DNA from: an uncultured Bacteroidales bacterium
Lineage (GTDB): Bacteria; Bacteroidota; Bacteroidia; Bacteroidales; Paludibacteraceae
Length of the DNA stretch: 64,000 nucleotides
Assembly (NCBI GenBank): GCA_946406195.1
Contig: CAMJJT010000002.1
Span: 1 to 64,000 of the forward strand
Direction: 5' to 3'
Translations under genes and position numbers: made by a program
Part shown: positions 1 through 64,000 of the stretch, one piece after another
How positions within the stretch are numbered: the first letter of the stretch is position 1
Layout of the letters: each line of letters opens with the position of its first letter
The notes under the pieces: generated by a model
Database searches by the model: none
The model's input: the letters and a program-made list of their open reading frames with translations, nothing else
Told to the model about the DNA's origin: nothing

Positions 1-2
1 GG

Positions 3-155
3 CTGTCACTCAAGCAGGCATTTAACTACTTGAGCCGCTACCAAGGTATCGCGTTTGTGGACAGCCATTATGACTACGTGCACACGCAATCCTTTTCATC
101 TATGGTCAACGATATGGCGGAGTATTGCCATAAAAACGGAGGAGCACTTGTATGA
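3..155 (+). CDS. DUF3791-like protein, 5' truncated by window edge
   Basis: Frame 3 reads LSLKQAFNYLSRYQGIAFVDSHYDYVHTQSFSSMVNDMAEYCHKNGGALV*; 'DYVHTQSF..MV.DM.EYC' resembles DUF3791; ATGA overlap with next gene. Confidence 0.6.
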   Translation: MSLKQAFNYLSRYQGIAFVDSHYDYVHTQSFSSMVNDMAEYCHKNGGALV

Positions 156-625
156 TTCTATATCACGGCACTAACAAAGCGTTCGACACGATTGACTTGA
201 CCAAATCCAAGCCTAACAAGGATTTCGGTCAGGGTTTCTATTTGTCGCGTGAGTATAGTCAGGCAATGGAGATGGCAAAGACCAAATTTGACCAGATCAA
301 AAGCGGCTTCCCAACCGTTTTGACGTACGAAGTGGACGAGCAGCAGATGAACCAACTTAAAGTGCTCCGTTTCGATGCCTATACTTTCGAATGGGCGCAG
401 TTCATCCTTATGAATCGCCGCAACGACACCAACAAGCCCATGCACGATTACGATATTGTTTACGGACCGATTGCGAACGATAAAGTCGGTGTACAATTAT
501 GGAAGTTTGAAAACCAGATGATTGATTTGGAGACGTTCACGAGAAATCTGCATCGAATGGAAGGTATCACATTCCAGTATTTCTTCGGTACCGAACGCGC
601 CATCAAACTATTGAAAAAACTATGA
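152..625 (+). CDS. DUF3990 family protein (ADP-ribosyltransferase-like fold, putative toxin)
   Basis: MILYHGTNKAFDTIDL...DFGQGFYLS pattern as in DUF3990; translationally coupled to flanking small ORFs. Confidence 0.7.
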   Translation: MILYHGTNKAFDTIDLTKSKPNKDFGQGFYLSREYSQAMEMAKTKFDQIKSGFPTVLTYEVDEQQMNQLKVLRFDAYTFEWAQFILMNRRNDTNKPMHDYDIVYGPIANDKVGVQLWKFENQMIDLETFTRNLHRMEGITFQYFFGTERAIKLLKKL

Positions 626-843
626 GCGAGATAGATCAAATGAAACTGGACATGGTGACGAAATTAGCTTCGTTACTCATGGAAGAACAACCGGAACTGA
701 CGATGGAGCAAGCACTATCTATCGTGCTCAATTCAGATACATACCAACGCCTGTTGGAGGATAATACCACACTTTATTACCAAAGTCCCCGATATGTCTT
801 CTCCTTCCTTCAAACGGAATTGCAGACAGGTAAAGTTGGATAA
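622..843 (+). CDS. Small DUF3791-like/hypothetical protein, third gene of the cassette
   Basis: ATGA overlap with DUF3990 gene; 73 aa. Confidence 0.55.
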   Translation: MSEIDQMKLDMVTKLASLLMEEQPELTMEQALSIVLNSDTYQRLLEDNTTLYYQSPRYVFSFLQTELQTGKVG

Positions 844-991
844 ATTCACGTCCCATCTCCCAGACGTTAAACCCAGAGCAATCTATCGGCCATATATGAC
901 CGATCAAAAACATCAAATCAACCAACCACCGCCTATGGCATAAAACAACATAACTACAACATACATAAATAAAGCATTTAGCCTCTTATTA

Positions 992-1120
992 GGTTCTTGG
1001 AAAGCTGCACACTTGAACAAGAACGATTAACCAAAGGAGAAGCAAAATGCTCATGCGTTAGCGTGAGCTTTTCCCGTGTAAATTGGTTAATCAAGGTAGT
1101 GCAGCAAAACCTCAAGAACC
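992..1120 (+). ncRNA. Candidate structured RNA with four nested inverted repeats
   Basis: GGTTCTTG(992-999)/CAAGAACC(1113-1120); GCTGCAC(1004-1010)/GTGCAGC(1099-1105); GATTAACCAA(1025-1034)/TTGGTTAATC(1083-1092); GCTCATGC(1049-1056)/GCGTGAGC(1061-1068). Confidence 0.55.
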
Positions 1121-1125
1121 TGTTG

Positions 1126-1150
1126 AAGCGAAAAGTTTCACGCTTTTTAT
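1126..1150 (+). terminator. Candidate intrinsic terminator after the structured RNA
   Basis: AAGCG-N10-CGCTT followed by TTTAT. Confidence 0.5.
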
Positions 1151-1176
1151 ATACAATAACCTCAAATAAGCATATT

Positions 1177-1479
1177 ATGAAATCTACCACTAAACGCAAC
1201 AGACATGACGAAATGTTGCATACAGAACAACTCGCAGACAAAATTGAGTTAATACAAATTGTCGCGGAGAAAACGGGCGCGACGTTTGATCAAGTTGCTC
1301 ACATTTATGGAATAGAAAGTATTAACCGTTTGACAGAAGTATTAGTTGATGCTGGTGATGCTAAAGATGATCATATAGAAACCATAACAGAGACCTTGCA
1401 TAATGAGATACTTAACCAACGCAAATGGTTCTATGATAACCAACCATATAAATTAGAAATAACCATGAAGGAGGAATAA
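1177..1479 (+). CDS. Hypothetical protein
   Basis: ATG at 1177 (MKSTTKRNRHDEMLHTEQ...) preferred to the 997 start, which lies inside the structured region; coupled to next CDS. Confidence 0.55.
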   Translation: MKSTTKRNRHDEMLHTEQLADKIELIQIVAEKTGATFDQVAHIYGIESINRLTEVLVDAGDAKDDHIETITETLHNEILNQRKWFYDNQPYKLEITMKEE

Positions 1480-1481
1480 CT

Positions 1482-2276
1482 ATGACACAGCAAGAACTAA
1501 CTGCCTTAAATCCTTGGGCAAAATATCCCAATTTCAAAGGTATGAGCTATCGTTTTTATTACGAAGATACAGACCTTATTCATCCATTAGATAAAGAAGT
1601 CGTAGATGAATATAATAATGGGAGGGCACGGCAATATTGTTTTGAACGTCATGTTCCACCCTTCCCGTTTCAAGGCAATCCGTTTTGCGCAAAAGTAGTA
1701 TTTCTCAGTCTGAATCCGGGATTTGTAGAGCGTATTAATAAAGACGCAGCTTTGTTGCTTGAACAAACCAAAACATGTATCTATGTGAACGATATATGGC
1801 ACCAACACATGATTCATGGCTCCACTTCTATGTTCCCACCGATAAACCAGACAGATCAATATACAGCATACCAACTTCTCCAAGATTGGTATTGGGAAGA
1901 TATGTTGGCTTCTTTGCGCAAAGATTGCAAGCTGAATACTGATATTTTTAACGAACGCATTGCACTTATCCAGTTAATTCCGTATTCATCCACAGCTTGC
2001 AATAAAGCTATTATAAATCTCCCGACACAGCAATACACAAAACAACTGATACACTATTTGCTAGAGCAACCCTATGGACCTTTGTTTGTCGTTATGCGTA
2101 GTGAACCGGAATGGGCTAAATTACTGAGTATTGACTTTGAGGATTCAAAATACAAGCATCGCTTCATTCTGCGCAAGCGAGATAAACAAGGTCATCGTCC
2201 GCGCAGTCAGTTTATTAGCGAAAACGCTTTTACGGATAGTGGCTATCAAAAGATAATAAACAAAATCAATAATTAA
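1482..2276 (+). CDS. Hypothetical protein, possible uracil-DNA-glycosylase-like fold
   Basis: 264 aa; 'VVFLSLNPGF' motif plus late 'LFVVMRSEPEW'; family call tentative. Confidence 0.5.
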   Translation: MTQQELTALNPWAKYPNFKGMSYRFYYEDTDLIHPLDKEVVDEYNNGRARQYCFERHVPPFPFQGNPFCAKVVFLSLNPGFVERINKDAALLLEQTKTCIYVNDIWHQHMIHGSTSMFPPINQTDQYTAYQLLQDWYWEDMLASLRKDCKLNTDIFNERIALIQLIPYSSTACNKAIINLPTQQYTKQLIHYLLEQPYGPLFVVMRSEPEWAKLLSIDFEDSKYKHRFILRKRDKQGHRPRSQFISENAFTDSGYQKIINKINN

Positions 2277-2288
2277 AATTATAAGAGT

Positions 2289-3050
2289 ATGAAAAAATTA
2301 ACTACATTAGCAATCATTATTGCCATCTCAACGTTCTGTGTTGCACAGAAAAGTATTACAGAAATTACTGGCGGGGAAATTCTTTGGGGTTGGACAGAAG
2401 ATTCTTATATTGCCTTTCCTGATTACGATGGAACTATTAACTACACGTACGACCAAGTAAATGCTATTCTTCAAGGAGATGTTATACGCGCTAAGGGTTT
2501 GCAATCAAAATACCAGACCCCTTTACAGCAAGAAGCCTTTGCTCAATCACCAGAGGCGGCAAAACTCAAGAAAGAATTAGAGGAAGAGAAGAAATACATT
2601 AAATCCAGTTTATGTAGTATTGAGTATCAGTGTGAAGACTTAAAATATGATGCAAAGTTAAAGGCGTTCGTATGGAATAAAATGTATAGTGATATTAGAT
2701 TTTATCAAGAGACAGGTTATTTCTGTGCTGGAAAATTTATGATTTCATATCCGCAACAACTATTTACTATACAAGGGGAAGACTACGGAAATAGAGGCTA
2801 CTATTATAGACAAATATTCCGTTTACCGACATTGCCCATTGAAACGGCTTTAAAAATAGAAGAAAATATTAAAGATGTACGCTTGTTGTTCGTGGGAAAA
2901 TTTGTCCGTTCAAAAGTAGTAGATGATGATAAAATTTGGAAAAGGGAGTACCTTTATTTCAAAGCGACTAAAGTATATTTAATCAATAGAACGGGAGAGA
3001 TGGAAATATATGCAGACTTAACTACAAAATTATTCCCTCCGAAGAAATAA
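2289..3050 (+). CDS. Secreted hypothetical protein
   Basis: Signal peptide MKKLTTLAIIIAISTFCVAQ. Confidence 0.6.
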   Translation: MKKLTTLAIIIAISTFCVAQKSITEITGGEILWGWTEDSYIAFPDYDGTINYTYDQVNAILQGDVIRAKGLQSKYQTPLQQEAFAQSPEAAKLKKELEEEKKYIKSSLCSIEYQCEDLKYDAKLKAFVWNKMYSDIRFYQETGYFCAGKFMISYPQQLFTIQGEDYGNRGYYYRQIFRLPTLPIETALKIEENIKDVRLLFVGKFVRSKVVDDDKIWKREYLYFKATKVYLINRTGEMEIYADLTTKLFPPKK

Positions 3051-3053
3051 CTT

Positions 3054-3398
3054 ATGACAAAAAGATTGTTTTTCATAGTATTTATAGCATTTGCTATATT
3101 GAATATAGCAACAGCTTCAGATGTCACGATTGACAAAGAAAATTGTACGATTACCAAGGATGGCAAGACTTATTATCTGTATGGAAAGGTAAAGATTGTT
3201 GATTCGTTTGAGGACATCAAAGTCAAAATCGTAGATGCCTTTGAAGACGCAGATATCAAAATTGTGGATGCCTTTGAGAACTCATGCGGCAAAGTGAAAA
3301 TAGTTGAGCATTTTGAAGATGTCAAAGTGAAGATAGTAGATTCCTTTGAAGATATAAAAATCAAGATAGTTGATGCTTTCGAAGGAATAAAGGAATAA
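3054..3398 (+). CDS. Secreted 11-residue-repeat protein (KVKIVDSFEDI)
   Basis: Signal peptide followed by six degenerate KVKIVD(S/A)FED(I/A) units. Confidence 0.65.
   Translation: MTKRLFFIVFIAFAILNIATASDVTIDKENCTITKDGKTYYLYGKVKIVDSFEDIKVKIVDAFEDADIKIVDAFENSCGKVKIVEHFEDVKVKIVDSFEDIKIKIVDAFEGIKE
3186..3395 (+). repeat. Coding tandem repeat, 33-bp unit, about 6 copies
   Basis: KVKIVDSFEDI/KVKIVDAFEDA/DIKIVDAFENSCG/KVKIVEHFEDV/KVKIVDSFEDI/KIKIVDAFEGI. Confidence 0.8.
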
Positions 3399-4121
3399 TA
3401 ACCCCCTTTCGATCTATCGGACTCCTGCCTGCTCCACCGCCGAGCAGGCAGGTTCTTTCTTCGTCTGTTTCGTCCGAAACAATCGTTTGAATGCAATGAG
3501 ATAAGAAACAATCGTTCGAGCAAAGCGAGATAAGAAATAATCGTTGCCTTGTGGTTAAGAAAAGGGAAGGCAGGCGGGGAGCCTAAGCCGACCGAGAGAA
3601 AGACCATCGTGGATGTGGCTGTAGAATTCCCATACCATGAGCGCTAAAAATAGTAAAAATTTGCAATGAGACTTTGAGACTTTTCTTCCGCTAATTCGCT
3701 CTTTTTTGTGAAGGAATCGTTTCCATTATGAAATCTCAATAGTCTCAAAGTCTCATAGTCTCACGTACATTTTTTATAGATGCACCCCTTTCCCCGATCA
3801 AATCGTTAGTTATTCTTATATATTCTTAGTCATTCGTTAATCATTCACGGTACTGGAACGGACTCGAAACGGAGGCGGAACGGAACAGGCATCTTACAGG
3901 CACGTACAGGATGCGAACGTAATGCGAACGTAATGCGAATGGTTATGACAGGTAATCTTACCATTTTCATGGTCATTTGGGGTGAAAAGAAACAGAAGAA
4001 CGATATTTTTTACAAAAAAACACATTTTTATTTGCATATGTGCAATTTTTTTTGTAATTTTGCCACGATTTTGCTACATAGAGTTTGCAAAACAGTAAAA
4101 ATCCTTAAATACTAACACATT

Positions 4122-6278
4122 ATGGCTAAAGTTTATCAAGCATCTGAGATCAAGAACGTCGCTATGTTAGGCGGCTCGGGATCGGGTAAAACGACTCTCA
4201 TGGAGTCGATGTTGTTTGAAAGCGGGGTGATTAAACGCCGCGGTTCGATTGAGCAGCAATCCACCGTGTGCGATTATTTCCCGGTAGAGAAAGAGTACGG
4301 CTACTCCGTCTTCTCCACAGTTTGTAACATTGAGTTCGAAGGCAAGAAACTGAACGTGATCGATTGCGCAGGTTCAGACGATTTCTGCGGTGGAACCGTG
4401 GCAGCACTTCAGATGTGCGGCTCGGCACTCATCGTTCTCTCCGCTAACGGCGGCGTGGAAGTGGGAACGCAGAACAACTTCCGTCTCGTTGAGAAAGCAC
4501 ACAAACCGCTCGCATTCGTCATCAATAAATGCGACCACGAGAACGCAGACTTCGAGCGCACGTACGCGCAATTAAAGGAGAACTTTGGCAATAAGTGTAC
4601 GCTGATCCAGTTCCCGGTGAATGCCGGAGCAGGTTTCAACGCAGCGATTGATGTCCTCAAGGGCAAAATGCTCGTTTGGAAAGCAGAGGGAGGTGCTCCT
4701 GAGTTAAAAGATATCCCCGCTGAGTATGCAGACAAAGTAGAGGAAATGCGTCAGGCACTTCAGGAGCAAGCAGCCGAAGCAGACGAGACGCTATTGGATA
4801 AGTTCCTTGGCGAAGGTCTGACCGACGAGGAGATTATGCAGGGTCTGAAGAGCGTTTATGCAGACGGTTCGATGTATCCGGTTATCTGCTGCTCGGGTCT
4901 CAAAGATATGGGTGTTCGTCGTCTCATGGACTTCCTGAACGGTATGGCTCCGAGCCCTGCTCAGTTCAGTTATCCGACGGTTGATGGCAAGAAGATCAGT
5001 CCGGACGCATCGGCTCCGACGAGTCTGTATGTCTTCAAGACATCCGTTGAACCGCACATCGGTGAGGTGAACTATTTCCGCGTAATGCAGGGAACCGTTC
5101 GTAACGGCGATGATCTTCTGAACATGGAGCGCGGCTCGAAAGAGCGTATCTCGCAGCTCTATCAGGTAGCCGGTTCGATTCGTACTGCCGTAGATGAACT
5201 GCAGGCAGGTGACATCGGTGCTACTGTGAAGCTCAAAGATACCCGTACGGGTAACACGCTGAATGCGAAAGAGTGTGATAACCAATATGCTCCGATCGTT
5301 TATCCGCAGCCTCGTTACCGCCGTGCAATCAAGCCGGTGACTGAGTCCGATGCAGAGAAACTGGCAGCTCTTCTGACTCGTATGCACGAGGAAGATCCGA
5401 CTTGGGTAGTAGAGCAGTCCAAAGAGCTCCGTCAGATGATCGTTTCCGGTCAAGGTGAGTTCCACCTGCGTACCCTCAAATGGCGTCTGGAGAACAACGA
5501 TAAGATGATGGTTGAGTTCCTTGAGCCGAAGATCCCGTATCGTGAGACGATCACCAAGGCTGCTCGTGCCGACTATCGTCATAAGAAACAATCCGGTGGA
5601 GCCGGTCAGTTCGGTGAGGTTCACTTGATCGTGGAGCCGTACGAGGAAGGCATGCCGGTTAAGGAGACCTATAAGTTTGGTAATCAAGAGTATAAGATCT
5701 CTGTAAAGGATCAGCAGGAGATCAACTTGGAGTGGGGTGGTAAACTCATCATCATCAACTCCATCGTCGGCGGTGCTATCGACGCACGTTTCATTCCGGC
5801 TATCGTAAAGGGTATCATGGATCGTATGGAGCAAGGTCCGTTGACCGGTTCATATGCACGCGACGTGCGCGTCATTATTTATGATGGTAAGATGCACCCG
5901 GTTGATTCGAACGAAATCTCCTTCCGTCTGGCAGGACGTAACGCGTTCGCACAAGCCTTCAAAGAGGCGAACCCGAAGGTCCTCGAGCCGGTTTATGACC
6001 TCGAAGTCTTCGTTCCGTCGGAGATCATGGGCGATGTGATGTCGGACATCAACGGTCGTCGCGGTATGGTAATGGGTATGGAGACTGAGAAGTCCTTCAC
6101 TCGCCTCAAAGCACAAGTGCCTTTGAAAGAGCTCTCGAGCTATTCGACAACTCTCTCGTCGCTGACCGGTGGACGTGCTACCTTCACGATGGCATTCAAC
6201 TCGTACCAGCTCGTTCCGGCAGATGTTCAGGAGAAACTCCTTGCTGCTTACGCCGCTTCGCAAACCGAAGAAGAGTAA
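4122..6278 (+). CDS. fusA2: Elongation factor G-like protein (EF-G2 type)
   Basis: Full-length EF-G domains; atypical G motifs GGSGSGKTT, DCAGSDDF, NKCD. Confidence 0.85.
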   Translation: MAKVYQASEIKNVAMLGGSGSGKTTLMESMLFESGVIKRRGSIEQQSTVCDYFPVEKEYGYSVFSTVCNIEFEGKKLNVIDCAGSDDFCGGTVAALQMCGSALIVLSANGGVEVGTQNNFRLVEKAHKPLAFVINKCDHENADFERTYAQLKENFGNKCTLIQFPVNAGAGFNAAIDVLKGKMLVWKAEGGAPELKDIPAEYADKVEEMRQALQEQAAEADETLLDKFLGEGLTDEEIMQGLKSVYADGSMYPVICCSGLKDMGVRRLMDFLNGMAPSPAQFSYPTVDGKKISPDASAPTSLYVFKTSVEPHIGEVNYFRVMQGTVRNGDDLLNMERGSKERISQLYQVAGSIRTAVDELQAGDIGATVKLKDTRTGNTLNAKECDNQYAPIVYPQPRYRRAIKPVTESDAEKLAALLTRMHEEDPTWVVEQSKELRQMIVSGQGEFHLRTLKWRLENNDKMMVEFLEPKIPYRETITKAARADYRHKKQSGGAGQFGEVHLIVEPYEEGMPVKETYKFGNQEYKISVKDQQEINLEWGGKLIIINSIVGGAIDARFIPAIVKGIMDRMEQGPLTGSYARDVRVIIYDGKMHPVDSNEISFRLAGRNAFAQAFKEANPKVLEPVYDLEVFVPSEIMGDVMSDINGRRGMVMGMETEKSFTRLKAQVPLKELSSYSTTLSSLTGGRATFTMAFNSYQLVPADVQEKLLAAYAASQTEEE

Positions 6279-6300
6279 TATATACATACCCTACACATGG

Positions 6301-6335
6301 AAAAGGCATCGAATTCGGTGCCTTTTCTTTTTTTG
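6301..6335 (+). terminator. Intrinsic terminator
   Basis: AAAAGGCA...TGCCTTTTCTTTTTTT. Confidence 0.75.
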
Positions 6336-6344
6336 TCCTAATTA

Positions 6345-6376
6345 TTTGCATATATCAAAAAAAAGTAGTACCTTTG
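6345..6376 (+). promoter_or_regulatory. Bacteroidota sigma-ABfr promoter for tRNA-Ala
   Basis: TTTGCATATATCAAAAAAAAGTAGTACCTTTG. Confidence 0.8.
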
Positions 6377-6395
6377 CAGCCGCAAAGGTTTGTAC

Positions 6396-6469
6396 GGGGT
6401 ATTAGCTCATCTGGCTAGAGCGCGACACTGGCAGTGTCGAGGTGAGCGGTTCGAGTCCGCTATACTCCA
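6396..6469 (+). tRNA. tRNA-Ala (anticodon GGC)
   Basis: Cloverleaf; loop CTGGCAG; acceptor GGGGTAT/ATACTCC with G3:U70 identity pair. Confidence 0.92.
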
Positions 6470-6484
6470 CAAAAATCAAGTAAT

Positions 6485-7090
6485 ATGGAAACATTTGATT
6501 TTACAATCAACTCCTTTCTTTGTTTAACTAATAGTTCAAAACTGATTGAGTTAGCTTCGTGCATAATGAACAACTACTGCATATATAATGGCAGTTATCA
6601 TTATCGTCCTATTGAGATTGAATTCTATGTTTATAAACATGGCGAACATGAGGATTGTCATGTTTATCCGCGTATAAAAAAAGCAAAAGATATATTCTTC
6701 CATTATAGCGGAATGGATATATGCTTTAATACTTCAGAAAACAAAGATTGTTTTGGAGGAATATTGATCCGCGCTTTGGAAAGGGAAGAAGATAAACAAT
6801 TTATTGGTGGTCCACTTGTTTGCGTTAATGAGGTTTTAAATACTGCAACCGGAATACTTGTAGTGGAAAATAAAAAGATAAAAGAACCTAAAAATGCAGA
6901 TCAATTCGGACAACGAGTTGGTATTAATGCTTTAAAAAACGTCGAAGACCAATTTTACCAAAAAGAGTATAGATTTGTTAGAGAAGATATAAAAGAAAAA
7001 AAATTTGCTCAAAGAACTATATACAATTTCAAGAGTAATAAATTTGAAGAAAAACCAAGTTCGTATAAAATTGAAAAATATAATCCATAA
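6485..7090 (+). CDS. Hypothetical protein with methylpurine-DNA glycosylase-like motifs
   Basis: 'HYSGMDICFNTSENKDCFGGILIRALER' resembles the MPG core 'YGMYFCMNIS...G.C.LLRALEP'. Confidence 0.45.
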   Translation: METFDFTINSFLCLTNSSKLIELASCIMNNYCIYNGSYHYRPIEIEFYVYKHGEHEDCHVYPRIKKAKDIFFHYSGMDICFNTSENKDCFGGILIRALEREEDKQFIGGPLVCVNEVLNTATGILVVENKKIKEPKNADQFGQRVGINALKNVEDQFYQKEYRFVREDIKEKKFAQRTIYNFKSNKFEEKPSSYKIEKYNP

Positions 7091-7231
7091 TCTAAGAGGA
7101 CATAGTCCTCTTTTTTTATTCCTAATAACTTCTTCTAAACTTTTAACAATTTTTAACGAAACTTTTTTGGATTCTTGCGAAAAAATATAGACCTTTGCCG
7201 AAAATAGTTATTAACTCAGCAAAGGAAAAAT

Positions 7232-8017
7232 ATGAATCCAATTATTATTCAACGCAAGAATTTGCAGAAAAAGTTATGGGACATTGTTCGTCCTATCAAT
7301 GCCCAAGATGAACAGATTGAACTTGGCGCTTATCGGCGTGATTTCTATGAAGAATGTGGTTTTAATCTTCCAATAGAGCTTAATACTGCACCATCGCTCT
7401 ATAGGTTTTGTCAATCAGTCAAAGACAAACTAAACGTGCAAGACGATGTCTGGTTCCAGATACAAAATAGAGTGAGCATTCTGGGCAACAGTATTGTATC
7501 TGGCAATGACCGATTTCCATCTATTATCCGTCTATCTTCCGGAGCGATCAGCAAGCTAACTGAAAACGAATTGAGTTTTTTGATTGGTCACGAACTCGGG
7601 CACGTTATCAATAAAGATGTGGTCGTACTTTTTTACTTTGACTACAAGTATGGAAAAGAAGGTGCACCTAAAGACCTTGCTCGCAAATTGAAAGTGTTCC
7701 AACTCTTATCAGAATTGGAGGCAGATAGATTCGGTTATCTCGCGTGTGGCAGTTTAGATACTTACGTGTCATTTATCTATAAGAGTAGGAGCGGACTCGA
7801 TTTCAGCACAACCGGAATCTCTATTGAGCAGTTTTTAGAAGGTAATCATAATCGTGCAAAGTTCTTTATTGATGGTGGTTTTATGAGTGGCGACACTCAT
7901 CCCTATGATGCTATCCGAATAGAGGCCTTATATATCTTTGCCACGTCTAAAGACGCTCGCGAATTAAGTTCGCGTATGTTCCCGCTCGTGTATTATCTTG
8001 ATCATTGTACTCTCTAA
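7232..8017 (+). CDS. M48-type zinc metallopeptidase
   Basis: 'LIGHELGHVINKD' HExxH motif and downstream 'LSELEADRFGY'. Confidence 0.75.
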   Translation: MNPIIIQRKNLQKKLWDIVRPINAQDEQIELGAYRRDFYEECGFNLPIELNTAPSLYRFCQSVKDKLNVQDDVWFQIQNRVSILGNSIVSGNDRFPSIIRLSSGAISKLTENELSFLIGHELGHVINKDVVVLFYFDYKYGKEGAPKDLARKLKVFQLLSELEADRFGYLACGSLDTYVSFIYKSRSGLDFSTTGISIEQFLEGNHNRAKFFIDGGFMSGDTHPYDAIRIEALYIFATSKDARELSSRMFPLVYYLDHCTL

Positions 8018-8032
8018 TAAAACAAGAATCTT

Positions 8033-8848
8033 ATGACTAACCTTGTTTGTTTTTCTCAATACTTGACCGCATATAAATGTTGGTCGGAATTGTCCGCTGC
8101 TCTCGCTCGGCAACAAGTGGACTATGCCCTTCTTTCGAACACAAAAGACATCTGGATGAGGGACTATATGCCCGTTCAATGTTCGCCAGATCATTTCGTC
8201 GCATATCGCTATGAACCGGACTATCTGCGTGGGCAATCGCAGTATATCACCAACTGGAAGCATGTCATTGCGCCAGCACGCATTCCCTATGTCAATTCCA
8301 ATCTAATTCTTGACGGCGGAAATGTAATCATGTGCGGCAATAAAGTGATCTTAACAGAGAAAGTCTTCCAAGAAAATCCCTCTCTCTTGCCTACACAACT
8401 CATTTCTCGTCTGGACCGCGCTTTTCATGCCGAAACGGTTATCATCCCATGGGATCGACTTGAACCTTATGGTCACGCAGATGGTATGGTACGTTATATA
8501 GGTCACGGCAAAGTTTTGCTAACCAATTATTGTGACTTCGACAGAACACTCCGCAAGAAATTGCTTGACGCGCTCCAGCCGCATTTTGAGGTCGTTGAAC
8601 TGCACTATGACACTCCCAGGCCACACAAATGGAATTGGGTATATATCAATTTCCTTCTCACTAATGGTAAACTATTTCTTCCAAAACTCCACACACCGGA
8701 AGACGAACAAGCCTGCACACAAATCGGAGCTGCTTTCGGCATTCCGCGTGAACATATCGAATTGGTGGATATCACCGGTGTCTTAAAGCACGGAGGTGGC
8801 CTCAATTGTATTTCTTGGAATGTACAATTATATGATTCTATCCTATGA
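8033..8848 (+). CDS. Agmatine deiminase / peptidyl-arginine deiminase family protein
   Basis: WMRDYMPV, LDGGNV, YGHADGMV and C-terminal GGGLNCISWN. Confidence 0.8.
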   Translation: MTNLVCFSQYLTAYKCWSELSAALARQQVDYALLSNTKDIWMRDYMPVQCSPDHFVAYRYEPDYLRGQSQYITNWKHVIAPARIPYVNSNLILDGGNVIMCGNKVILTEKVFQENPSLLPTQLISRLDRAFHAETVIIPWDRLEPYGHADGMVRYIGHGKVLLTNYCDFDRTLRKKLLDALQPHFEVVELHYDTPRPHKWNWVYINFLLTNGKLFLPKLHTPEDEQACTQIGAAFGIPREHIELVDITGVLKHGGGLNCISWNVQLYDSIL

Positions 8849-9024
8849 AAGATGAGTTCACTTCTGCCATGCACGCAGAATTCACAATAGATCTCGAAAC
8901 CGAACTCAAACACAAGGCATGGTGTGTTTGGAAACTCCTTGGTGACAATTATACGAAATATGATCTAATAAAGTATTGTGAACTATACGGCATTACAACC
9001 GAACAAGCGCTCAAGTATCATTAG
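8845..9024 (+). CDS. Small hypothetical protein (59 aa)
   Basis: ATGA overlap with the deiminase gene; below ORF-track cutoff. Confidence 0.4.
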   Translation: MKDEFTSAMHAEFTIDLETELKHKAWCVWKLLGDNYTKYDLIKYCELYGITTEQALKYH

Positions 9025-9141
9025 GTGCGACCGTGCTGCTCCCTTTTTGTATCATTTTTGGCCATTTTTGGCAAAAAACTCCCGCATATATTTGCATATG
9101 TGGGAGTTTTTTTGTATCTTTGCAGAAAATTTCAGATCCTC

Positions 9142-9516
9142 ATGGCACAGGAAGAAGCGATAAAACTATTTGATGCGAAAAAGATTCGCGTGATGTGGGA
9201 CGACCAGACGGAAAAATACTATTTCTCTATCATCGACATCATCCAAGTATTAACCGAAAGCACTGATTATCAGACTGCGCGTAAGTATTGGAATAAACTC
9301 AAACAACGCCTTGCAGAAGAAGGAAATGAAACGGTGACAAATTGTCACCAGTTGAAATTAACTGCTGCTGACGGCAAACAACGACTTACAGATGTCGCTG
9401 AAACTGAGCAAGTCCTGCGTCTCGTTCAGTCTGTTCACTTTACATCGCCCCCTGATGAGTTGCCCTTACCAAAGGATGATGACGATTTGCAGAACTTAAC
9501 CAATATCGGTAACTAA
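9142..9516 (+). pseudogene. Truncated BRO-N/antirepressor-like protein
   Basis: MAQEEAIKLFDAKKIRVMWDDQTEKYYFSIIDIIQVLTES...ETVTNCHQLKLTAADGKQRLTDVAETEQVLRLVQS then ends in a short unrelated tail. Confidence 0.55.
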
Positions 9517-9644
9517 CTACCCTCGTTTATACCCATCATATAGCCAAATCAGACTGGCGAGACACAATCGAGAGAGAATCGAGGAGGGGTAATCAAGGGG
9601 GTAAGTAAGGGGCAATAGCTATCTAAAATGCCATCAATGCAAGC

Positions 9645-9703
9645 AAATTTTGCGAAAAAGTGGCATACACTATTGTGTATGTCATTTTTTTTGTATACCT
9701 TTG
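9645..9703 (+). promoter_or_regulatory. Promoter plus CATACAC-TATT-GTGTATG operator, copy 1
   Basis: Near-identical 59-bp match to 13243-13301; ends in TATACCTTTG. Confidence 0.75.
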
Positions 9704-9725
9704 CAAACAAATTGATCAGATATTC

Positions 9726-10586
9726 ATGTTTTTTCAAATCATTCAACCGGTTGAGGCATTGCAACCGTACATTTCCCGCTATGTGTTTGTCCGTGCGGAG
9801 GGATCGACGGACACAATGACGCCGCCAAGCGACGACCCACGGTTTGTCAACGGCAAACATGTGCAGCAACTACTGCCTAATTATGGAAGTTTTGTTTTTC
9901 AGCGTAACGTGACGACAGACATTAATGGTACTATTTCCGATGGCCTGACGCTGCTTGGCGCTAACCAGAAGACAATCGGAATAACCACGCTCAGCGGCTG
10001 GTTTGAGGGGATGCTATTGGATTTTGAACCGGGAGGCATGCACGCCCAGCTCCATATAGACTTGCAGCAACTCTCCGGTCAAGTGCTGACAGCCAAGAAG
10101 TTCGGCGATGAAGGCTTGCTGCAACTGGATTACATCTTCAAATCAACTCCCGATGCCGATCACATAGCGCCGCTGATAGACGCTTTCTTCCTCGGTCATC
10201 TGCCGCATAAAGAAGATGTCAACTATACTCGATTACGCCGCGTGATAGCTGCCTGTGATGAAGTAAAGGGCAATATATCTGCAGCCGAAATGGCGTCTGT
10301 TGCTTGTTTGGGCGAACGTCAGTTCCTGCGTGTGTTCCGTACGTATGTTGGCATCCCTCCCAAGCAGTTCATCCGTTTGCGGCGTTTCCATCGAACCATT
10401 CAGACCATGCAGCAGACTGCCGCAAAGGGCAAACCGATAGACTTGATGACCGTTGCCCTTCAGCACGGCTACTACGACCTGAGCCACATGGCACTCGAGT
10501 TTCAGCAAATGGGGTGTGTCTCTCCAAGCCATTTCCGGATGTTAGGAATTCCTCTGACAGCCGATTTCTCTATCTTTTTTGCATAA
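9726..10586 (+). CDS. AraC family transcriptional regulator
   Basis: C-terminal AraC HTH (ASVACLGERQFLRVFRTYVGIPPKQFIRLRRF...GYYDLSHMALEFQQMGCVSPSHFR); start set to ATG 9726 downstream of promoter. Confidence 0.8.
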   Translation: MFFQIIQPVEALQPYISRYVFVRAEGSTDTMTPPSDDPRFVNGKHVQQLLPNYGSFVFQRNVTTDINGTISDGLTLLGANQKTIGITTLSGWFEGMLLDFEPGGMHAQLHIDLQQLSGQVLTAKKFGDEGLLQLDYIFKSTPDADHIAPLIDAFFLGHLPHKEDVNYTRLRRVIAACDEVKGNISAAEMASVACLGERQFLRVFRTYVGIPPKQFIRLRRFHRTIQTMQQTAAKGKPIDLMTVALQHGYYDLSHMALEFQQMGCVSPSHFRMLGIPLTADFSIFFA

Positions 10587-10717
10587 AAATGCCGTCCAAA
10601 AGGCGCAATGTCCGTTTTTTCATATGTCATCTACTCAAAAAGCAGTACTTTTGCACCGGATTTCTAATCTCGCGATAGAAATCGCTCGAACGATTATTTC
10701 AAAAATCAGTTGAAAAA

Positions 10718-13228
10718 ATGAAAAAGATTGTAATGGGATTAATGTTGCTGTTGACCGGTATGGTTTCGGCAGAAAACGTGAAAGGCAAAGTGACGGACGG
10801 GCAGGGAAAAGCCATGCCCTTTGTGACGATTTCCGTCCTTGCACAGGACTCAACGCTTCTTACGGGTACGATAACCGATGAGCAAGGTAAATATACCGTC
10901 GAATCACCCTCCCTTGAGGAGAGGGGCGGGGAGAGGTTCCTTATTCAAGCTTCCTATATCGGCTATCACACCGCTTTCGGCGGACCGGATTTTGTGCTGC
11001 AGGAAGAGAGTGAGCGCCTCGCGGAAGTGGAAGTCAAAGCCAAGAAACCGCTTATCGAGCGCCAGATGGACAAGTTAGTGGTGAACGTCTCCGCATCGCC
11101 ATTAGCCGCCGGTTCGAACGGAAACGACATCCTCCGTCGTTCGCCGGGCGTGCGGATTGACAAGGACGGAAACATCACCGTCAACGGCAAAGGGGTGGAA
11201 ATCTGGATTGACGGCAAACCTTCGTACCTGAGCGGGCAGCAACTCAAAGCCATGCTCGACGGAACGGACGGCAACACAATAGAGAAAATAGAAATCATCT
11301 CTAATCCATCCGCCAAATACGATGCGAGCGGGCAGGGTGGAATCATCAATATCAAGACCAAACGGAATATGTCCAAAGGTCTGAACGGTATGCTCTCCGC
11401 TTCGTATGGAGGTATGTACTGGGGCGATGTCAAACGATGGCTTCAAATGGATGTCGTCTCGCTTAATCTCAATTATCGCGGCGAAAAGACTTATACGTTC
11501 GGTCAGCTGACGCAGGTTTTTGCACAGAATGATATTGATCTGGAGACCAGCAGAAAGATACCCGCTTCGACGAGTTCTCCTGCAATGCATAACTATTCTC
11601 GATCGGGATATGCAACAGATTTTCAGTATTATATGCTCAAAGTGGGGAACGATTGGTACATCGATTCGGTCAATACCTTCGGATTTATTCTTCAAGTGCC
11701 ATACATGGATATCAAACAATCCATTATGGACGGCCGAAACTATGCGTATGTCATCGTGGGAACCGACACCACGCGAAGCGTCACGGAGACTAATAACCAC
11801 GTTGCAGCTCCGCAACATACGGCGAACCTCAATTATACCCATACATTCTCTTCCGCTCTGGAGCGCGAATTGACTGTCAATGTGGATTATAACCGCTACA
11901 AAACAACTACCTCAAACTTCCAAAATACCGATTACGGCACAAAGAATATCGGCTTGGATATTCATAGCCGTCAAACAGTAGATATCTACAGCGCGAAGTT
12001 GGATTTTCAAACGCAATTCTGGAAAACGGGCATGTTAGAATGTGGTGTCAAGTACGCGCTGTCGTCCACGGACAATTCGATGACCACAGACTCGATGCTT
12101 AACGACCTCAAACAATCTCAAACAACCTCAAACTTCCTCTATCAGGAACACGTGGCAGCAGCTTATATCAGCGCAGGGAAGCAGTTCGGCGAACACTGGT
12201 CGGTCAAGCTTGGTCTCCGCGGCGAATATACATATAGTTATGGAAACTGGATCAGTGCTGACAGTATAACGAACAAATCGTATTTCAATCCTTTCCCGAC
12301 AGCCTATGTCGGTTATACCAGTAGTCCACTCGGCAAACTCAAACAGCCTATTTCCGTAAGTGCCAGTTACACGCGACGCATCAAACGTCCGAACTACTGG
12401 ATGTTAAACCCCTTTGTGACGTATGTGGACGCATATTCGTATCAGATAGGAAACACCGATCTTTCACCGGAATTTAACAATGATGTAGAGTTGCATTTCT
12501 CTTGGACGCAATACTTCAATCTGACTTTTAATTTTGCGCACACGCAGGATATGTTCTCACAACGAACGACCATCCTGCCGAATGGAAGTGGCTTTATGCG
12601 GTGGGAGAATTTCGGTACATGTACTACGCACGGAGGAAATATATCTCTCACGGAACTGCCCATCGTGCCGAAATTTGCTAACAATAACGAAGAAATCGTA
12701 AATCGTAAATCGTCCAATCGTCAATTAGTGGGTGCATGGTTGGCGTTGACGGTGAACGCCGGATGGTATCATTTCCTCAACCGCTCGTATGAGAAAGACG
12801 CTAACGGTCAGCCAATCTACCAATTAGGCAATCATTATGGCTATGTGGGTGGTACGCTTTCTGCCTATTTACCCAAAGAATGGATACTTACACTGGATGG
12901 AAACTGGTCTTCGCCTATGACTACCGGTTACAACCGAATGAATAGTTCCTATTACATGAGTTTCGGGGTCAGGAAGATGTACATGAAAAAAGGTCTTATT
13001 TTCAACCTCAATGTACAAGATCTTTTGCGCTCTAACGTCTATCGTACGGAAGACATGGGACAGCAGCCTGGGTATGAAAGTTGGTATCGGAATACTTCGC
13101 GGCAACAACGTGTGACATTCTCCATCGTTTGGATGTTTGGACAAAACCAACAGCATAAACACCGTAGAGTGGGCGAGATAGACGAACTCAACCGACTCGG
13201 AGGAGGCGGTGTACAAGCCGGCAAATAA
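10718..13228 (+). CDS. Outer-membrane beta-barrel protein (TonB-dependent receptor-like, CarboxypepD_reg-like N-terminus)
   Basis: Signal peptide, VKGKVTDGQGKAMPFVTI, plug-like RRSPGVRIDKDGNITVNG, beta-barrel. Confidence 0.85.
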   Translation: MKKIVMGLMLLLTGMVSAENVKGKVTDGQGKAMPFVTISVLAQDSTLLTGTITDEQGKYTVESPSLEERGGERFLIQASYIGYHTAFGGPDFVLQEESERLAEVEVKAKKPLIERQMDKLVVNVSASPLAAGSNGNDILRRSPGVRIDKDGNITVNGKGVEIWIDGKPSYLSGQQLKAMLDGTDGNTIEKIEIISNPSAKYDASGQGGIINIKTKRNMSKGLNGMLSASYGGMYWGDVKRWLQMDVVSLNLNYRGEKTYTFGQLTQVFAQNDIDLETSRKIPASTSSPAMHNYSRSGYATDFQYYMLKVGNDWYIDSVNTFGFILQVPYMDIKQSIMDGRNYAYVIVGTDTTRSVTETNNHVAAPQHTANLNYTHTFSSALERELTVNVDYNRYKTTTSNFQNTDYGTKNIGLDIHSRQTVDIYSAKLDFQTQFWKTGMLECGVKYALSSTDNSMTTDSMLNDLKQSQTTSNFLYQEHVAAAYISAGKQFGEHWSVKLGLRGEYTYSYGNWISADSITNKSYFNPFPTAYVGYTSSPLGKLKQPISVSASYTRRIKRPNYWMLNPFVTYVDAYSYQIGNTDLSPEFNNDVELHFSWTQYFNLTFNFAHTQDMFSQRTTILPNGSGFMRWENFGTCTTHGGNISLTELPIVPKFANNNEEIVNRKSSNRQLVGAWLALTVNAGWYHFLNRSYEKDANGQPIYQLGNHYGYVGGTLSAYLPKEWILTLDGNWSSPMTTGYNRMNSSYYMSFGVRKMYMKKGLIFNLNVQDLLRSNVYRTEDMGQQPGYESWYRNTSRQQRVTFSIVWMFGQNQQHKHRRVGEIDELNRLGGGGVQAGK

Positions 13229-13242
13229 GAGACAAAATAAAT

Positions 13243-13301
13243 AAATTTTGCAGAAAAGTGGCATACACTATTGTGTATGTCATTTTTTTTGTGTACCTTT
13301 G
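13243..13301 (+). promoter_or_regulatory. Promoter plus CATACAC-TATT-GTGTATG operator, copy 2 (mmd operon)
   Basis: 59-bp near-identical match to 9645-9703. Confidence 0.75.
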
Positions 13302-13360
13302 TACCCGATTTGTGAAAACATCATTTAATTTTGATTGTTTAATTTTTAATTTATATTTAT

Positions 13361-13774
13361 ATGAAACCCACACACATTGAGCATTTGGGAATTGCAGTTA
13401 CCTCTATTGAAGAGGCTGCTCCCTTCTTTGAGTTTCTTTCGGGAAACAAGTGTTATTCTATTGAAGTAGTTGAGGATCAGAAGGTTCGCACCGCTTTCTT
13501 CAAAGTTGGTGAGGTGAAGATCGAGCTTCTGGAGCCGACGAGCCCTGAGTCCACGATTGCTAAGTTTATCGAGAAGAACGGCGGCCGCGGTGGTGTACAC
13601 CACGTAGCATTCAACGTAGAGAACGTAGCAGAAGCGCTGGCAGAATGCGAGGCTGCAGGCATCCAACTCATTGACAAAGCTCCGCGTAAAGGCGCAGAGA
13701 ACCTGATGATTGCGTTCCTTCACCCGAAGAGCACAAAGGGCGTATTAACCGAGCTCTGCCAACAACCCCAATAA
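13361..13774 (+). CDS. mce: Methylmalonyl-CoA epimerase
   Basis: IEHLGIAVTSIEEA...GVHHVAFNVENV...GAENLMIAFLHPKSTKGVLTELCQ. Confidence 0.9.
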   Translation: MKPTHIEHLGIAVTSIEEAAPFFEFLSGNKCYSIEVVEDQKVRTAFFKVGEVKIELLEPTSPESTIAKFIEKNGGRGGVHHVAFNVENVAEALAECEAAGIQLIDKAPRKGAENLMIAFLHPKSTKGVLTELCQQPQ

Positions 13775-13804
13775 TTGATAATTGACAATTGAAAATTGAA
13801 AATT

Positions 13805-15361
13805 ATGGATCAAGCAAAATTAGATAAATTGGTTGCCAACCGCGAGAAGGCGATGGCCGGCGGCGGTGAAGCAGCGATTGAGAAACATCACGCCAAGGGC
13901 AGTTATACCTGCCGCGAGCGTATCAACATGCTTCTCGATGAGGGTTCGTTTGAGGAAGTGAACATGTTCCTCACGCATCGTTGCCATGATTTTGGCATGG
14001 AGAAAAAAGTGTTCCTGGGAGACGGCGTAGCTGTCGGATCGGGTACGATTGACGGACGTCTGGTGTTTGTCTTTGCGCAGGACGCTACGGTTATCGGTGG
14101 TTCGCTGAGCGAGACGATGGCACTCAAGATCTGCAACGTCATGGATCAGGCTATGAAACTCGGTGCACCGATCATCGGTTTGAATGACTCGGGCGGCGCG
14201 CGTATTCAAGAAGGTGCTTGCGCGCTCGCGGGATACGCAGAGATCTTCGAGCGTAATATCTTAGCTTCGGGCGTTGTGCCGCAGATCAGCGTGATCTTTG
14301 GTCCGTGCGCGGGTGGAGCAGTATATAGCCCGGCGTTAACCGACTTCATTATGATGACCGAGCAGAACAGTTATATGTTTATCACCGGTCCGAAGGTAGT
14401 GAAATCCGTTACGGGTGAGGATGTGACCGTGGAGCAACTCGGCGGCGCACATATCCACGCTACCAAATCCGGTGTGACCCATTTTGTGGCTGCTACCGAG
14501 GAAGAGGCATTGGCAGAAGTTCGCCGTCTCGTTTCGTTTATCCCGCAAAACAACATGGAGGAGGCTCCGGTAGTTGCATGCACCGATGACATCACCCGCG
14601 TGGATGACAACTTGAACGACATCGTTCCGGCTGATCCGAACAAACCGTACGACATGCATGAGATCATCAACACGATTGTTGACAATGGTGATTTCATGGA
14701 GGTTCACAAGGACTACGCAAAGAACGTCATCTGCGGTTTCGCTCGTTTCAATGGTCGTTCGACCGGTATCATCGCTAACCAGCCGTCTTGGCTTGCCGGA
14801 GTACTGGACTGCGATGCCAGCCGTAAAGCAGCGCGTTTCGTTCGTTTCTGCGACGCATTCAATATCCAGATCTTGACGCTTGTGGATGTTCCGGGCTTCC
14901 TTTGCGGAACCGGACAAGAGTACGCAGGTATCATTGATCACGGCGCAAAACTGATGTTTGCTTACGGCGAAGCGACCGTTCCGAAAGTTACTATCACCGT
15001 TCGTAAGTCGTATGGCGGTTCACACATCGTCATGAGTTGTAAACAACTCCGTGGCGATATGTGCTACGCATGGCCGAACGCCGAGATCGCAGTAATGGGT
15101 GCGAGTGGAGCAGTGGGCGTGCTTCAAGCCAAGGCTATCAAGGCTATTGAAGATCCCGCAGAGAAGAAAGCCTTCATCGCAGAGAAAGAGGCAGAATACA
15201 AAGACCTCTTTGCTTCTCCGTATCAGGCAGCTAACCGCGGTTATATTGACGATGTGATCGAGCCGCGCTACACGCGTAGCCGCATCATCCGCGCGTTTGA
15301 GATGTTGCAGACCAAACGTCTGACCAACCCGCTCAAGAAGCACTCGAATATTCCTTTGTAA
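13805..15361 (+). CDS. mmdA: Methylmalonyl-CoA decarboxylase alpha / acyl-CoA carboxyltransferase subunit
   Basis: Carboxyltransferase motifs (GLNDSGGARIQEG, GPCAGGAVYSPALTDF); start at ATG 13805. Confidence 0.9.
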   Translation: MDQAKLDKLVANREKAMAGGGEAAIEKHHAKGSYTCRERINMLLDEGSFEEVNMFLTHRCHDFGMEKKVFLGDGVAVGSGTIDGRLVFVFAQDATVIGGSLSETMALKICNVMDQAMKLGAPIIGLNDSGGARIQEGACALAGYAEIFERNILASGVVPQISVIFGPCAGGAVYSPALTDFIMMTEQNSYMFITGPKVVKSVTGEDVTVEQLGGAHIHATKSGVTHFVAATEEEALAEVRRLVSFIPQNNMEEAPVVACTDDITRVDDNLNDIVPADPNKPYDMHEIINTIVDNGDFMEVHKDYAKNVICGFARFNGRSTGIIANQPSWLAGVLDCDASRKAARFVRFCDAFNIQILTLVDVPGFLCGTGQEYAGIIDHGAKLMFAYGEATVPKVTITVRKSYGGSHIVMSCKQLRGDMCYAWPNAEIAVMGASGAVGVLQAKAIKAIEDPAEKKAFIAEKEAEYKDLFASPYQAANRGYIDDVIEPRYTRSRIIRAFEMLQTKRLTNPLKKHSNIPL

Positions 15362-15395
15362 TTCGTAATTTTTAATTTTTAATTCGTAATTACTT

Positions 15396-15788
15396 ATGGT
15401 ATTACTCGCAGTAACCGCAGATACATGGATTGTAACCGGCTTAGGTTTCGGAATCGTGCTGGTGTTGCTCTTCTGCTTGGTTTATGTCCTCCAATTCTTT
15501 GGATGGATCATGCAGAAAGCCACCGCCCCGCGTGCTCCGAAAGCAGAACAACCGGCTCCCGCTCCGAAGGCTTCCGCTACATCAGCGGAGCCGACGGACG
15601 AGGGCACTAAAGCCGCTATCGCTATGTCTCTGGCACAAGCAGGGGATGAAGACATCGCTGCTATCGCGTACGCCCTTTACCTCGCGCGTGACGCTAAACA
15701 TGACATTCCAACCGCAATGATCTCGCTCAAACAACACGAGACCGCTTGGAATACGAAAAGTACTGGAATGAACAATATTGGTTTTTGA
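15396..15788 (+). CDS. OadG-like sodium pump decarboxylase small subunit
   Basis: Position in operon, single N-terminal TM, Ala/Pro linker. Confidence 0.7.
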   Translation: MVLLAVTADTWIVTGLGFGIVLVLLFCLVYVLQFFGWIMQKATAPRAPKAEQPAPAPKASATSAEPTDEGTKAAIAMSLAQAGDEDIAAIAYALYLARDAKHDIPTAMISLKQHETAWNTKSTGMNNIGF

Positions 15789-15866
15789 ACCAATATTAAT
15801 CGTGCCCTTTAGGGCTAAGAATAATGTCGGGTTTCTAAGAAACCGCATATAAAATTAATAATTTTT

Positions 15867-16316
15867 ATGAAAGAATTCACATTTAAAATCAATGGCGCCG
15901 AGTACAAGTGCGCAGTAGAAGAAATCGAAGCCGGCAAAACGAATGTAACCGTTAACGGCAAAGTATATACCGTAGAGACCGAGGCTCCCGCAGCTCCGGC
16001 TCCGAAACCCGTAGCTAAACCGGCTCCCGCTCCCGCTCCGAAGCCTGCAGCAGCTCCGGCTCCGAAAGCAGAGGCACCGAAACCCGCTGCTGCTCCGGCT
16101 GCCGGTGTACAAGTTAAGAGCCCGCTGCCAGGTTCCGTAATCAAGGTTCTGGTAAGCGAAGGCCAGGCCGTTAAACGCGGTGACACTCTTCTGACCCTTG
16201 AGTCCATGAAGATGGAGAACGCTATCATGGCAGAGGCAGATGGAACAGTTAAGCAGATTGCTGTTACCCCGGGGCAAAACGTAATGCAGGATGATCTGCT
16301 CATCGTTTTGGGTTAA
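15867..16316 (+). CDS. mmdC: Biotin carboxyl carrier protein
   Basis: Pro/Ala linker and biotinylation motif ESMKMEN. Confidence 0.9.
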   Translation: MKEFTFKINGAEYKCAVEEIEAGKTNVTVNGKVYTVETEAPAAPAPKPVAKPAPAPAPKPAAAPAPKAEAPKPAAAPAAGVQVKSPLPGSVIKVLVSEGQAVKRGDTLLTLESMKMENAIMAEADGTVKQIAVTPGQNVMQDDLLIVLG

Positions 16317-16353
16317 TTTTTAATTTTTAATTTTTAATTAAGAAAATTGCAAA

Positions 16354-17529
16354 ATGAATATTTTGGAATTTTTTCAAGGCATGGGATTCATGCAGATGAC
16401 ATGGCAACAAGGCGTAATGCTCTTGGTGTCGTTCTTCCTGCTATACCTTGCTATTCATAAGAAATACGAGCCGCTTCTGCTGCTTCCTATCGCTTTTGGT
16501 ATGTTGCTCACCAACCTGCCGGGAGCAGGGATGTTCCATAGCGAGTTATGGTCGGCTTTCCTTGATCCGGCAAGCCCTGCGTACCATTCCTATGGCGCAA
16601 TTCTCAAAGAAGGAGGCCTGCTTGACGTGCTCTATATAGGTGTGAAAGCCGGCGTCTATCCGTGTCTCATCTTCATCGGTGTGGGAGCGATGACGGATTT
16701 CGGTCCGCTGATTGCCAATCCGAAATCATTGATCCTCGGAGCTGCTGCTCAAATTGGTATCTTTGTCACTTTCCTCTGCGCAAACGCGATGGGCTTTACG
16801 CCCGCAGAGGCAGGTTCAATCGGTATTATTGGTGGCGCTGATGGCCCGACGTCTATCTTCTTGACTTCGAAATTAGCCCCGCATCTCTTGGGTCCGATCG
16901 CTATTGCGGCATATAGTTACATGGCGTTGGTTCCGGTGATTCAACCGCCTATTATGCGTGCGCTCACGACGAAAGCGGAACGCGCGATCAAGATGGGTCA
17001 GTTGCGTCCTGTCTCCAAGACCGAGAAGATCGTCTTCCCAATCATCATCACCGCTATCGTAGCGCTCATCCTGCCAGATGCAGCTCCGCTGATCGGCTGT
17101 CTGATGCTCGGTAACTTGATGAAAGAGTGTGGAGTAGTGGATCGTCTCTCGAAAACGGCTCAGAACGAGCTGATGAACATCGTAGTCATCTTCCTCGGTC
17201 TCTCGGTGGGTGCCACCGCTACAGCAGGCAGTTTCCTCAACCTCAAGACCTTAGGTATCCTCTCGATGGGTATCGTAGCCTTCGGTTTGGGTTCCGCCGG
17301 TGGAGTGCTCCTGGCTAAGTTCATGAACCTCTTCCTCAAGGAGAAAATCAACCCGCTCATCGGTTCTGCCGGTGTTTCTGCAGTTCCGATGGCTGCGCGT
17401 GTATCGCAGACCGTGGGACAAGAGGAGAACCCGTCGAACTTCCTGCTCATGCACGCCATGGGCCCGAATGTAGCCGGTGTGATCGGTTCGGCAGTTGCAG
17501 CAGGTGTCCTTCTGACGATGTTAGGATAA
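16354..17529 (+). CDS. mmdB: Sodium ion-translocating decarboxylase beta subunit
   Basis: OadB-like membrane protein, [17 protein letters not shown]. Confidence 0.9.
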
Positions 17530-17564
17530 TTTAGAATTTTTAATTTTTAATTTTTAATTTCTGA

Positions 17565-18701
17565 ATGTCTAACCGACAAATTGGAACAACAGTACTGGTA
17601 ATAGCCATGATCATCGTGGCTATTTCCGTATTGTTCACCAATAATCTGGCGCGATCGTTACAGGCTGAGGAGCAAAAGTATATGTCCATCTGGGCAGATG
17701 CCACGCGACAACTCATTTTTGCGGAAGACGATGCGGATATCGATTTTGTCTCTTCGATTATTGAGAAGAATAATACGATCCCTGTATATATCTGTGATGA
17801 AGAGGGTAAGGTGCTCGCTTCTCGTAATGCTGATGAGAAAAAACTGTCAATTATCAATGCTCAATTACCAACTGGCGCCCACCATGGTCCTATTGAACTG
17901 AAAATCAATGAGGAGACGACGCAGTATATCTATTGGGATGACAGTAGTATGCTCACGCGCTTGCGTTATGTACCATATGCGCAGTTTCTGTTGATTTTTA
18001 TCTTCATTGCCGTAGCAGTTATTACGATGCTTACCGGGCAAAAGAGTGAAGAAAACCGCCTTTGGGTGGGGCTCTCCAAAGAGACAGCTCATCAATTAGG
18101 TACGCCTATCTCATCGCTCAATGCGTGGCAGCAACTTCTGGCAGACAAGTATCCGGAGGATGAATATGTACCGCAGATGAAGCGGGACATCGATCGTTTG
18201 CAGATGATTGCGGATCGTTTTCAGAAGATAGGCAGCGAACCGACGCTGCAAACAGAGAATCTCATCCCCGTTTTGCAAAACGCCGTGGCATACATGCGTG
18301 CACGCATATCTAATAGGATTACGATCGATGATGCCTGTCTCAATGGTGTTGATCGAACAGTGCTTCTCAATGCACCGCTCTTGCAGTGGGTTATTGAAAA
18401 TCTGCTCAAAAACGCCGTAGATGCTATCTCCGGCAAAGGAACAATCACTTTGCATATCCATGAGAATGAGCACGATGTGATGCTTGACATCACCGATACG
18501 GGTAAAGGTATAGATAATAAAACCCAGCGTCGAATCTTCGAGCCGGGCTTTACTTCCAAAGATAGAGGGTGGGGTTTAGGCCTTCCACTCGCCAAACGTA
18601 TCGTCGAGCAATATCATGGTGGCAAACTGCTGCTTAAGAGCTCGCAAGTTGGCGTCGGTACTACCTTCCGCATCGTTCTTAAAAAGCCCGAAAACTGTTG
18701 A
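17565..18701 (+). CDS. Sensor histidine kinase
   Basis: Two TMs, SKETAHQLGTPISSL H-box, HATPase motifs (ENLLKNAVDAI, DTGKGI, GWGLGLPLAKRI). Confidence 0.85.
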   Translation: MSNRQIGTTVLVIAMIIVAISVLFTNNLARSLQAEEQKYMSIWADATRQLIFAEDDADIDFVSSIIEKNNTIPVYICDEEGKVLASRNADEKKLSIINAQLPTGAHHGPIELKINEETTQYIYWDDSSMLTRLRYVPYAQFLLIFIFIAVAVITMLTGQKSEENRLWVGLSKETAHQLGTPISSLNAWQQLLADKYPEDEYVPQMKRDIDRLQMIADRFQKIGSEPTLQTENLIPVLQNAVAYMRARISNRITIDDACLNGVDRTVLLNAPLLQWVIENLLKNAVDAISGKGTITLHIHENEHDVMLDITDTGKGIDNKTQRRIFEPGFTSKDRGWGLGLPLAKRIVEQYHGGKLLLKSSQVGVGTTFRIVLKKPENC

Positions 18702-19472
18702 GCCACTACCGCTCATACTCGCATAAAAGGCGCCTGCATCCAGCAGACGCTTTTTTATTGCCGCAATCTGAGGATGCAAAGAGAAGACCGTCGCTTCGAA
18801 GTCATTGATGAAAATATCTAGGTCTCCTAGGTTTCCTAGTTTTCCTAGGTCTCCTAGTGCCCTTTCCTTTAGGGAAGGGATAGGGTAAGGCTTAATGCCC
18901 GAATAAGCTTCGCGGGTAGAAACGCCCTCATTCGGTTTGATGAGTACGATTCGGATACCATTTAAATCCAAGTCAATAGGGGTTAACTGATCGCCAATTC
19001 CTTCTGCATAACAAGGGGTGTTGTAGATAAAGAACGGACAATCAGCTCCTAAGGGTTTTATTTCTGCCGCGAGTTCCTCTTTCGTCAATCCTAATTCGAA
19101 CAACTCATTAAGCGCGATCGCCATGTGTGCTGCATCGCTGCTGCCGCCTCCTAAACCCGCTCCGAAAGGGATATTCTTCTTAAACCGCACAGCTACAGCC
19201 CCGATTTGCGGGTACTTGGCTTTGAAGAGATGATAGCATTTGACAATCAAATTATCTTCCGCCGGACAATCGACCGCGATGCCTTCTTGACGGAAAATCA
19301 ATCTATCATTGAGCGGCGTAGCCGCGCTCATTTCATCATTAATAATAACTTCCAGTTCATCGTGTAGTCCGTATATCGGTACAAAAACTGTTTCCAGATC
19401 GTGGTATCCGTCCGGACGTTTGCGTATCACGCGCAAGCCTAAGTTAATTTTACAATTCGGATAGAGTATCAT
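18576..19472 (-). CDS. ispE: 4-diphosphocytidyl-2-C-methyl-D-erythritol kinase
   Basis: NCKINLGLRV, PFGAGLGGGSSDAA, MSGSGSTVFGLF. Confidence 0.92.
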   Translation of the reverse strand: MILYPNCKINLGLRVIRKRPDGYHDLETVFVPIYGLHDELEVIINDEMSAATPLNDRLIFRQEGIAVDCPAEDNLIVKCYHLFKAKYPQIGAVAVRFKKNIPFGAGLGGGSSDAAHMAIALNELFELGLTKEELAAEIKPLGADCPFFIYNTPCYAEGIGDQLTPIDLDLNGIRIVLIKPNEGVSTREAYSGIKPYPIPSLKERALGDLGKLGNLGDLDIFINDFEATVFSLHPQIAAIKKRLLDAGAFYASMSGSGSTVFGLFKNDAEGSTDANLRALKQQFATMILLDDTFGEWKA

Positions 19473-19473
19473 A

Positions 19474-20556
19474 TTATTCAAAATTAGGAGCAATTAATTG
19501 TGTATCCCATGACGTAAAACGCAGCCGAACTGGCAATACATAGCGCATAATGCGTTCTTTGGTCGAGGGAGCAGGATCGGGTATAATTGCGCGCGCTACT
19601 GGCTCAAAAGTACGTGCATCAACAGCGTAATACCGTGATTCGGTCTCTGTATATTCAGTTATCGTCCAATGGAACAAATCCCCAATAATAGTGATTTGCA
19701 TGGTCTGAGGATCATAGGCGTCAATGCCTATATGCGTCATCGTACCATCAGCACGAACCGCATAAAGCTGATTATCGTCACTCACGACCAGACCGACCAA
19801 CTGCCGGTTAGCTGGCTCAATAGTGAAGAGTTGCTTATAGCCGGTAATAGCACAACCATCTGTTTTTATAGCTCTAACCCAAGGAGTACCTTTGACCATT
19901 TTCAGTTGAAAGAGCCGGTTCTGGCTATCGGTCAAAAGAAAACCATTGTCGTAATCCTTGCGGGTTGAACCATTGCCCCAGATGAGTTGTACGGGGAAGA
20001 CAAATCCGTACTTTTCCAACTCTCGCGAGAAACTGAGTGACTTGGCTTTATTGACCGTATTCGTTTCACAATCAATAAATTCTATGCCTTTGTTGGTCAA
20101 ACGGAAGACATCCGGTGGAAGTTGCAGATCCACACGCCCTGAAGCAGATTCAAGCATCGTATAGAGCCCAACAGCGGGTTTGTTGAGCTGTTTGGGTGAG
20201 GTCTTAAAATGGAACGCATTCTGCTGGATTAGTTTAGGGGTTAAAGCCACTCCAAACAGCGAATCGGGCAACCTTCCTTCGGCTACTAATTGCCGAAAAG
20301 CAAAGAGCGGCAAGAGGCTGTCTGCTTCGTATTTGGTAAATGTATTTCCTTTAAAATCAATGTATTGAACTTGTTTGTTGATGGTTTCAAACTGAATGAA
20401 TGAACTGTCCAGACACGAATAGACTACAAAGGGTGTTTTGCCCGTATTCGGGGCTACCAAACGATAGAGCGCCGGCAGAAGCCAAACGCACACGATGATT
20501 CCCAAACCGATGATGAGGTATTGGATAGTTGCTATTTTCGATTGTTTAGCTATCAT
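19474..20556 (-). CDS. DUF4857-like membrane-anchored protein
   Basis: N-terminal TM, coupled to ABC permease; family assignment from recall. Confidence 0.55.
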   Translation of the reverse strand: MIAKQSKIATIQYLIIGLGIIVCVWLLPALYRLVAPNTGKTPFVVYSCLDSSFIQFETINKQVQYIDFKGNTFTKYEADSLLPLFAFRQLVAEGRLPDSLFGVALTPKLIQQNAFHFKTSPKQLNKPAVGLYTMLESASGRVDLQLPPDVFRLTNKGIEFIDCETNTVNKAKSLSFSRELEKYGFVFPVQLIWGNGSTRKDYDNGFLLTDSQNRLFQLKMVKGTPWVRAIKTDGCAITGYKQLFTIEPANRQLVGLVVSDDNQLYAVRADGTMTHIGIDAYDPQTMQITIIGDLFHWTITEYTETESRYYAVDARTFEPVARAIIPDPAPSTKERIMRYVLPVRLRFTSWDTQLIAPNFE

Positions 20557-21227
20557 TGTTTGCCGAGTTTAAAACGATAAATACTATAGAGCGGCAGACA
20601 GGCGGTACATAAAAGTAGCCCGATCAGCCAAGGAATCATCTGTATATAGCAAGCCGGTTGGGTGGTCAGAAAACAGAGTGCTACCAACGGCGCACCGATC
20701 AGCACATCTACGCACCGGATTTTCCATTGCGGCTCCAAAACCCACCATGATACGATATTATAGCCGATAAGTCCACCTAAATACCACGGTAAGCAAGTTA
20801 AGAATGTACGCCAAACTAACTCGCGGGGCAGCCAGATTTGTCCGACACCGGCTAATAACGCTGCATCTAATCCAAAGAGCACACAAAGTCCGATGATGCT
20901 GCATCCCAACATCGCACCGATGCTGAGATGATTGTCAATGGGTAGATGAAGTGTTAACCTAATCCGTTTGGATTGCATCTCCGGCAACCATTGACAGAGC
21001 GCCAGACACACGCCGGTTATGAGCGGCAAGTACGCTAACTCATTGATCATCAGTATATCACGATCGATCATAGTAGCCCAAGTTTCCATCACACCGGAGG
21101 AGAGCAGGGTAGAACGAAGCGATAACAACAGATAGCCGATAAGAGCTATATGTACCACCACAGCGAGTCCCCAAAAGAGCCGCAGTTTGAGCCATTCCTT
21201 ATAAAATATAGCTTTCAACATACTCAA
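20553..21227 (-). CDS. ABC transporter permease-like membrane protein
   Basis: Six hydrophobic segments; overlaps DUF4857 gene; adjacent ATPase. Confidence 0.65.
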   Translation of the reverse strand: MSMLKAIFYKEWLKLRLFWGLAVVVHIALIGYLLLSLRSTLLSSGVMETWATMIDRDILMINELAYLPLITGVCLALCQWLPEMQSKRIRLTLHLPIDNHLSIGAMLGCSIIGLCVLFGLDAALLAGVGQIWLPRELVWRTFLTCLPWYLGGLIGYNIVSWWVLEPQWKIRCVDVLIGAPLVALCFLTTQPACYIQMIPWLIGLLLCTACLPLYSIYRFKLGKQ

Positions 21228-21256
21228 ATACTCAAATCTTCAAATTTTCAAATCTC

Positions 21257-21970
21257 TCAATACTTCCCTGTGAGGTCAATAAATGTGTCCTCCAATGTCT
21301 TCTCCGGAGTAATGAGTTCCGACACCGGGCATTGCTTCAAGATCTTACCGTAATCCATTATAATACAATCATCTACGAGTCTTTCCAAATCTTGAATAAT
21401 ATGTGAAGTGAGAAAAACCGTCTTCTCGCCTTTCTTGCAGAAATCCCGCAAATACTCCACAAAAAGGCGTCTGTAACCAGGGTCAAGTCCTAATGAGAAA
21501 TCATCCAAAATCAATAATTCCGGGTCTTGCGCCATCAGTAGTCCCAAAGCCACCTGACTTCGTTGGCCATTGGACATCTGGCTAAGTATCTGATAATCTT
21601 TCACTTTCAGTAACAGCATCAGTTCGTAGTATGCCTCTTTGTTCCATTTGGGGAAGAAAGGCGCATAAAACCGCTCAATTTGCGCGATGGTCATAAACGG
21701 GTATTGCACATGCCCTTCCAGCAATAATCCTATACGCGCGCGCTCTTTAGAAGGCATCGTGCGCGTATCGTAGCCCAACAAACGGCAGGTTCCCGCGTGC
21801 GGCTGTATAAAGCCGGAAAGGATATTGATGGTAGTGGTCTTACCCGTTCCGTTCTTGCCCAACAAGCCTAAAATGCGGCCACGGGGCACAGAGAAAGACA
21901 AGTCTTCATAAATCAGCCTCTTCCCGTAATAATGGGTCACATGATCGTATTCAATCAAATTCGTCAGCAT
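21257..21970 (-). CDS. ABC transporter ATP-binding protein
   Basis: Walker A GKNGTGKTT, LSQMSNGQRSQVALG, Walker B LLILDDFSLGLD. Confidence 0.9.
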   Translation of the reverse strand: MLTNLIEYDHVTHYYGKRLIYEDLSFSVPRGRILGLLGKNGTGKTTTINILSGFIQPHAGTCRLLGYDTRTMPSKERARIGLLLEGHVQYPFMTIAQIERFYAPFFPKWNKEAYYELMLLLKVKDYQILSQMSNGQRSQVALGLLMAQDPELLILDDFSLGLDPGYRRLFVEYLRDFCKKGEKTVFLTSHIIQDLERLVDDCIIMDYGKILKQCPVSELITPEKTLEDTFIDLTGKY

Positions 21971-22032
21971 AGTGTGTTTTAAAATCGAGTGCAAAGGTAC
22001 GAAAAATATTGCACATAATCAAGCAAAAAATG

Positions 22033-22085
22033 AATTTTCCCAATTTTTAGGGATTGTGTATGTCCAAAAAATGCAGTAATTTTGC
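22033..22085 (+). promoter_or_regulatory. Promoter with CCCAA-N4-TAGGG element upstream of TonB receptor gene
   Basis: TTTTCCCAATTTTTAGGGATTGTGTATGTCC...AGTAATTTTG; matches 29084-29145 on the opposite strand. Confidence 0.65.
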
Positions 22086-22088
22086 ACC

Positions 22089-24605
22089 GTGAAAAAATGG
22101 GTTATAATACTATTGGTCAATATCCCGGTGCTTTTGCAGGCATCGGGTGTTGATTCTTTAGCCTTAGACAGCGCTCAATTGGCGCTTTTGGACAGCCTGA
22201 CTAAATCCTTCACATTGCAAGAAGTGGTGGTGACAGCCGAGGAGTCTACAGGGAAGAGTAGTGCTTCGGTGATCAATAAAGAAGCGATGCAACACCTTCA
22301 ACCCTCTTCTTTCACCGATATCTTGCAGACCCTTCCGGGAGCTACGACCAAGGATCCCGATCTGACACATGCGAACACGATTCGTCTGCGTGAGGCGAGC
22401 AACGGAGCCTCTTCCGGTGACTACGACGCCTCTTCCCTGGGAACCTCATTTGTCATTGATGGCGCGCCCTTGAGCACTGATGCGAATATGCAGTATTTAC
22501 CTTCCGATAACAGCGGAGCGGACGCTAAACGAAACAGCGTCGGAGCCGGAGTGGATATGCGTACCATCTCCACCGATGATATTGAGAAAGTGGAGATTAT
22601 CCGTGGTATTGCTTCTGCCGAGTATGGCGATGTGACGTCTGGCGTGGTGAAGATAGACCGAACAGCCAAACCAACTCCGTGGCGTGCGCGATTTAAGGCG
22701 GACGGATTCAGTAAGTTACTCTTTTTTGGCAAGGGTTTGGGATGGAATAACAACCAAACCGTTCTCAATTTCGGTATCGATTATCTGAATGCGAAAGCTG
22801 ATCCGACGAATACGTTGGAGAATTACCAGCGTATCACAGCCTCTGTGCGTTTGCAGCAGAAATGGAATGCGGATGCTGTTGTAATCAAATGGCAGAGTAA
22901 CTGGGATTATACCGGCAGTATTGACAATGAGAAGATAGATCCGGACATCCATAAAAACCGCGAGGATAGTTATCGCAGCACGTACCATAAATGGGGTTGG
23001 TCCAACACGCTTCATCTGCATCAACCATCTCAGGATTGGTATCAGTTGAGTGTGCAAGCGAATATTTCCGGTGAGGTGGATCGCATTGATCAGACGCGCT
23101 TGGTACAACTGACAACTCCCAAGAACCCTGCGATAGATAATATGCAGGAAGGTGAAGCGACCGTCTCGCTTCTTCCTTATAAATATACGGCGAAGCACAC
23201 GGTGGAAGGTCTGCCGTTCAATGTTTTCATTCGCCCAAAAGCGGAGTTCTTTTTTGACACTTGGCGTCTGAATCACAAAGCCAATATCGGTCTTGAATGG
23301 CGGTATTCCAAGAACTTCGGCAGGGGGCAGATATATGATCTTTCATACCCGTTGAACTACTCATCTACTCTTCGTCCGCGCGCTTATTACGACATCCCTG
23401 CCACGAACCAGCTCTCTTGGTATATTCAGGATGACATCAGTTTTCCTATTCACGAACGCGTGTCGGTGGATTTGAATATAGGTCTTCGCGGAGTTGCGAT
23501 GCTTGGTTTAGGAAGGGCTTATGCAATAGATGGCAAATGCTATTTGGACCCGCGAGCGAACTTGACACTCAATTTTCCGATCTCCAAAGGAAAAGTGTTT
23601 GTGTCGGCTGGAATAGGGCAACATACCAAGATGCCGACACTCTTACAACTCTCGCCCAACTTGCTCTATATGGACTTGCAAGCACCCGATGTTCCTATTG
23701 CGCCGACTGACGAGACCATGCAGATATATACGCATATTATCAATCCCACGAACTACGATTTATTACCGGCGCGCAACCTCAAATGGGAAGTGCGAGCGGG
23801 ACTTGACATCAACAAACATAAGCTCTCGATCACTTATTTCGAGGAGGATATGAAGGATGCTTTCCGTTCGCTCATGCAGGTTGAAGCGTTCCGATACATG
23901 ATTAACGATCGCAAATATGACAGGCTCTTGACTTATTCCACCGCCCGTAACGGCAGCCATATTCACAAGCAAGGCATTGAGTGGCAATACCAATCGCCGC
24001 GTATTCCGGTTATCTGCACGCGTTTTACCATCAATGGAGCATGGCTCAGAACGACATATAGCAACAGTGAACAGATGTTTTCCACTGAGAAAACGCCCGG
24101 CATTGTGAACGGTGTCAATGTGCAGGACCACTACATCGGATTATATAATTGGACAGAAGGATACATCCGCGAGAGCCTCAATAGCAATCTCGTAGCAGAT
24201 GTCTATATCCCGAAAATCGGTTTGGTGGTTAGTGCAACGCTGGAAGCTACAATCTTCACTGCCTCCAAGTCCCTCGAGAAGAATGGAACGCCGGTTTCGT
24301 ATATTGCCTCGTCGGACGGCTTGTTGCATCCATATGATGCTTTAGCAGCGCAAGATCCGGTTCTCAAGACCCTCATCTTCGATTATAACCTCGGTCAGTT
24401 TGTCCGCCGTACGGTGCCTTTTGAGGGGTATCTCAACTTGCGGGTGCAAAAAGACATCACTCGTTTTGCCTCTATTGCGCTCTATGTCAATCGGTTATTG
24501 GATATTCTGCCGGATTACACTGTTAGTGGGGTGGATGGCAATCCCGTAGTTATTCATCGTTCGGCAAGTCCGTATTTTGGAATGGAAATAAACTTACATA
24601 TATGA
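22089..24605 (+). CDS. TonB-dependent receptor
   Basis: Plug domain with KVEIIRGIASAEYGDVTSGVVKI and C-terminal barrel; GTG start. Confidence 0.9.
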   Translation: MKKWVIILLVNIPVLLQASGVDSLALDSAQLALLDSLTKSFTLQEVVVTAEESTGKSSASVINKEAMQHLQPSSFTDILQTLPGATTKDPDLTHANTIRLREASNGASSGDYDASSLGTSFVIDGAPLSTDANMQYLPSDNSGADAKRNSVGAGVDMRTISTDDIEKVEIIRGIASAEYGDVTSGVVKIDRTAKPTPWRARFKADGFSKLLFFGKGLGWNNNQTVLNFGIDYLNAKADPTNTLENYQRITASVRLQQKWNADAVVIKWQSNWDYTGSIDNEKIDPDIHKNREDSYRSTYHKWGWSNTLHLHQPSQDWYQLSVQANISGEVDRIDQTRLVQLTTPKNPAIDNMQEGEATVSLLPYKYTAKHTVEGLPFNVFIRPKAEFFFDTWRLNHKANIGLEWRYSKNFGRGQIYDLSYPLNYSSTLRPRAYYDIPATNQLSWYIQDDISFPIHERVSVDLNIGLRGVAMLGLGRAYAIDGKCYLDPRANLTLNFPISKGKVFVSAGIGQHTKMPTLLQLSPNLLYMDLQAPDVPIAPTDETMQIYTHIINPTNYDLLPARNLKWEVRAGLDINKHKLSITYFEEDMKDAFRSLMQVEAFRYMINDRKYDRLLTYSTARNGSHIHKQGIEWQYQSPRIPVICTRFTINGAWLRTTYSNSEQMFSTEKTPGIVNGVNVQDHYIGLYNWTEGYIRESLNSNLVADVYIPKIGLVVSATLEATIFTASKSLEKNGTPVSYIASSDGLLHPYDALAAQDPVLKTLIFDYNLGQFVRRTVPFEGYLNLRVQKDITRFASIALYVNRLLDILPDYTVSGVDGNPVVIHRSASPYFGMEINLHI

Positions 24606-25783
24606 TTAAGAAACAACTATATTACATCTTTATCGCTCTTTGCCTCATCTCTTGTGAGCAGCCCTCGCTGCAAGACACAGCGCGTATGACCATCTCCCTG
24701 AAGGCGGAAGGCATCACTACGATCTCCGATCTGTCCGTCACGGCGCATGATATCAATATGAACCGCGATTATACAGACACCACGTTGACCATGACCCTTC
24801 CTTTGGGATATTATGATTTGGCAGTTACAGCTAAGGGAGACGGACAGCCGATCACGGCATATAAGCGCGGCATTGCACTCACCAAAAATATTTCCGTTCC
24901 GATGGAGGTGGATTTTGTAAGGGCTGGAGATGATCATTTTGTGTTGGCGGAGATCTTCTATACCGGAACAGAAACGCCGGAAGGCAAGCGTTATAATGGT
25001 GACAAGTACTTCGTCATTGTCAATAATTCCGCAGATACGCTTTCCGCGGATGGTCTGATTCTCATTGAGTCGGATCTCAACTCCGTGCAGAAATACAATA
25101 TGGACAATGATTTTCGGTCTCGCTATTTCGCCGTGGATGCCATGTACCGCATTCCGGGAGAGGGAAACACCTATCGTGTAGCTCCCGGCGGAGCGCTCCT
25201 CGTTGTCGATAACGCAATGGATCATACTGCCGCAAACCCCAATTCGTTTGACCTAAGCAATGCCGATTTTGAGTGGTATGATGTCTCTTCCAGCGCAGGA
25301 ATAACCGATGTGGATAATCCGGCGGTGACCAATATGGACAAGCTCTATTGCTATACGTACACCATTTGGGTGCCTCATAACCAGGGACATAAATCCTTCG
25401 GTTTGGCGCGTTTCCCGGAAGGCGTCACAGCTGAGCAATACTTCGCTACGGATTCACTTCATATCCGCTATCAGTACGAACTGGTCACTTCAGCCGGCAC
25501 TTTCTCACAATCTAAACAATCGTACGTTTTGCCCAACGAATGGATAGTGGACGCAGTGAACTTGTCCCCTTCGGAGACGTTTCAGTGGCTTCCGGTCAGT
25601 GATCGCTTGGATGCAGGATATACGTATGTAGCCCTTACAGGCAGCGATGTAACGCGGTTTGGTAAGTCCGTTCGACGCAAGACAATCGGATTCCTCAACG
25701 GGCGTCGCGTATTGCAAGACACCAATAATTCCACCGACGATTTCGAGGTGGCACCTAAAGCTGATCCGTACTATTTCAAATGA
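24602..25783 (+). CDS. DUF4876-like lipoprotein
   Basis: Lipobox LCLISC; coupled to TonB receptor; 'FVLAEIFYTGTETPEGKRYNGDKYFVIVNNS'. Confidence 0.65.
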   Translation: MIKKQLYYIFIALCLISCEQPSLQDTARMTISLKAEGITTISDLSVTAHDINMNRDYTDTTLTMTLPLGYYDLAVTAKGDGQPITAYKRGIALTKNISVPMEVDFVRAGDDHFVLAEIFYTGTETPEGKRYNGDKYFVIVNNSADTLSADGLILIESDLNSVQKYNMDNDFRSRYFAVDAMYRIPGEGNTYRVAPGGALLVVDNAMDHTAANPNSFDLSNADFEWYDVSSSAGITDVDNPAVTNMDKLYCYTYTIWVPHNQGHKSFGLARFPEGVTAEQYFATDSLHIRYQYELVTSAGTFSQSKQSYVLPNEWIVDAVNLSPSETFQWLPVSDRLDAGYTYVALTGSDVTRFGKSVRRKTIGFLNGRRVLQDTNNSTDDFEVAPKADPYYFK

Positions 25784-26922
25784 ATTTATTACTTGCCATA
25801 TTAACTGCTCTGATCACCGATACGGCGCGAACGGACTTGACCATCTCCGGTCAGTTCGGGCAGGGAACATATGCCCTCGAGGGGACGCAAACAGGCTCTT
25901 TCTCCGTCCATGCGCAATCAGTCTATGATTTCAATGCCACCAGCCGTGTCTTCGGAGAAGCCTCCTATCAATGGTCGGACAGCAAACAAACGCGTGGAGT
26001 GGACAACGCCGATTATCGTTTGACAGCTCCGTATTGGACGACAGACACTATCGGCGGCGACTTGCGGCGGGAGATATATGCTTTTTATGGTGGTTATCGG
26101 ATGTTGAAGAATCATCTTCTTTGGCATGCCGCGCTCTCCTTCCGGGCGGAACAGAGTTATCGAATGCGTGACCCGCGCGCGAAAAATAAGGTGTCGGATT
26201 TGCGGATTGAGGCGTCTGTCGGTTATCAATGGAAACGGTATGCGCTTTCTTTGCAGGCATATGGAGGACGATACAAACAGAATAACGAGATCCGTTTCTA
26301 CTCCGAATTAGGCGAAACGACCATCTTCCATATGGCGAACGACACTGCCGCTTATGCGCGTTTTTCGGGAAATAACAAGATCGCCTATTACAGCGGTTAC
26401 AGGGCCGGAGTGGGTCTCTCTCTCTTGCCCACGACAGGGTGGATGGCGGGTTTTCATTACGATTGGATCAAAATCACCAAAGAACTGACCATCAATACCC
26501 AAGTACCCATAAAGCGGTTGAACACGCATACCCTCACCGCGCAATTAGGCTACGTGGCGCACTCGTGGCGCGTTTGGGCTTCCACCTCGCTTGAACTAAA
26601 ACGCGGAGAGCAGTTTATTTACGGCGATAACGCCAATAACTACTACCAACTGCTGCTTATTGCGCCGAATTACCGCCGGAACTTCCTTTTGGCACATCTG
26701 TACGGCGATTATCGTTTGCCGCTTCCGATTGGTGATCTGCTCTTTGTGGGAATGGTTGATTATGATAGTTTCCAAACTCATACGAGCGAAACGATCCAAC
26801 TGCAATACACATTCCCGCTCAAAGGCAAATACTCCTGGCTTGTGGGCACACAGGCTTCGCTGCATCAATACACACAAGCGCAAGCTTGGCAAATTAGGAT
26901 ACAAACAGGTTTAACTTTTTAA
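25780..26922 (+). CDS. DUF6850-like outer membrane beta-barrel protein
   Basis: Aromatic-rich barrel sequence following DUF4876 gene. Confidence 0.6.
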   Translation: MNLLLAILTALITDTARTDLTISGQFGQGTYALEGTQTGSFSVHAQSVYDFNATSRVFGEASYQWSDSKQTRGVDNADYRLTAPYWTTDTIGGDLRREIYAFYGGYRMLKNHLLWHAALSFRAEQSYRMRDPRAKNKVSDLRIEASVGYQWKRYALSLQAYGGRYKQNNEIRFYSELGETTIFHMANDTAAYARFSGNNKIAYYSGYRAGVGLSLLPTTGWMAGFHYDWIKITKELTINTQVPIKRLNTHTLTAQLGYVAHSWRVWASTSLELKRGEQFIYGDNANNYYQLLLIAPNYRRNFLLAHLYGDYRLPLPIGDLLFVGMVDYDSFQTHTSETIQLQYTFPLKGKYSWLVGTQASLHQYTQAQAWQIRIQTGLTF

Positions 26923-26934
26923 ATATTTATCACA

Positions 26935-27408
26935 ATGAAAAAGATTCTTTTTATCTTGGCAGCATCGTTGATGACGTTTACTGCCTGCAACAAACAACAG
27001 GCTCAGCCTGAAGTCGTTTATTCCGTAGATGAGGTGTACGCACAGGGCGAAAACCTGGTGGGAGACACGATTCTCGTAGAGGGAAGCTGTCTGCATCTCT
27101 GCAAACATGGTGGCAAAAAAGCCTTCCTTCGTTCGTCAGAAGAAGGGGAGTTCATCCGCGCAAATGCGGTTGAGTTCGAGTCTTTTGCCGGTGAGTGCAT
27201 TAACAATGAAGTGCGTGTTCGTGGTATTCTGCGCGCCATGGAAGTGCCGGTTGAGCAACCTAAAGTGGAAGCAGAGAGCGGTGCTACACAACAGACTGCA
27301 ACCGAAGAAGAGCATCACCACGAAGGCGAAGAGGCTTGTGGCGTTTGTTCGACCGTAAAGAAATACTACCTCGATGCCCTCTCCTATGAGATCATCGTTG
27401 CTGAGTAA
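26935..27408 (+). CDS. Lipoprotein with His/Cys-rich metal-binding candidate segment
   Basis: Lipobox TACNK; CLHLCKHGG and EEEHHHEGEEACGVC. Confidence 0.65.
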   Translation: MKKILFILAASLMTFTACNKQQAQPEVVYSVDEVYAQGENLVGDTILVEGSCLHLCKHGGKKAFLRSSEEGEFIRANAVEFESFAGECINNEVRVRGILRAMEVPVEQPKVEAESGATQQTATEEEHHHEGEEACGVCSTVKKYYLDALSYEIIVAE

Positions 27409-27431
27409 TGCTCGCTTAAACATCTTTACAT

Positions 27432-27466
27432 AAATACGGCCCGCATCCCTGCGAGCCGTATTTGTT
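27432..27466 (+). terminator. Intrinsic terminator
   Basis: AAATACGGC...GCCGTATTTGTTT. Confidence 0.75.
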
Positions 27467-27510
27467 TAATCTTATGGCTTACTCAATTCTTAATTCTTAA
27501 TTTTTAATTT

Positions 27511-29049
27511 TTAATTGTCAACTCTTCTCCCTTGTACATTGTATTCACGTCCATTGTGACGGATAATCAACTGTCCGTTGCGGATGAACTTTGTACTTTG
27601 TACTTTGTCCCTTTGTACATCCTCAATTCCTTTCGTTTCCTCTTTCTCATTCAGCGTTGCAATCACGCTATACCAGTTGGTCTTGTCTGCAAAATTGAAG
27701 GTCTCGCCTAATACCGTATAATCAGCGGTAGTACGTGCACGCAGACCAAGAGCTACGTGTTTGCCGTCTGCACTGCGACCCACACAACTGATAGTGGAAG
27801 AACCGCCGCCTTGACCCAGAGTGTCTGTGCTGACCAAGTTCAGGTTGCTGTCATAATGAAGTGCCATTTGGATGCCGTTCAATGTCTCGTGGTTATAAGC
27901 TACATAACCATCTTTGGTCGGGAAAGCAGCTACGGTGATATTCAACGCATTGTTAGCAGCGGGATGAACATCTGCATTGATAACTGAACCATCCGCCATG
28001 CTCATGACATAAACCAGTCCGTGATTGAAATTACCGGAAGTAGAAACGGTCTTCTCACCAATAGTAATACTTCCCTTACTCAAACCGCCGCAAACGAAAA
28101 TCTTGCCATCCTCAAATTTCGTCTGTTGGAATTGCAGAGCACCTGTAATCGGGTGGTATTGAATGTATTCGCGCTTCAGATCTTTGTCATAACGCGCATA
28201 GTAAATACCGCTTTCGGTAGCGTTCTTATACGTTCCGGCTACATATAACTTGCCGCCTTCATAGTGGAGACCCACCGGACGATCATAAACCAACTCATCA
28301 TTGCCTGTCGTCGTATAAGCTACATAATCCATCTGCGCGTTGTACTTGAGAATGACCGTGTTGCAATTACTGCTTTTTTGCTGTGCGTTTCCGTTCCATT
28401 TGTTCGGACGCATAGCGATCGTGTCGTGCCATGTGGGGTATAACGTGTCTGACTGGTAACCCGCCAAATACACATTCTTGTCCTCATCTTGCGCCAAACA
28501 TGCCCATGCGTATGAGTCGTTCGGATCGGCTGTCATGGCAGCAGTTCTCTCGTAACTGGCGGTGATATTATTGCTGGCGGTTACATAAGAAGTATGGTCA
28601 TAAACATTCACAAAAGTGACAAAACGACCTTTCTTGTTTCGCATCTTCTGCGCAAAGATCGCTCCGCCATCTGTAGTCGCCATCGACACACTTCCGCTTA
28701 AATCAAAATGATACGTTGTGTCCGGAACAGCCCATATCAAATCTCCATTGGCATCAATCTTAGCCATAAAAGCATTTGTCAAAGCACTCAAACCAACTTT
28801 GGTCGCCGTTCCTCCTTGATACGTACTGTCGTTGAAATGAAGTCCGACTTCTTCAGAAGTAACCGTCGAATAACTCGACAACAATAATAGGCTACCGTCT
28901 GAATAGTACTCCAAGTTGTACAACTGGCTTTGACCCTTGGTTGGATCAGCTTGTTCATCCACTAATGTTTTCAAATAGCCCGCCTCATAATCTTGGGCAA
29001 AACTCTGTGCGCCGATTAGCAGCGCTGCAAAAAAGAAAATCTTTCTCAT
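27511..29049 (-). CDS. Secreted protein with C-terminal sorting-like tag
   Basis: Signal peptide; C-terminus KFIRNGQLIIRHNGREYNVQGRRVDN. Confidence 0.75.
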   Translation of the reverse strand: MRKIFFFAALLIGAQSFAQDYEAGYLKTLVDEQADPTKGQSQLYNLEYYSDGSLLLLSSYSTVTSEEVGLHFNDSTYQGGTATKVGLSALTNAFMAKIDANGDLIWAVPDTTYHFDLSGSVSMATTDGGAIFAQKMRNKKGRFVTFVNVYDHTSYVTASNNITASYERTAAMTADPNDSYAWACLAQDEDKNVYLAGYQSDTLYPTWHDTIAMRPNKWNGNAQQKSSNCNTVILKYNAQMDYVAYTTTGNDELVYDRPVGLHYEGGKLYVAGTYKNATESGIYYARYDKDLKREYIQYHPITGALQFQQTKFEDGKIFVCGGLSKGSITIGEKTVSTSGNFNHGLVYVMSMADGSVINADVHPAANNALNITVAAFPTKDGYVAYNHETLNGIQMALHYDSNLNLVSTDTLGQGGGSSTISCVGRSADGKHVALGLRARTTADYTVLGETFNFADKTNWYSVIATLNEKEETKGIEDVQRDKVQSTKFIRNGQLIIRHNGREYNVQGRRVDN

Positions 29050-29083
29050 ATGTTAATTAGTTTTTAAATAAGTGTTTGAAAAA

Positions 29084-29145
29084 CAATGCAAAATTACTAC
29101 ATTTTCTCCAAACACACAATCCCTAAAAATAGGGAAATTGCCTCC
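29084..29145 (-). promoter_or_regulatory. Promoter with CCCTA-TTTT-TAGGG palindrome
   Basis: Minus strand: CCCTATTTTTAGGGATTGTGTGTTTGG...GTAATTTTG; same spacing as 22033-22085. Confidence 0.65.
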
Positions 29146-29203
29146 GGAATTTGCTCATATCGTATTTTTTTTGTAATTTTGCAGCGTTTTTAATAAAAAC
29201 GCT

Positions 29204-30106
29204 ATGTATAAGAGCAGTGATAAGATTTGCGATTTGATGTCGCAGGAAGAGGATGCCATCCAGATAATCAGCCGTTTTGGCTTGGCGATGGGAGTGGGAG
29301 AACAAACCATTGAACAGGTATGCGATACACATGGAGTGCACACGCAGACCTTTCTGTCGGTGGTGAACTATAAGCTGTTTAAAGAACGGCCTAATCCGGA
29401 TACAATTGACATCCCCACATTACAGCGCTATCTGAAAAATGCGCATACCTATTTCCTGGATTTTCGGTTACCGCGATTGCGCAGGGCGCTTATTGAAGCG
29501 ATTATACCTGCCGATCCTTCTACCAAGATTCCGGGACTTATTCTGCGTTGTTATGATGAGTTCGTGGCGGAGATTCGTACCCATATTGAGCATGAAAATG
29601 CCGGTCTTTTTGAAGAACACGAGCACGATGACGAACGGATCACCGGCAAACTGACCGAGATTAAGAATCTCATCATTAAGTATTATCCCGGAGCGTCCTA
29701 CCGACAAACGGGAGAAGACCGTGTCCGTTCCGCCGAGGAGGGCTCAATTACGTATCTCCTCATTAGTGTCATGTCCGATTTATGGCACACCGAGCAGGAT
29801 TTTGCGGACCATTGTGCGATTGAGGATGATATCTTGAGACCGGCACTCACGAAAATCCAACCTTCTGTTCATCATACACGTCAATTGACAGAAATAGAAG
29901 AACTATCCGATAGGGAAAAGGATGTGCTGATCCAACTCGTCCGAGGATTAAGTAATAAGGAGATTGCTGATGTGCTTTGTATATCTACACACACGGTCAT
30001 CTCGCATCGCAAGAACATTACCCGCAAACTGAATATCCATTCTACGGCGGGTCTTACCATCTACGCTATCGTCAATAAACTGGTGGATCTCAATTCTCTG
30101 GAGTAG
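29204..30106 (+). CDS. RIC/ScdA-like (DUF542 + hemerythrin-like) protein with C-terminal LuxR HTH
   Basis: N-terminal DKICDLMSQEEDAIQIISRFGLAMGVGEQTIEQVC; His-rich middle; C-terminal LSDREKDVLIQLVRGLSNKEIADVLCISTHTVISHRKNI. Confidence 0.8.
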   Translation: MYKSSDKICDLMSQEEDAIQIISRFGLAMGVGEQTIEQVCDTHGVHTQTFLSVVNYKLFKERPNPDTIDIPTLQRYLKNAHTYFLDFRLPRLRRALIEAIIPADPSTKIPGLILRCYDEFVAEIRTHIEHENAGLFEEHEHDDERITGKLTEIKNLIIKYYPGASYRQTGEDRVRSAEEGSITYLLISVMSDLWHTEQDFADHCAIEDDILRPALTKIQPSVHHTRQLTEIEELSDREKDVLIQLVRGLSNKEIADVLCISTHTVISHRKNITRKLNIHSTAGLTIYAIVNKLVDLNSLE

Positions 30107-30207
30107 ACACACCTTATTTATGTAAGCGCGCGTGCGTGCCCGCGTGCGCACATGTATAATAGTGAGAACGGGAGGAAGAATACTCTCCGACTGACTCAAC
30201 GAATAAA

Positions 30208-30238
30208 CGCAGGACAAAATCCTGCGCTTTTTCTTTTA
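30208..30238 (+). terminator. Intrinsic terminator
   Basis: CGCAGGA-caaaa-TCCTGCG-CTTTTTCTTTT. Confidence 0.75.
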
Positions 30239-30947
30239 ATGTAAACAAATTCATTTTCATAATAGGTGTAGGTTTAACGGCAAAAGTTACTTTTATTTCT
30301 TTTTCAAATCCGATGCAAAGGTACTACATTTTTGTGAATTATGCAAGAAAAAATTAAAGAATTATTTCACAATAAAAGTGAATATATAACTGTTAACTTT
30401 ATTCACAATTCTGTTATTTGCAAATAACAAAATCGAACCCTTTCATCGTCCCGATACATTGAACCACCATGATAGAGTAGAGTAGTCCTTCTATGAGTGT
30501 ATGTCGTATATTTCTGTCCTTTAATTCTCCTGAAAAACTATTTTATTCACTCTTAATTTATATATGTAATTTGCTTATTATCAGCATTTATGAAGATTAC
30601 TTAAAATCGTACTTTAATAATATTCCCTATAATCGAGAATCAAGCTGTTTTGATGTGAATTTAGTGACTAAATAATGCTTAACTATCATATATTGTGCTA
30701 TTTATTGTACTTACATAAAGTAAAACAACATGCGTTTTTGTTGAGCTATCAGCAGGATAGCTGACATTCGGATGATCACTCTCTAAAATTGTTCCACGCT
30801 CTATTGCTAAATACATATGTTCACAAAGTAAAATATTATAGAATTCACAAAATACAAAAATATTTTGCAGAAAAGTTTAAATATATTTGTGTATTTCACA
30901 TTTATTTTGTACCTTTGCAGCAAATTTTAATAATAGTAAATAAATTT

Positions 30948-31358
30948 ATGAGTGATAAAGAAAGAATAGAGAAAGTTATGAGTTCATTGGGACTCAATGC
31001 GCGCCAGTTTGCTGCTGAGATTCATATTCAGCCCGGTACAATCAGTAATATGATGGCGGGGCGTAATAATCCCAGCCTCGAAGTGATGAAGCGAATCATG
31101 GAACGTTACCCGACCCTTAATCCGGAATGGCTTATTGCCGGAAGAGGTGTTATGTGGCGGACTGAACCGGGTAAAGACCCGGGGCTGTTTGACGCTCAAG
31201 CACCGGATCCCCAAGAGAAAACTACGCGCACTACAAAAAAAGAAGAGCCGCAGATTCCTGCAGCTCCTCCTAAACAAATCAGTCGGATTGTAGTTTATTA
31301 CACCGATAATACCTTTGAAGAGTTCACCTCTAATCCTCTAAACGTAAATCGTCAATAG
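30948..31358 (+). CDS. XRE-family helix-turn-helix regulator
   Basis: GLNARQFAAEIHIQPGTISNMMAGRNNPSLEVMKRIMERYPTLNPEWLIAG; start at ATG 30948. Confidence 0.8.
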   Translation: MSDKERIEKVMSSLGLNARQFAAEIHIQPGTISNMMAGRNNPSLEVMKRIMERYPTLNPEWLIAGRGVMWRTEPGKDPGLFDAQAPDPQEKTTRTTKKEEPQIPAAPPKQISRIVVYYTDNTFEEFTSNPLNVNRQ

Positions 31359-31417
31359 AAATAAATCGTCAATCAATCGTACCTCGTCAATCGTAAATCG
31401 TCAATAAAAAAGCACTC

Positions 31418-33802
31418 TTACTGGAGTGCTTTTTCAATTACTTCGCTGATATCATGCACGAAATGCAGATTCAGCCCTTTTAGATAGATGTCGTTGATTT
31501 CTGCGACATCTTTCCGATTGTCCTCGCAGAGGATGATGTCTGTTATTCCGGCGCGTTTGGCAGCGAGCAGTTTCTCCTTCACACCGCCAATCGGCAGCAC
31601 TTTACCGCGAAGCGTCATCTCGCCTGTCATCGCAATACGCGGTTTGACAAGACGTTTCGTAAACGCGCTCACTAACGCAGTTGTCATCGTGATTCCTGCA
31701 GAAGGACCATCTTTTGGAATAGCGCCTTCCGGCACATGGATATGAACGGCTGTCTTCTCAAACACTTCCGGCTTGATACCCAATTCCTTAGCGTGCGCTT
31801 TGACATAACCGAGTGCCAAAGTGGCAGACTCCTTCATCACATCGCCGAGGTTTCCGGTCAAAGTAAGCGTCGGCGCTTTGCTCTGACTGAGGCTCGTCTC
31901 AATGAAAAGAATCTCGCCGCCGACTTGTGTCCAAGCCAAACCGGTAACAACACCCACGTATTTATTGGTTTCCCAGGCATCGCGGCTGAAACGTTTTTGT
32001 CCCAGATAAGTCCGCAGATCGTCCAGCGTCACGGTCACGTTATATTCCTCGCCGAGCGCCAGTTTGGTATCTACCTTGCGGCAGATAGTAGCAATCTGTC
32101 TCTCCAAACTTCGGACACCTGACTCGCGCGTGTAATCATCTATTATATGCGCGAGAATCTCTTTCTTGAACTTCAGCTGACTTGCTTTCAGACCGTGGTT
32201 CTTCAGTTCCTTCGGAATCAAGTGCCGTTTGGCGATCTCCTCTTTCTCTTCCTGCAGATATCCGGTCATCTCGATCAATTCCATTCGGTCCAATAACGGC
32301 CGCGGAACACTCTCAAGACTGTTGGCAGTCGCGATAAAAAGCACTTTGCTCAAGTCATAATCGACATCGAGGTAGTTGTCATGGAACGTGCTGTTCTGTT
32401 CCGGATCCAGCACTTCGAGCAATGCCGCTGTCGGGTCACCTTTGTAGTCCGCTCCGATTTTATCAATCTCATCGAGCACAAAAACAGGATTGCTTGTGCC
32501 GCATTTTTTGATGTTATCAATAATCCTTCCGGGCAGCGCGCCGATATACGTTCTTCTATGTCCGCGGATCTCCGCCTCGTCATGCAAACCGCCCAAAGAA
32601 ATTCGTGCGTACTTGCGTCCTAAAGCTTCCGCTACGCTCTTTCCCAGACTCGTTTTGCCGACACCCGGAGGGCCAAACAGACAGAGAATAGGGGACTTAA
32701 CAGGATTAGCTTCTTTGTCTTTTTTGTTGCGAAGTGATAACTGGCGTTGTACAGCCAAGTATTCGACAATCCGTTCCTTCACTTTATCCAATCCGAAGTG
32801 ATCTCTGTTCAGAACCTCCTGCGCGTGCCCCATGTCGTAATTATCCTCGGAATAAACGCCCCAAGGCAACTCCAACATCGTCTCCAAATAATCCAGTTGG
32901 GTGGAGTAGTCAGGAGAGTGCATATGCATATGTTCGAGCCGTTTGAGTTCTTTCTCAAACTGCGTTCCCACCGCCTCAGACCACGCTTTGTCTTTCGCAC
33001 GCTCGCGCAGTTCCTTTATGGTCTGCTCGTTGCTGTCCTCGTCGCCAAGGTCCTTTTTGATGGTCTCCATCTCCTGTTGCAGGAAATACTCCCTTTGCCG
33101 CTGGTCGATCTTCTCTGCCGTACGACGACGGACATCTGCCTTAATAATCAACTCGTCCAGGTCTTTCTGGAGAATGGTCAACAAAGCTTCCGCACGTTCG
33201 GTCAACGAATGAATCTCCAGCAGTCCTTGTTTGGCTTCGGTCGGCATGTGGTAGATGGCACATACATAATTGACAAGGGTGGGGGTACTATTGATGGTTC
33301 GAATAGCGCTCTCCAAACCTGTCGTGTTGCCGTCTTGCTCGCTGAGGATCTTCAAGACGGTCTCTTTGATGTTCTCGACGGTCGCTTTGAACTGCTTGTC
33401 GTTCTTGAGCGGCATATGTTCTTCTACTTCCAAAGCGTGCGCTTGGAGAACCCCGTTTTCCTCGTACATATCCAAGGCTTGTACACGCTGAAGACCCTCA
33501 AAAACAGCCATCATCGTGTCTCTGCCCATCTCCGGAACGGGTACAACCTGAATCACTCGAGCCAAAACACCAAGCGTAAACAGCTGATCTTCAGCCAGTA
33601 ACTCTTTGGGTTCTTTGCTCACTTTGCCGTCTTTCTGTGTCAACAGCAATAACGGCCGGTTTTCTTTTTCCGCCGCCTTGATCAACTTCAAGCTGCTTTT
33701 CTTCGACACCGCAATCGGCAGCAGTACTCCCGGAAAGACCACATTGTTCTTTATCGGCAGCACATTGTAAAACGTCTGTTCTATCTGATAATTATCTTCC
33801 AT
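31418..33802 (-). CDS. lon: ATP-dependent protease Lon
   Basis: GPPGVGKTSLGKSVAEALGRKY, catalytic PKDGPSAGITM. Confidence 0.95.
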   Translation of the reverse strand: MEDNYQIEQTFYNVLPIKNNVVFPGVLLPIAVSKKSSLKLIKAAEKENRPLLLLTQKDGKVSKEPKELLAEDQLFTLGVLARVIQVVPVPEMGRDTMMAVFEGLQRVQALDMYEENGVLQAHALEVEEHMPLKNDKQFKATVENIKETVLKILSEQDGNTTGLESAIRTINSTPTLVNYVCAIYHMPTEAKQGLLEIHSLTERAEALLTILQKDLDELIIKADVRRRTAEKIDQRQREYFLQQEMETIKKDLGDEDSNEQTIKELRERAKDKAWSEAVGTQFEKELKRLEHMHMHSPDYSTQLDYLETMLELPWGVYSEDNYDMGHAQEVLNRDHFGLDKVKERIVEYLAVQRQLSLRNKKDKEANPVKSPILCLFGPPGVGKTSLGKSVAEALGRKYARISLGGLHDEAEIRGHRRTYIGALPGRIIDNIKKCGTSNPVFVLDEIDKIGADYKGDPTAALLEVLDPEQNSTFHDNYLDVDYDLSKVLFIATANSLESVPRPLLDRMELIEMTGYLQEEKEEIAKRHLIPKELKNHGLKASQLKFKKEILAHIIDDYTRESGVRSLERQIATICRKVDTKLALGEEYNVTVTLDDLRTYLGQKRFSRDAWETNKYVGVVTGLAWTQVGGEILFIETSLSQSKAPTLTLTGNLGDVMKESATLALGYVKAHAKELGIKPEVFEKTAVHIHVPEGAIPKDGPSAGITMTTALVSAFTKRLVKPRIAMTGEMTLRGKVLPIGGVKEKLLAAKRAGITDIILCEDNRKDVAEINDIYLKGLNLHFVHDISEVIEKALQ

Positions 33803-34008
33803 ATTCCTATAAAGAGGTTATTATTGCAAATATGCTATTTTACATAATCCCGATTAGGTTTGTATTGATATATTTCTTCACATGAACCATTGTACAACAA
33901 TTATGCCATAATTCATTTCTGTCATTTCCTCTGCCATTATGGCAGTTTCGTTTTGTCGTGTTCTCTGTGCGTGAGCGCAGAGTTTGTCTGTTTCGTTGAT
34001 TCGTATGT

Positions 34009-34443
34009 CTATTCCACCGCATTGAATGCGGGTTGGCCCTGCGCTTTCTTCTCCTTCAGTATAACCATTCGCACGAAAACCGGAAACATCCCGTAAATCT
34101 TTACTTTTTCTTCTCCTTCATTCAGATATGGATCTCCGCCGCCTTTAAACTGCGCGTTCCATCTCTCCCGTAACTCAGCGTACCTCGGATGATTTTTGTC
34201 ACGAATAATTGTGCTTGCTTCTCGGCAAACATCCTTCCAAATTCTCGCCTGAGCCGATTCTGCCTCAGTACGCGGACTTCGATCATAATCCCTGCTCCGA
34301 CGTTTAAATACCTCCTGCGGACCGACTTTAATCACCCTTCCACTATCATCTTTCCACTCCTTAATACGCATTTGTATGCCCGAATACCCGGCCAGTTTGC
34401 CTCGCAAACGATCTATTCCCGGACTCAATTCTGCTTGTGCCAT
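34009..34443 (-). CDS. Hypothetical protein
   Basis: 144 aa ORF with consistent coding character. Confidence 0.5.
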   Translation of the reverse strand: MAQAELSPGIDRLRGKLAGYSGIQMRIKEWKDDSGRVIKVGPQEVFKRRSRDYDRSPRTEAESAQARIWKDVCREASTIIRDKNHPRYAELRERWNAQFKGGGDPYLNEGEEKVKIYGMFPVFVRMVILKEKKAQGQPAFNAVE

Positions 34444-34611
34444 ATTCTTTTCTCCTTTTTAATATTTTTACACTATACACCATACACTGTACACAAAAAT
34501 GCATAGCTTATTTTACATAACTCTTTAGTTCTTCTTTAATTCTTTTTTAGTTCATCTTTGGTTCTTATTTAGTTCATCTTTAGTTCTTTAGTCTATTTTT
34601 CTGTAACATTT

Positions 34612-34640
34612 AACCACGTATTTGCCTACGTGGTTATTTT
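34612..34640. terminator. Intrinsic terminator-like hairpin
   Basis: AACCACGTA-tttgcc-TACGTGGTT-ATTTT. Confidence 0.6.
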
Positions 34641-34703
34641 GTATATTCGTGGATTACTTCTTTACTCCTTCGAAACAGTCCACGATCTTCACTTTGCCGT
34701 AGA

Positions 34704-34838
34704 TTATGCTTCGGAGAACTGATCCTTCCCCACTCCACAGATGGGGCAAACCCAATCTTCGGGGAGTTCGTTAAACGCTTTGCCTTCTACGTTGGGGTCG
34801 TATTCGTACCCGCAAACGTCACAAATGTACTTTGCCAT
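34704..34838 (-). CDS. Rubredoxin
   Basis: Minus-strand translation [44 protein letters not shown]; two CxxCG motifs; absent from supplied ORF track. Confidence 0.93.
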
Positions 34839-35160
34839 AGTTGTTAAATTTTTGTGAATAAGATTTTTCGGGTGCAAAGGTACAAAAAATATTTTATATA
34901 TGCAAATAATTATAGAAAAATCGTGGATTTTTCGTTAAAGGGTTAAGATGGTCACTACGTGACGTTAAATGTATGGTATATAGATAAAAAGAGAGATTAT
35001 TTGCATAGAAAGAACTATTCAAAAGGCACTTTTCGTAAAAAAAACAACTTTTTAAAGTCTTTTTTCTTTTAAAATTTGCACTATTGAAAGTTTTTTTGTA
35101 CCTTTGCAGCGAAATGAAATCATATTGATATCAATTAACATCAAATAGGAGGAAAAATTA

Positions 35161-35468
35161 TGGCACAAACAGCAATGACCGTCCGTGTGGACAATAACAT
35201 TAAGAAGCAATTTGATGCCCTTTGCGAGCAATTCGGTATGAGTGTTAATGCGGCAGTAAATGTGTTTATCAATGCCGTTGTTCGTACCCGCTCTATTCCT
35301 TTTTCGATTAGCGCAGAAGAAGATCAGACACGCAAACGCGCGCTGGAAGCCTTTCTTTCTGCAGACCGTTCTAACAGACCGGAAATGACATTGGATGAGA
35401 TTAACGAAGAGATTCGTAAAGCCCGTCAAGAGCGTAAAGAGCGTTTAGCAAAAGAAGGTAAAATCTAA
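35161..35468 (+). CDS. RelB/DinJ-family antitoxin
   Basis: MTVRVDNNIKKQFDALCEQFGMSVNAAVNVFINAVVRTRSIPF. Confidence 0.85.
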
Positions 35469-35885
35469 ATGGCGAAGTGTATGGTATATGCAGTAATTGA
35501 CACAAATGTGTTTGTGTCTGCGTACATGACGCACAATCTAAAATCTGCGACTTCAAAAGTCGTTCAGCTTTTATTTAAAGGTGAAATAAACATTTTGTAT
35601 AACGACGAAATAATCGCTGAATATGTAGATGTTCTTTCACGGCCTCATCTTCGAATAAACCCAGTAGAACGGGATACGTTATTGGCTCATATTCGAAAGA
35701 ACGGAATTTATACTAATCGGACATCATTTGGTGAGTTGCTGATTGATGAGGATGACCGTGTTTTCTATGAAGTGGCACTTTCTGAAGAAGATTCATTCCT
35801 TGTCACCGGTAACTTGAAGCATTTTCCGATTGATCCGCGAGTGGTAACTCCGGCACAAATGCTGCAAATTCTTGGAGAAGAGTAA
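35469..35885 (+). CDS. PIN-domain putative toxin
   Basis: VIDTNVFVSAYM...EIIAEYVDVL...DEDDRVFYEVALSEEDSFLVTGNLKHFP. Confidence 0.85.
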   Translation: MAKCMVYAVIDTNVFVSAYMTHNLKSATSKVVQLLFKGEINILYNDEIIAEYVDVLSRPHLRINPVERDTLLAHIRKNGIYTNRTSFGELLIDEDDRVFYEVALSEEDSFLVTGNLKHFPIDPRVVTPAQMLQILGEE

Positions 35886-35939
35886 TTCTTCTCTACAATA
35901 CGTAAAAGATCATTTGCCAGTGGTGGGGAAATAAAAATT

Positions 35940-35962
35940 AGGGTGAGGCACTGCCCCACCCT
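35940..35962 (-). terminator. Terminator at end of the Hxs gene cluster
   Basis: Minus strand: AGGGTGGGGCAGTGCCTCACCCT followed by AATTTTTATTT. Confidence 0.7.
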
Positions 35963-35971
35963 AGAAAATCC

Positions 35972-36844
35972 TTATTGTGTAAATGGACGAATTCCATAAA
36001 ATGTACTATGAGAAGTAGAGAAGAAACCACAACACTGGGATTTGACTGTGCATGTGTCACAGATTGGGAGATACTTATTTTTCCAATCAGAAATAGATTG
36101 TTTAGCAAATGGATGCAAGTTTTCCGGCAACAAGCAAAGAGGGAGATTGAATAACGAAACATCAAACTCCAGTTGGGAAAGGTATATGACCGCTTGTTGC
36201 AGTTGGGGCATATAGTTAATCGGTTCAACCCAAACAAGATCACGATTCTTGATGGTATAGCCGATGTCTTCCATTGCCATAAATGCAACGCAAGAAACGA
36301 AAGCGAGATTCTTGGAAATGAAACGTGCCATCTGCGGCAAGCGTTGATAGTTTTGCTTTGTCAGGACGACACGCAATTCAATATCCACATCATTGGCTGC
36401 AAGATTATATAAGCCAATGAGCGTCTGATTATAGGCATTTTCTGCTCCTGCTATACGGTCATGGATGATTGGTGAATCGGAATGAAAAGGCACACCAACA
36501 ATGACCATTCCCTCTGCCACTTGTGCCAAGCGTTCTGCGTAGGCTCCATCAGCAAAGCGTCTTCCATTGGATAAAATTTGGATGTGCGTTTTGGGTAAGC
36601 GTTTACGAATATAGGCAATCAAATCAAACAAGCGATCGCCGAGCAAGGTTGGTTCGCCGCCTGTGATGCCGATAGTGGGCAGTTCGATAGGTGCGCTGTC
36701 TATGAGACGGATGTTTTTCTCGTAGAAGAAATCTATATCATCTTTGTTCACCGGCGGTTGGCAGCACATGAGACAATGATTGTTGCATTGTCCGGTGACA
36801 AACAAAGCATTGTCATTTGATTGTATGTCTATTGTATCACGCAT
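35972..36844 (-). CDS. hxsC: His-Xaa-Ser system radical SAM protein HxsC
   Basis: FVTGQCNNHCLMCCQPP, GITGGEPTLLG; adjacent to HxsB/HxsD/HxsA. Confidence 0.8.
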   Translation of the reverse strand: MRDTIDIQSNDNALFVTGQCNNHCLMCCQPPVNKDDIDFFYEKNIRLIDSAPIELPTIGITGGEPTLLGDRLFDLIAYIRKRLPKTHIQILSNGRRFADGAYAERLAQVAEGMVIVGVPFHSDSPIIHDRIAGAENAYNQTLIGLYNLAANDVDIELRVVLTKQNYQRLPQMARFISKNLAFVSCVAFMAMEDIGYTIKNRDLVWVEPINYMPQLQQAVIYLSQLEFDVSLFNLPLCLLPENLHPFAKQSISDWKNKYLPICDTCTVKSQCCGFFSTSHSTFYGIRPFTQ

Positions 36845-38246
36845 TGCGACCTTTTATCCAATTAGTAAAAATAGGCATCACTTCCTCACCTCGGTTTTTG
36901 AGTAGCGAAAGTATATGTTCTACGATGGCTTTGTATTTTTGGCATAAGAGCGAAGTCGGTCGGTGTCCATACATGGAGCCTTGTGTGCTGTAGTTGCGTA
37001 CAGGGTCTGCTCCGCAGTAAGATTGCAAGGGACAATCAGAACACCCTGCTATGGTTTCCGTTGCCCAACAATCGGCAAAGCGTTGTGCTTTTTCTCCATA
37101 AAACAATGATTCATAAGTGTCGGATATACTTCCTAAACGGAAAGTATAATCTCCAGCTTCAGCTAACATGCGCGATTCGTCTGACGCATAGACATAGCCA
37201 TCGTAATTATACACAACTACACTATTTACGATTCCTGCCGGAGATTGCAAATCCACAAAGCCGATAGGGAAAGGCGTGAGTATTTTTTGCAATATAAGGC
37301 GCGTGAACTCTTCCAAAAACAATTCACCTGACTTGTTGATCTCGATGATGTAGTCCAACATTTGTTTGTAGAACTCAATGAAGCACGTTGTGTATGCTTG
37401 CCAATCGTTATTTTCGGTGGCTAATCCATACGGATTAAGCGCACGGATGAATATGGATCGAAAACCATTTTCACGGTATGCATCAACTATCTCCTTTGGA
37501 TAATTCAATGCAGGAACGGACGTTGTCATCAGCGCAGACACTTTGTCTTCACCTAAAGTTTGGCGTGCGCGTGCGATGCCAGCCACCACTTTCTCATAGT
37601 TGTCGATCTTTCCGCGATTTGAATTATGCAAGGCACGTGGTCCATCCAACGAAGTAGATATGAGGATGTTGTACTGCTTGCAAATGGAAAGCACATCATC
37701 CGTGAGGTTGACGCTGTTGGTACATAGTACGTAAGTCAGTGTCTTGTGTGCAGATTGGTTGATTTCTTCGGCTTTCTCAATAGCCGCCCGGATGAGATGA
37801 GGCACAAGGGATGGTTCGCCGCCTTGGAACTCCATTGTAAGATGTTCGGAGGGAGAGCGGAACATCAGTTCAACGGCTTTTAGCAAGTCTGATAATTGCA
37901 TATCTTTACCTTGCGCACATTCCTGTTGGCTCGTGGCTTGGCAATAGACGCAGTTTTGATTGCAACGAAGAGTGAGTACAAAGATATGAAGCGCCGTGAA
38001 CGAGTCAAGAAAGGCTTTCTTTGTACGCAAACGCGCAGCCAAAACATCTATGGTTGATGGAATTGGTGTCGGTGAGATAAAGAAGTTTGCCAACAAATCG
38101 TGATAGAGGTCTTCTTCCTCAGTCAGTTCACGGTTGACGATACGCGATGCCGTTCCTTGTGGACAGAATAGATAATCCCCCACTTCATTGACAAGCAATT
38201 CTTGGTCTTCAAATCGCTCGAATCGGAATGGCAGCAAGTAGTACAT
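36837..38246 (-). CDS. hxsB: His-Xaa-Ser system radical SAM protein HxsB
   Basis: LRCNQNCVYCQ, EFQGGEPSL, C-terminal SPASM-like Cys cluster (CSDCPLQSYCGADP). Confidence 0.8.
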   Translation of the reverse strand: MYYLLPFRFERFEDQELLVNEVGDYLFCPQGTASRIVNRELTEEEDLYHDLLANFFISPTPIPSTIDVLAARLRTKKAFLDSFTALHIFVLTLRCNQNCVYCQATSQQECAQGKDMQLSDLLKAVELMFRSPSEHLTMEFQGGEPSLVPHLIRAAIEKAEEINQSAHKTLTYVLCTNSVNLTDDVLSICKQYNILISTSLDGPRALHNSNRGKIDNYEKVVAGIARARQTLGEDKVSALMTTSVPALNYPKEIVDAYRENGFRSIFIRALNPYGLATENNDWQAYTTCFIEFYKQMLDYIIEINKSGELFLEEFTRLILQKILTPFPIGFVDLQSPAGIVNSVVVYNYDGYVYASDESRMLAEAGDYTFRLGSISDTYESLFYGEKAQRFADCWATETIAGCSDCPLQSYCGADPVRNYSTQGSMYGHRPTSLLCQKYKAIVEHILSLLKNRGEEVMPIFTNWIKGRNA

Positions 38247-38546
38247 CTATTCGGATATTTCTTCAAAATTGTCGTTATTGGCAAATGCCTTAATATAGAG
38301 AATTGTGCGCAGATCTTTGGTTTCATTGTCCACAATCTGCTGCACTTTGAAGTCATTGAGACGAGTTAGGAAACGCTCTTTAAGGGCGCGCTCGTCCTCG
38401 TTGCATTGCGGCTTTGGTTCAAAACAAAGCGTTTCAGCGTTCCCATTCAACTGATGAGTGACGAAATATTGGTTAGTTTCCCAATATACCGCCTTACTGA
38501 TCACTTCATCAGTGAAGATGGTTCTATCAATAGTGAGAGTGAGCAT
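38247..38546 (-). CDS. hxsD: His-Xaa-Ser system protein HxsD
   Basis: Small protein between HxsA and HxsB (MLTLTIDRTIFTDEVISKAVYW...). Confidence 0.75.
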   Translation of the reverse strand: MLTLTIDRTIFTDEVISKAVYWETNQYFVTHQLNGNAETLCFEPKPQCNEDERALKERFLTRLNDFKVQQIVDNETKDLRTILYIKAFANNDNFEEISE

Positions 38547-39263
38547 TTATTTACCGTACTTTCTTAAAGCTGTTACTGTCGTATTGTCAGCAATGCCAGT
38601 AACAGAAAGTTTTGCTTCCTTTTGGAATTTCTTTATGCCGTTTTCAATAGCCTCATCGTAGATTACATAGCCACCTGAATTTGTCTTAATATCGTCAAGA
38701 AAACCATGCTTTTGTAAAAGTGTTGCCAAAACTTTCACATCTGTTCCAATACATCCCAGTTGAAGTGTTCTATCTCCTAATCCAAAGATGTAGTTCCCGT
38801 TATTGATTTTAGGCTTTGTCGGGGTATTAGTCTGAACTTTTTTTACTGTATCGGGTTGCTGTACAGTGTCAGTAACTATTACAGGTTTCTGCTCAACCGG
38901 CTTCGGCGTAGTCGTAGTAGTTGTAGGCATAGTTGTCGTAGTTGTTCTCGTAGCAGATGAAGATGTTGTGCGCGAACTACTGCTGCCACCTCCGTAATAG
39001 CCACCAGAACTGGAACGGTGAGAACTATGCGAACGGTGTGAACTATGACTGCGATGCCCAGCAACCACATACATACCTCCATTACCAAATTTGATAACAT
39101 ATTTTAATAGCTTTTTGGAAGCACTATTTGTTATTCCAGTTAATAATTTGTTTCCGTCTATATTAGTAGGGATAGACGGGAAGTCGGTATTTGCCGCAGA
39201 AGCTATGCTTGCAGTAGAAGCGACCAGCATACCATTCAGTAACTTCTTAAATGAGTTTTTCAT
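38547..39263 (-). CDS. hxsA: His-Xaa-Ser repeat protein HxsA with C-terminal peptidoglycan-binding-like domain
   Basis: Signal peptide; HRSHSSHRSHSSHRS; C-terminal DRTLQLGCIGTDVKVLATLLQKHGFL...IENGIKKFQKEAKLSVTGIAD. Confidence 0.82.
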   Translation of the reverse strand: MKNSFKKLLNGMLVASTASIASAANTDFPSIPTNIDGNKLLTGITNSASKKLLKYVIKFGNGGMYVVAGHRSHSSHRSHSSHRSSSGGYYGGGSSSSRTTSSSATRTTTTTMPTTTTTTPKPVEQKPVIVTDTVQQPDTVKKVQTNTPTKPKINNGNYIFGLGDRTLQLGCIGTDVKVLATLLQKHGFLDDIKTNSGGYVIYDEAIENGIKKFQKEAKLSVTGIADNTTVTALRKYGK

Positions 39264-40054
39264 AGATCCCAATCTTTTAGGTTATATGTCGATTCAATTT
39301 TTTCTTCAATGCTATCCGGAAGAGCAACAAAGAAATCAATATCCGTTATCATTTCTATGTCATCTACAGACATTGCGTACTTGTTTAGTGGTTTGTGCCC
39401 TGCCTGATTAGACATCATAAAGCCGATAGCACTCCATGAATTTTCGTTTTGCCGAAGAATGACTTTATAAAACGCATCAGGAACAGCAATTCTATCTGAG
39501 TAGGAATGTTGACCTATCGTTTTGGGGGTTGCAGAAACAATAGGACCACATGCTACATATACATGGTTAAACTTTGTCGCCATATTACGCACATGCTCCT
39601 CCAAGTCTTTCCAATCTCCTTTATTGAGATTTTTGTTTTGAGGACAAATGTTTGAAGTGTAGAAACTCTCGTCCATTGCCTGTTTACTCCATTTCATATC
39701 TGCTGCCGGAGCCATGTGTCCACGGTCATAGCCAGAGTTTTTATAATCTTCCGTGGAAGGACTTTGCCATATTTGCGGATCAGGGACAAAATTATTCCCT
39801 CTTGGTTCAGTGCCTGCCACTTCTTCTGAAGTTAGCTCATAGGCAACCCAGTTTGGAATTCTCCAATCCGTATTAAAACTTACCGTGTACCCAGTATGTC
39901 TTACAATTTTCTCCGGTTGGCTAGAGAGGATTTTTGGAATTTCATAAGCAGTTTGATCAGCATTCTCCCTAAAACTTGCATAGACAATAAGGGTTAAGAT
40001 AAAGCACACAACCAATGCTGTGTTTACTAATATATTGCGTGTAGTTCCATTCAT
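39260..40054 (-). CDS. DNA/RNA non-specific endonuclease, membrane-anchored
   Basis: N-terminal TM; catalytic YDRGHMAPAADM and SNICPQNKNLNKGDW. Confidence 0.9.
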   Translation of the reverse strand: MNGTTRNILVNTALVVCFILTLIVYASFRENADQTAYEIPKILSSQPEKIVRHTGYTVSFNTDWRIPNWVAYELTSEEVAGTEPRGNNFVPDPQIWQSPSTEDYKNSGYDRGHMAPAADMKWSKQAMDESFYTSNICPQNKNLNKGDWKDLEEHVRNMATKFNHVYVACGPIVSATPKTIGQHSYSDRIAVPDAFYKVILRQNENSWSAIGFMMSNQAGHKPLNKYAMSVDDIEMITDIDFFVALPDSIEEKIESTYNLKDWDL

Positions 40055-40055
40055 A

Positions 40056-42263
40056 TCAATTAATTATTGGTAAGTCCTCTACATTAATTTGCGTTAATTT
40101 CTCCGTAGTAATATCGACATCCTGAGCAAGACGATTAGCTTGTCTCTCAAGTGTTTTTTCAAAAACATTGCGAACCAAACGACCATTTCCGAAATTCGCA
40201 TCTTTGTGAGCCACCTCATTTTCAAAATATTTCTGCAAATGTTCTTTTGCACCCTCTCCGAAGTGGTACTCATATTTTTTCATATTTACCTCAAAAATTT
40301 GCAACAATTCATCTGCTGAATAATCGGGGAACTCAATGTAACGGTTGAAGCGTGATTGCAAGCCGGGGTTGGAGTCTATAAAATCCTTCATATTCTTCGT
40401 ATATCCGGCAAGAATAACAATAAGTCTGTCGCGGTTATCCTCCATCCGTTTCAGCAGTGTAGCAATAGCTTCTTTACCGAAATCATTTTCGCTTCCACTA
40501 ATGAGCGAATATGCCTCATCTATAAAGAGAACTCCATCCAATGCACTGTCTATTATTTTGTTGGTTTTCACTGCCGTTTGCCCTACATACTCTGCTACTA
40601 ACCCTGCACGGTCTGTTTCTACCAAATGCCCTTTACTTACAACGCCAAGATCTTTGTATATCTTTGCCAGAATACGTGCCACTGTTGTTTTTCCCGTTCC
40701 GGGATTTCCTGTAAACACGCAGTGGTAAGAGACAGACGAAGTCTTTAATCCTTTAGCTTCCCGCGCTTGCTGAATCTTAACAAAGTTAGAAAGCGTTTCA
40801 ACTTCTTTCTTGACGGAGCCTAATCCTATTAATTCATCGAGCATTTTTGATGAAGTATTTGTTCTCGGCTTACTACCTTTTGGGGGTGTTGTTGACGCTA
40901 CCCCAATGGGATTTGAATAATCATCGCCTATAATACCCATTAGCAAACGCTCTAATTGCTTTTTGTCTTTTATAAGGACTTCGCGACCGGCTGCACCTCT
41001 GTTCGGTCCAACTATACCAGCAGCCTCTAACTGGTCGGACAATTTCCCCGCACGATTATAACCTATTTCAAACTTACGTTGTAATTGTGAGGTAGAGCCC
41101 TCTTGTTTATCAACAATCCATCTGGCTGCATCTGCAAATAGGGGGTCTAAATCAGGTATATGCGGAGCAGAGATAGGTGTAAATTCCTCTTCCTCTTGCT
41201 CATCCTCTTGCGGAACAAATTCTTGATCGCCGCTTCCCTGCAACTTCATGATATTACCTAACCACTCTGCCTCTTCTTTTGTGACAGTATTGTCTGCTTT
41301 GGCGGTAATAGAAGCAAAACGATAAATGTCAACTAAGAATTTTTGATGTAACATCGTGTCTTTTGTTGACAATAGGCGAGACAGCATAAATGTCTCTGAA
41401 ATAGCCGGAGAAGCATCGATGTATGCCTTTACTCCCTTTATAATAGAAGATGCCTCAGATTGGTATGCTCCTTTTAAAGTTGAGAGATATGTGTAAGGTT
41501 TGTTCTTAGAACATCCTTTTGTAAGAGCAATAAAATATAAGACTCCAAGACCTTCCTTACTATCAAGGTCTATCGGATGTCCCAAGCCAATATAACAACG
41601 AATAATATCTACCAAAAATAGAAGGCGAACTTTTTCTCTGACACTCAATATAGAACTACCATTTATCACGATTTTTACTCCCATAGAATCTACAAGAGTT
41701 TCAAGGCCTTGTATTTTTAACACGTTCTCGTAATCTGCGTATAAATCTTCTGCTGCTTTGATGACTTGGTTGTAATATTTCTCGCTTATGTTATTAGTTG
41801 TATTCTTAGCAGCCTCTATCTCCTCGTGATATATTGCAGATCTCAACGCCTCGCCCACATTACTGCTTGCCTCATTTTTGGCGAATTCTTTTTCTTTTTT
41901 ATTAGCTATTATTGCTGCTATAATATGGGCAACTATAGTGACTCCAAGGAAAGATAACCCTATCCATGTATCTACGGCAAATCCTAATAATATAGCACAT
42001 GCTACAAGTATCCACATACCGAAAGATAACCAAATCAAGCAGCCTTCTTTACACCCTATGTTATCTGCATTTCCTTTGCCACTTCCTATCTTTTGACGAT
42101 TATACAATCCCGTTCCCGGTATGCTTGTGTTAAGATAGGTTCCATTAGGTCCAAATGACAAACTTGCTCCACGTGGTCCGATGGAAGTACTAATTCCCTT
42201 TTTGCCAAAATTAAGTCTAACTCCGGGTATCAAAGTTTTTCTTTTTCTCCAAGTCCAAGCCAT
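40056..42263 (-). CDS. DUF4236 - TM - TerB-like - FtsK-gamma-like - CbxX/CfqX AAA+ protein
   Basis: N-terminal GVRLNFGKKGISTSIGPRGASLSFGPNGTYLNTSIPGTGLY; middle FLVDIYRFASITAKADNTVTKEEAEWLG; ISTSQLQRKFEIGYNRA-like wHTH; Walker A FTGNPGTGKTTVARILAKIY. Confidence 0.8.
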   Translation of the reverse strand: MAWTWRKRKTLIPGVRLNFGKKGISTSIGPRGASLSFGPNGTYLNTSIPGTGLYNRQKIGSGKGNADNIGCKEGCLIWLSFGMWILVACAILLGFAVDTWIGLSFLGVTIVAHIIAAIIANKKEKEFAKNEASSNVGEALRSAIYHEEIEAAKNTTNNISEKYYNQVIKAAEDLYADYENVLKIQGLETLVDSMGVKIVINGSSILSVREKVRLLFLVDIIRCYIGLGHPIDLDSKEGLGVLYFIALTKGCSKNKPYTYLSTLKGAYQSEASSIIKGVKAYIDASPAISETFMLSRLLSTKDTMLHQKFLVDIYRFASITAKADNTVTKEEAEWLGNIMKLQGSGDQEFVPQEDEQEEEEFTPISAPHIPDLDPLFADAARWIVDKQEGSTSQLQRKFEIGYNRAGKLSDQLEAAGIVGPNRGAAGREVLIKDKKQLERLLMGIIGDDYSNPIGVASTTPPKGSKPRTNTSSKMLDELIGLGSVKKEVETLSNFVKIQQAREAKGLKTSSVSYHCVFTGNPGTGKTTVARILAKIYKDLGVVSKGHLVETDRAGLVAEYVGQTAVKTNKIIDSALDGVLFIDEAYSLISGSENDFGKEAIATLLKRMEDNRDRLIVILAGYTKNMKDFIDSNPGLQSRFNRYIEFPDYSADELLQIFEVNMKKYEYHFGEGAKEHLQKYFENEVAHKDANFGNGRLVRNVFEKTLERQANRLAQDVDITTEKLTQINVEDLPIIN

Positions 42264-42997
42264 TATTTTTCTGCTTCTTTTTCTTTTTTAGCCTCTCGCA
42301 ATTCTTCCAGATAACTTGCTGTAATTACACCCGAAGGCAAAGCGATTACGGCAACTCCAAGAATAGCAGAAAGCATACTAATTATTCTGCCCATATCAGT
42401 TGCTGGGTATATATCTCCGTATCCAACTGTGGTCAGCGTCGTTGTAGCCCAATAGAGTGCGTCGAAGAAATCATCAAACATCGCAGATTCTTCAACGTTA
42501 AACATAATCAATGCAGTAATAACAATGTAGAATAGCGCAATCCAAAATACGGTAAATAGGATATGACGCTCTTTGCGAAGTACTTTGAACAAGATTTGTA
42601 CGTTCTTTGAGTAACGGACGAACTTAAACACACGCAATATCTTGAAAAGACGCGTAATACGGAATAGTTTTAGTGCTTTGTTTACAACGATGAGTGAAGG
42701 TAATATTGATAGCAAATCGATAATTGCAAAGGCTGTAAATGGGTACGTTAGAAAGGCCACCCATTTTGGGCGATCATTAAGGCGCAAGTCAGCTGTTAGC
42801 CAACGTAACAAATAATCGATAATAAAAACAATTACAGATACTTTGTCGAACCATTCAAGCCACACATTCTGTTCGCGAAACGCAAGCGGAATAATACTGA
42901 TGAGGATGAAAAACAACATCGCCCAATCATAAAATCTGCTAATGACTGAGTTGCGTCCTGTTTCTATCGTTTCGTATATTTCATTTCTCCAATTCAT
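42263..42997 (-). CDS. Voltage-gated K+ channel (Kv-like)
   Basis: S4-like RITRLFKILRVFKFVRYSK and selectivity filter TTVGYGD; ATG at 42997. Confidence 0.9.
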   Translation of the reverse strand: MNWRNEIYETIETGRNSVISRFYDWAMLFFILISIIPLAFREQNVWLEWFDKVSVIVFIIDYLLRWLTADLRLNDRPKWVAFLTYPFTAFAIIDLLSILPSLIVVNKALKLFRITRLFKILRVFKFVRYSKNVQILFKVLRKERHILFTVFWIALFYIVITALIMFNVEESAMFDDFFDALYWATTTLTTVGYGDIYPATDMGRIISMLSAILGVAVIALPSGVITASYLEELREAKKEKEAEK

Positions 42998-43018
42998 GTC
43001 GGGTATGAATTTTGTCTG

Positions 43019-43050
43019 CAAAGGTACAACATTTTTTTGATATATGCAAA
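43019..43050 (-). promoter_or_regulatory. Sigma-ABfr promoter driving the channel/AAA/nuclease/Hxs cluster
   Basis: Minus strand TTTGCATATATCAAAAAAATGTTGTACCTTTG. Confidence 0.8.
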
Positions 43051-43110
43051 TAAAACTCTCTTTTTTTGAACAGACAAAAAAAAATCTGCACTTGGGATGC
43101 AGATTTATTG
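43019..43110 (-). repeat. Terminator-promoter intergenic module, copy A
   Basis: Promoter + CTCTCTTTTTTTGAACAGACA + AAATCTGCA-N7-TGCAGATTT hairpin. Confidence 0.8.
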
Positions 43111-43233
43111 TTTTTGTGAAGCCTGGGAGACTCTAAAGGAATGAGATTTCGAAGCGGCTAATTTCAAAGCGTGACAATTTGTCACTGTTTCATTCCCATC
43201 ATCTTTCAAGCGCTTTTTTGTAACTCTCCTATA
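43105..43233 (-). pseudogene. Relic fragment of a BRO-N/antirepressor-like gene
   Basis: Minus translation YRRVTKKRLKDDGNETVTNCHALKLAASKSHSFRVSQASQKQ* vs WNKLKQRLAEEGNETVTNCHQLKLTAADGK at 9142-9516. Confidence 0.65.
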
Positions 43234-43236
43234 TGT

Positions 43237-43635
43237 TTATACCTTTAACAACTCTTCTATTTTTTGTAAAAGTTCGTAAGCTAACGGTTTTAAAGCCTCC
43301 AAATCTTCACGCGAGACATCATAGATAACATCGTAATCCGCCTTCTCTCGCATATTCTCCATGACGGCAATAAAATGACCAAACTTCGGATCAATAATGC
43401 CTGTTTTGATGAAATGCTGATGAAACTGCGCATTTGTGCCATGATGCGATCTTGATTGTATCCCATTCGCCACAAAAATCGCATGGATAGCATGAAAGAC
43501 CGCGTAATAGAAACGATTGGCAGCAGCCGAAATGGATTCAATCTGCATCAATTGTTCTCCATCAGCAAGACATGCACGGCATTTATCTAAATGTAGCTGC
43601 GTCAAAACTTGTTTATCTTCGTTTGTCAGGCTCAT
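43237..43635 (-). CDS. HEPN domain protein
   Basis: 'ANRFYYAVFHAIHAIF' HEPN-type helix; overlaps NTase gene. Confidence 0.8.
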   Translation of the reverse strand: MSLTNEDKQVLTQLHLDKCRACLADGEQLMQIESISAAANRFYYAVFHAIHAIFVANGIQSRSHHGTNAQFHQHFIKTGIIDPKFGHFIAVMENMREKADYDVIYDVSREDLEALKPLAYELLQKIEELLKV

Positions 43636-43949
43636 ACTAATACGATTTTTTCGTCCTCAACATTACAATAGAATGGAGTGAAATGGCGTTGCTCCCATTC
43701 TCGACGGGTATAAAGCATCGGATTTATCTCTTGACCTATCTGCCATCCCAGTTCTACAAACGGGTATGCATACATGTCGTAATCCTGTAGTTGCTGTTTT
43801 TCTTTGTCCACCAATACCAGCAAATCCCAGTCGGAGTCGGAGCGATTATCACCACGAGCCCGAGAACCATATAGCCATAGATTACTTCCTTCGGGAAGAA
43901 TCTGCTTACCCATCATACTGATGCGTTGTATGGTTGCTGTTTTTGTCAT
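43632..43949 (-). CDS. Minimal nucleotidyltransferase (MNT)
   Basis: LYGSRARGDNRSDSDWDLLVLV. Confidence 0.88.
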   Translation of the reverse strand: MTKTATIQRISMMGKQILPEGSNLWLYGSRARGDNRSDSDWDLLVLVDKEKQQLQDYDMYAYPFVELGWQIGQEINPMLYTRREWEQRHFTPFYCNVEDEKIVLV

Positions 43950-43989
43950 AAAGGTTGTGATTTTGTACGTTCTTTGCAACTTACGGCTG

Positions 43990-44021
43990 CAAAGGTACTA
44001 CATTTTTTTGATATATGCAAA
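43990..44021 (-). promoter_or_regulatory. Sigma-ABfr promoter for MNT-HEPN pair
   Basis: Minus strand TTTGCATATATCAAAAAAATGTAGTACCTTTG. Confidence 0.8.
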
Positions 44022-44082
44022 TAAAACTCTCTTTTTTTGAACAGACACAAAAAAAATCTGCACTTTTGATGCAGATTTATTG
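43990..44082 (-). repeat. Terminator-promoter intergenic module, copy B
   Basis: Near-identical to copy A. Confidence 0.8.
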
Positions 44083-44136
44083 TATTCCAGTGTTGTGGAG
44101 AGTGTTCATCCTCGCTATTCATTATACCGGTTTCAT

Positions 44137-44412
44137 TTACGACAATAGTTCCAAAATCCGTTTGGCATCGGAGCGTGTGAAGCCTTCTGCATGAATAGTC
44201 TGGCTACCTTTGCTTTCAATGACGATGTCGCCAAATAGCAAGTGCATCGAGATATTGACAGAACCGATGCGTTCACGCATGATAACCGATTGATCATAGC
44301 CGATGATTTTGCCTTTGTAATAGGTCACTTTGTCATCATCGATGATCAGTTTGTCCGGGAAAATGGCATTCCCATTGCCGGAAATCCGGCTTGCTACAAA
44401 TGTATGAGTCAT
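44137..44412 (-). CDS. Small PH-like domain protein
   Basis: 91 aa, 'KLIIDDDKVTYYKGKIIGYDQSVIMRERIGSVNISMHLLFGDIVIESKG' resembles bacterial PH domains. Confidence 0.6.
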   Translation of the reverse strand: MTHTFVASRISGNGNAIFPDKLIIDDDKVTYYKGKIIGYDQSVIMRERIGSVNISMHLLFGDIVIESKGSQTIHAEGFTRSDAKRILELLS

Positions 44413-44434
44413 AGTGGTATTTGTATTTTTCGTG

Positions 44435-44522
44435 CAAAATTACAACTTTTTTCTGAATTACGCAAATAAACTCTCTTTTTTTCTACATTCACAAAAAAAA
44501 TCTGCACTTTTGATGCAGATTA
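44435..44522 (-). repeat. Terminator-promoter intergenic module, copy C
   Basis: Diverged promoter half, near-identical terminator half AAAAAAAATCTGCACTTTTGATGCAGATT. Confidence 0.75.
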
Positions 44523-45134
44523 GTCCACATAAGTTACGTACGAACCGCGGACACATTTCCAACGTCCATTAGTGAGAAGCTGGACATCATCGCCATAGAC
44601 ACCATCTATCTTATCGCCGTCATCGTTCACGGCATACCAATAACGGCCATGTTTGATGAGGAAACAGCCGTTCCAAAACATAAGCGGCGATTCATCTGAA
44701 TAACACCCCACCTTACGACCGGAACAATGATAGATGTCCCAATAACCGGAACTACGTTGTAACGTCACATAGCCAAAGGGGAAATAATAGATCGTTTTGC
44801 CATAGATGCCGTCCACGAGATCTCCGTTTTCATCAGCAAGATACCATGTGTTGCCTCGTCTGACACGATAATAGCCGTTATAAAGCAGGTTTATTTCATT
44901 GCCGTACAAAATAGACCATGAATCGCGGTATATATAGATGGTCCGACCGGAAGTCTTCACATAACATCCGTTCCAAAGGTCCTGAAAATGGTCCGTACAG
45001 GAAACGGATTTGCGAGTGGTTACTTCGTGTCCGGAATCTTCGAACCAAAGATCGTACTTGTCGGAAACCACATACTGTGCCTGTATGGTCATGCAAGCCA
45101 TCAGCGCGAGGAAGAAGGAATAAAGACGTTTCAT
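44520..45134 (-). CDS. Secreted WG-repeat-like protein
   Basis: Signal peptide then repeated 'YYRVRRGNTWYLADENGDLVDGIYG' / 'CFLIKHGRYWYAVNDDGDKIDGVYG'. Confidence 0.6.
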   Translation of the reverse strand: MKRLYSFFLALMACMTIQAQYVVSDKYDLWFEDSGHEVTTRKSVSCTDHFQDLWNGCYVKTSGRTIYIYRDSWSILYGNEINLLYNGYYRVRRGNTWYLADENGDLVDGIYGKTIYYFPFGYVTLQRSSGYWDIYHCSGRKVGCYSDESPLMFWNGCFLIKHGRYWYAVNDDGDKIDGVYGDDVQLLTNGRWKCVRGSYVTYVD

Positions 45135-45222
45135 AAGTCCGCACATTTAATGGGTTACAAAATCTTTTTTCTCCCCATGTGCAAATACTATGCCAAAAGC
45201 AGGCGAGGAGAGCTTGCCTGAC

Positions 45223-45558
45223 TTATTGGGCATTGTTGAGGGCGGAACGACCGGAGTCGGTCATGAGACCGCGTTTCTCGAGGTCGGCACAACGGGCTTT
45301 GTTGAGTTCAGTCCAATGGCTGTTCTTGCGTCTTGGCGAGAGGCGTTGGGCACATCGTCCGTCAGGAAGGCGTTTAATGGTCGAGTCGATCCATCCGAAA
45401 CAGAGGGCTTCTTCGACCACTTCCAGATACGGGATGGCATCTTGGCGCGATACTTTCGTGCGGAAGGTTGTTACCCAGCATTCCTTCTCCGAAGCATGGT
45501 TTGCCTCCAGCCACGCGCGAAGCTCTACTCTACTCCTATATTCCAGAAAATTAGTCAT
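45223..45558 (-). CDS. YdeI/OmpD-associated-like protein, probably 3' truncated
   Basis: 'SEKECWVTTFRTKV...YLEVVEEALCFGWIDSTIKRLPDGRCAQRLSPRRKNSHWTELNKARCADLEKRGLMT' then early stop. Confidence 0.6.
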   Translation of the reverse strand: MTNFLEYRSRVELRAWLEANHASEKECWVTTFRTKVSRQDAIPYLEVVEEALCFGWIDSTIKRLPDGRCAQRLSPRRKNSHWTELNKARCADLEKRGLMTDSGRSALNNAQ

Positions 45559-45586
45559 TTGTGAGTGTTAAAGGTATATAATAAAT

Positions 45587-46657
45587 TTAACGAATGAGGC
45601 TGTCGATGCTGTCAAAGGTTTGCCAGTGGACGGACTTTTCGGCGGCAAGACGGTTGGCAAGGATGTCGTCGATGAAAATGACGGAGGATGGGTTGCAGAT
45701 GGCGGAATGGACGGCTTTGAAAATTTGGGGATCGGGCTTTGCCATGTGCATTTTCTGTGAGAGGAACAGACCGTCAAAATAGGTATCGAGACGGTATTGG
45801 CAGTTGATGAAATTGAAATGGAGGTCATTGCCGTTGGACAAGAGATAGACCCGATGTCCTTTCTCGCGCAGGCTCTTGACAAACTGCAGACGTTCGGCAG
45901 GGAGGTCTTCCAGCATAGACATCCATGCGTCCTGTACCTCCTCGGCGGTAGTTCCGGGATGGCAGTAAAGCAGGACTTGAGCGATGAAATCGTCCGGTTC
46001 TATTAAGCCCCGTTCAAAATCCGCCATGAGTTGTTTGGATGCCACGCTGACCGCTTTGACGCCCTCTCCATTGCGGTCCATGCCCAGCACGGCACGCATG
46101 TTGTCTTCGCCCATGAGTTGCTCAAAAGCCTGAAAGCAACGCTTCACATCCAAGCGGATGAGCACTCCGCCGAGATCAAAGACATAAACGGGCAAAAGTG
46201 CCTTCAGAAGGGCTTGGCAGGAAGAGAGGATATCCTGATAAGCGGTTTCAAAATCACCGGTGTACCAAGGGTCGGAGACGTCTCGCTGCTGCCCTACCCA
46301 GTCCATCATCAGAGAGAGACGGGCATGGGAGTGATTGAGCAGATCTTTGCCGAAACGATAGTCCATGAGGCGTATATTCGACCGGTCGGCACAAATGATA
46401 TAATCATAGGAAGACCAGTCCGAGGGAGTGATCTGCCGCGCTGCGCGGTGAGCGAAAGGAATACCATGGGCGGTCAGGATACGTTTAGCCGGAGGATAGA
46501 GGTCATTGCCAATCTCTTCGGTCGAAACTGCCGCCGAGGAGATCTCAAAGAGGTTTTCCACGCCTGCCTCCCGGCATAAGTGCTGCATGATAAACTCCGC
46601 CATCGGCGAGCGGCATATATTGCCATGACATATAAAGAGGATCTTGGTCATTTTCAT
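45587..46657 (-). CDS. Fused low-molecular-weight protein tyrosine phosphatase - HAD hydrolase
   Basis: N-terminal ILFICHGNICRSPMAEF and SDPWYTGDF; C-terminal YVFDLGGVLIRLD...LLSNGND...KPDPQIF...IFIDDILAN; ATG at 46657. Confidence 0.85.
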   Translation of the reverse strand: MKMTKILFICHGNICRSPMAEFIMQHLCREAGVENLFEISSAAVSTEEIGNDLYPPAKRILTAHGIPFAHRAARQITPSDWSSYDYIICADRSNIRLMDYRFGKDLLNHSHARLSLMMDWVGQQRDVSDPWYTGDFETAYQDILSSCQALLKALLPVYVFDLGGVLIRLDVKRCFQAFEQLMGEDNMRAVLGMDRNGEGVKAVSVASKQLMADFERGLIEPDDFIAQVLLYCHPGTTAEEVQDAWMSMLEDLPAERLQFVKSLREKGHRVYLLSNGNDLHFNFINCQYRLDTYFDGLFLSQKMHMAKPDPQIFKAVHSAICNPSSVIFIDDILANRLAAEKSVHWQTFDSIDSLIR

Positions 46658-46671
46658 ATCCAATGGAAAAA

Positions 46672-47145
46672 TTACCAAACAGCCTGTATCAGGGCGACGG
46701 TCATGAGACCGCAGGCGATGAGTTTGAGGATCGTACCAAAGAGGATGCCGACGAAACTCCCCCAACCTGCTTTGAGGGCATCGTTGAGTTGTTTACCGCT
46801 GATCAGTTCGCCGATAACGGCTCCGACCAACGGACCAAAAATAACACCCATTGCACCGAAGAACAATCCAACAAAAACACCAATTGTACTTCCCCATACT
46901 CCCCATTTCGTACCACCATAGTGTTTGGTTCCCCAAGCCGGTACTACATAATCGAGCACAGAGATGATTACCACCACAATACCCCAAATGAGGAGGAACT
47001 GCCATGAGAAATGGATCTTTTCCGTCGCTTGTGCTATCCACAAACCGATATACGCAATCGGTGTTCCCGGTAAACCGGGCACTATACAGCCAATCAGACC
47101 GATCAGCATCAAAAGAAATGCTAAAACTAATAAAAAGATATTCAT
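46672..47145 (-). CDS. DUF456 membrane protein
   Basis: Gly-rich TM protein 'GCIVPGLPGTPIAYIGLW...GVIFGPLVGAVIGEL'. Confidence 0.8.
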   Translation of the reverse strand: MNIFLLVLAFLLMLIGLIGCIVPGLPGTPIAYIGLWIAQATEKIHFSWQFLLIWGIVVVIISVLDYVVPAWGTKHYGGTKWGVWGSTIGVFVGLFFGAMGVIFGPLVGAVIGELISGKQLNDALKAGWGSFVGILFGTILKLIACGLMTVALIQAVW

Positions 47146-47157
47146 AAAACGTTGATA

Positions 47158-48420
47158 TTAAGTTGCTTTGAGAGCGATAATGTCCCGCAGGTCGGTGGTA
47201 TATAGGGGCGATTTGTGCTCCGTTTTATAGACAGATTGTTGGGAAGTCATCTGGGAGCCAAGGATGATGGCACGTTTGCCATGACGATCATCGATATGGT
47301 CAAGGACACGCTGGAGACGGTTTTCGCGGGAACGATCTTTGGTGTCAAACAGATCCGGCACAACAGCCGTTTCGGGGATGACCTTGAGCAAAACGACCCC
47401 AGCTTTTTTGTATAGAACTCCCGGTCTGTATGCCTTCCGAAAGGCATTCAGAGCATATGAAATCAACTCCTGCGTATTCGATGTTGCTACCGGAAGGGTA
47501 ACCAATTCCGAGAGATAGTGCTGCTCAATATCCGTTCGGAAAGCCGAAGTATGGGCGTACACGTAGAGCTGCTGAGCCACTGAATTTTGAGTACGCAACT
47601 GACGAGCACAATGTGCACAGAAATTAGCGATCTGTTCCTCCAAAAGTGTCGGGTCTGTAATGGCAGAAGCAAAAGTGCGAGAAGTAGTAATGGACTGCTT
47701 CATAGGCAGTTGGGTGATGTCGATCGCATCCTGTCCTCTTAATTCCTGCCATGTCAGCAGACCGGGTTTATTGAGTACATTACGGGCAAAAGAGGCTGTT
47801 TTGAGTGTAAAATCAAGGGCTGTATAGATTCCGGCATTTTGCAGTTTGACTTTCGCCCGACGCCCTATTCCCCACACATCGCCTATCTCGAAGGAGGAAA
47901 GTGCCTTGACGCGTTGCTCTTCCGTCCGTATCTCGCAAACACCGTGATAACCGGGGTATTGTTTGGCGTACTTGGATGCCACTTTAGCGAGTGTTTTGGA
48001 GGGGGCGATGCCGATAGAAATGGGTATCCCCACTCCACGCCGGATATCTTTCACCAGTTGCTCGCAGTACGATTTTTGCCTGTCTGCAGCGATATGGTCT
48101 ATATTAAAGAAACACTCGTCAATGGAGTACTGATCAAAGCGAGAAGTACACCGCCGAATCATAGACATGACGCGATCGGAGAGATCGCCATACAAAGAGA
48201 AATTCGATGAGAAACATACCACCCCTTCTTTGTCCACAAGCGGTTTTATTTGGTAGAGCGGTACACCCATTTTGATGCCGAGCGCTTTGGCTTCGTTGGA
48301 GCGACTGACGACACAACCGTCATTGCCCGAGAGAACCACAACAGGTTTGCCTTCCAAATCAGGACGGAAAACACGTTCGCACGAGACGAAAAAATTATTG
48401 CAATCGGCGAGAGCGTACAT
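47158..48420 (-). CDS. umuC: DNA polymerase V subunit UmuC (Y-family)
   Basis: [52 protein letters not shown]. Confidence 0.93.
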
Positions 48421-48422
48421 CG

Positions 48423-48854
48423 TTATCGGGTCTTATGTACGGCATATGTCACGACTCCCCATACTTGGAAATTGCTTTCCTGAGAGACACGAATAGGTTG
48501 AAAATCAGGATTATGAGGAATCAGCCAAGCGCTTTGTTCATCCTCATCCATTTTGAACTCCTTGAGCGTGTATTCGCCATCAATATAAGCTACGATGAAA
48601 TCGCCGTTTTGGGGCTCAAGACTCCGATCCACTACTACAATATCCCCATCGAGAATGCCGGCATCGCGCATCGAGTCGCCCTGCACATGGGCATAGAAAG
48701 TGGTCTCGGGGTGAGGGGTCAACTCACGAGCGAGGTTGATACGTTCACCCGCATGGTCAGCAGCAGGCGAAGGAAAACCGGCATGTATCGATTCCGCAAA
48801 CTCAAGCGCTAACTCCGCTTGCTCCGAATCCGTTATGTTTATCAGTTTAGCCAT
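48423..48854 (-). CDS. umuD: UmuD-like S24 autoproteolytic protein
   Basis: [38 protein letters not shown]. Confidence 0.9.
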
Positions 48855-48860
48855 GAAATA

Positions 48861-50390
48861 TTACTTCAATTGGATGCCTTGCGCATTGTAGGTCTTGCCG
48901 TTATTGCGGCGGATGATGAGTTGACCGTTATGGAGATATTTGATGGAAGCCCCGGAGGGGTTCGGGTTCAGAGACTCAAGGGCATCGGGTAATTGGGGAG
49001 TATTGATAGACAAGGTAAGATGCAGATCGTCCGTGAGATCCGAGAAACGAGATTTACGGAGCGTTCGATCCTCCACCAAGGATTGTACAGGTTCTTGCGC
49101 CATAAGCACTGCCATACCGGCAAAAGTTTCTCCGAAAGCAATAGCATACAATCCAAGAGCCTCCTTGACCATATTCTGCATTCCAGTATAGACATCCTCC
49201 GCCAGCGCTTGAGCTTTCTGAGGATAGTCGGACTCATTGGCTTCAGAATGGAAGAGATAGAGGTTGATAGCAGGAGTGCCTATATTACGCTTCGTGATAG
49301 CAATCCTCTCCTCATTCGTTTGGGGCAAGGTTTTTTTGATTAAATTAATAAGAATATCATCGAAGCCCAAAGCCTTTAAATTCGGAACGATTTTTGAATC
49401 CCACATGCTATCGACTTTCCCCCACGCTTTGAGCGCGAGGGATGGGATTAGGTTCTCCGTATGCTCAGCCATCCAATCGCGGCTATAAGAATAGAGGTCG
49501 GCGATAGAGGGGAGGGCGGTGAGGTAATCGGTGGTGACCGATATAGAAGCTCTGTCCGGTGAGAGGGTGAGCCAGCGATAAGGGCAAGGGAAAGTGATGG
49601 GTGCACCGGTAGTGATCTCCACAAGGCTATCCTTAGAGAGTGCGGTGGTGTCCCGGAAAGTGGTGATACCATTGACATGGAAATGTCCTGTGAGGACGAG
49701 ATGTACTCCATGCGCCATGAGGCTATCGCGGATGGCGTCGGCGGACTTGAAGCGACAGGCAGGTTCCAAAGTGGATTGCTGGTCAAAATGCTCGAGGATC
49801 TGCCAGTGCGCCATAGCGATGACAGTATGTCCTTTCTCGCGCGCTTCGTCGGCTTGGGATAAGACAAAACGCATGGTAGAAGGCGAGATAACGCCCGTAC
49901 CGGCAGTGCCATTCGAGCCATCGATACCAATGACCGTGAGCCCTCGCAAGGGGTTGACGGCATAAGACTTAGAAGCAGCATCACGGGCTACCGACTCTCC
50001 CTCGACAGGATAGAGCGATTCCCAATCGACGGTATTAGGCAGATCATGGTTGCCCGGGATAACGAGCGAAGGGATGCCGGCTTGTCGCAAGCGAAGGAGG
50101 GAAGCAGAGACATAAGCATGTGCTTCGGGTTCGCCATCACGGGTCAAGTCGCCCGGGATGAGAATCAGGGACGGATGATACGCCAACGCGGTATCAACGA
50201 GTGCATCCCAGATAGGTTGACTGAGATCGAGCATCTTACGCTGTTTAGTCATATAAGAGTCGAAATCGGGTTCGGCATCAATGACCGACTGCGGAGTGAC
50301 ATGCGGATCGGCAATTAGCATGATACGGTCTTGCGCATTGAGGAGCGCAAAAGATGCACAGAAAGCAAGGATAAAAGTAAATCTTTTCAT
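48861..50390 (-). CDS. Secreted metallophosphoesterase with C-terminal sorting-like tag
   Basis: LIADPHV, IPGDLTRDG, VIPGNHD, LTGHFHV; C-terminus IKYLHNGQLIIRRNNGKTYNAQGIQLK. Confidence 0.85.
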   Translation of the reverse strand: MKRFTFILAFCASFALLNAQDRIMLIADPHVTPQSVIDAEPDFDSYMTKQRKMLDLSQPIWDALVDTALAYHPSLILIPGDLTRDGEPEAHAYVSASLLRLRQAGIPSLVIPGNHDLPNTVDWESLYPVEGESVARDAASKSYAVNPLRGLTVIGIDGSNGTAGTGVISPSTMRFVLSQADEAREKGHTVIAMAHWQILEHFDQQSTLEPACRFKSADAIRDSLMAHGVHLVLTGHFHVNGITTFRDTTALSKDSLVEITTGAPITFPCPYRWLTLSPDRASISVTTDYLTALPSIADLYSYSRDWMAEHTENLIPSLALKAWGKVDSMWDSKIVPNLKALGFDDILINLIKKTLPQTNEERIAITKRNIGTPAINLYLFHSEANESDYPQKAQALAEDVYTGMQNMVKEALGLYAIAFGETFAGMAVLMAQEPVQSLVEDRTLRKSRFSDLTDDLHLTLSINTPQLPDALESLNPNPSGASIKYLHNGQLIIRRNNGKTYNAQGIQLK

Positions 50391-50394
50391 ATCT

Positions 50395-53247
50395 TTATTG
50401 TATAGTTATAGTTACACGTCTATTAAGGGCACGCCCTTCTTCGGTATCATTCGGGGCGACAGGTTGGGCATCTCCATAGCCGAAGGTAGTTATCAGTTCC
50501 GGTTTGCAGCCAAAAGCAATGAGTTGGCGTTTGACCGATTCTGCCCGAGCTTGTGAGAGTGCTTTGTTTGCCTCGGGTTGACCGATGTTGTCGGTATGTC
50601 CCGCAAGGCGTATCTTATATCCGTACGCTGCCACATATGCGGCTATACGCTTCAGTTCCGGCAAGGAGGCAGGCATAATCACATCACTGGCAGTCTCAAA
50701 AAGGAGATTTTGGATAGCAATAGGTTCATTGCGTTTCATCACGGTAATGGTCTCCGGACGTTTGTCTTCCGGTAGTGTCACCGCATAGATATCATGTCTC
50801 CGCCCTTCTTTGCGGGCAAAATAAGCCGTTGTACCATCAGCAGAGATCTTATACCAGCAGTCTCTTCCGGAGGTGTTGATATCCGGTCCCAGGTTCTCGG
50901 GCTCCGACCAGCAGTTCCAACAACTGTCCGCCAAACGTCGTGATACCCAGACGTCCAATTCACCCAATGAGCCCTCCCGATCGGAAGAGAAATAGAGGGT
51001 CTTCATATCGGGGTGTAAAAAGGGCGAACGCTCCATTCCTGCAGTATTAATAGCCGGGCCAATAGAATACGGCTTTTGCCATTGACCATTAGCATCACGC
51101 TCGGAAACAAAGATATTAAGGGACGGTTTCTCTTCGTTCTCTGCCGCGTAATTGGCAGCAAAGAGCAGGGCTGCACCGTCAGCCGTTATCATTGCATCCG
51201 CTTGCCAGTTACCTAATTGCAGGTACTTCGGCAGAGGACGCGGTTCGGACCATCCATGAGGTGTGCGGATCGAGAAGCACATACGTCCTTCCACAAAGAG
51301 CAACATCGTTCGTCCGTCTCCGGAGAGCGAGGTGGGGGCTTCATTGCGATAGGGGTTGGAGAGTTCGGGCACACGATGTGCACTACTCCACTCGCCTGTT
51401 CTACGGTCCCGCCGGGAAACATAGATATCTTCCGACGCCGAGCCATCCTCACGATTAAGCCCTACGAAATAGAGGGTGTTATCATCGATGGTCAGCGTTG
51501 GTCCATATTCCTCCCCGATCTGCGTATTGACAGACTGAGGCAAAAGTTGCGGTTGGATGCTGTCCGCTGTGGTGAAACTGCAGAAAATGAGAATCAACAG
51601 CTGAGCCGCCATCACACGCAAGAAGGTAGTAAACGGACTAAGCGTTGCATAGCAAATAGCCGCCTGATTATTCTCATTCGAAAGCGACTGAGCATACGGC
51701 AAAGCCATGGCACAAGTCATGGAGCCTACCATCAGACCCACCACATTGAAATAATTCATATGCAGCCATTTATAAGCGATGGTGCCTACGATCAACAGAG
51801 GAATGATGGTGATCAAGAATCCGTATCCGATCCATAGATATCCGCCATTGACTACCGTCGGCACAAAATCCTCGCCTACCGAGAGACCCAATGCTGCCAA
51901 GAACAAGGTCAGACCCACTTGACGCAGCATCATATTTGCCGATGTAGTAGAGAACGTCACCATGTTATAGTACGGTCCGTAATGACCGATCAAGATCGCC
52001 ACAATCAGCGAACCGCCCACTAATCCAAGTTTGAAAGTCGTACCCATACCCGGAATCGGAATAGGCAACAGTCCAACGCAGATACCCAATACGATACCGA
52101 AGAAGACCGGTAACAAATGCGGTGCATCCAGACGTTTCAACTCGTTTCCGAAAGTGTCCGCTACGCGGCTTACATCGTTCTTGTCTCCTACCACCATGAT
52201 ACGGTCGCCTAATTGGAGGATCATATCCGGTGTGGCAAGCAGGTCTATACCGGCACGGTTGACACGCGTGATAGTAGCATGATACTGCTGACGCAGATTG
52301 AATGTACGGATACGTTTTCCGTTGCACTCAGGTCGGGTAACAGCTATACGGCGAGATATCAAGTGATTGGATTTCTCGCTCTGCACATGCAAGTCATAAT
52401 CCTTGGTCTGACCTAATAATCGCAGCATAGGAATATATTGTTTCTCTGTCAGCACGCGCAGCGTATCGCCGTTTCGGAAGGTCGTTTGTTCGTTCACCAA
52501 CTCATCCGATCCGTCGGGACGAATCACTCGGCTGACTACTATCTCTTTCACCGGACAGAGTTGTACCAACTCATCTATCGTCAACACATCCAACTGCGGA
52601 TTATTGAGTGTTATATCCACACAAACAGGCTCTTCGGTCGTTGCCTTGGCTGCTTCTTTCAGTTGTGCCTCTTCTTGCGGCAGACTGATGCGGAATGCTT
52701 TGCGCACCAGTTCAAATGCCAAGATCAAACCCACTATACTAAGCGGATAAGCTACGGCATAACCGGTAGCAATAGTCGGTTCAATGGTACCTGTCAGATC
52801 TTGATAAGCCTGCTGAGCCGATGCTAACGAAGGAGTGGAAGTCACAGCTCCGGACATCACACCCGTCATAGTTGCCATATCGATACCCGTGACATAATGC
52901 AGTACGATCGTACACACACACGCCAACAGCACAATAGCTGCTGCTAACATATTCAGTTGCAATACCCCTCTTTTGAACGGCGAGAACGATGGACCAACTT
53001 GCAAACCAATTGAATAGACAAAGAGTATCAGACCAAAATCCTTGGCAAACTGTGCCACACTATGGTCTATATTCACGCCTACGGAAGCCAAGGCGATACC
53101 CACAAAGAGCACCCACGTAACGCCCAGCGAGAAGCTTTTGATCTTCGCTTTCTCGCCAAGCCATAGGCCAATTGTCATCACTATGGTCAGCCACAAAAGG
53201 GACTGTGCGATGGAGGGATGAAACAAAAAGTCTTCTATTGAATTCAT
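50395..53247 (-). CDS. Fusion: YidE/AspT-like exchanger with TrkA-C domains + PD40 + OmpA domain
   Basis: N-terminal TM blocks and TrkA_C-like segments; C-terminal PD40 repeats (MKTLYFSSDREGSLGELDVW) and OmpA signature (IRLAGHTDNIGQPEANKALSQARAESVKRQL). Confidence 0.8.
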   Translation of the reverse strand: MNSIEDFLFHPSIAQSLLWLTIVMTIGLWLGEKAKIKSFSLGVTWVLFVGIALASVGVNIDHSVAQFAKDFGLILFVYSIGLQVGPSFSPFKRGVLQLNMLAAAIVLLACVCTIVLHYVTGIDMATMTGVMSGAVTSTPSLASAQQAYQDLTGTIEPTIATGYAVAYPLSIVGLILAFELVRKAFRISLPQEEAQLKEAAKATTEEPVCVDITLNNPQLDVLTIDELVQLCPVKEIVVSRVIRPDGSDELVNEQTTFRNGDTLRVLTEKQYIPMLRLLGQTKDYDLHVQSEKSNHLISRRIAVTRPECNGKRIRTFNLRQQYHATITRVNRAGIDLLATPDMILQLGDRIMVVGDKNDVSRVADTFGNELKRLDAPHLLPVFFGIVLGICVGLLPIPIPGMGTTFKLGLVGGSLIVAILIGHYGPYYNMVTFSTTSANMMLRQVGLTLFLAALGLSVGEDFVPTVVNGGYLWIGYGFLITIIPLLIVGTIAYKWLHMNYFNVVGLMVGSMTCAMALPYAQSLSNENNQAAICYATLSPFTTFLRVMAAQLLILIFCSFTTADSIQPQLLPQSVNTQIGEEYGPTLTIDDNTLYFVGLNREDGSASEDIYVSRRDRRTGEWSSAHRVPELSNPYRNEAPTSLSGDGRTMLLFVEGRMCFSIRTPHGWSEPRPLPKYLQLGNWQADAMITADGAALLFAANYAAENEEKPSLNIFVSERDANGQWQKPYSIGPAINTAGMERSPFLHPDMKTLYFSSDREGSLGELDVWVSRRLADSCWNCWSEPENLGPDINTSGRDCWYKISADGTTAYFARKEGRRHDIYAVTLPEDKRPETITVMKRNEPIAIQNLLFETASDVIMPASLPELKRIAAYVAAYGYKIRLAGHTDNIGQPEANKALSQARAESVKRQLIAFGCKPELITTFGYGDAQPVAPNDTEEGRALNRRVTITIQ

Positions 53248-53252
53248 AACTT

Positions 53253-54500
53253 CTAACTTCTAACCTCTAACCTCTTAATCATTCCTACGAGGGCTTTCAT
53301 GCAAGCACGGTCGGTTATTTGCTCACGCAGTTTGCCGAGATGGAAACATTCAGCTGTTGTTCCTTCCGGTGTTGCCCATGCTATCCAAACAGTGCCCACC
53401 GGCTTCTCTTTGCTGCCTCCGGTAGGTCCCGCTATGCCGCTTGTTGCGATAGCATAATCAGTTCCAATTTGTTTGCGAACAGACTCAGCCATTACACGCA
53501 CCACCTCTTCGCTTACAACGCCATGCGCCTTTATCATTTCTTCCGGCACTCCAAGAAGATGCTCTTTGACCGAGTTATCGTAACTGATAATAGAGCCGAA
53601 ATAGAAGGCCGACGACCCCGCATGTTTATTGAGTAACGAGGCCAGTTTACCACCGGTACAGGACTCGGCAGTAGCGATGGTCTGATGACGGGCTTTGAGG
53701 ATATTGCCGACAATCACTTCGATGGGATCATCGGTCTCGGCAATCAGATAGTCTTTTGTGAGCTCCTTGAGTTGATCGAAATACTGCGTCATCTGCGTTT
53801 CAGTCAATTCACCGTAGGACGAGAGGCGCAGACGAATGATGCCGTCTTTGGGTAAATACGCCAGATGGAGACCGGCAGGCATGCTATTCTCGAAGTTCTC
53901 CAGCAGGATCGCCAATGACGACTCGGCGATACCTGTCACCTGCAGCGTACGATGGATAATCTCTCCTGACTCTTGACTCTTGATTCTTGACTCGATATAG
54001 GGCAATATCTGCTCCTCCATCGCAATCTTCATCTCATAGGGCACACCGGGCATGCAGGCGAGGAGTTTATCGTCTTTATGGAAGACCATCAGCGGAGCTG
54101 AACCTACTCTATTAGGCAGAATCTCAGCATTTTGCGGCACGAGCCATTGGGTAGCCGTCAAGCGGTTCAGCACATCCGGTCTCTCCTTATATAATTCGTG
54201 TATGTGCGCGCGAACGGAGGTGTCTTCAATCAGTTGGGTATCGAAATACTCGCAAAGGACCTGTTTGGTAATATCATCTTTGGTCGGTCCAAGTCCTCCG
54301 GTAGTGAGCACTATATCTGCTCGCGAGAAAGCTTCATTCAAAGCTGCGATAATATGCTCACGGTCGTCATGCACAGACGTAATCTGAAAAAGCTCGATCC
54401 CGTTCTCATTCAGTTTTTCCGCCATCCAGGCAGAGTTAGTATCCACTACTTGCCCGATGAGCAATTCGTCTCCTATGGTGATAATTTCACATTTTTTCAT
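53253..54500 (-). CDS. cinA: CinA-like competence/damage-inducible protein
   Basis: EIITIGDELLIGQVVDTNSAWMA; C-terminal AESCTGGKLASLL, SGIAGPTGG. Confidence 0.92.
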   Translation of the reverse strand: MKKCEIITIGDELLIGQVVDTNSAWMAEKLNENGIELFQITSVHDDREHIIAALNEAFSRADIVLTTGGLGPTKDDITKQVLCEYFDTQLIEDTSVRAHIHELYKERPDVLNRLTATQWLVPQNAEILPNRVGSAPLMVFHKDDKLLACMPGVPYEMKIAMEEQILPYIESRIKSQESGEIIHRTLQVTGIAESSLAILLENFENSMPAGLHLAYLPKDGIIRLRLSSYGELTETQMTQYFDQLKELTKDYLIAETDDPIEVIVGNILKARHQTIATAESCTGGKLASLLNKHAGSSAFYFGSIISYDNSVKEHLLGVPEEMIKAHGVVSEEVVRVMAESVRKQIGTDYAIATSGIAGPTGGSKEKPVGTVWIAWATPEGTTAECFHLGKLREQITDRACMKALVGMIKRLEVRS

Positions 54501-54504
54501 TTAC

Positions 54505-55104
54505 TCATTTACTCATTTGTTTATGCCATTCATCGGCAGTAAGACATAGTTCATCATACCATTCTTGCCCAAACCGACGGATGAGGGGCTCTTTAAGGAA
54601 CTGATAAAGAGGAAGATGAATCTTCTTTCCTTTAATGCGGGCACAATGACAAATATCCCACCGATGGTATTCCAAACCGATATATTCTCCTACTTTGGTG
54701 AGCCGTATGGGGTACAAATGGCAAGAAATAGGCTTTGAGAATTGATAATTGATAATTGAGAATTGAGAATTTTTCGTCATTTTCTCAATCAGGCAGTAAC
54801 ACCATCCGTTATGATCCGTACGAGCAAAGATACAATCTTTGCCATTGACGATGGAGAGCACCCGTTCGCCGGAGGGGTCGAGGTAAGAAAGTCCTTGTTC
54901 CTCCACCACTTTGCGTGCCTCTTTGGTCATATGCGGTAGGAGTTCCGGCAGGATTGCCTCTATCTGTTTTAGTTCCTCATCCGTGACAGGACAACCAGCG
55001 TCCCCTTCGATGCAGCAACAACCGCAACAAGTATCCAGGTCGCAGCAGAACTCTTTCTCAATTACATCGAGCGAGACAAGGGTATTATTTCCAATTACAA
55101 ACAT
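54505..55104 (-). CDS. DUF3109 family protein
   Basis: Cys-rich CCDLDTCCGCCCIEGDAGCP; ATG 55104. Confidence 0.8.
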   Translation of the reverse strand: MFVIGNNTLVSLDVIEKEFCCDLDTCCGCCCIEGDAGCPVTDEELKQIEAILPELLPHMTKEARKVVEEQGLSYLDPSGERVLSIVNGKDCIFARTDHNGWCYCLIEKMTKNSQFSIINYQFSKPISCHLYPIRLTKVGEYIGLEYHRWDICHCARIKGKKIHLPLYQFLKEPLIRRFGQEWYDELCLTADEWHKQMSK

Positions 55105-55646
55105 CCTTCCAAACAAATCTTGATGCCTAAGGCGATGAGTACTAATCCTCCTACCATTTCCATATTGATTTTCAGTTTACCGAAGAGCATTCCGAGCAGA
55201 TATCCTCCCAAAGAGAAAACCGCAGTGATGGAGCCTATGGTGATAACTGATGGGATAAGCCAATCGGGATACGGGACGAAGAGTAATCCTGTAGCAAGGA
55301 CGTCCACGCTGGTAGCGACAGCCAACATCAGCAGATAACGTATTTCCCAATGAGCAGTCTTACTGCGTGATTCATCATGATGAAACGCCTCAAAGATCAT
55401 CTTACCGCCCAGAAAACCCAGCAACACGAGTGCAATCCACGGGGCATAAGTACGCATAAAACAGACAAAGAGGTTTCCTGCGAAATAACCGACAACCGGC
55501 ATGCTCATATGAAAGAAGCCGAAGATAGCCGCCATGAGCAATGCCTTCGGATGCCATTTATGTTGGTTAAGGCCTTGTACCGCCGATACGGCGAAGCAAT
55601 CCATCGCCAGCCCGATAGCCATCAATATCACGTTTAGCCAGTCCAA
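55095..55646 (-). CDS. mntP: Manganese efflux pump MntP
   Basis: MAIGLAMDCFAVSAVQG...SVDVLATGLLF; apparent TTG start. Confidence 0.85.
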   Translation of the reverse strand: MDWLNVILMAIGLAMDCFAVSAVQGLNQHKWHPKALLMAAIFGFFHMSMPVVGYFAGNLFVCFMRTYAPWIALVLLGFLGGKMIFEAFHHDESRSKTAHWEIRYLLMLAVATSVDVLATGLLFVPYPDWLIPSVITIGSITAVFSLGGYLLGMLFGKLKINMEMVGGLVLIALGIKICLEGCL

Positions 55647-55730
55647 GAGATTATTAGCGTTTAGCGATTAGCGTTTAGCGAGATTTCGAGATCACGAGAT
55701 CACGAGATCACGAGATATCGAATTTTAATT
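55645..55730. repeat. Short tandem repeats between mntP and def
   Basis: TTAGCGTTTAGCGATTAGCGTTTAGCG then (GAGATCAC)x3. Confidence 0.8.
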
Positions 55731-56273
55731 TCTTCTGTATTTGTATCTGGCACCTGTTTTGCCTTTTGCTATGGAAGCCAGTTTATTTCTCACGAAGGTC
55801 TTGCGGATAGGCGAGATGCGATCGGTGAAGACATGTCCCTCCAGATGGTCGTACTCGTGCTGCACGATACGCGCTTGGAAATCCGTAAAGGTCTCTTCAT
55901 GTTCGTTGAAATCCTCATCCAGATAACGCAAAGTAACCGTTTTGGGACGCACGACGTTCTCACTGATGCCCGGGAGAGAGAGACAACCCTCTGAATACGT
56001 GCATGTTTCTTCGGATGCTTCCAGTAACTCAGGGTTGATAAACGCCCTCTTGAAATCCTTGCACTCCGGATAATCTTCTGCCAGTTCGAAACCATCCACT
56101 ACAAATAACCGCCAAGGTTTACCCACTTGCGGAGCAGCCAAACCACAACCTTCAGCCTGGGTCAGCGTCTCATACATATCCGCAATGAACTGTTTCAGTT
56201 CCGGTGTGTTCTCAATTTCTTCAGCCTCTTTTCTCAGTACGGGCTGACCGTACAAATATATTGGTAATATCAT
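55725..56273 (-). CDS. def: Peptide deformylase
   Basis: GCGLAAPQVG, EGCLSLPG, QHEYDHLEG. Confidence 0.95.
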   Translation of the reverse strand: MILPIYLYGQPVLRKEAEEIENTPELKQFIADMYETLTQAEGCGLAAPQVGKPWRLFVVDGFELAEDYPECKDFKRAFINPELLEASEETCTYSEGCLSLPGISENVVRPKTVTLRYLDEDFNEHEETFTDFQARIVQHEYDHLEGHVFTDRISPIRKTFVRNKLASIAKGKTGARYKYRRN

Positions 56274-56307
56274 AGATATTTAGTTATTTTCTCATTTACT
56301 CATTTTC

Positions 56308-56724
56308 TCATTTCTGAAGGCTGTCCATATAACCTTCCAAAATGATGCACGCGGCAATCTTATCCACCACGGCTTTGTTTTGGCGGTCTTTGCGTTTCAT
56401 ACCGCCGTCAATCATGGCCCGATGCGCCAGCACGGATGTGAAGCGTTCGTCATACATAGTTATAGGTTTATCGGGGAAGTTTTTTTTGAATACGCCCATA
56501 AAAGGTCGTATATAATTCATACTCTCCGAATCCTCCCCGTTCATTTGCGTAGGATGACCGATAACTACCTCATCTACAGGTTCTTTCGCGAAGTAATCGG
56601 TCAGCCAATTTATCAAGTCTTTGGTCTCAATCGTAAGCAAGGGATTAGCCGTTATGCGGAGCACATCCGTAACGGCTAATCCAGTGCGTTTACGACCGAA
56701 ATCTATTGCGAGAATACGTCCCAT
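56308..56724 (-). CDS. ruvX: YqgF/RuvX Holliday junction resolvase-like protein
   Basis: ILAIDFGRKRTGLAVTD, YDERFTSVLA, VDKIAACIILEGYMD. Confidence 0.9.
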   Translation of the reverse strand: MGRILAIDFGRKRTGLAVTDVLRITANPLLTIETKDLINWLTDYFAKEPVDEVVIGHPTQMNGEDSESMNYIRPFMGVFKKNFPDKPITMYDERFTSVLAHRAMIDGGMKRKDRQNKAVVDKIAACIILEGYMDSLQK

Positions 56725-57965
56725 TAGAGGTTATTGAGCTTCTCGCTAACTGCCTCGTATTCAGCGTCCATGCCGAAACGATAGTAGAGCCCTTTGAGTG
56801 TCTGCAGATAGCTGCGCTCTTCGGGAGCCATCTCATGTGCTTTCTCAAAGAACGGAAGGGACTGTTTGAAGACCGCATTCATCTCGTCGAGCGCTTTCTT
56901 GTACTCTTTGTTATCTGAGATCATAGCAGCAGCCTCGTTGAGTTTAACAGCTTGGTTGTAATATACACGCCCTTTACCAGCCATTGCGTCCGCCATCTTC
57001 GGATCGAGCGCCAAAGCGTTATCGAAATCTTTCAAAGCCGTTTCGTAGTTACCTTGGTTCTCATCGAGGTTACCCTTGATCAGATGGTACTGTGCAACAT
57101 TCGGCTCACGCTCAATAGCGGTAGCGAGATAATTGATCGCCGTTTGCTCCTGACCGGAGAAGATATAGTAGTTGATCAGGTTCTGCAGGAACCAAGGCTC
57201 TTGCGGGAAGCGAGCGATAGCATTCTGCAGCGTCTCAACGAACTTAACGGTATCCTTCACGTTCACATACTCCTGATAGAGGAACTGGTTGGTAGAGATC
57301 GCCTCGTACTCACCGTCCTTGAGTTGCTCCAAGAGCTCAATTGCCTCATGGTGCATCTCAGCTTGGATAGCGAAGATAGCAGCGTAGTATTTATACTGGG
57401 TATAAGTAGTATCACGCGGCATCTCTTTCTGCAATTTGTCATCCTGCATCATAGGCAGTTCGGGGATGTCAATATGCTTCTTGAACGCCTTGTAAGCTCC
57501 TACATAATCGCGGCTCTCATTGAGATGCACGCCGTATTTCACCAACTCCTGACCTTTGTAGTATTCCAACATCATCTTAGCCAGTTTACCACGCATTTTC
57601 GGGTCGGTAGGAACCATCACACCTTTCTTGTTCGGAACCAATACTTGTGCCAATTCGTCCGCTTTGAGCCAGTATTCATAGCTCTCTTCTACGGCAGCTC
57701 CTTCCACAGCAATGTTAGCGGCTCCTCCCATCATCTGGTTGTAGTTCTCACGCATAGCCTCTTTGTAACCGATCATACCAGCCCAGTAATAGGTCTCGGC
57801 GGTCGGTTCCTGATCCAATGCCTCCAAGATAGAAGCACGGGCAGCATTGAAGTCCGGAGTCTCAGACAACATGTAACTCTTGGCTTTCTTGGTAGCCGGG
57901 TTCTTTTGTGCAAAGCAGCCTGCGCTTATCAGCACGAGTGCTGCCAAAATCAAATGTTTTCTCAT
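56724..57965 (-). CDS. TPR repeat secreted protein
   Basis: Signal peptide MRKHLILAALVLISAGCFAQ; TPR-like repeats; ATG 57965. Confidence 0.8.
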   Translation of the reverse strand: MRKHLILAALVLISAGCFAQKNPATKKAKSYMLSETPDFNAARASILEALDQEPTAETYYWAGMIGYKEAMRENYNQMMGGAANIAVEGAAVEESYEYWLKADELAQVLVPNKKGVMVPTDPKMRGKLAKMMLEYYKGQELVKYGVHLNESRDYVGAYKAFKKHIDIPELPMMQDDKLQKEMPRDTTYTQYKYYAAIFAIQAEMHHEAIELLEQLKDGEYEAISTNQFLYQEYVNVKDTVKFVETLQNAIARFPQEPWFLQNLINYYIFSGQEQTAINYLATAIEREPNVAQYHLIKGNLDENQGNYETALKDFDNALALDPKMADAMAGKGRVYYNQAVKLNEAAAMISDNKEYKKALDEMNAVFKQSLPFFEKAHEMAPEERSYLQTLKGLYYRFGMDAEYEAVSEKLNNL

Positions 57966-57966
57966 A

Positions 57967-60564
57967 TTAATCTTGATTTTCGTTGTTATTATCATCATTT
58001 GCATCATTTGCATCATTTTCACCATTCAGCGGAGCGTCACCATTCTCCTCTTCCTCTTTCGGAACGATACAACCGCTCATGAGGCTGTCGTTACGTTTTT
58101 GGAGTTCGATCAGTTTAACGCCCTGTGCGGCACGTCCGGTCTGACGAATGGTAGAGATATCCATGCGGATAGCGGTTCCGGATTTGGTAATGAGCATGAG
58201 GTCGTCTGCGTCAGTTACGGCTTCGATACCTACCAAGTGGCCGGTCTTCTCCGTGATTTCGATGGTCTTGACACCCTTACCACCACGGTTCGTCACACGA
58301 TAGATCGGATTGCCCTCCTCGTCATCGACCGGCGTACGTTTACCGAATCCGTTCTCTGAAATCACGAGAATGTTCTTCTCTGTACCCTTCTCTACACAAA
58401 CCGTGCCAATCACGCGATCTTGGCCATCTTCTTCCAAAGTTATTGCTTTCACACCGGTAGCTCCACGACCCATCGGACGTACTCCACCTTCGTTGAAACG
58501 AACCACTTTACCGTTGTACGAAGCTACCATCATCTCGCTCTGACCATCGGTCATCTCAACAGCGATTAGTTCGTCGCCCTCACGCAGACCGAGTGCGATG
58601 ATACCATTGGCACGCGGACGGGAATAAGCTTCCAAGGTCGTTTTCTTCATCAGACCGTTCTTGGTCACGAAGATCAGATAGTGGTTCTCGATATACTCTT
58701 GGTCATTCAGACCCTTCACGTTGATACAGGTACGAACCTTATCACCCTTCTGGAGGTTGATCATGTTCTGGATAGCACGACCCTTGGACTGCTTGTTACC
58801 CTCCGGCAGTTCATACACCTTGAGCCAGTAGAGACGTCCCATCTCGGTGAAGAACATCATCGTCGAGTGCATCGAAGCTTGGTGTACATACTCGATGAAG
58901 TCCTGATCGCGTGCCGAACCGGCTTTCGAACCGATACCACCACGGGTCTGCTGACGGAAGTCTGCCAGCGGAGTACGTTTGATATATCCGAGGTGCGAGA
59001 GAGTGATCACCATATCGTCATCGGCATACATATCTTCGGGGTTGAACTCGGTAGCCATCTTCACGATCTTGGTACGACGTTCGTCACCGTATTTCTCCTT
59101 GATCTCCACGAGCTCAGCGTTGATGACGTCATAACGCATTTCCTCGTTAGCCAACAGTTCGTTCAAATGGGCGATCAATTTCTCGATCTCCTCGTACTCG
59201 GCTTTCAACTCATCGATACGCAAGCCTGTCAGCGAAGCCAGACGCATGTCCACGATCGCTTTCGACTGCAGGTTATCGAGGTTGAAACGTTTCTCCAAGT
59301 TCGTCTGAGCGTCTGCCGGGGTACGGCTTGCACGGATGATATGTACCACCTCGTCGATGTTATCCACCGCGATGATCAAGCCTTCCAAAATATGTGCTTT
59401 CTCCTCTGCTTTCTTGAGTTCGTATTTCGTACGACGGGTTACCACATCCATACGGTGCTCGATGAAATTACCGATGAGTTGCTTGAGGTTCAAGAGCATC
59501 GGACGACCTTTCACGAGAGCAATGCTGTTTACCGCAAAGCTCGACTGCAGCGCGGTGAACTTATACAATTTATTGAGCACTACCTGTGCGTTCGCGTCAC
59601 GCTTCACGTCAATCACGATACGGATATCGCGTTTGGAGTGATCCTGAATATCGGAGATACCTTCGATCTTCTTCTCGTTGGCGAGTTCAGCAATCGCTTT
59701 CACCAACTCATTCTTCACTACGCCGTACGGCAGCTCGGTGATCACGATACGCTCACGTCCGTTGTCATCGGTCTCGATGTCCGCGTTCGAACGGATCACT
59801 ACGCGACCACGACCGGTCTCATAGGCATCTTTGACACCCTGATAACCGTAGATAGTACCGCCGGTCGGGAAATCCGGAGCTTTCACATGCTCCATCAGAT
59901 CCTCCACCGTGATCTCCTCCACGAACGCATCGTGCATACGCGCTTTAATATTATTAATGTACGCACAACAACCGTCGATGACCTCCGAGAGGTTATGGGT
60001 CGGCATGTTCGTCGCCATACCAACTGCAATACCGCTGGCTCCGTTCACGAGCAAGTTCGGGAAACGGCAAGGCAGAACGGTCGGCTCTTTCAACGAGTCG
60101 TCGAAGTTATTCTGCATATCTACAGTGTCCTTCTCGATGTCGCGGAGCATTTCCTCTGCGAGTTTGGAGAGACGAGCCTCGGTATAACGCATAGCTGCTG
60201 CACCGTCACCATCGACCGAACCGAAGTTACCCTGACCATCCACGAGGCAGTAACGCATTGCCCAAGGCTGTGCCATACGGACGAGCGTACCATAGATTGA
60301 ACTGTCACCATGCGGGTGATACTTACCCATTACCTCACCGACGATACGTGCACTTTTCTTCGTCGGTTTGTCACTCGTGTTACCGAGTTCATTCATTCCG
60401 AACAGCACACGGCGGTGAACCGGCTTGAAACCGTCGCGCACATCCGGCAGCGCACGGCTCACGATCACAGACATCGAGTAGTCGATATACGAGGATTTCA
60501 TTTCCTCGTCAATCTTCACAGGAATAATGTGATCGTTCTTAATCAATTCGTTGTTTTCTTCCAT
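57967..60564 (-). CDS. gyrA: DNA gyrase subunit A
   Basis: SYIDYSMSVIVSRALPDVRDG...KKSARIVGEVMGKYHPHGDSSIYGTLVRMAQ; acidic C-terminal tail. Confidence 0.95.
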   Translation of the reverse strand: MEENNELIKNDHIIPVKIDEEMKSSYIDYSMSVIVSRALPDVRDGFKPVHRRVLFGMNELGNTSDKPTKKSARIVGEVMGKYHPHGDSSIYGTLVRMAQPWAMRYCLVDGQGNFGSVDGDGAAAMRYTEARLSKLAEEMLRDIEKDTVDMQNNFDDSLKEPTVLPCRFPNLLVNGASGIAVGMATNMPTHNLSEVIDGCCAYINNIKARMHDAFVEEITVEDLMEHVKAPDFPTGGTIYGYQGVKDAYETGRGRVVIRSNADIETDDNGRERIVITELPYGVVKNELVKAIAELANEKKIEGISDIQDHSKRDIRIVIDVKRDANAQVVLNKLYKFTALQSSFAVNSIALVKGRPMLLNLKQLIGNFIEHRMDVVTRRTKYELKKAEEKAHILEGLIIAVDNIDEVVHIIRASRTPADAQTNLEKRFNLDNLQSKAIVDMRLASLTGLRIDELKAEYEEIEKLIAHLNELLANEEMRYDVINAELVEIKEKYGDERRTKIVKMATEFNPEDMYADDDMVITLSHLGYIKRTPLADFRQQTRGGIGSKAGSARDQDFIEYVHQASMHSTMMFFTEMGRLYWLKVYELPEGNKQSKGRAIQNMINLQKGDKVRTCINVKGLNDQEYIENHYLIFVTKNGLMKKTTLEAYSRPRANGIIALGLREGDELIAVEMTDGQSEMMVASYNGKVVRFNEGGVRPMGRGATGVKAITLEEDGQDRVIGTVCVEKGTEKNILVISENGFGKRTPVDDEEGNPIYRVTNRGGKGVKTIEITEKTGHLVGIEAVTDADDLMLITKSGTAIRMDISTIRQTGRAAQGVKLIELQKRNDSLMSGCIVPKEEEENGDAPLNGENDANDANDDNNNENQD

Positions 60565-60930
60565 TGTTAATATTGTTTTTTAATTAAAATTCTTCTCAAA
60601 CACTTTTTTCGTAATCCCGCAATTACGTTATTACGGAATTAGGAGTTTCCAAAAAAGCGTGCAAAGATACAAATTATTTTTCATATACGCAAGCGCGTAC
60701 GCGATAATTTTTTGTTTTTTGCCCATTTTTTTGCATTTTAAGCGCTTTTTGTCTTCTTTTCGAGGGAATGTCGATACAAAACTCCCAATCGCTTATATGC
60801 AAAATATAGATGATTTCTTCTGCGTGATCCCGTAATGAGGTAATGACGGGATTACGAATTTTTTCCAAAAAATATTTGTACATTTGGTATATTTTTTGTA
60901 CCTTTGCAGTCGATTTGAATATTCAGCGAA

Positions 60931-62172
60931 ATGAACACCTTATTATTTATATTGTCATTCATTGCCACTTTTACAGGAAAAGTAGTGGACGAGAAAGGAA
61001 ATCCAATCCCCTATGCGACGGTTTATCCCCAGACACAACCTGAGTTTGGTACTGCCACCAATAATGACGGTCAGTTCTCCTTTACCGCGGACTTGACCGA
61101 TTATTCGGAAGTGATCATTTCCTTTATCGGTTATGAGAAACAGACCGTTCCTGCTTCTATTCTCAAAGACGGAAACGCAACGATCACCATGCATGAACAA
61201 CCTATAGCTTTGGAAGAGACCGTGATAGCCGCCAAGGCGCATAAACAACGCAACAAACGCAAGAAAATGGCGGCTCTGCTTCATGCCGTGTATCTGAAAT
61301 TAGAGGAGGAGTTTCCAGACGAGAATGCGCAATACCAGATAGTGAGCGATGTTAGGATGCAATCCGAAGGCAGCACATGGGGCATGGAGCAGATGATAGC
61401 CAACGTGGTGGTTCTTCCGGAAATCGGCCGTGAAGGACGCGATTCCGTGCAGTTCCAAGGCCGATTCTGCAAACGTTTCTTTGATTCGCGCAAACGAGCT
61501 GAAGCGGACGAGCTGCTTGCCGGAGACGCTATCGAGCGCATAGAGAAGAAGCAAAAGGAGAAATTCATGCGCAAAGCAGCCAACGCTATCGATTCGGGCG
61601 TGGTAGTACACCGTGCGCTCTTTGCGATGGGTCATATGAAGCATAATTTTGAGGAATCGATGGGAGACCTCAAGCATTGGAAAGTCAGCAATGAGTCCGA
61701 AGGTGAAACGGTACTGACCCATACAGAGAAAATAAGCAAGTACTTGGGATTCTTCAAGATGGAGTACAAACGCCATTATATCGTTGATTCGGAGACTTAT
61801 GCCGTGCGCCGTTTTTCGGAGCACGCGGAGGTCAAAGTGGCCATTCCGTTCGGAATCAAACTGAACGCCGACCAACTCCAGATGCTCAATCTGCTCAATA
61901 TGGACGAACATCGCATAGAGAAATTCCGCCTCAAGAAACTGCGTGCCGCGGTGGATCTGAATACGATTTTCCAACGCCGTGACGGACATGTCTATACGCT
62001 GGAGAAAAACATGATCCTCAATGCGCATATCATCGGTTCCAAGAAAGCAGAGATCCCTGTGAACGTCAAAGCGACTCAACGTGTCACCGCCTTGCAAACC
62101 CAAGACGTTCACCCTCTCTCTCCCTCCCAAATCACCAAGCGTCTGAAACGCGAAATCGTAGAAATTTATTAA
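60931..62172 (+). CDS. CarboxypepD_reg-like domain secreted protein
   Basis: FTGKVVDEKGNPIPYATVYPQTQPEFGTATNNDGQFSF. Confidence 0.8.
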   Translation: MNTLLFILSFIATFTGKVVDEKGNPIPYATVYPQTQPEFGTATNNDGQFSFTADLTDYSEVIISFIGYEKQTVPASILKDGNATITMHEQPIALEETVIAAKAHKQRNKRKKMAALLHAVYLKLEEEFPDENAQYQIVSDVRMQSEGSTWGMEQMIANVVVLPEIGREGRDSVQFQGRFCKRFFDSRKRAEADELLAGDAIERIEKKQKEKFMRKAANAIDSGVVVHRALFAMGHMKHNFEESMGDLKHWKVSNESEGETVLTHTEKISKYLGFFKMEYKRHYIVDSETYAVRRFSEHAEVKVAIPFGIKLNADQLQMLNLLNMDEHRIEKFRLKKLRAAVDLNTIFQRRDGHVYTLEKNMILNAHIIGSKKAEIPVNVKATQRVTALQTQDVHPLSPSQITKRLKREIVEIY

Positions 62173-62187
62173 AAAGAATACTTTTTA

Positions 62188-62219
62188 TTTGCATATATCA
62201 AAAAAAAGCAGTACCTTTG
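62188..62219 (+). promoter_or_regulatory. Promoter for tRNA-Gly (and probably rnpB)
   Basis: TTTGCATATATCAAAAAAAAGCAGTACCTTTG. Confidence 0.8.
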
Positions 62220-62266
62220 CACCGCATTTCCAAATGATCTATGGTCCATCGACCATTGACCAACTT

Positions 62267-62337
62267 GCGGTGTTAGCACATCGGTAGTGCATCGGCTTCC
62301 CAAGCCGAGGAGGCGGGTTCGATTCCCGTACACCGCT
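62267..62337 (+). tRNA. tRNA-Gly (anticodon CCC)
   Basis: GCGGTGT/ACACCGC acceptor, anticodon loop TTCCCAA, GGTTCGATTCC T-arm. Confidence 0.92.
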
Positions 62338-62340
62338 CTT

Positions 62341-62658
62341 AAAAGTAAATCGGTCTATCGCTGTGGAGGGAAAGAAAAGCATTCGTGCTTTAATCTCATC
62401 CTCAGAGGAAAGTCCGGGCAGCATAGAGCACCATCGCGGTTAACGGCCGTCAGGCAGTAATGTTTGATCCCTGCTACAGAGACGAGAAAGGTGAAACGAG
62501 TACATGGTGGGCTGCAATTCCAAGTATACCGATGTCTGAGCGCTGCTCGCGTGAGTCGGAGGGTAGGAAGCGAGAGAAAGGCGTGGTAACACGTGCTTCG
62601 AGATTAATGATAGACGCTGCTTAGGCAGTACAGAACCCGGCTTATAGATTTACTTTTT
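62341..62658 (+). ncRNA. rnpB: RNase P RNA
   Basis: Conserved AGAGGAAAGTCCGGGC and CAGAACCCGGCTTA; terminal pairing AAAAGTAAAT/ATTTACTTTT. Confidence 0.92.
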
Positions 62659-62671
62659 AATTATAAAAACC

Positions 62672-63988
62672 ATGAAGACTTCCGATATATCACGATTTGT
62701 CCGCTATGACATGTGGCGTCGTACCACAACGGAGTTCGACGGTTTCTTTCAGCGTCTTGGGTATGCCATCATCCGGACAATCGTCTTGGTGGCACGAGGT
62801 TTTGGATCTAAAAACCTCAACGACAAAGCCAAATCCCTCACCTACTCTCTTATTTTTGCAGTCGTTCCAATCTTAGCGATGGTAGTAGCCGTAGCTAAGG
62901 GTTTTGGCGTAGTGGACGTGATAGAACACCAACTGAATGCCTCCTTTTTAGGCGAGACCAACATGGTGCCTACTATCATGCAGATGGTGGACCGATACCT
63001 CAGCACAGCGCAAGGCGGTGTGTTCGTTGGTATCGGTTTAATTGTGCTCCTATGGGCGGTATATTCGTTCTTCCAATCCGTGGAGACGGCTTTCAACAAG
63101 ATTTGGAATGTCCAGAAATCGCGTTCGGTTCTTCATCAAGTGACCACTTACATCGCTATTCTGGTGCTAATCCCCGTCCTCATCGTGTGCAGCGCAGGTA
63201 TCAGCATTTTTCTGCATGCTACTATGTCGGGTCTGCTGAGTGAGGATAGTTCCCTGCATGAGTTCATCCATAACGGCGGGGCTACCACGCTGCAATTCGG
63301 TATCTGCTGGTTGCTCTTCACGGGCATGTACATCGCTATCCCGAACACCAAAGTGCATTTCCTTAGCGCTCTCATTCCGGGTGTGATCATGGGGTCACTT
63401 TTTCAGGTGTTACAGATGCTCTCGGTCTATTTGATTGCTATGCTCGGACGTACCAGCATCGTCTATGGTGCGTTCGCTACAATCCCTATTCTGATGACCT
63501 GGCTGCAATACACCAGTCTGCTGATCCTCATCGGCGCAGAGATGTCGTATGCCATTCAGAATAACGAGGAGTTTGAGTACGAACAGGACCTCAAAAAGAT
63601 GTCCCGCCGATACAAAGACTTCATTATGCTCTACCTTCTTTCTATCATCGTGAAGCGGTTCGAAGCGGACGAAGCACCACTCACAGCGCACGAATTAGCC
63701 GTTCGCGATTATTTGCCCATCCGTTTGGTAAACCAACTGTTGGGACGTATGGTGGAGACGGGTATCCTTCGCGAGGTGTATGTAGAGGGCGAGGAAGAGA
63801 AGACTTACCAACCGGCACTCGATACCCACAAGATCACTTGCGGGATGGTAGTGGAGCGAATAGAAAGCCAAGGAACAGAGCTCTTCCTGCAAAATCCCAG
63901 CCCTGAGATGCAGGATTTCTGGAAGAGATATATACAGATAAAAAAGGATAATCAAACTTTAGATCAAATACTAATTAATCAATTGTAA
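62672..63988 (+). CDS. YihY/BrkB family membrane protein
   Basis: Multi-TM 'AKSLTYSLIFAVVPILAMVVAVAKGFG...YGAFATIPILMTWLQYTSLLILIGAEMSYA'. Confidence 0.88.
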   Translation: MKTSDISRFVRYDMWRRTTTEFDGFFQRLGYAIIRTIVLVARGFGSKNLNDKAKSLTYSLIFAVVPILAMVVAVAKGFGVVDVIEHQLNASFLGETNMVPTIMQMVDRYLSTAQGGVFVGIGLIVLLWAVYSFFQSVETAFNKIWNVQKSRSVLHQVTTYIAILVLIPVLIVCSAGISIFLHATMSGLLSEDSSLHEFIHNGGATTLQFGICWLLFTGMYIAIPNTKVHFLSALIPGVIMGSLFQVLQMLSVYLIAMLGRTSIVYGAFATIPILMTWLQYTSLLILIGAEMSYAIQNNEEFEYEQDLKKMSRRYKDFIMLYLLSIIVKRFEADEAPLTAHELAVRDYLPIRLVNQLLGRMVETGILREVYVEGEEEKTYQPALDTHKITCGMVVERIESQGTELFLQNPSPEMQDFWKRYIQIKKDNQTLDQILINQL

Positions 63989-64000
63989 TTATGAATCGAT

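Follow-up and report, generated by a model that had tools for sequence, protein, structure and literature searches.

What is the long, irregular hairpin that lies between a DUF3791/DUF3990 gene cassette and a series of hypothetical genes in the genome of an uncultured Bacteroidales bacterium (Paludibacteraceae)? The window analysed here comprises the first 64,000 nucleotides of contig CAMJJT010000002.1; the element, its parts and its immediate gene neighbours are all on the forward strand. The original prediction saw a candidate new structured RNA followed immediately by a terminator, and considered a retron-like msr-msd, an element-associated RNA or a stand-alone small RNA (sRNA). We find that the element is one copy of a previously uncatalogued family of structured RNAs, which recurs in hundreds of Bacteroidales genomes. 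With reasonable but far from complete confidence, we regard it as a new type of cis-acting 5′ leader of Bacteroidales that regulates the accessory genes immediately downstream, many of them genes for exported proteins.

In the window copy, the nested stems are found exactly where they had been predicted. The strand from 992 to 1146 folds with a minimum free energy of -54.8 kcal/mol, compared with -34.2 +/- 3.7 kcal/mol for 200 dinucleotide shuffles, none of which reached so low a value (z = -5.6), and a wider stretch (980–1165) yields a z of -5.4. Helix P1 joins GGTTCTTGG (992–1000) to TCAAGAACC (1112–1120), as judged by the fold and an arm-swap test. In P2, defined by alignment and fold, the 5′ strand GCTGCACACTT (1004–1014; CTGGACACTT in the consensus across the family) pairs with positions 1094–1097 and 1099–1105 of the 3′ strand AGGTAGTGCAGC (1094–1105), which carries a single A as a conserved bulge. 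P3 joins GATTAACCAA (1025–1034) to TTGGTTAATC (1083–1092), both arms being defined by fold and arm swap, the former also by alignment. The linker between P2 and P3, GAACAAGAAC (1015–1024), may form an alternative hairpin with the 5′ arm of P1, as judged by a linker complementarity test. The structure is topped by the apical hairpin GCTCATGC-GTTA-GCGTGAGC (1049–1068; stem about 1049–1056/1061–1068), the most conserved sequence of the family. It includes the strand AGCGTGA (1060–1066), for which we propose a long-range pairing with the complementary TCACGCT (1138–1144); the latter is part of a weak hairpin, AAGCG..CGCTT, with a U-tract (1126–1148). A further, outermost helix of AAAAAGCG and CGCTTTTT was rejected, since by eye it shows no covariation in AGCAT-type copies.

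P1 and P3 are conserved helices, and compensatory change is the decisive evidence for this. Among 81 distinct arm sets, most of them from copies whose P2 sequence is canonical, the P1 arms are 97.9% paired within a copy, compared with 57.7% after exchange of the 3′ arm for that of another copy; for P3, the values are 99.7% and 51.9%. Almost every position of both helices shows all four types of Watson-Crick pair. Likewise, RNAalifold, applied to an alignment of 18 copies, returned P2, P3 and the apical stem, with changes on both sides in most P3 pairs. In many copies, the linker repeats the 3′ arm of P1 imperfectly, and pairing between the linker and the P1 5′ arm is possible; this complementarity extends over 5.56 nt for a copy's own linker, compared with 4.33 nt for the linkers of copies with another P1. 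At the far end of the element, the T tract is preceded by a CACGC strand that complements GCGTG in the apical hairpin. Changes on both sides are found in several divergent copies, and in long-apical variants the local fold leaves the GCGTG strand free. A swap test of this pairing yields 6.11 versus 5.93 of 7 pairs, a weak difference because the sequence is so conserved. We regard the long-range pairing as likely, if not proven.

This pairing also bears on the predicted terminator. The motif AAGCG-N10-CGCTT-TTT is indeed present as a sequence, and 99 of 105 copies continue into a T tract; the hairpin itself is weak and its function uncertain. In relatives, the hairpin before the T tract has a mean energy of -4.0 kcal/mol, compared with -2.6 kcal/mol when shuffled. 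Of 79 distinct copies, only 44 have a stem that extends as far as the T tract, and one Flavobacterium-like copy (L316) has a broken tract. From the sequences, a conserved long-range pairing with the apical hairpin would seem to account better for the CACGC strand than a terminator does.

The family is large. With blastn, we found a second full copy in the window's own genome and further copies in many genomes of the same genus. A covariance model built from 18 aligned copies detects relatives in 165 of 178 same-genus genomes and in 76 of 393 Bacteroidales genomes, spanning 50 of 206 genera, whereas only two other genomes were positive in a sample of 395 from the phylum; most of these genomes are metagenome-assembled (MAGs), and because the copies are mutually related, the counts are not independent. 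Copy number reaches about 16 per genome within the genus (Paludibacteraceae-type gut MAGs), and the window's own genome, which is 82% complete, holds two strong and four weaker, partly longer copies. A pattern scan returned gut and rumen MAGs that are labelled Paludibacteraceae or Bacteroidales, as well as Flavobacterium poyangense and F. defluvii; the same kind of scan found no copies in IMG/VR, and no similar DNA was found in plasmid and phage collections. In a cmscan search, Rfam gave no match to the window at the gathering threshold and none over the element even at E<=5 (850–1300, and the Flavobacterium locus L132), and in the open literature, supplementary files aside, we found no description of this RNA. 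The prediction of a new structured RNA is thus borne out: covariation, on which it was to stand or fall together with Rfam, is massive, the family is multi-copy, and no known Rfam family was matched. An RNA carried by almost all genomes of a gut and rumen genus and by roughly one in five of the sampled Bacteroidales genomes, yet missing from Rfam, would rank among the commoner unannotated regulatory RNAs of this order.

Two observations may be added here. One is a long-apical subfamily of the same RNA (195–233 nt), found in the window's own genome (G000:C14:19581-19813, G000:C13, G000:C29) and in relatives (L271, L274, L280, L282, L283, L285, L286, L308, L310), with upstream promoters and often with genes for exported proteins downstream. 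The other is a CRISPR-DR5 match at L132:7325-7362, which at 28.8 bits is below the gathering threshold and probably due to chance.

The conserved element is longer than the predicted hairpin. It begins at the stop codon that ends the upstream gene and extends almost to the next ATG (840–1171), and blastn alignments of the window element to many copies start at 838–846 and end at 1148–1171. Upstream, Pfam identifies a DUF3791 fragment (3–155) and a DUF3990 gene (152–625; ADP-ribosyltransferase-like), followed by a 73-aa gene without a Pfam match (622–843), the end of which is the start of the element. Downstream, a gene of 100 aa (1177–1479), with neither a Pfam match nor a signal peptide, is followed by further cargo without Pfam matches (1482–3398; the first of 264 aa), of which two genes (2289–3050 and 3054–3398) have signal-peptide-like N-termini on direct reading. 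The latter encodes a small protein with repeats of the VKIVDSFEDIK type. An EF-G-like GTPase gene lies downstream near an element copy both in the window (4122–6278) and in a second genome (G060, copy L042), which suggests a shared insertion hot spot.

Across the family, the placement of the element is strongly oriented. The nearest ORF downstream runs in the same direction as the element in 64 of 67 copies, again mostly ones with the canonical P2; its start lies at a median of about 120 nt past the 3′ strand of P2. By a simple hydrophobicity rule rather than a trained predictor, 46 of 74 downstream genes (62%) have signal-peptide-like N-termini, compared with 83 of 303 (27%) in the background (p = 4.6e-8) and with 6 of 49 upstream genes. 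The downstream Pfam families include BspA-type LRR, WG repeats and Por-secretion tails, and in Flavobacterium a SusC/SusD-like operon follows the element. Furthermore, the Bacteroidota promoter TANNTTTG, likewise identified by simple rules and often preceded by TTGCATAT, clusters 25–125 nt upstream of the element, with 50 sites compared with about one expected per 25-nt bin.

Because the downstream gene is close and co-directional and the local terminator weak, we favour a cis-acting leader over a stand-alone sRNA. As such a leader is transcribed, the 5′ arm of P1 would first pair with the linker, before P1, P2 and P3 form. The apical GCGTG strand could pair with the CACGC strand before the U-tract, in competition with the small terminator-like hairpin, and in this way the RNA might tune the level of transcription or translation of the cargo in answer to some trigger. 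Some findings speak against a leader. No promoter box was found just upstream of the window copy, and its RNA is therefore probably made by read-through from the DUF3990 operon; its first downstream gene lacks a signal peptide; the U-tract hairpin is weak, with the tract broken in L316; and the swap test lends the long-range pairing little weight. If the leader reading holds, an element that fronts such fast-changing accessory genes offers a handle on how gut Bacteroidales switch them on.

Known attenuation leaders, such as riboswitches and ribosomal-protein leaders, resemble the element in their fixed orientation upstream of genes, their conserved core, their variable, covarying stems and, as proposed here, alternative pairings near a U-tract. 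Unlike them, the element is tied to no single pathway, but precedes diverse accessory, often exported cargo, is present many times in a genome, moves as part of cassettes and has no match in Rfam. Such diverse cargo is unusual for a metabolite riboswitch.

A stand-alone sRNA was among the suggestions of the original prediction. In the form considered here, a trans-acting RNA transcribed from its own promoter up to the U-tract, with an incidental downstream gene, it is an unlikely alternative, to which we still assign more weight than to any other. It would account for the promoters upstream of many copies and for the T tract that nearly always follows, but it does not explain why the downstream genes are so close, so consistently co-directional and so enriched in exported products. 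Moreover, the hairpin before the tract is weak, the window copy has no promoter of its own, and in some copies a possible helix, P4, spans the T tract; for the latter, partial support comes from the formation of six out of six pairs in 25% of copies, compared with 7% after swapping.

A different perspective is opened by the mobility of the element. L074 and L077 have a common 2.5-kb unit of 97.7% identity, which consists of the element and three cargo genes and is flanked by unrelated sequence; similar units of element and cargo are shared between L036 and L228 and between L043 and L230, and the same element and cargo are found behind differing upstream genes. On these sequence comparisons, leader and cargo appear to move together as shuffled cassettes, and the suggestion of an element-associated RNA is thus partly right, in that the RNA travels with gene cassettes. 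An apparent insertion of the element into a DUF3990 gene (L140) turned out to be a deletion in the upstream gene pair.

It is conceivable, if rather improbable, that the element acts at the DNA level, as a folded recombination site or junction that allows cassettes to be exchanged on either side, in the manner of an integron attC site. It abuts the stop and start codons of its neighbours, the same units of element and cargo stand behind different upstream genes, the upstream genes are often cassette-like toxin-antitoxin genes, and P3 contains hardly any G-T pairs (3 of 648). Integron attC sites are likewise imperfect palindromes of variable sequence and conserved structure between cassette-like genes. 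Against this, none of 41 genomes sampled from the genus has an integron integrase above the TIGR02249 cut-off, no tandem arrays were seen in the loci read, and the element's own promoter and its strict orientation towards the downstream gene are leader-like. The apical stem, by contrast to P3, is rich in G-U pairs, as expected of RNA, and the shuffling is accounted for by ordinary homologous recombination among the repeated copies.

Within otherwise near-identical cassettes, whole stems have been exchanged: P3 was wholly replaced between L154 and L170 (the rest of the element being 97.5% identical) and between L228 and L036, and P1 and P3 jointly between L044 and L176 and between L074 and L077. 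The additional differences between L154 and L170 are confined to the tract from P3 through the apical hairpin to P3′ and to the 5′ module, with none from P2′ to the start of the cargo, a pattern that fits gene conversion between copies. Such conversion probably swaps P1 and P3 as neutral stems. A more far-reaching reading, which we consider improbable, takes P1 and P3 to be actively rewritten specificity tags that are read by a trans-acting RNA or a nucleic-acid-guided protein; during the spread of a cassette, both variable helices, for one of which the linker holds a third copy, would then be replaced in complete complementary blocks, and Bacteroidales would gain programmable control of shuffled surface-gene cassettes. 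Two further ideas were rejected: that P1 and P3 are orthogonal within genomes, as they are shared within genomes to the same degree as between them, and that they guide insertion, as they match their own upstream and near downstream flanks no better than those of other copies. In these wholesale swaps of complementary stems, nature has left a clear trace of gene conversion, or of some stranger process, at work on an RNA structure.

The upstream side of the element has its own bias. Toxin-antitoxin and KilA-N/Bro-N/RhuM/ORF6N genes are strongly over-represented directly upstream of the copies; where the upstream gene is co-directional, it often resembles a toxin-antitoxin or antirepressor gene (DUF2442, RhuM, Bro-N, KilA-N, HepT, PIN, Zeta, YafQ, DUF1016), and DUF3990-type genes precede several copies. 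For these reasons, the element might belong to an upstream toxin-antitoxin unit, as a 3′ RNA partner or as a stabilizer of the toxin transcript. We deem this very unlikely, since the upstream genes come from unrelated families, the nearest one is oppositely oriented in 21 of 67 copies, and many copies have their own promoter downstream of the upstream gene. A type III toxin-antitoxin RNA was rejected as well: the copies read are single structured units without tandem repeats, and no ToxN/AbiQ-like toxin is among the 25 most frequent Pfam families of downstream genes.

The least probable reading by our estimate, an RNA-guided DNA element akin to the IS110/IS1111 bridge (seek) RNAs, which are likewise structured RNAs of mobile DNA with two variable paired segments, could draw on P1 and P3 as programmable guides that change wholesale and stay Watson-Crick complementary, but the variable segments are helices that match their own flanks no better than others, the differences inside the swapped L154/L170 tract fit gene conversion, and no IS110 recombinase was found in the window's own genome (G000), in G570 (11 copies), in G169 (13 copies) or in G568, while the only one in G569 is on another contig than the element. 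The retron-like msr-msd of the original prediction is likewise not supported: retron RNAs share the long hairpin and the nested, multiple stems, but no reverse transcriptase (RVT_1) was found in the window's own genome, in the multi-copy genomes G570 and G169 or in G569, and those of G568 are on contigs other than that of its element. Finally, palindromic candidate RNAs of Bacteroidetes have been reported from human microbiomes (e.g. HMP2_1032 and HMP2_4205; PMC8040213), some of them predicted as terminators near particular genes. By description, rather than by sequence, they resemble the element as long palindromic intergenic RNAs of Bacteroidetes.

The regions on either side of the leader's main hairpin hold several smaller features. 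Near the 5′ end, a module of the form CGTC..GACGTTAAAC..GAG (849–880) may form a small H-type pseudoknot, with pairings assigned by eye. The motif is found 60–158 nt before P2 in many copies, with variable loops and 3′ partners; it recurs as CGTC-N-YYTCC-N-GACGTTAAA-N-GGARGACA, and loop and 3′ partner seem to vary together. It is followed by a small hairpin, ATCGG..CCGAT (884–905), seen on direct reading and with similar counterparts in relatives such as L020 and L191, and by a GCCTATG motif (932–943; exact copy at 929–948), which marks the edge of shared cassettes in several relatives. This motif contains a possible two-codon mini-ORF, ATG GCA TAA (935–943). A mini-ORF of this kind (ATG, one to six codons and a stop, after CCT) is also possible in 56 related 5′ modules, in which an in-frame stop occurs within seven codons in 93%, compared with 68% and 39% in the other frames. 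On the 3′ side, a motif CGGAGT..GCCGAAAATCCG..GAGTAGGC, which is absent from the window copy, lies downstream of P1′ in L010, L011, L014, L015, L074, L078, L088 and others, where it may form a pseudoknot just before the start codon of the cargo.

Follow-up and report, generated by a model that had tools for sequence, protein, structure and literature searches.

The window analysed here, a stretch of 64,000 nucleotides from an uncultured Bacteroidales bacterium (contig CAMJJT010000002.1), carries on its reverse strand an operon in which a protein with five consecutive His-Xaa-Ser (HxS) triplets is followed by hxsD and by two radical SAM maturase genes, hxsB and hxsC, and is preceded by genes for an ion channel, an AAA+ ATPase and a DNA/RNA non-specific endonuclease (EndoNS). 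Comparison of sequences shows the gene set, the operon and the conservation of the repeat, and we consider it probable that the four hxs genes form an Hxs peptide-modification system, in which a leader would be gripped, the HxS triplets would be modified by HxsB and HxsC, perhaps by cross-linking, and the product would be exported and held at the wall. The Hxs system (NCBIfam TIGR03976-TIGR03979), which PMC9062424 attributes to Haft and Basu, is itself a kind already described from genomes; the novelty lies in the composite make-up of the operon and in the fact that it recurs. The features of the locus are listed in Table 1.

Table 1. Features of the hxs locus, with positions in the window.
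Feature	Position	Strand	Basis
HxS core HRSHSSHRSHSSHRS	39012..39056	-	residues 70-84; varied codons, shuffle test, congener comparison
Putative leader/recognition motif KKLLKYVIKFGNGGMYVVAG	39057..39116	-	residues 50-69; conserved ahead of the core in homologues; congener identity 80-90%
C-terminal region with PG_binding_1-like domain	38547..38786	-	residues 160-238; profile match
hxsA-role gene, 238 aa	38547..39263	-	ATG start; TIGR03979 51.4 bits (cut-off 121.65); PF01471 39.6 bits (cut-off 23)
hxsD, 99 aa	38247..38546	-	TIGR03976 61.8 bits (cut-off 50); predicted beta-alpha-beta-beta-long-alpha fold, pLDDT 93
hxsB, radical SAM maturase, 469 aa	36837..38246	-	TIGR03978 561.4 bits (cut-off 370); model pLDDT 91
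hxsC, radical SAM maturase, 290 aa, short form	35972..36844	-	TIGR03977 335.9 bits (cut-off 267.9)
DNA/RNA non-specific endonuclease (EndoNS)	39260..40054	-	PF01223 188 bits; N-terminal hydrophobic anchor, DRGH motif
DUF4236 + FtsK_gamma + SpoVK/CbbX-like AAA+ ATPase, 735 aa	40056..42263	-	profile matches
Voltage-gated-type ion channel, 252 aa	42263..43021	-	PF00520 113 bits
Approximate low-GC variable region with the operon	34009..45146		between genes 34009-34443 and 44520-45146

The HxS core and the protein that carries it

The preliminary description had placed five HxS triplets at this position, and the reverse complement of 39012-39056 (CAT CGC AGT CAT AGT TCA CAC CGT TCG CAT AGT TCT CAC CGT TCC) bears this out, since its translation consists of exactly five triplets, which hold 5 of the 6 His of the 238-aa protein. 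When the residues of this protein were shuffled 200,000 times, five consecutive HxS triplets never arose, and the core is therefore more than a product of chance. Moreover, its codons are mixed, with His written as CAT or CAC, the middle residue as, for example, CGC or CGT, and Ser as AGT, TCA, TCG, TCT or TCC, so that a DNA repeat or a slippage product could be ruled out.

The conservation of the core was followed in a set of 79 HxsA-role proteins, encoded by genomes and plasmids and picked by the presence of three or more HxS/T triplets. The columns for H and S in the core show 90% conservation or more, up to full invariance, the runs comprise 3-12 triplets, and the middle position is varied (S, R, Y, A, T and others). 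In the longest runs, Ser occupies the third position in 484 of 484 triplets; the way of picking inflates this conservation of the register somewhat, and Thr was nonetheless never found. The triplet periodicity, the loss of which among homologues had been named beforehand as a ground for refutation, is thus kept. Compared with two congeners, the core is identical at 15 of 15 residues in spite of a high synonymous divergence (ps 1.02 and 0.52) and the motif KKLLKYVIKFGNGGMYVVAG at 80-90%, while the PG-binding region is 61-73% and the signal region only 43-61% identical; at the level of sequence, the core is under purifying selection.

The N-terminus of the HxsA-role protein (residues 1-24, MKNSFKKLLNGMLVASTASIASAA) is signal-like, in keeping with the secreted architecture that had been proposed. 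The putative leader motif and the core are followed by a linker rich in Gly, Ser, Thr and Pro, the sequence of which is as earlier quoted, and by a PG_binding_1 domain at residues 173-233, whose score above the gathering threshold agrees with the expected peptidoglycan-binding-like C-terminus. This domain is found in 51 of the 79 HxsA-role homologues, and many of those without it are short and HxsA2-like, their core lying at the C-terminus. On one point we read the protein differently: the hydrophobic segment described before the core corresponds to KKLLKYVIKFGNGGMYVVAG, which is rich in Lys and can be aligned to a K-x-(V/I)-(L/I)-K-like motif that homologues conserve ahead of their core. Being conserved like a leader, it was rejected as a membrane helix, and a leader recognised by the maturases is the more likely reading.

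The identification as HxsA stands as to the role, given the tandem His-Xaa-Ser repeats adjoining hxsD, hxsB and hxsC, but not as to the formal family, since the 238-aa protein does not reach the TIGR03979 cut-off. By its sequence, it is classed as an HxsA-role protein, a divergent HxsA outside TIGR03979 membership. PGAP gives no hxsA name to the Hymenobacter and Adhaeribacter counterparts either, and a protein search with HxsA against plasmids returned no match, probably masked by low-complexity filtering. On the whole, the sequence had been read correctly and the identification was essentially right.

The maturases and HxsD

The two radical SAM enzymes that had been expected next to HxsA are both present, with HxsB and HxsC above the cut-offs of their models (Table 1). 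In HxsB, the CxxxCxxC of radical-SAM enzymes is kept, as is a conserved group of Cys at the C-terminus; HxsC, too, has both a CxxxCxxC cluster of the radical-SAM type and a cluster of C-terminal Cys. In the predicted model of HxsB, the N-terminus (residues ~1-83) is RRE-like, with a beta-beta-beta-alpha order, that is three strands and then helices, as in RREs; no match to Pfam PqqD was found in HxsB. The best Foldseek match over the full length of HxsB was CteB (5why/5wgg, E 1e-20), followed by anSME, ChlB, TigE and SuiB, all of the best full-length matches being peptide or protein maturases; the match is a full-length one, in which the alignment of the N-terminal domain itself is not resolved residue by residue. 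CteB and the ranthipeptide/sactipeptide maturases act on Cys, whereas the HxsA-role protein has a single Cys, outside the core. By profiles, HxsB stands no further from PapB and the sulfatase maturases than from the cyclophane enzymes, and it falls below the cut-offs of the GrrM, YhhB and FxsB models (68, 69 and 39 bits vs 310, 445 and 370, respectively).

The N-terminus of HxsC is shorter by 85-90 aa than in ten homologues. The short form is common to a clade of Bacteroidales that includes one Treponema, and on the HxsB tree a single change accounts for it; it is therefore a trait of the clade, and a broken gene was rejected. The Treponema member, a MAG contig whose short-HxsC hxs cluster falls within the Bacteroidales clade, represents either horizontal transfer or a binning error.

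An RRE was also considered for HxsD and rejected, as the confident predicted model has no winged-helix and gave weak Pcc1/ferredoxin-like matches (E 0.03); in the fold comparison, HxsD resembled no known recognition domain. With the NCBIfam model, HxsD was detected in this genome alone among 399 Bacteroidota. Since a local model finds it adjoining hxsB in most related loci, this seeming uniqueness comes from sampling and from the reach of the model.

The seven-gene operon, its island and its recurrence

With the upstream channel, AAA+ and EndoNS genes, an extension absent from the preliminary description, the operon comprises seven genes (43021-35972). The TGA stop of EndoNS overlaps the ATG of hxsA as ATGA, and hxsD, hxsB and hxsC lie downstream with no gaps or overlapping; the three upstream genes likewise follow one another gaplessly. 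Because of its N-terminal hydrophobic stretch, EndoNS is probably exported, as is HxsA. The operon lies in the stretch between about 34 and 45 kb of the window, where the GC content is 39-45%, vs mostly 47-51% in the flanks, and it is bordered by toxin-antitoxin-like pairs of the RelB/PIN and HEPN/nucleotidyltransferase types (35160-35885 on the forward strand and 43237-43979 on the reverse strand).

In the genus, hxs genes occur in 5 of 61 genomes. Two congeners, G565, the closest species, whose contig ends 1.5 kb past lon, and G554, with one extra open frame between channel and AAA+, have the seven genes in the same order, with different neighbours and at different sites. In G573 (L146, 6398-15466), homologues of the two genes that flank the island of the window enclose unrelated cargo, and the site between these flanking genes is a probable integration hotspot. 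The ps values between these genomes are 0.28-0.69 for HxsD, HxsB and HxsC, vs 0.69-0.83 for HxsA and the three upstream genes; this greater closeness of the maturase part suggests that it was exchanged separately, as a cassette that recombined on its own. Between the window and L141, synonymous divergence falls sharply from 0.69-0.83 (38547-43021) to 0.28-0.37 in HxsD/HxsB (36837-38546).

Outside the genus, hxs genes occur in many phyla and on plasmids and phage; in Klebsiella, the plasmids that have them number in the hundreds. A Leptospira phage (KF114877.1) and a Leptospira plasmid have nearly identical hxsADBC genes, with an HxsA devoid of the PG-binding domain, and three proteobacterial and cyanobacterial plasmids have thermonuclease and HNH nuclease genes near hxsC. 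The locus of the window shares with the described Hxs system the HxsB, HxsC and HxsD equivalogs above cut-off and the HxS core, to which the Klebsiella HxsA stretch AGHRSHSSHRSHSSHRSSSGGGYYGG is almost identical; it differs in the HxsA below cut-off, in the short HxsC and in the upstream channel, AAA+ and nuclease. The Hymenobacter and Adhaeribacter plasmids are alike in the hxsA(PG-binding)-D-B-C order, in the architecture of HxsA and in an HxsB 50-53% identical, but they have a long HxsC, more HxS triplets and no adjoining channel, AAA+ or nuclease.

In 7-8 Bacteroidales loci, hxsA is preceded by genes for a kinase, a VWA protein, a PP2C and a TerY_C-type protein, recalling the TerY-P islands (VWA, PP2C, kinase, zinc ribbon); in the window, no TerY-P genes were seen in the flanks inspected, about 20-64 kb. 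TerY-P triads, some extended by SpoVK-type AAA+ ATPases, have been proposed as metal-sensing phospho-switches and are found with restriction systems (PMC11090510). Eight rumen/gut Bacteroidales loci have hxsADBC within longer operons, where the TerY_C, Ser/Thr kinase, VWA and PP2C genes lie ~0-5 kb upstream of hxsA, and the same operons encode families without a Pfam match, with the motifs 'NILSDYxAF', 'CKYCGQSAG' and 'FNxGKATVxLDxDG'.

It is conceivable, though we hold it doubtful, that all parts of the seven-gene operon act together as an envelope defence or inter-bacterial conflict system, a reading which is compatible with peptide modification and extends it. The recurrence of the same seven genes at other sites in the two congeners speaks for it, as do the carriage of hxs on plasmids and on the Leptospira phage and the VWA, PP2C, kinase and TerY_C genes adjoining hxs in Bacteroidales, a triad linked to defence (PMC11090510). 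Moreover, nuclease and channel genes adjoin hxs far above chance in other Bacteroidota. Among 80 loci taken from GTDB genomes for the similarity of their HxsB and inspected for neighbours within ~6 kb, EndoNS was found beside hxs in 9, against 0.18 expected, and close homologues of the channel in 7, against 0.009. The expected values derive from copy numbers across one family only, which counts against this reading, and the loci are related, which makes the P-values approximate; even with a background ten times as high, P is 1e-4 for EndoNS and 1e-9 for the channel. Since 9 changes for EndoNS and 6 for the channel are needed on the HxsB tree, shared descent is insufficient to explain the association. 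On the other hand, another genome of the genus, G087, has the channel, AAA (DUF4236) and EndoNS genes without hxs (L125, 5915-9633), which makes them a module of their own, most hxs loci are without them, and composite islands may gather genes that do not cooperate. The PADLOC defence models gave no convincing match, with weak radical-SAM (pVip) and AAA+ (IetA) matches, and a known anti-phage defence system was rejected on this ground. The module of G087 is preceded by a second putative channel (L125, 4661-5437).

Candidate chemistries and possible role

The steps from recognition of the leader, through modification and cross-linking, to export and binding at the wall are inferred to run as follows. 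HxsA would start out as a protein that carries a Sec-type signal, then a short leader motif and the HxS core, and ends in a part that binds the cell wall; HxsB would grip the leader through its RRE-like N-terminal domain, perhaps together with HxsD; HxsB and HxsC would then modify the HxS triplets, perhaps forming three-residue cyclophane cross-links from His C2 to Ser C-beta, and the modified, stiffened peptide would be exported and held at peptidoglycan. The three-residue cyclophane is the best fit because of the invariant i/i+2 spacing of His and Ser with a free middle residue. The known enzymes of this type join an aromatic residue i to the C-beta of i+2, with partners that include Phe-Ser (MscB) and His (HaaB, YhhB) (PMC11002830). 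The mechanism is supported by the A-D-B-C order common to the Hymenobacter/Adhaeribacter plasmids and the two congeners, and by weak matches of HxsB to the GrrM/OscB, YhhB and FxsB models; against it counts that HxsA, as a complete secreted protein, exceeds the usual RiPP precursors in size, and no protease or peptide exporter is found in the operon. The triceptide enzymes (XncB, OscB, MscB/FxsB, HaaB, YhhB) have an aromatic-x-y motif and an i/i+2 linkage, the likeness here being one of sequence spacing, but those systems use one enzyme and short precursors, where the present one would have two enzymes, HxsD and a wall-binding precursor, and HxsB is far below the cut-offs of their models. His-Ser cross-linking is, for us, the likeliest single chemistry, held tentatively and with slightly less than even confidence.

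Next to it, and in our opinion unlikely, HxsB and HxsC could oxidise the Ser of each HxS triplet to formylglycine or another oxidised form, like the anaerobic sulfatase maturases. HxsB is near to these enzymes by profile (96 bits), by sequence of solved structures (E 7e-23) and by fold (4k36), and the Ser is invariant in the triplets; however, oxidation leaves unexplained why His at i-2 is kept as strictly as Ser, and why there are two radical enzymes and long tandem arrays. Metal binding is frequent among His-rich repeats and some hxs operons have genes for TerY_C metal-binding proteins close by, but an unmodified HxS array serving as a metal-binding or wall-contact segment, with the radical enzymes acting elsewhere, is very improbable, since nearly all loci of sufficient sequence length have an HxS protein together with hxsB/hxsC, and metal binding would need only the His, not the unvarying Ser at the third position.

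The chemistry and purpose of Hxs appear undescribed in the openly licensed literature, where annotations and a network analysis, and no experimental work on HxsA-D, were found, yet these systems are widespread. If the i/i+2 His-Ser cross-linking is true, it predicts a loss of 2 Da per triplet. A further step, which we regard as rather unlikely, would make a His-Ser cross-link ladder on a wall-anchored protein the active element in a conflict system of the envelope, together with the channel, the SpoVK-like AAA+ and the exported nuclease. The seven-gene composition hints at a role at the cell envelope, for which a part in conflict is plausible from the genes involved, and the repeated association with a channel, TerY-P genes and a nuclease that is probably exported offers a first functional context in which Hxs may be tested.

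Follow-up and report, generated by a model that had tools for sequence, protein, structure and literature searches.

Three short intergenic sequences of similar build stand on the minus strand of a Bacteroidales genome, between genes that are unrelated to one another, and the question raised by this locus is why one sequence should recur at successive gene boundaries. The window, meaning the whole stretch of 64,000 nucleotides that was analysed, is part of contig C2 of a draft genome of 2.31 Mb. A preliminary description had reported three terminator-promoter modules on its minus strand, and all three were located; they are referred to here as units M1, M2 and M3. The minus-strand order at the locus is WG-like gene, M3, bPH gene, M2, MNT, HEPN, M1, ion channel, AAA ATPase and nuclease, and the features concerned are the following.

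44520 to 45146, minus strand: gene for a WG-repeat-like secreted protein, its stop codon abutting M3.
44433 to 44523, minus strand: unit M3, with hairpin at 44494-44523, linker, -33 box at 44463-44466 and -7 box at 44435-44442; predicted to read into the bPH gene.
44137 to 44412, minus strand: bacterial PH-like (bPH) gene of 91 aa (Pfam bPH_2), a single-gene cassette between M3 and M2.
43988 to 44079, minus strand: unit M2, with hairpin at 44050-44079, linker, -33 box at 44018-44021 and -7 box at 43990-43997; predicted to stop the bPH gene and read into MNT-HEPN.
43632 to 43979, minus strand: MNT nucleotidyltransferase (Pfam NTP_transf_2/Polbeta, above cut-off), first gene of the MNT-HEPN cassette.
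43237 to 43635, minus strand: HEPN protein (Pfam HEPN, above cut-off, E = 2.4e-14), second gene of the MNT-HEPN cassette.
43017 to 43107, minus strand: unit M1, with hairpin at 43078-43107, A-rich linker, -33 TTTG at 43047-43050 and -7 TAnnTTTG at 43019-43026; predicted to stop MNT-HEPN and read into the K+ channel gene.
42263 to 43021, minus strand: voltage-gated ion channel (Pfam Ion_trans, E = 1.6e-32), first gene after M1, in the K+ channel operon.
43010 to 44139, minus strand: block comprising the bPH 3' UTR, M2, MNT-HEPN and M1, present at 97.4% identity in genome G323 with other neighbours on both sides.

Read 5' to 3' on the minus strand, each unit consists of a hairpin, a T-tract, an A-rich linker ending in AAAAAAAGAGAG, and then TTTG-N20-TAnnTTTG. 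The hairpin pairs AAATCTGCA with TGCAGATTT around a loop of TCAAAAG or TCCCAAG; its stem measures 9 bp, and the three copies fold as RNA at -10 to -10.9 kcal/mol (z -3.3 to -4.7). A hairpin and T-tract placed in this way after a gene have the form of an intrinsic (Rho-independent) terminator, and in M3 the hairpin overlaps the stop codon of the WG-like gene. The remainder of all three units has the form of a sigma-ABfr promoter, with TTTG at about -33, TAnnTTTG at -7 and a spacing of 20 nt, in accordance with the published -33/-7 consensus for Bacteroides (PMC7366714). A dual role as terminator of one gene and promoter of the next, as the preliminary description had proposed, would agree, for all units in the window, with their build and with the strand on which they lie.

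When M2 was searched by BLAST against its own genome, M1 was recovered at 96% identity (E = 1.2e-36) and M3 at 85% (E = 7.8e-22), and with such E values the likeness of the three is far beyond chance. The term near-identical, first used for all of them, thus suits M1 and M2 only. M3 keeps the hairpin and linker core, and departs from the other two in one part of the linker (CTACATTCA on the plus strand, where M1 and M2 have GAACAGACA) and in the promoter spacer and -7 box (GCGTAATTCAG...TAATTTTG). An alignment of ten units from six genomes gave a mean column identity of 89%, the linker core included.

The genes at the locus are of several kinds. The WG-repeat-like protein had no match in Pfam, and its gene has a varying downstream neighbour across most of the genomes in which it occurs. 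The bPH_2 score of the 91-aa protein lies slightly below the Pfam cut-off. The MNT reading frame begins at an upstream TTG, and the form starting at ATG has 105 aa. As in Type VII MntA-HepT toxin-antitoxin systems, the MNT gene directly precedes and overlaps the HEPN gene; in contrast to those systems, the MNT protein reaches 33.7 of the 60 bits of the curated cut-off for NCBIfam MntA_antitoxin, and the HEPN protein had no match in NCBIfam; the pair is a candidate member of this type. Between the HEPN stop codon and M1 (43141-43205) lies an imperfect inverted repeat, GGAATGA...TCATTCC with inner GTGACAATTTGTCAC, and G323 has the same. In relatives, which are chiefly Bacteroidales and Paludibacteraceae assemblies from rumen or gut among those named, the ion channel gene has other genes upstream and the module is absent there. 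Beyond the channel, positions 40056-42263 encode a 735-aa protein that combines DUF4236, an FtsK-gamma domain and a CbbX/SpoVK-type AAA ATPase with lid. A His-Xaa-Ser system adjoins the channel operon at 36837-39272, comprising an HxsB radical SAM maturase (561 bits against a cut-off of 370), HxsD and an HxsA-like His-Xaa-Ser protein.

The predicted transcriptional role was examined over about 0.6 Mb of the source genome and over 60 copies of the hairpin. The sampled 609 kb contained 34 terminator-like hairpins, among which the unit hairpin was the only family with several unrelated copies. The other 29 were nearly all different, and the idea that the unit hairpin is simply the usual terminator of this genome was rejected. 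In most of the 60 copies the preceding gene is on the same strand and its stop codon lies shortly upstream. A promoter follows within 110 nt in 41 of these copies, which are not all independent of one another, as against 3 of the 29 other terminator-like hairpins of the genome sample and an expectation of 0.02. Three layouts of hairpin and promoter were seen: the unit with linker, as in the window; a form, represented by many copies, in which the T-tract doubles as the -33 box; and, with other hairpins, a form in which the -33 box lies within the hairpin loop, as between WG and bPH in G003 and between ClpB and RhuM in G015. At these last two junctions (L218 and L060, respectively) a putative terminator is nested in a promoter, the loop supplying the -33 TTTG and the 3' arm plus T-tract serving as spacer. 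No known RNA family accounts for the hairpin, Rfam having returned sub-threshold chance matches only; a genome-wide repeat of the DNA-uptake type was likewise rejected on the grounds of a mere handful of copies and no k-mer enrichment.

The genes behind units include RhuM, Fic, ORF6N, KilA-N, Bro-N, YhcG, zeta toxin, PIN and MNT, as well as DUF3791-DUF3990 and ATPase_2-like proteins. Twenty genes behind random promoters served as a control (ten scanned) and were mostly housekeeping or structural. The enrichment of accessory genes behind units is qualitative only, because the controls also include one ATPase_2-type gene and one DUF4160 gene.

The units form a family of dispersed repeats in a single genus of rumen Bacteroidales. 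A 22-nt hairpin pattern, with at most one mismatch, was found in 27 of 101 genomes of the genus and its reversed control in none; a covariance model of the hairpin found it in 30 of the 101. Across 198 genomes of the order, the source included, the same model detected the hairpin in the source genome and in none of the 197 others. Sought beyond the locus with a 91-nt covariance model spanning the complete unit, the module turned up in 54 of 178 genus genomes, in up to 12 copies per genome (G368) and with six in the source genome. Tandem groups of units occur in G368, G372, G309, G338, G312, G322 and G051, and contig 4 of G372 carries four units in 3.5 kb. In G095 (contig 1, L108, 7367-9690), three tandem hairpin-promoters separate an ATPase gene and a Bro-N gene, and a sequence like the 3' end of tRNA-Ala precedes the last of them, as at the tRNA-Ala locus of G015. 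All the genomes compared are drafts, mostly metagenome assemblies; that independent assemblies, those of the source genome and G323, carry the same arrangement argues against assembly error.

The genes between units vary among genomes, with breaks in or at the units, and cassettes recur in genomes where their neighbours are different. Through umuD, umuC and DUF456, G323 and the window are collinear at 95% identity as far as 46670, the DUF456 stop codon; G323 then resumes directly at 44139, the bPH stop codon, and continues at 97.4% through M2, MNT-HEPN and M1. Its promoter becomes another type immediately beyond the M1 -33 box, and an exonuclease gene takes the place of the channel. The RhuM cassette at the FtsK locus of G368 is 92% identical to that at the ClpB locus of G015. 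The shared stretch stops at the promoters on both sides: one limit is 1 nt away from a unit's end, and the other falls 11 nt within a unit; at the FtsK locus of G021 there is a RhuM fragment and then a unit. A PIN toxin pair, 97.2% identical over 813 nt, lies at different loci in G021 and G338, and in both the homology runs exactly to the end of the downstream unit. The G021 locus that holds this pair has another gene pair in G368, with a flank 95.8% identical.

At the FMN-reductase locus, the hairpin is common to 11 genomes and is followed by different genes, among them YhcG, KilA-N and a zeta pair; most other genomes have a lipoprotein gene overlapping the reductase stop codon. G068 and G074 share a conserved left gene and a right flank of 97% identity, with KilA-N in the one and zeta in the other. 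In G324 (contig 25, L271), the reductase gene end and hairpin are repeated about 2.6 kb downstream of the full gene, a pattern that resembles the two ends of an insertion that brought a replacement gene end. Some breaks lie outside units: in G323 two coincide with stop codons, those of DUF456 and bPH. The bPH gene is common to G338 (92.6%) and G004 (83%) from about its promoter to its stop codon and no further; the homologous block ends near 44469 and 44135 of the window, the break lying near the transcription start and not in the hairpin. Crossover points are not resolvable below the unit, because units are alike and shared-cassette alignments always run to the unit end.

These observations lead us to think it probable that dispersed terminator-promoter units border interchangeable, self-insulating cassettes, exchanged by crossovers in or at the units and most likely by homologous recombination. 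Each unit would act as an intergenic boundary that halts transcription of the gene before it and starts that of the gene after it. A cassette would then be a gene or gene pair with its own terminator and an outgoing promoter for the next gene, and accessory genes in this form (MNT-HEPN, PIN pairs, RhuM, ATPases, bPH and others) could be gained, lost or replaced. Incoming DNA might recombine with a resident unit, or two resident units with each other; either event would add, exchange or remove the intervening cassette, and both neighbours would afterwards still have a terminator and a promoter. A cassette entering by way of units would thus be insulated from its neighbour and expressed at once. 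Ordinary homologous recombination is the likeliest mechanism because each copy offers about 60 to 90 nt of near-identity, at several sites and in many strains. The case for it also draws on the lack of any IntI above cut-off in 101 genomes, the lack of a fixed break base, and the Pfam scan of the window cassettes, in which no mobility gene was seen. The preliminary suggestion of modular gene acquisition through homologous intergenic units is borne out to the extent that cassettes are common to different genomes and break in or at units; its other suggestion, cassette duplication, is not supported.

A less likely account, though one to be taken seriously, is that the units are ordinary regulatory parts: a favoured terminator and strong, similar promoters in compact intergenic regions, alike through selection, with exchange taking place without their involvement. 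It would accommodate the finding that most of the 44 matches to M2 in its own genome are promoter-like, covering the first ~35 nt, and that many copies of the hairpin end conserved host genes such as LepA and CoaE with no cassette. It would also fit the ClpB locus, where linker and promoter are the same and the terminators in front of them differ; the hairpin is separable from linker and promoter, which in G368 follow a different terminator. Against such an account, the hairpin is rare in the source genome (7 strong copies in 2.3 Mb), the other terminators of the sample are nearly all different, the linker is conserved too, and shared cassettes break at units in independent cases.

A second dispersed repeat bears on the next alternative. 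This repeat, CGTCCCTCTCCGAGACG...GGAGAAAGACAAGCGCAAAGCG with a variable middle, immediately follows the stop codon in zeta, KilA-N, YhcG and STAS-like cassettes (L067, 1530 and 2401; L062, 17147 and 17719; L136, 7787; L132, 4932). It behaves like a cassette 3' end: a zeta cassette 97.5% identical at two loci ends within it. The hairpin-promoter or this second repeat might be the recombination site of a dedicated enzyme, as in integrons, and in keeping with this the second repeat folds as an imperfect inverted repeat (z -2.7 and -4.3, the third copy 0.1). We nevertheless judge such a site-specific system improbable, as the breaks do not fall at a constant base, the window lacks the second repeat, and the core of that repeat occurs in only 14 of 101 genomes. 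Integron cassettes also form tandem arrays of small accessory genes, including toxin-antitoxin genes, with a repeated border; here, in contrast, each cassette has its own predicted terminator, followed by a promoter serving the next cassette, whereas promoters are usually missing from integron cassettes. An integron proper was rejected, since none of 101 genomes carries an IntI integrase above the TIGR02249 cut-off; by eye, attC-type ends (RYYYAAC/GTTRRRY) were seen neither in the unit nor in the second repeat.

The frequent position of the hairpin directly upstream of the -33 box might suggest an operator, in which a dimer would bind the palindrome, but the distance to the promoter varies from 1 to about 70 nt, most copies come after the stop codon of a gene on the same strand and continue into a T-tract, and several copies have no promoter, so that this reading was rejected as highly improbable. 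Local tandem duplication, in which one unit was copied twice at the locus and the genes diverged afterwards, could draw on the 96% identity of M1 and M2, 971 nt apart, but it is scarcely credible and was rejected, as no duplicated coding sequence was found flanking M1 to M3, the genes between them are unrelated, the M2-MNT-HEPN-M1 block has other neighbours in G323, and units abound elsewhere in the genus.

Among known systems, the reading of units as borders of exchangeable cassettes comes closest to the minimal mobile elements of Neisseria, as these are defined in PMC3082526, which cites Snyder et al. 2007; the name is due to Saunders and Snyder 2002. There too, different whole-gene cassettes occupy one place between conserved genes in different strains, and homologous recombination is held responsible, as we infer for the units. 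The FMN-reductase locus, with different cassettes between conserved genes in G068 and G074, is a minimal mobile element in this sense; the window locus is one in part, its left and right neighbours both varying. Conserved flanking genes define the Neisseria elements, whereas the border here is a small dispersed terminator-promoter repeat, and therefore one cassette may be found at several loci, and cassettes may follow one another in tandem. As a variant of these elements, the present system would add the border repeat, its putative terminator-promoter nature and the tandem arrays. REP/BIME-type repeats are likewise short, intergenic, hairpin-forming, dispersed and confined to related genomes; the units differ from them in low copy number (1-12), orientation with transcription, a joined promoter and a T-tract on one side.

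A bolder proposal, which we put forward tentatively and regard as not quite an even call, is that of a genus-wide, integrase-free cassette system. The terminator-promoter repeat would be its exchange border, and toxin-antitoxin, RhuM/Fic/KilA-N and similar solo genes would travel among many chromosomal sites as insulated units ready for expression, and would accumulate in tandem arrays. RhuM, ORF6N, Fic, YhcG, MNT-HEPN and like small accessory genes are common in Bacteroidales; the literature searched gave no account of how they move without a mobility gene, and no description of the unit reported here. The 91-nt model offers a sequence tag by which such arrays may be found. A common terminator-promoter border would be a concrete and testable route for the movement of accessory genes, and would explain how newcomers could be expressed while their neighbours are left undisturbed.
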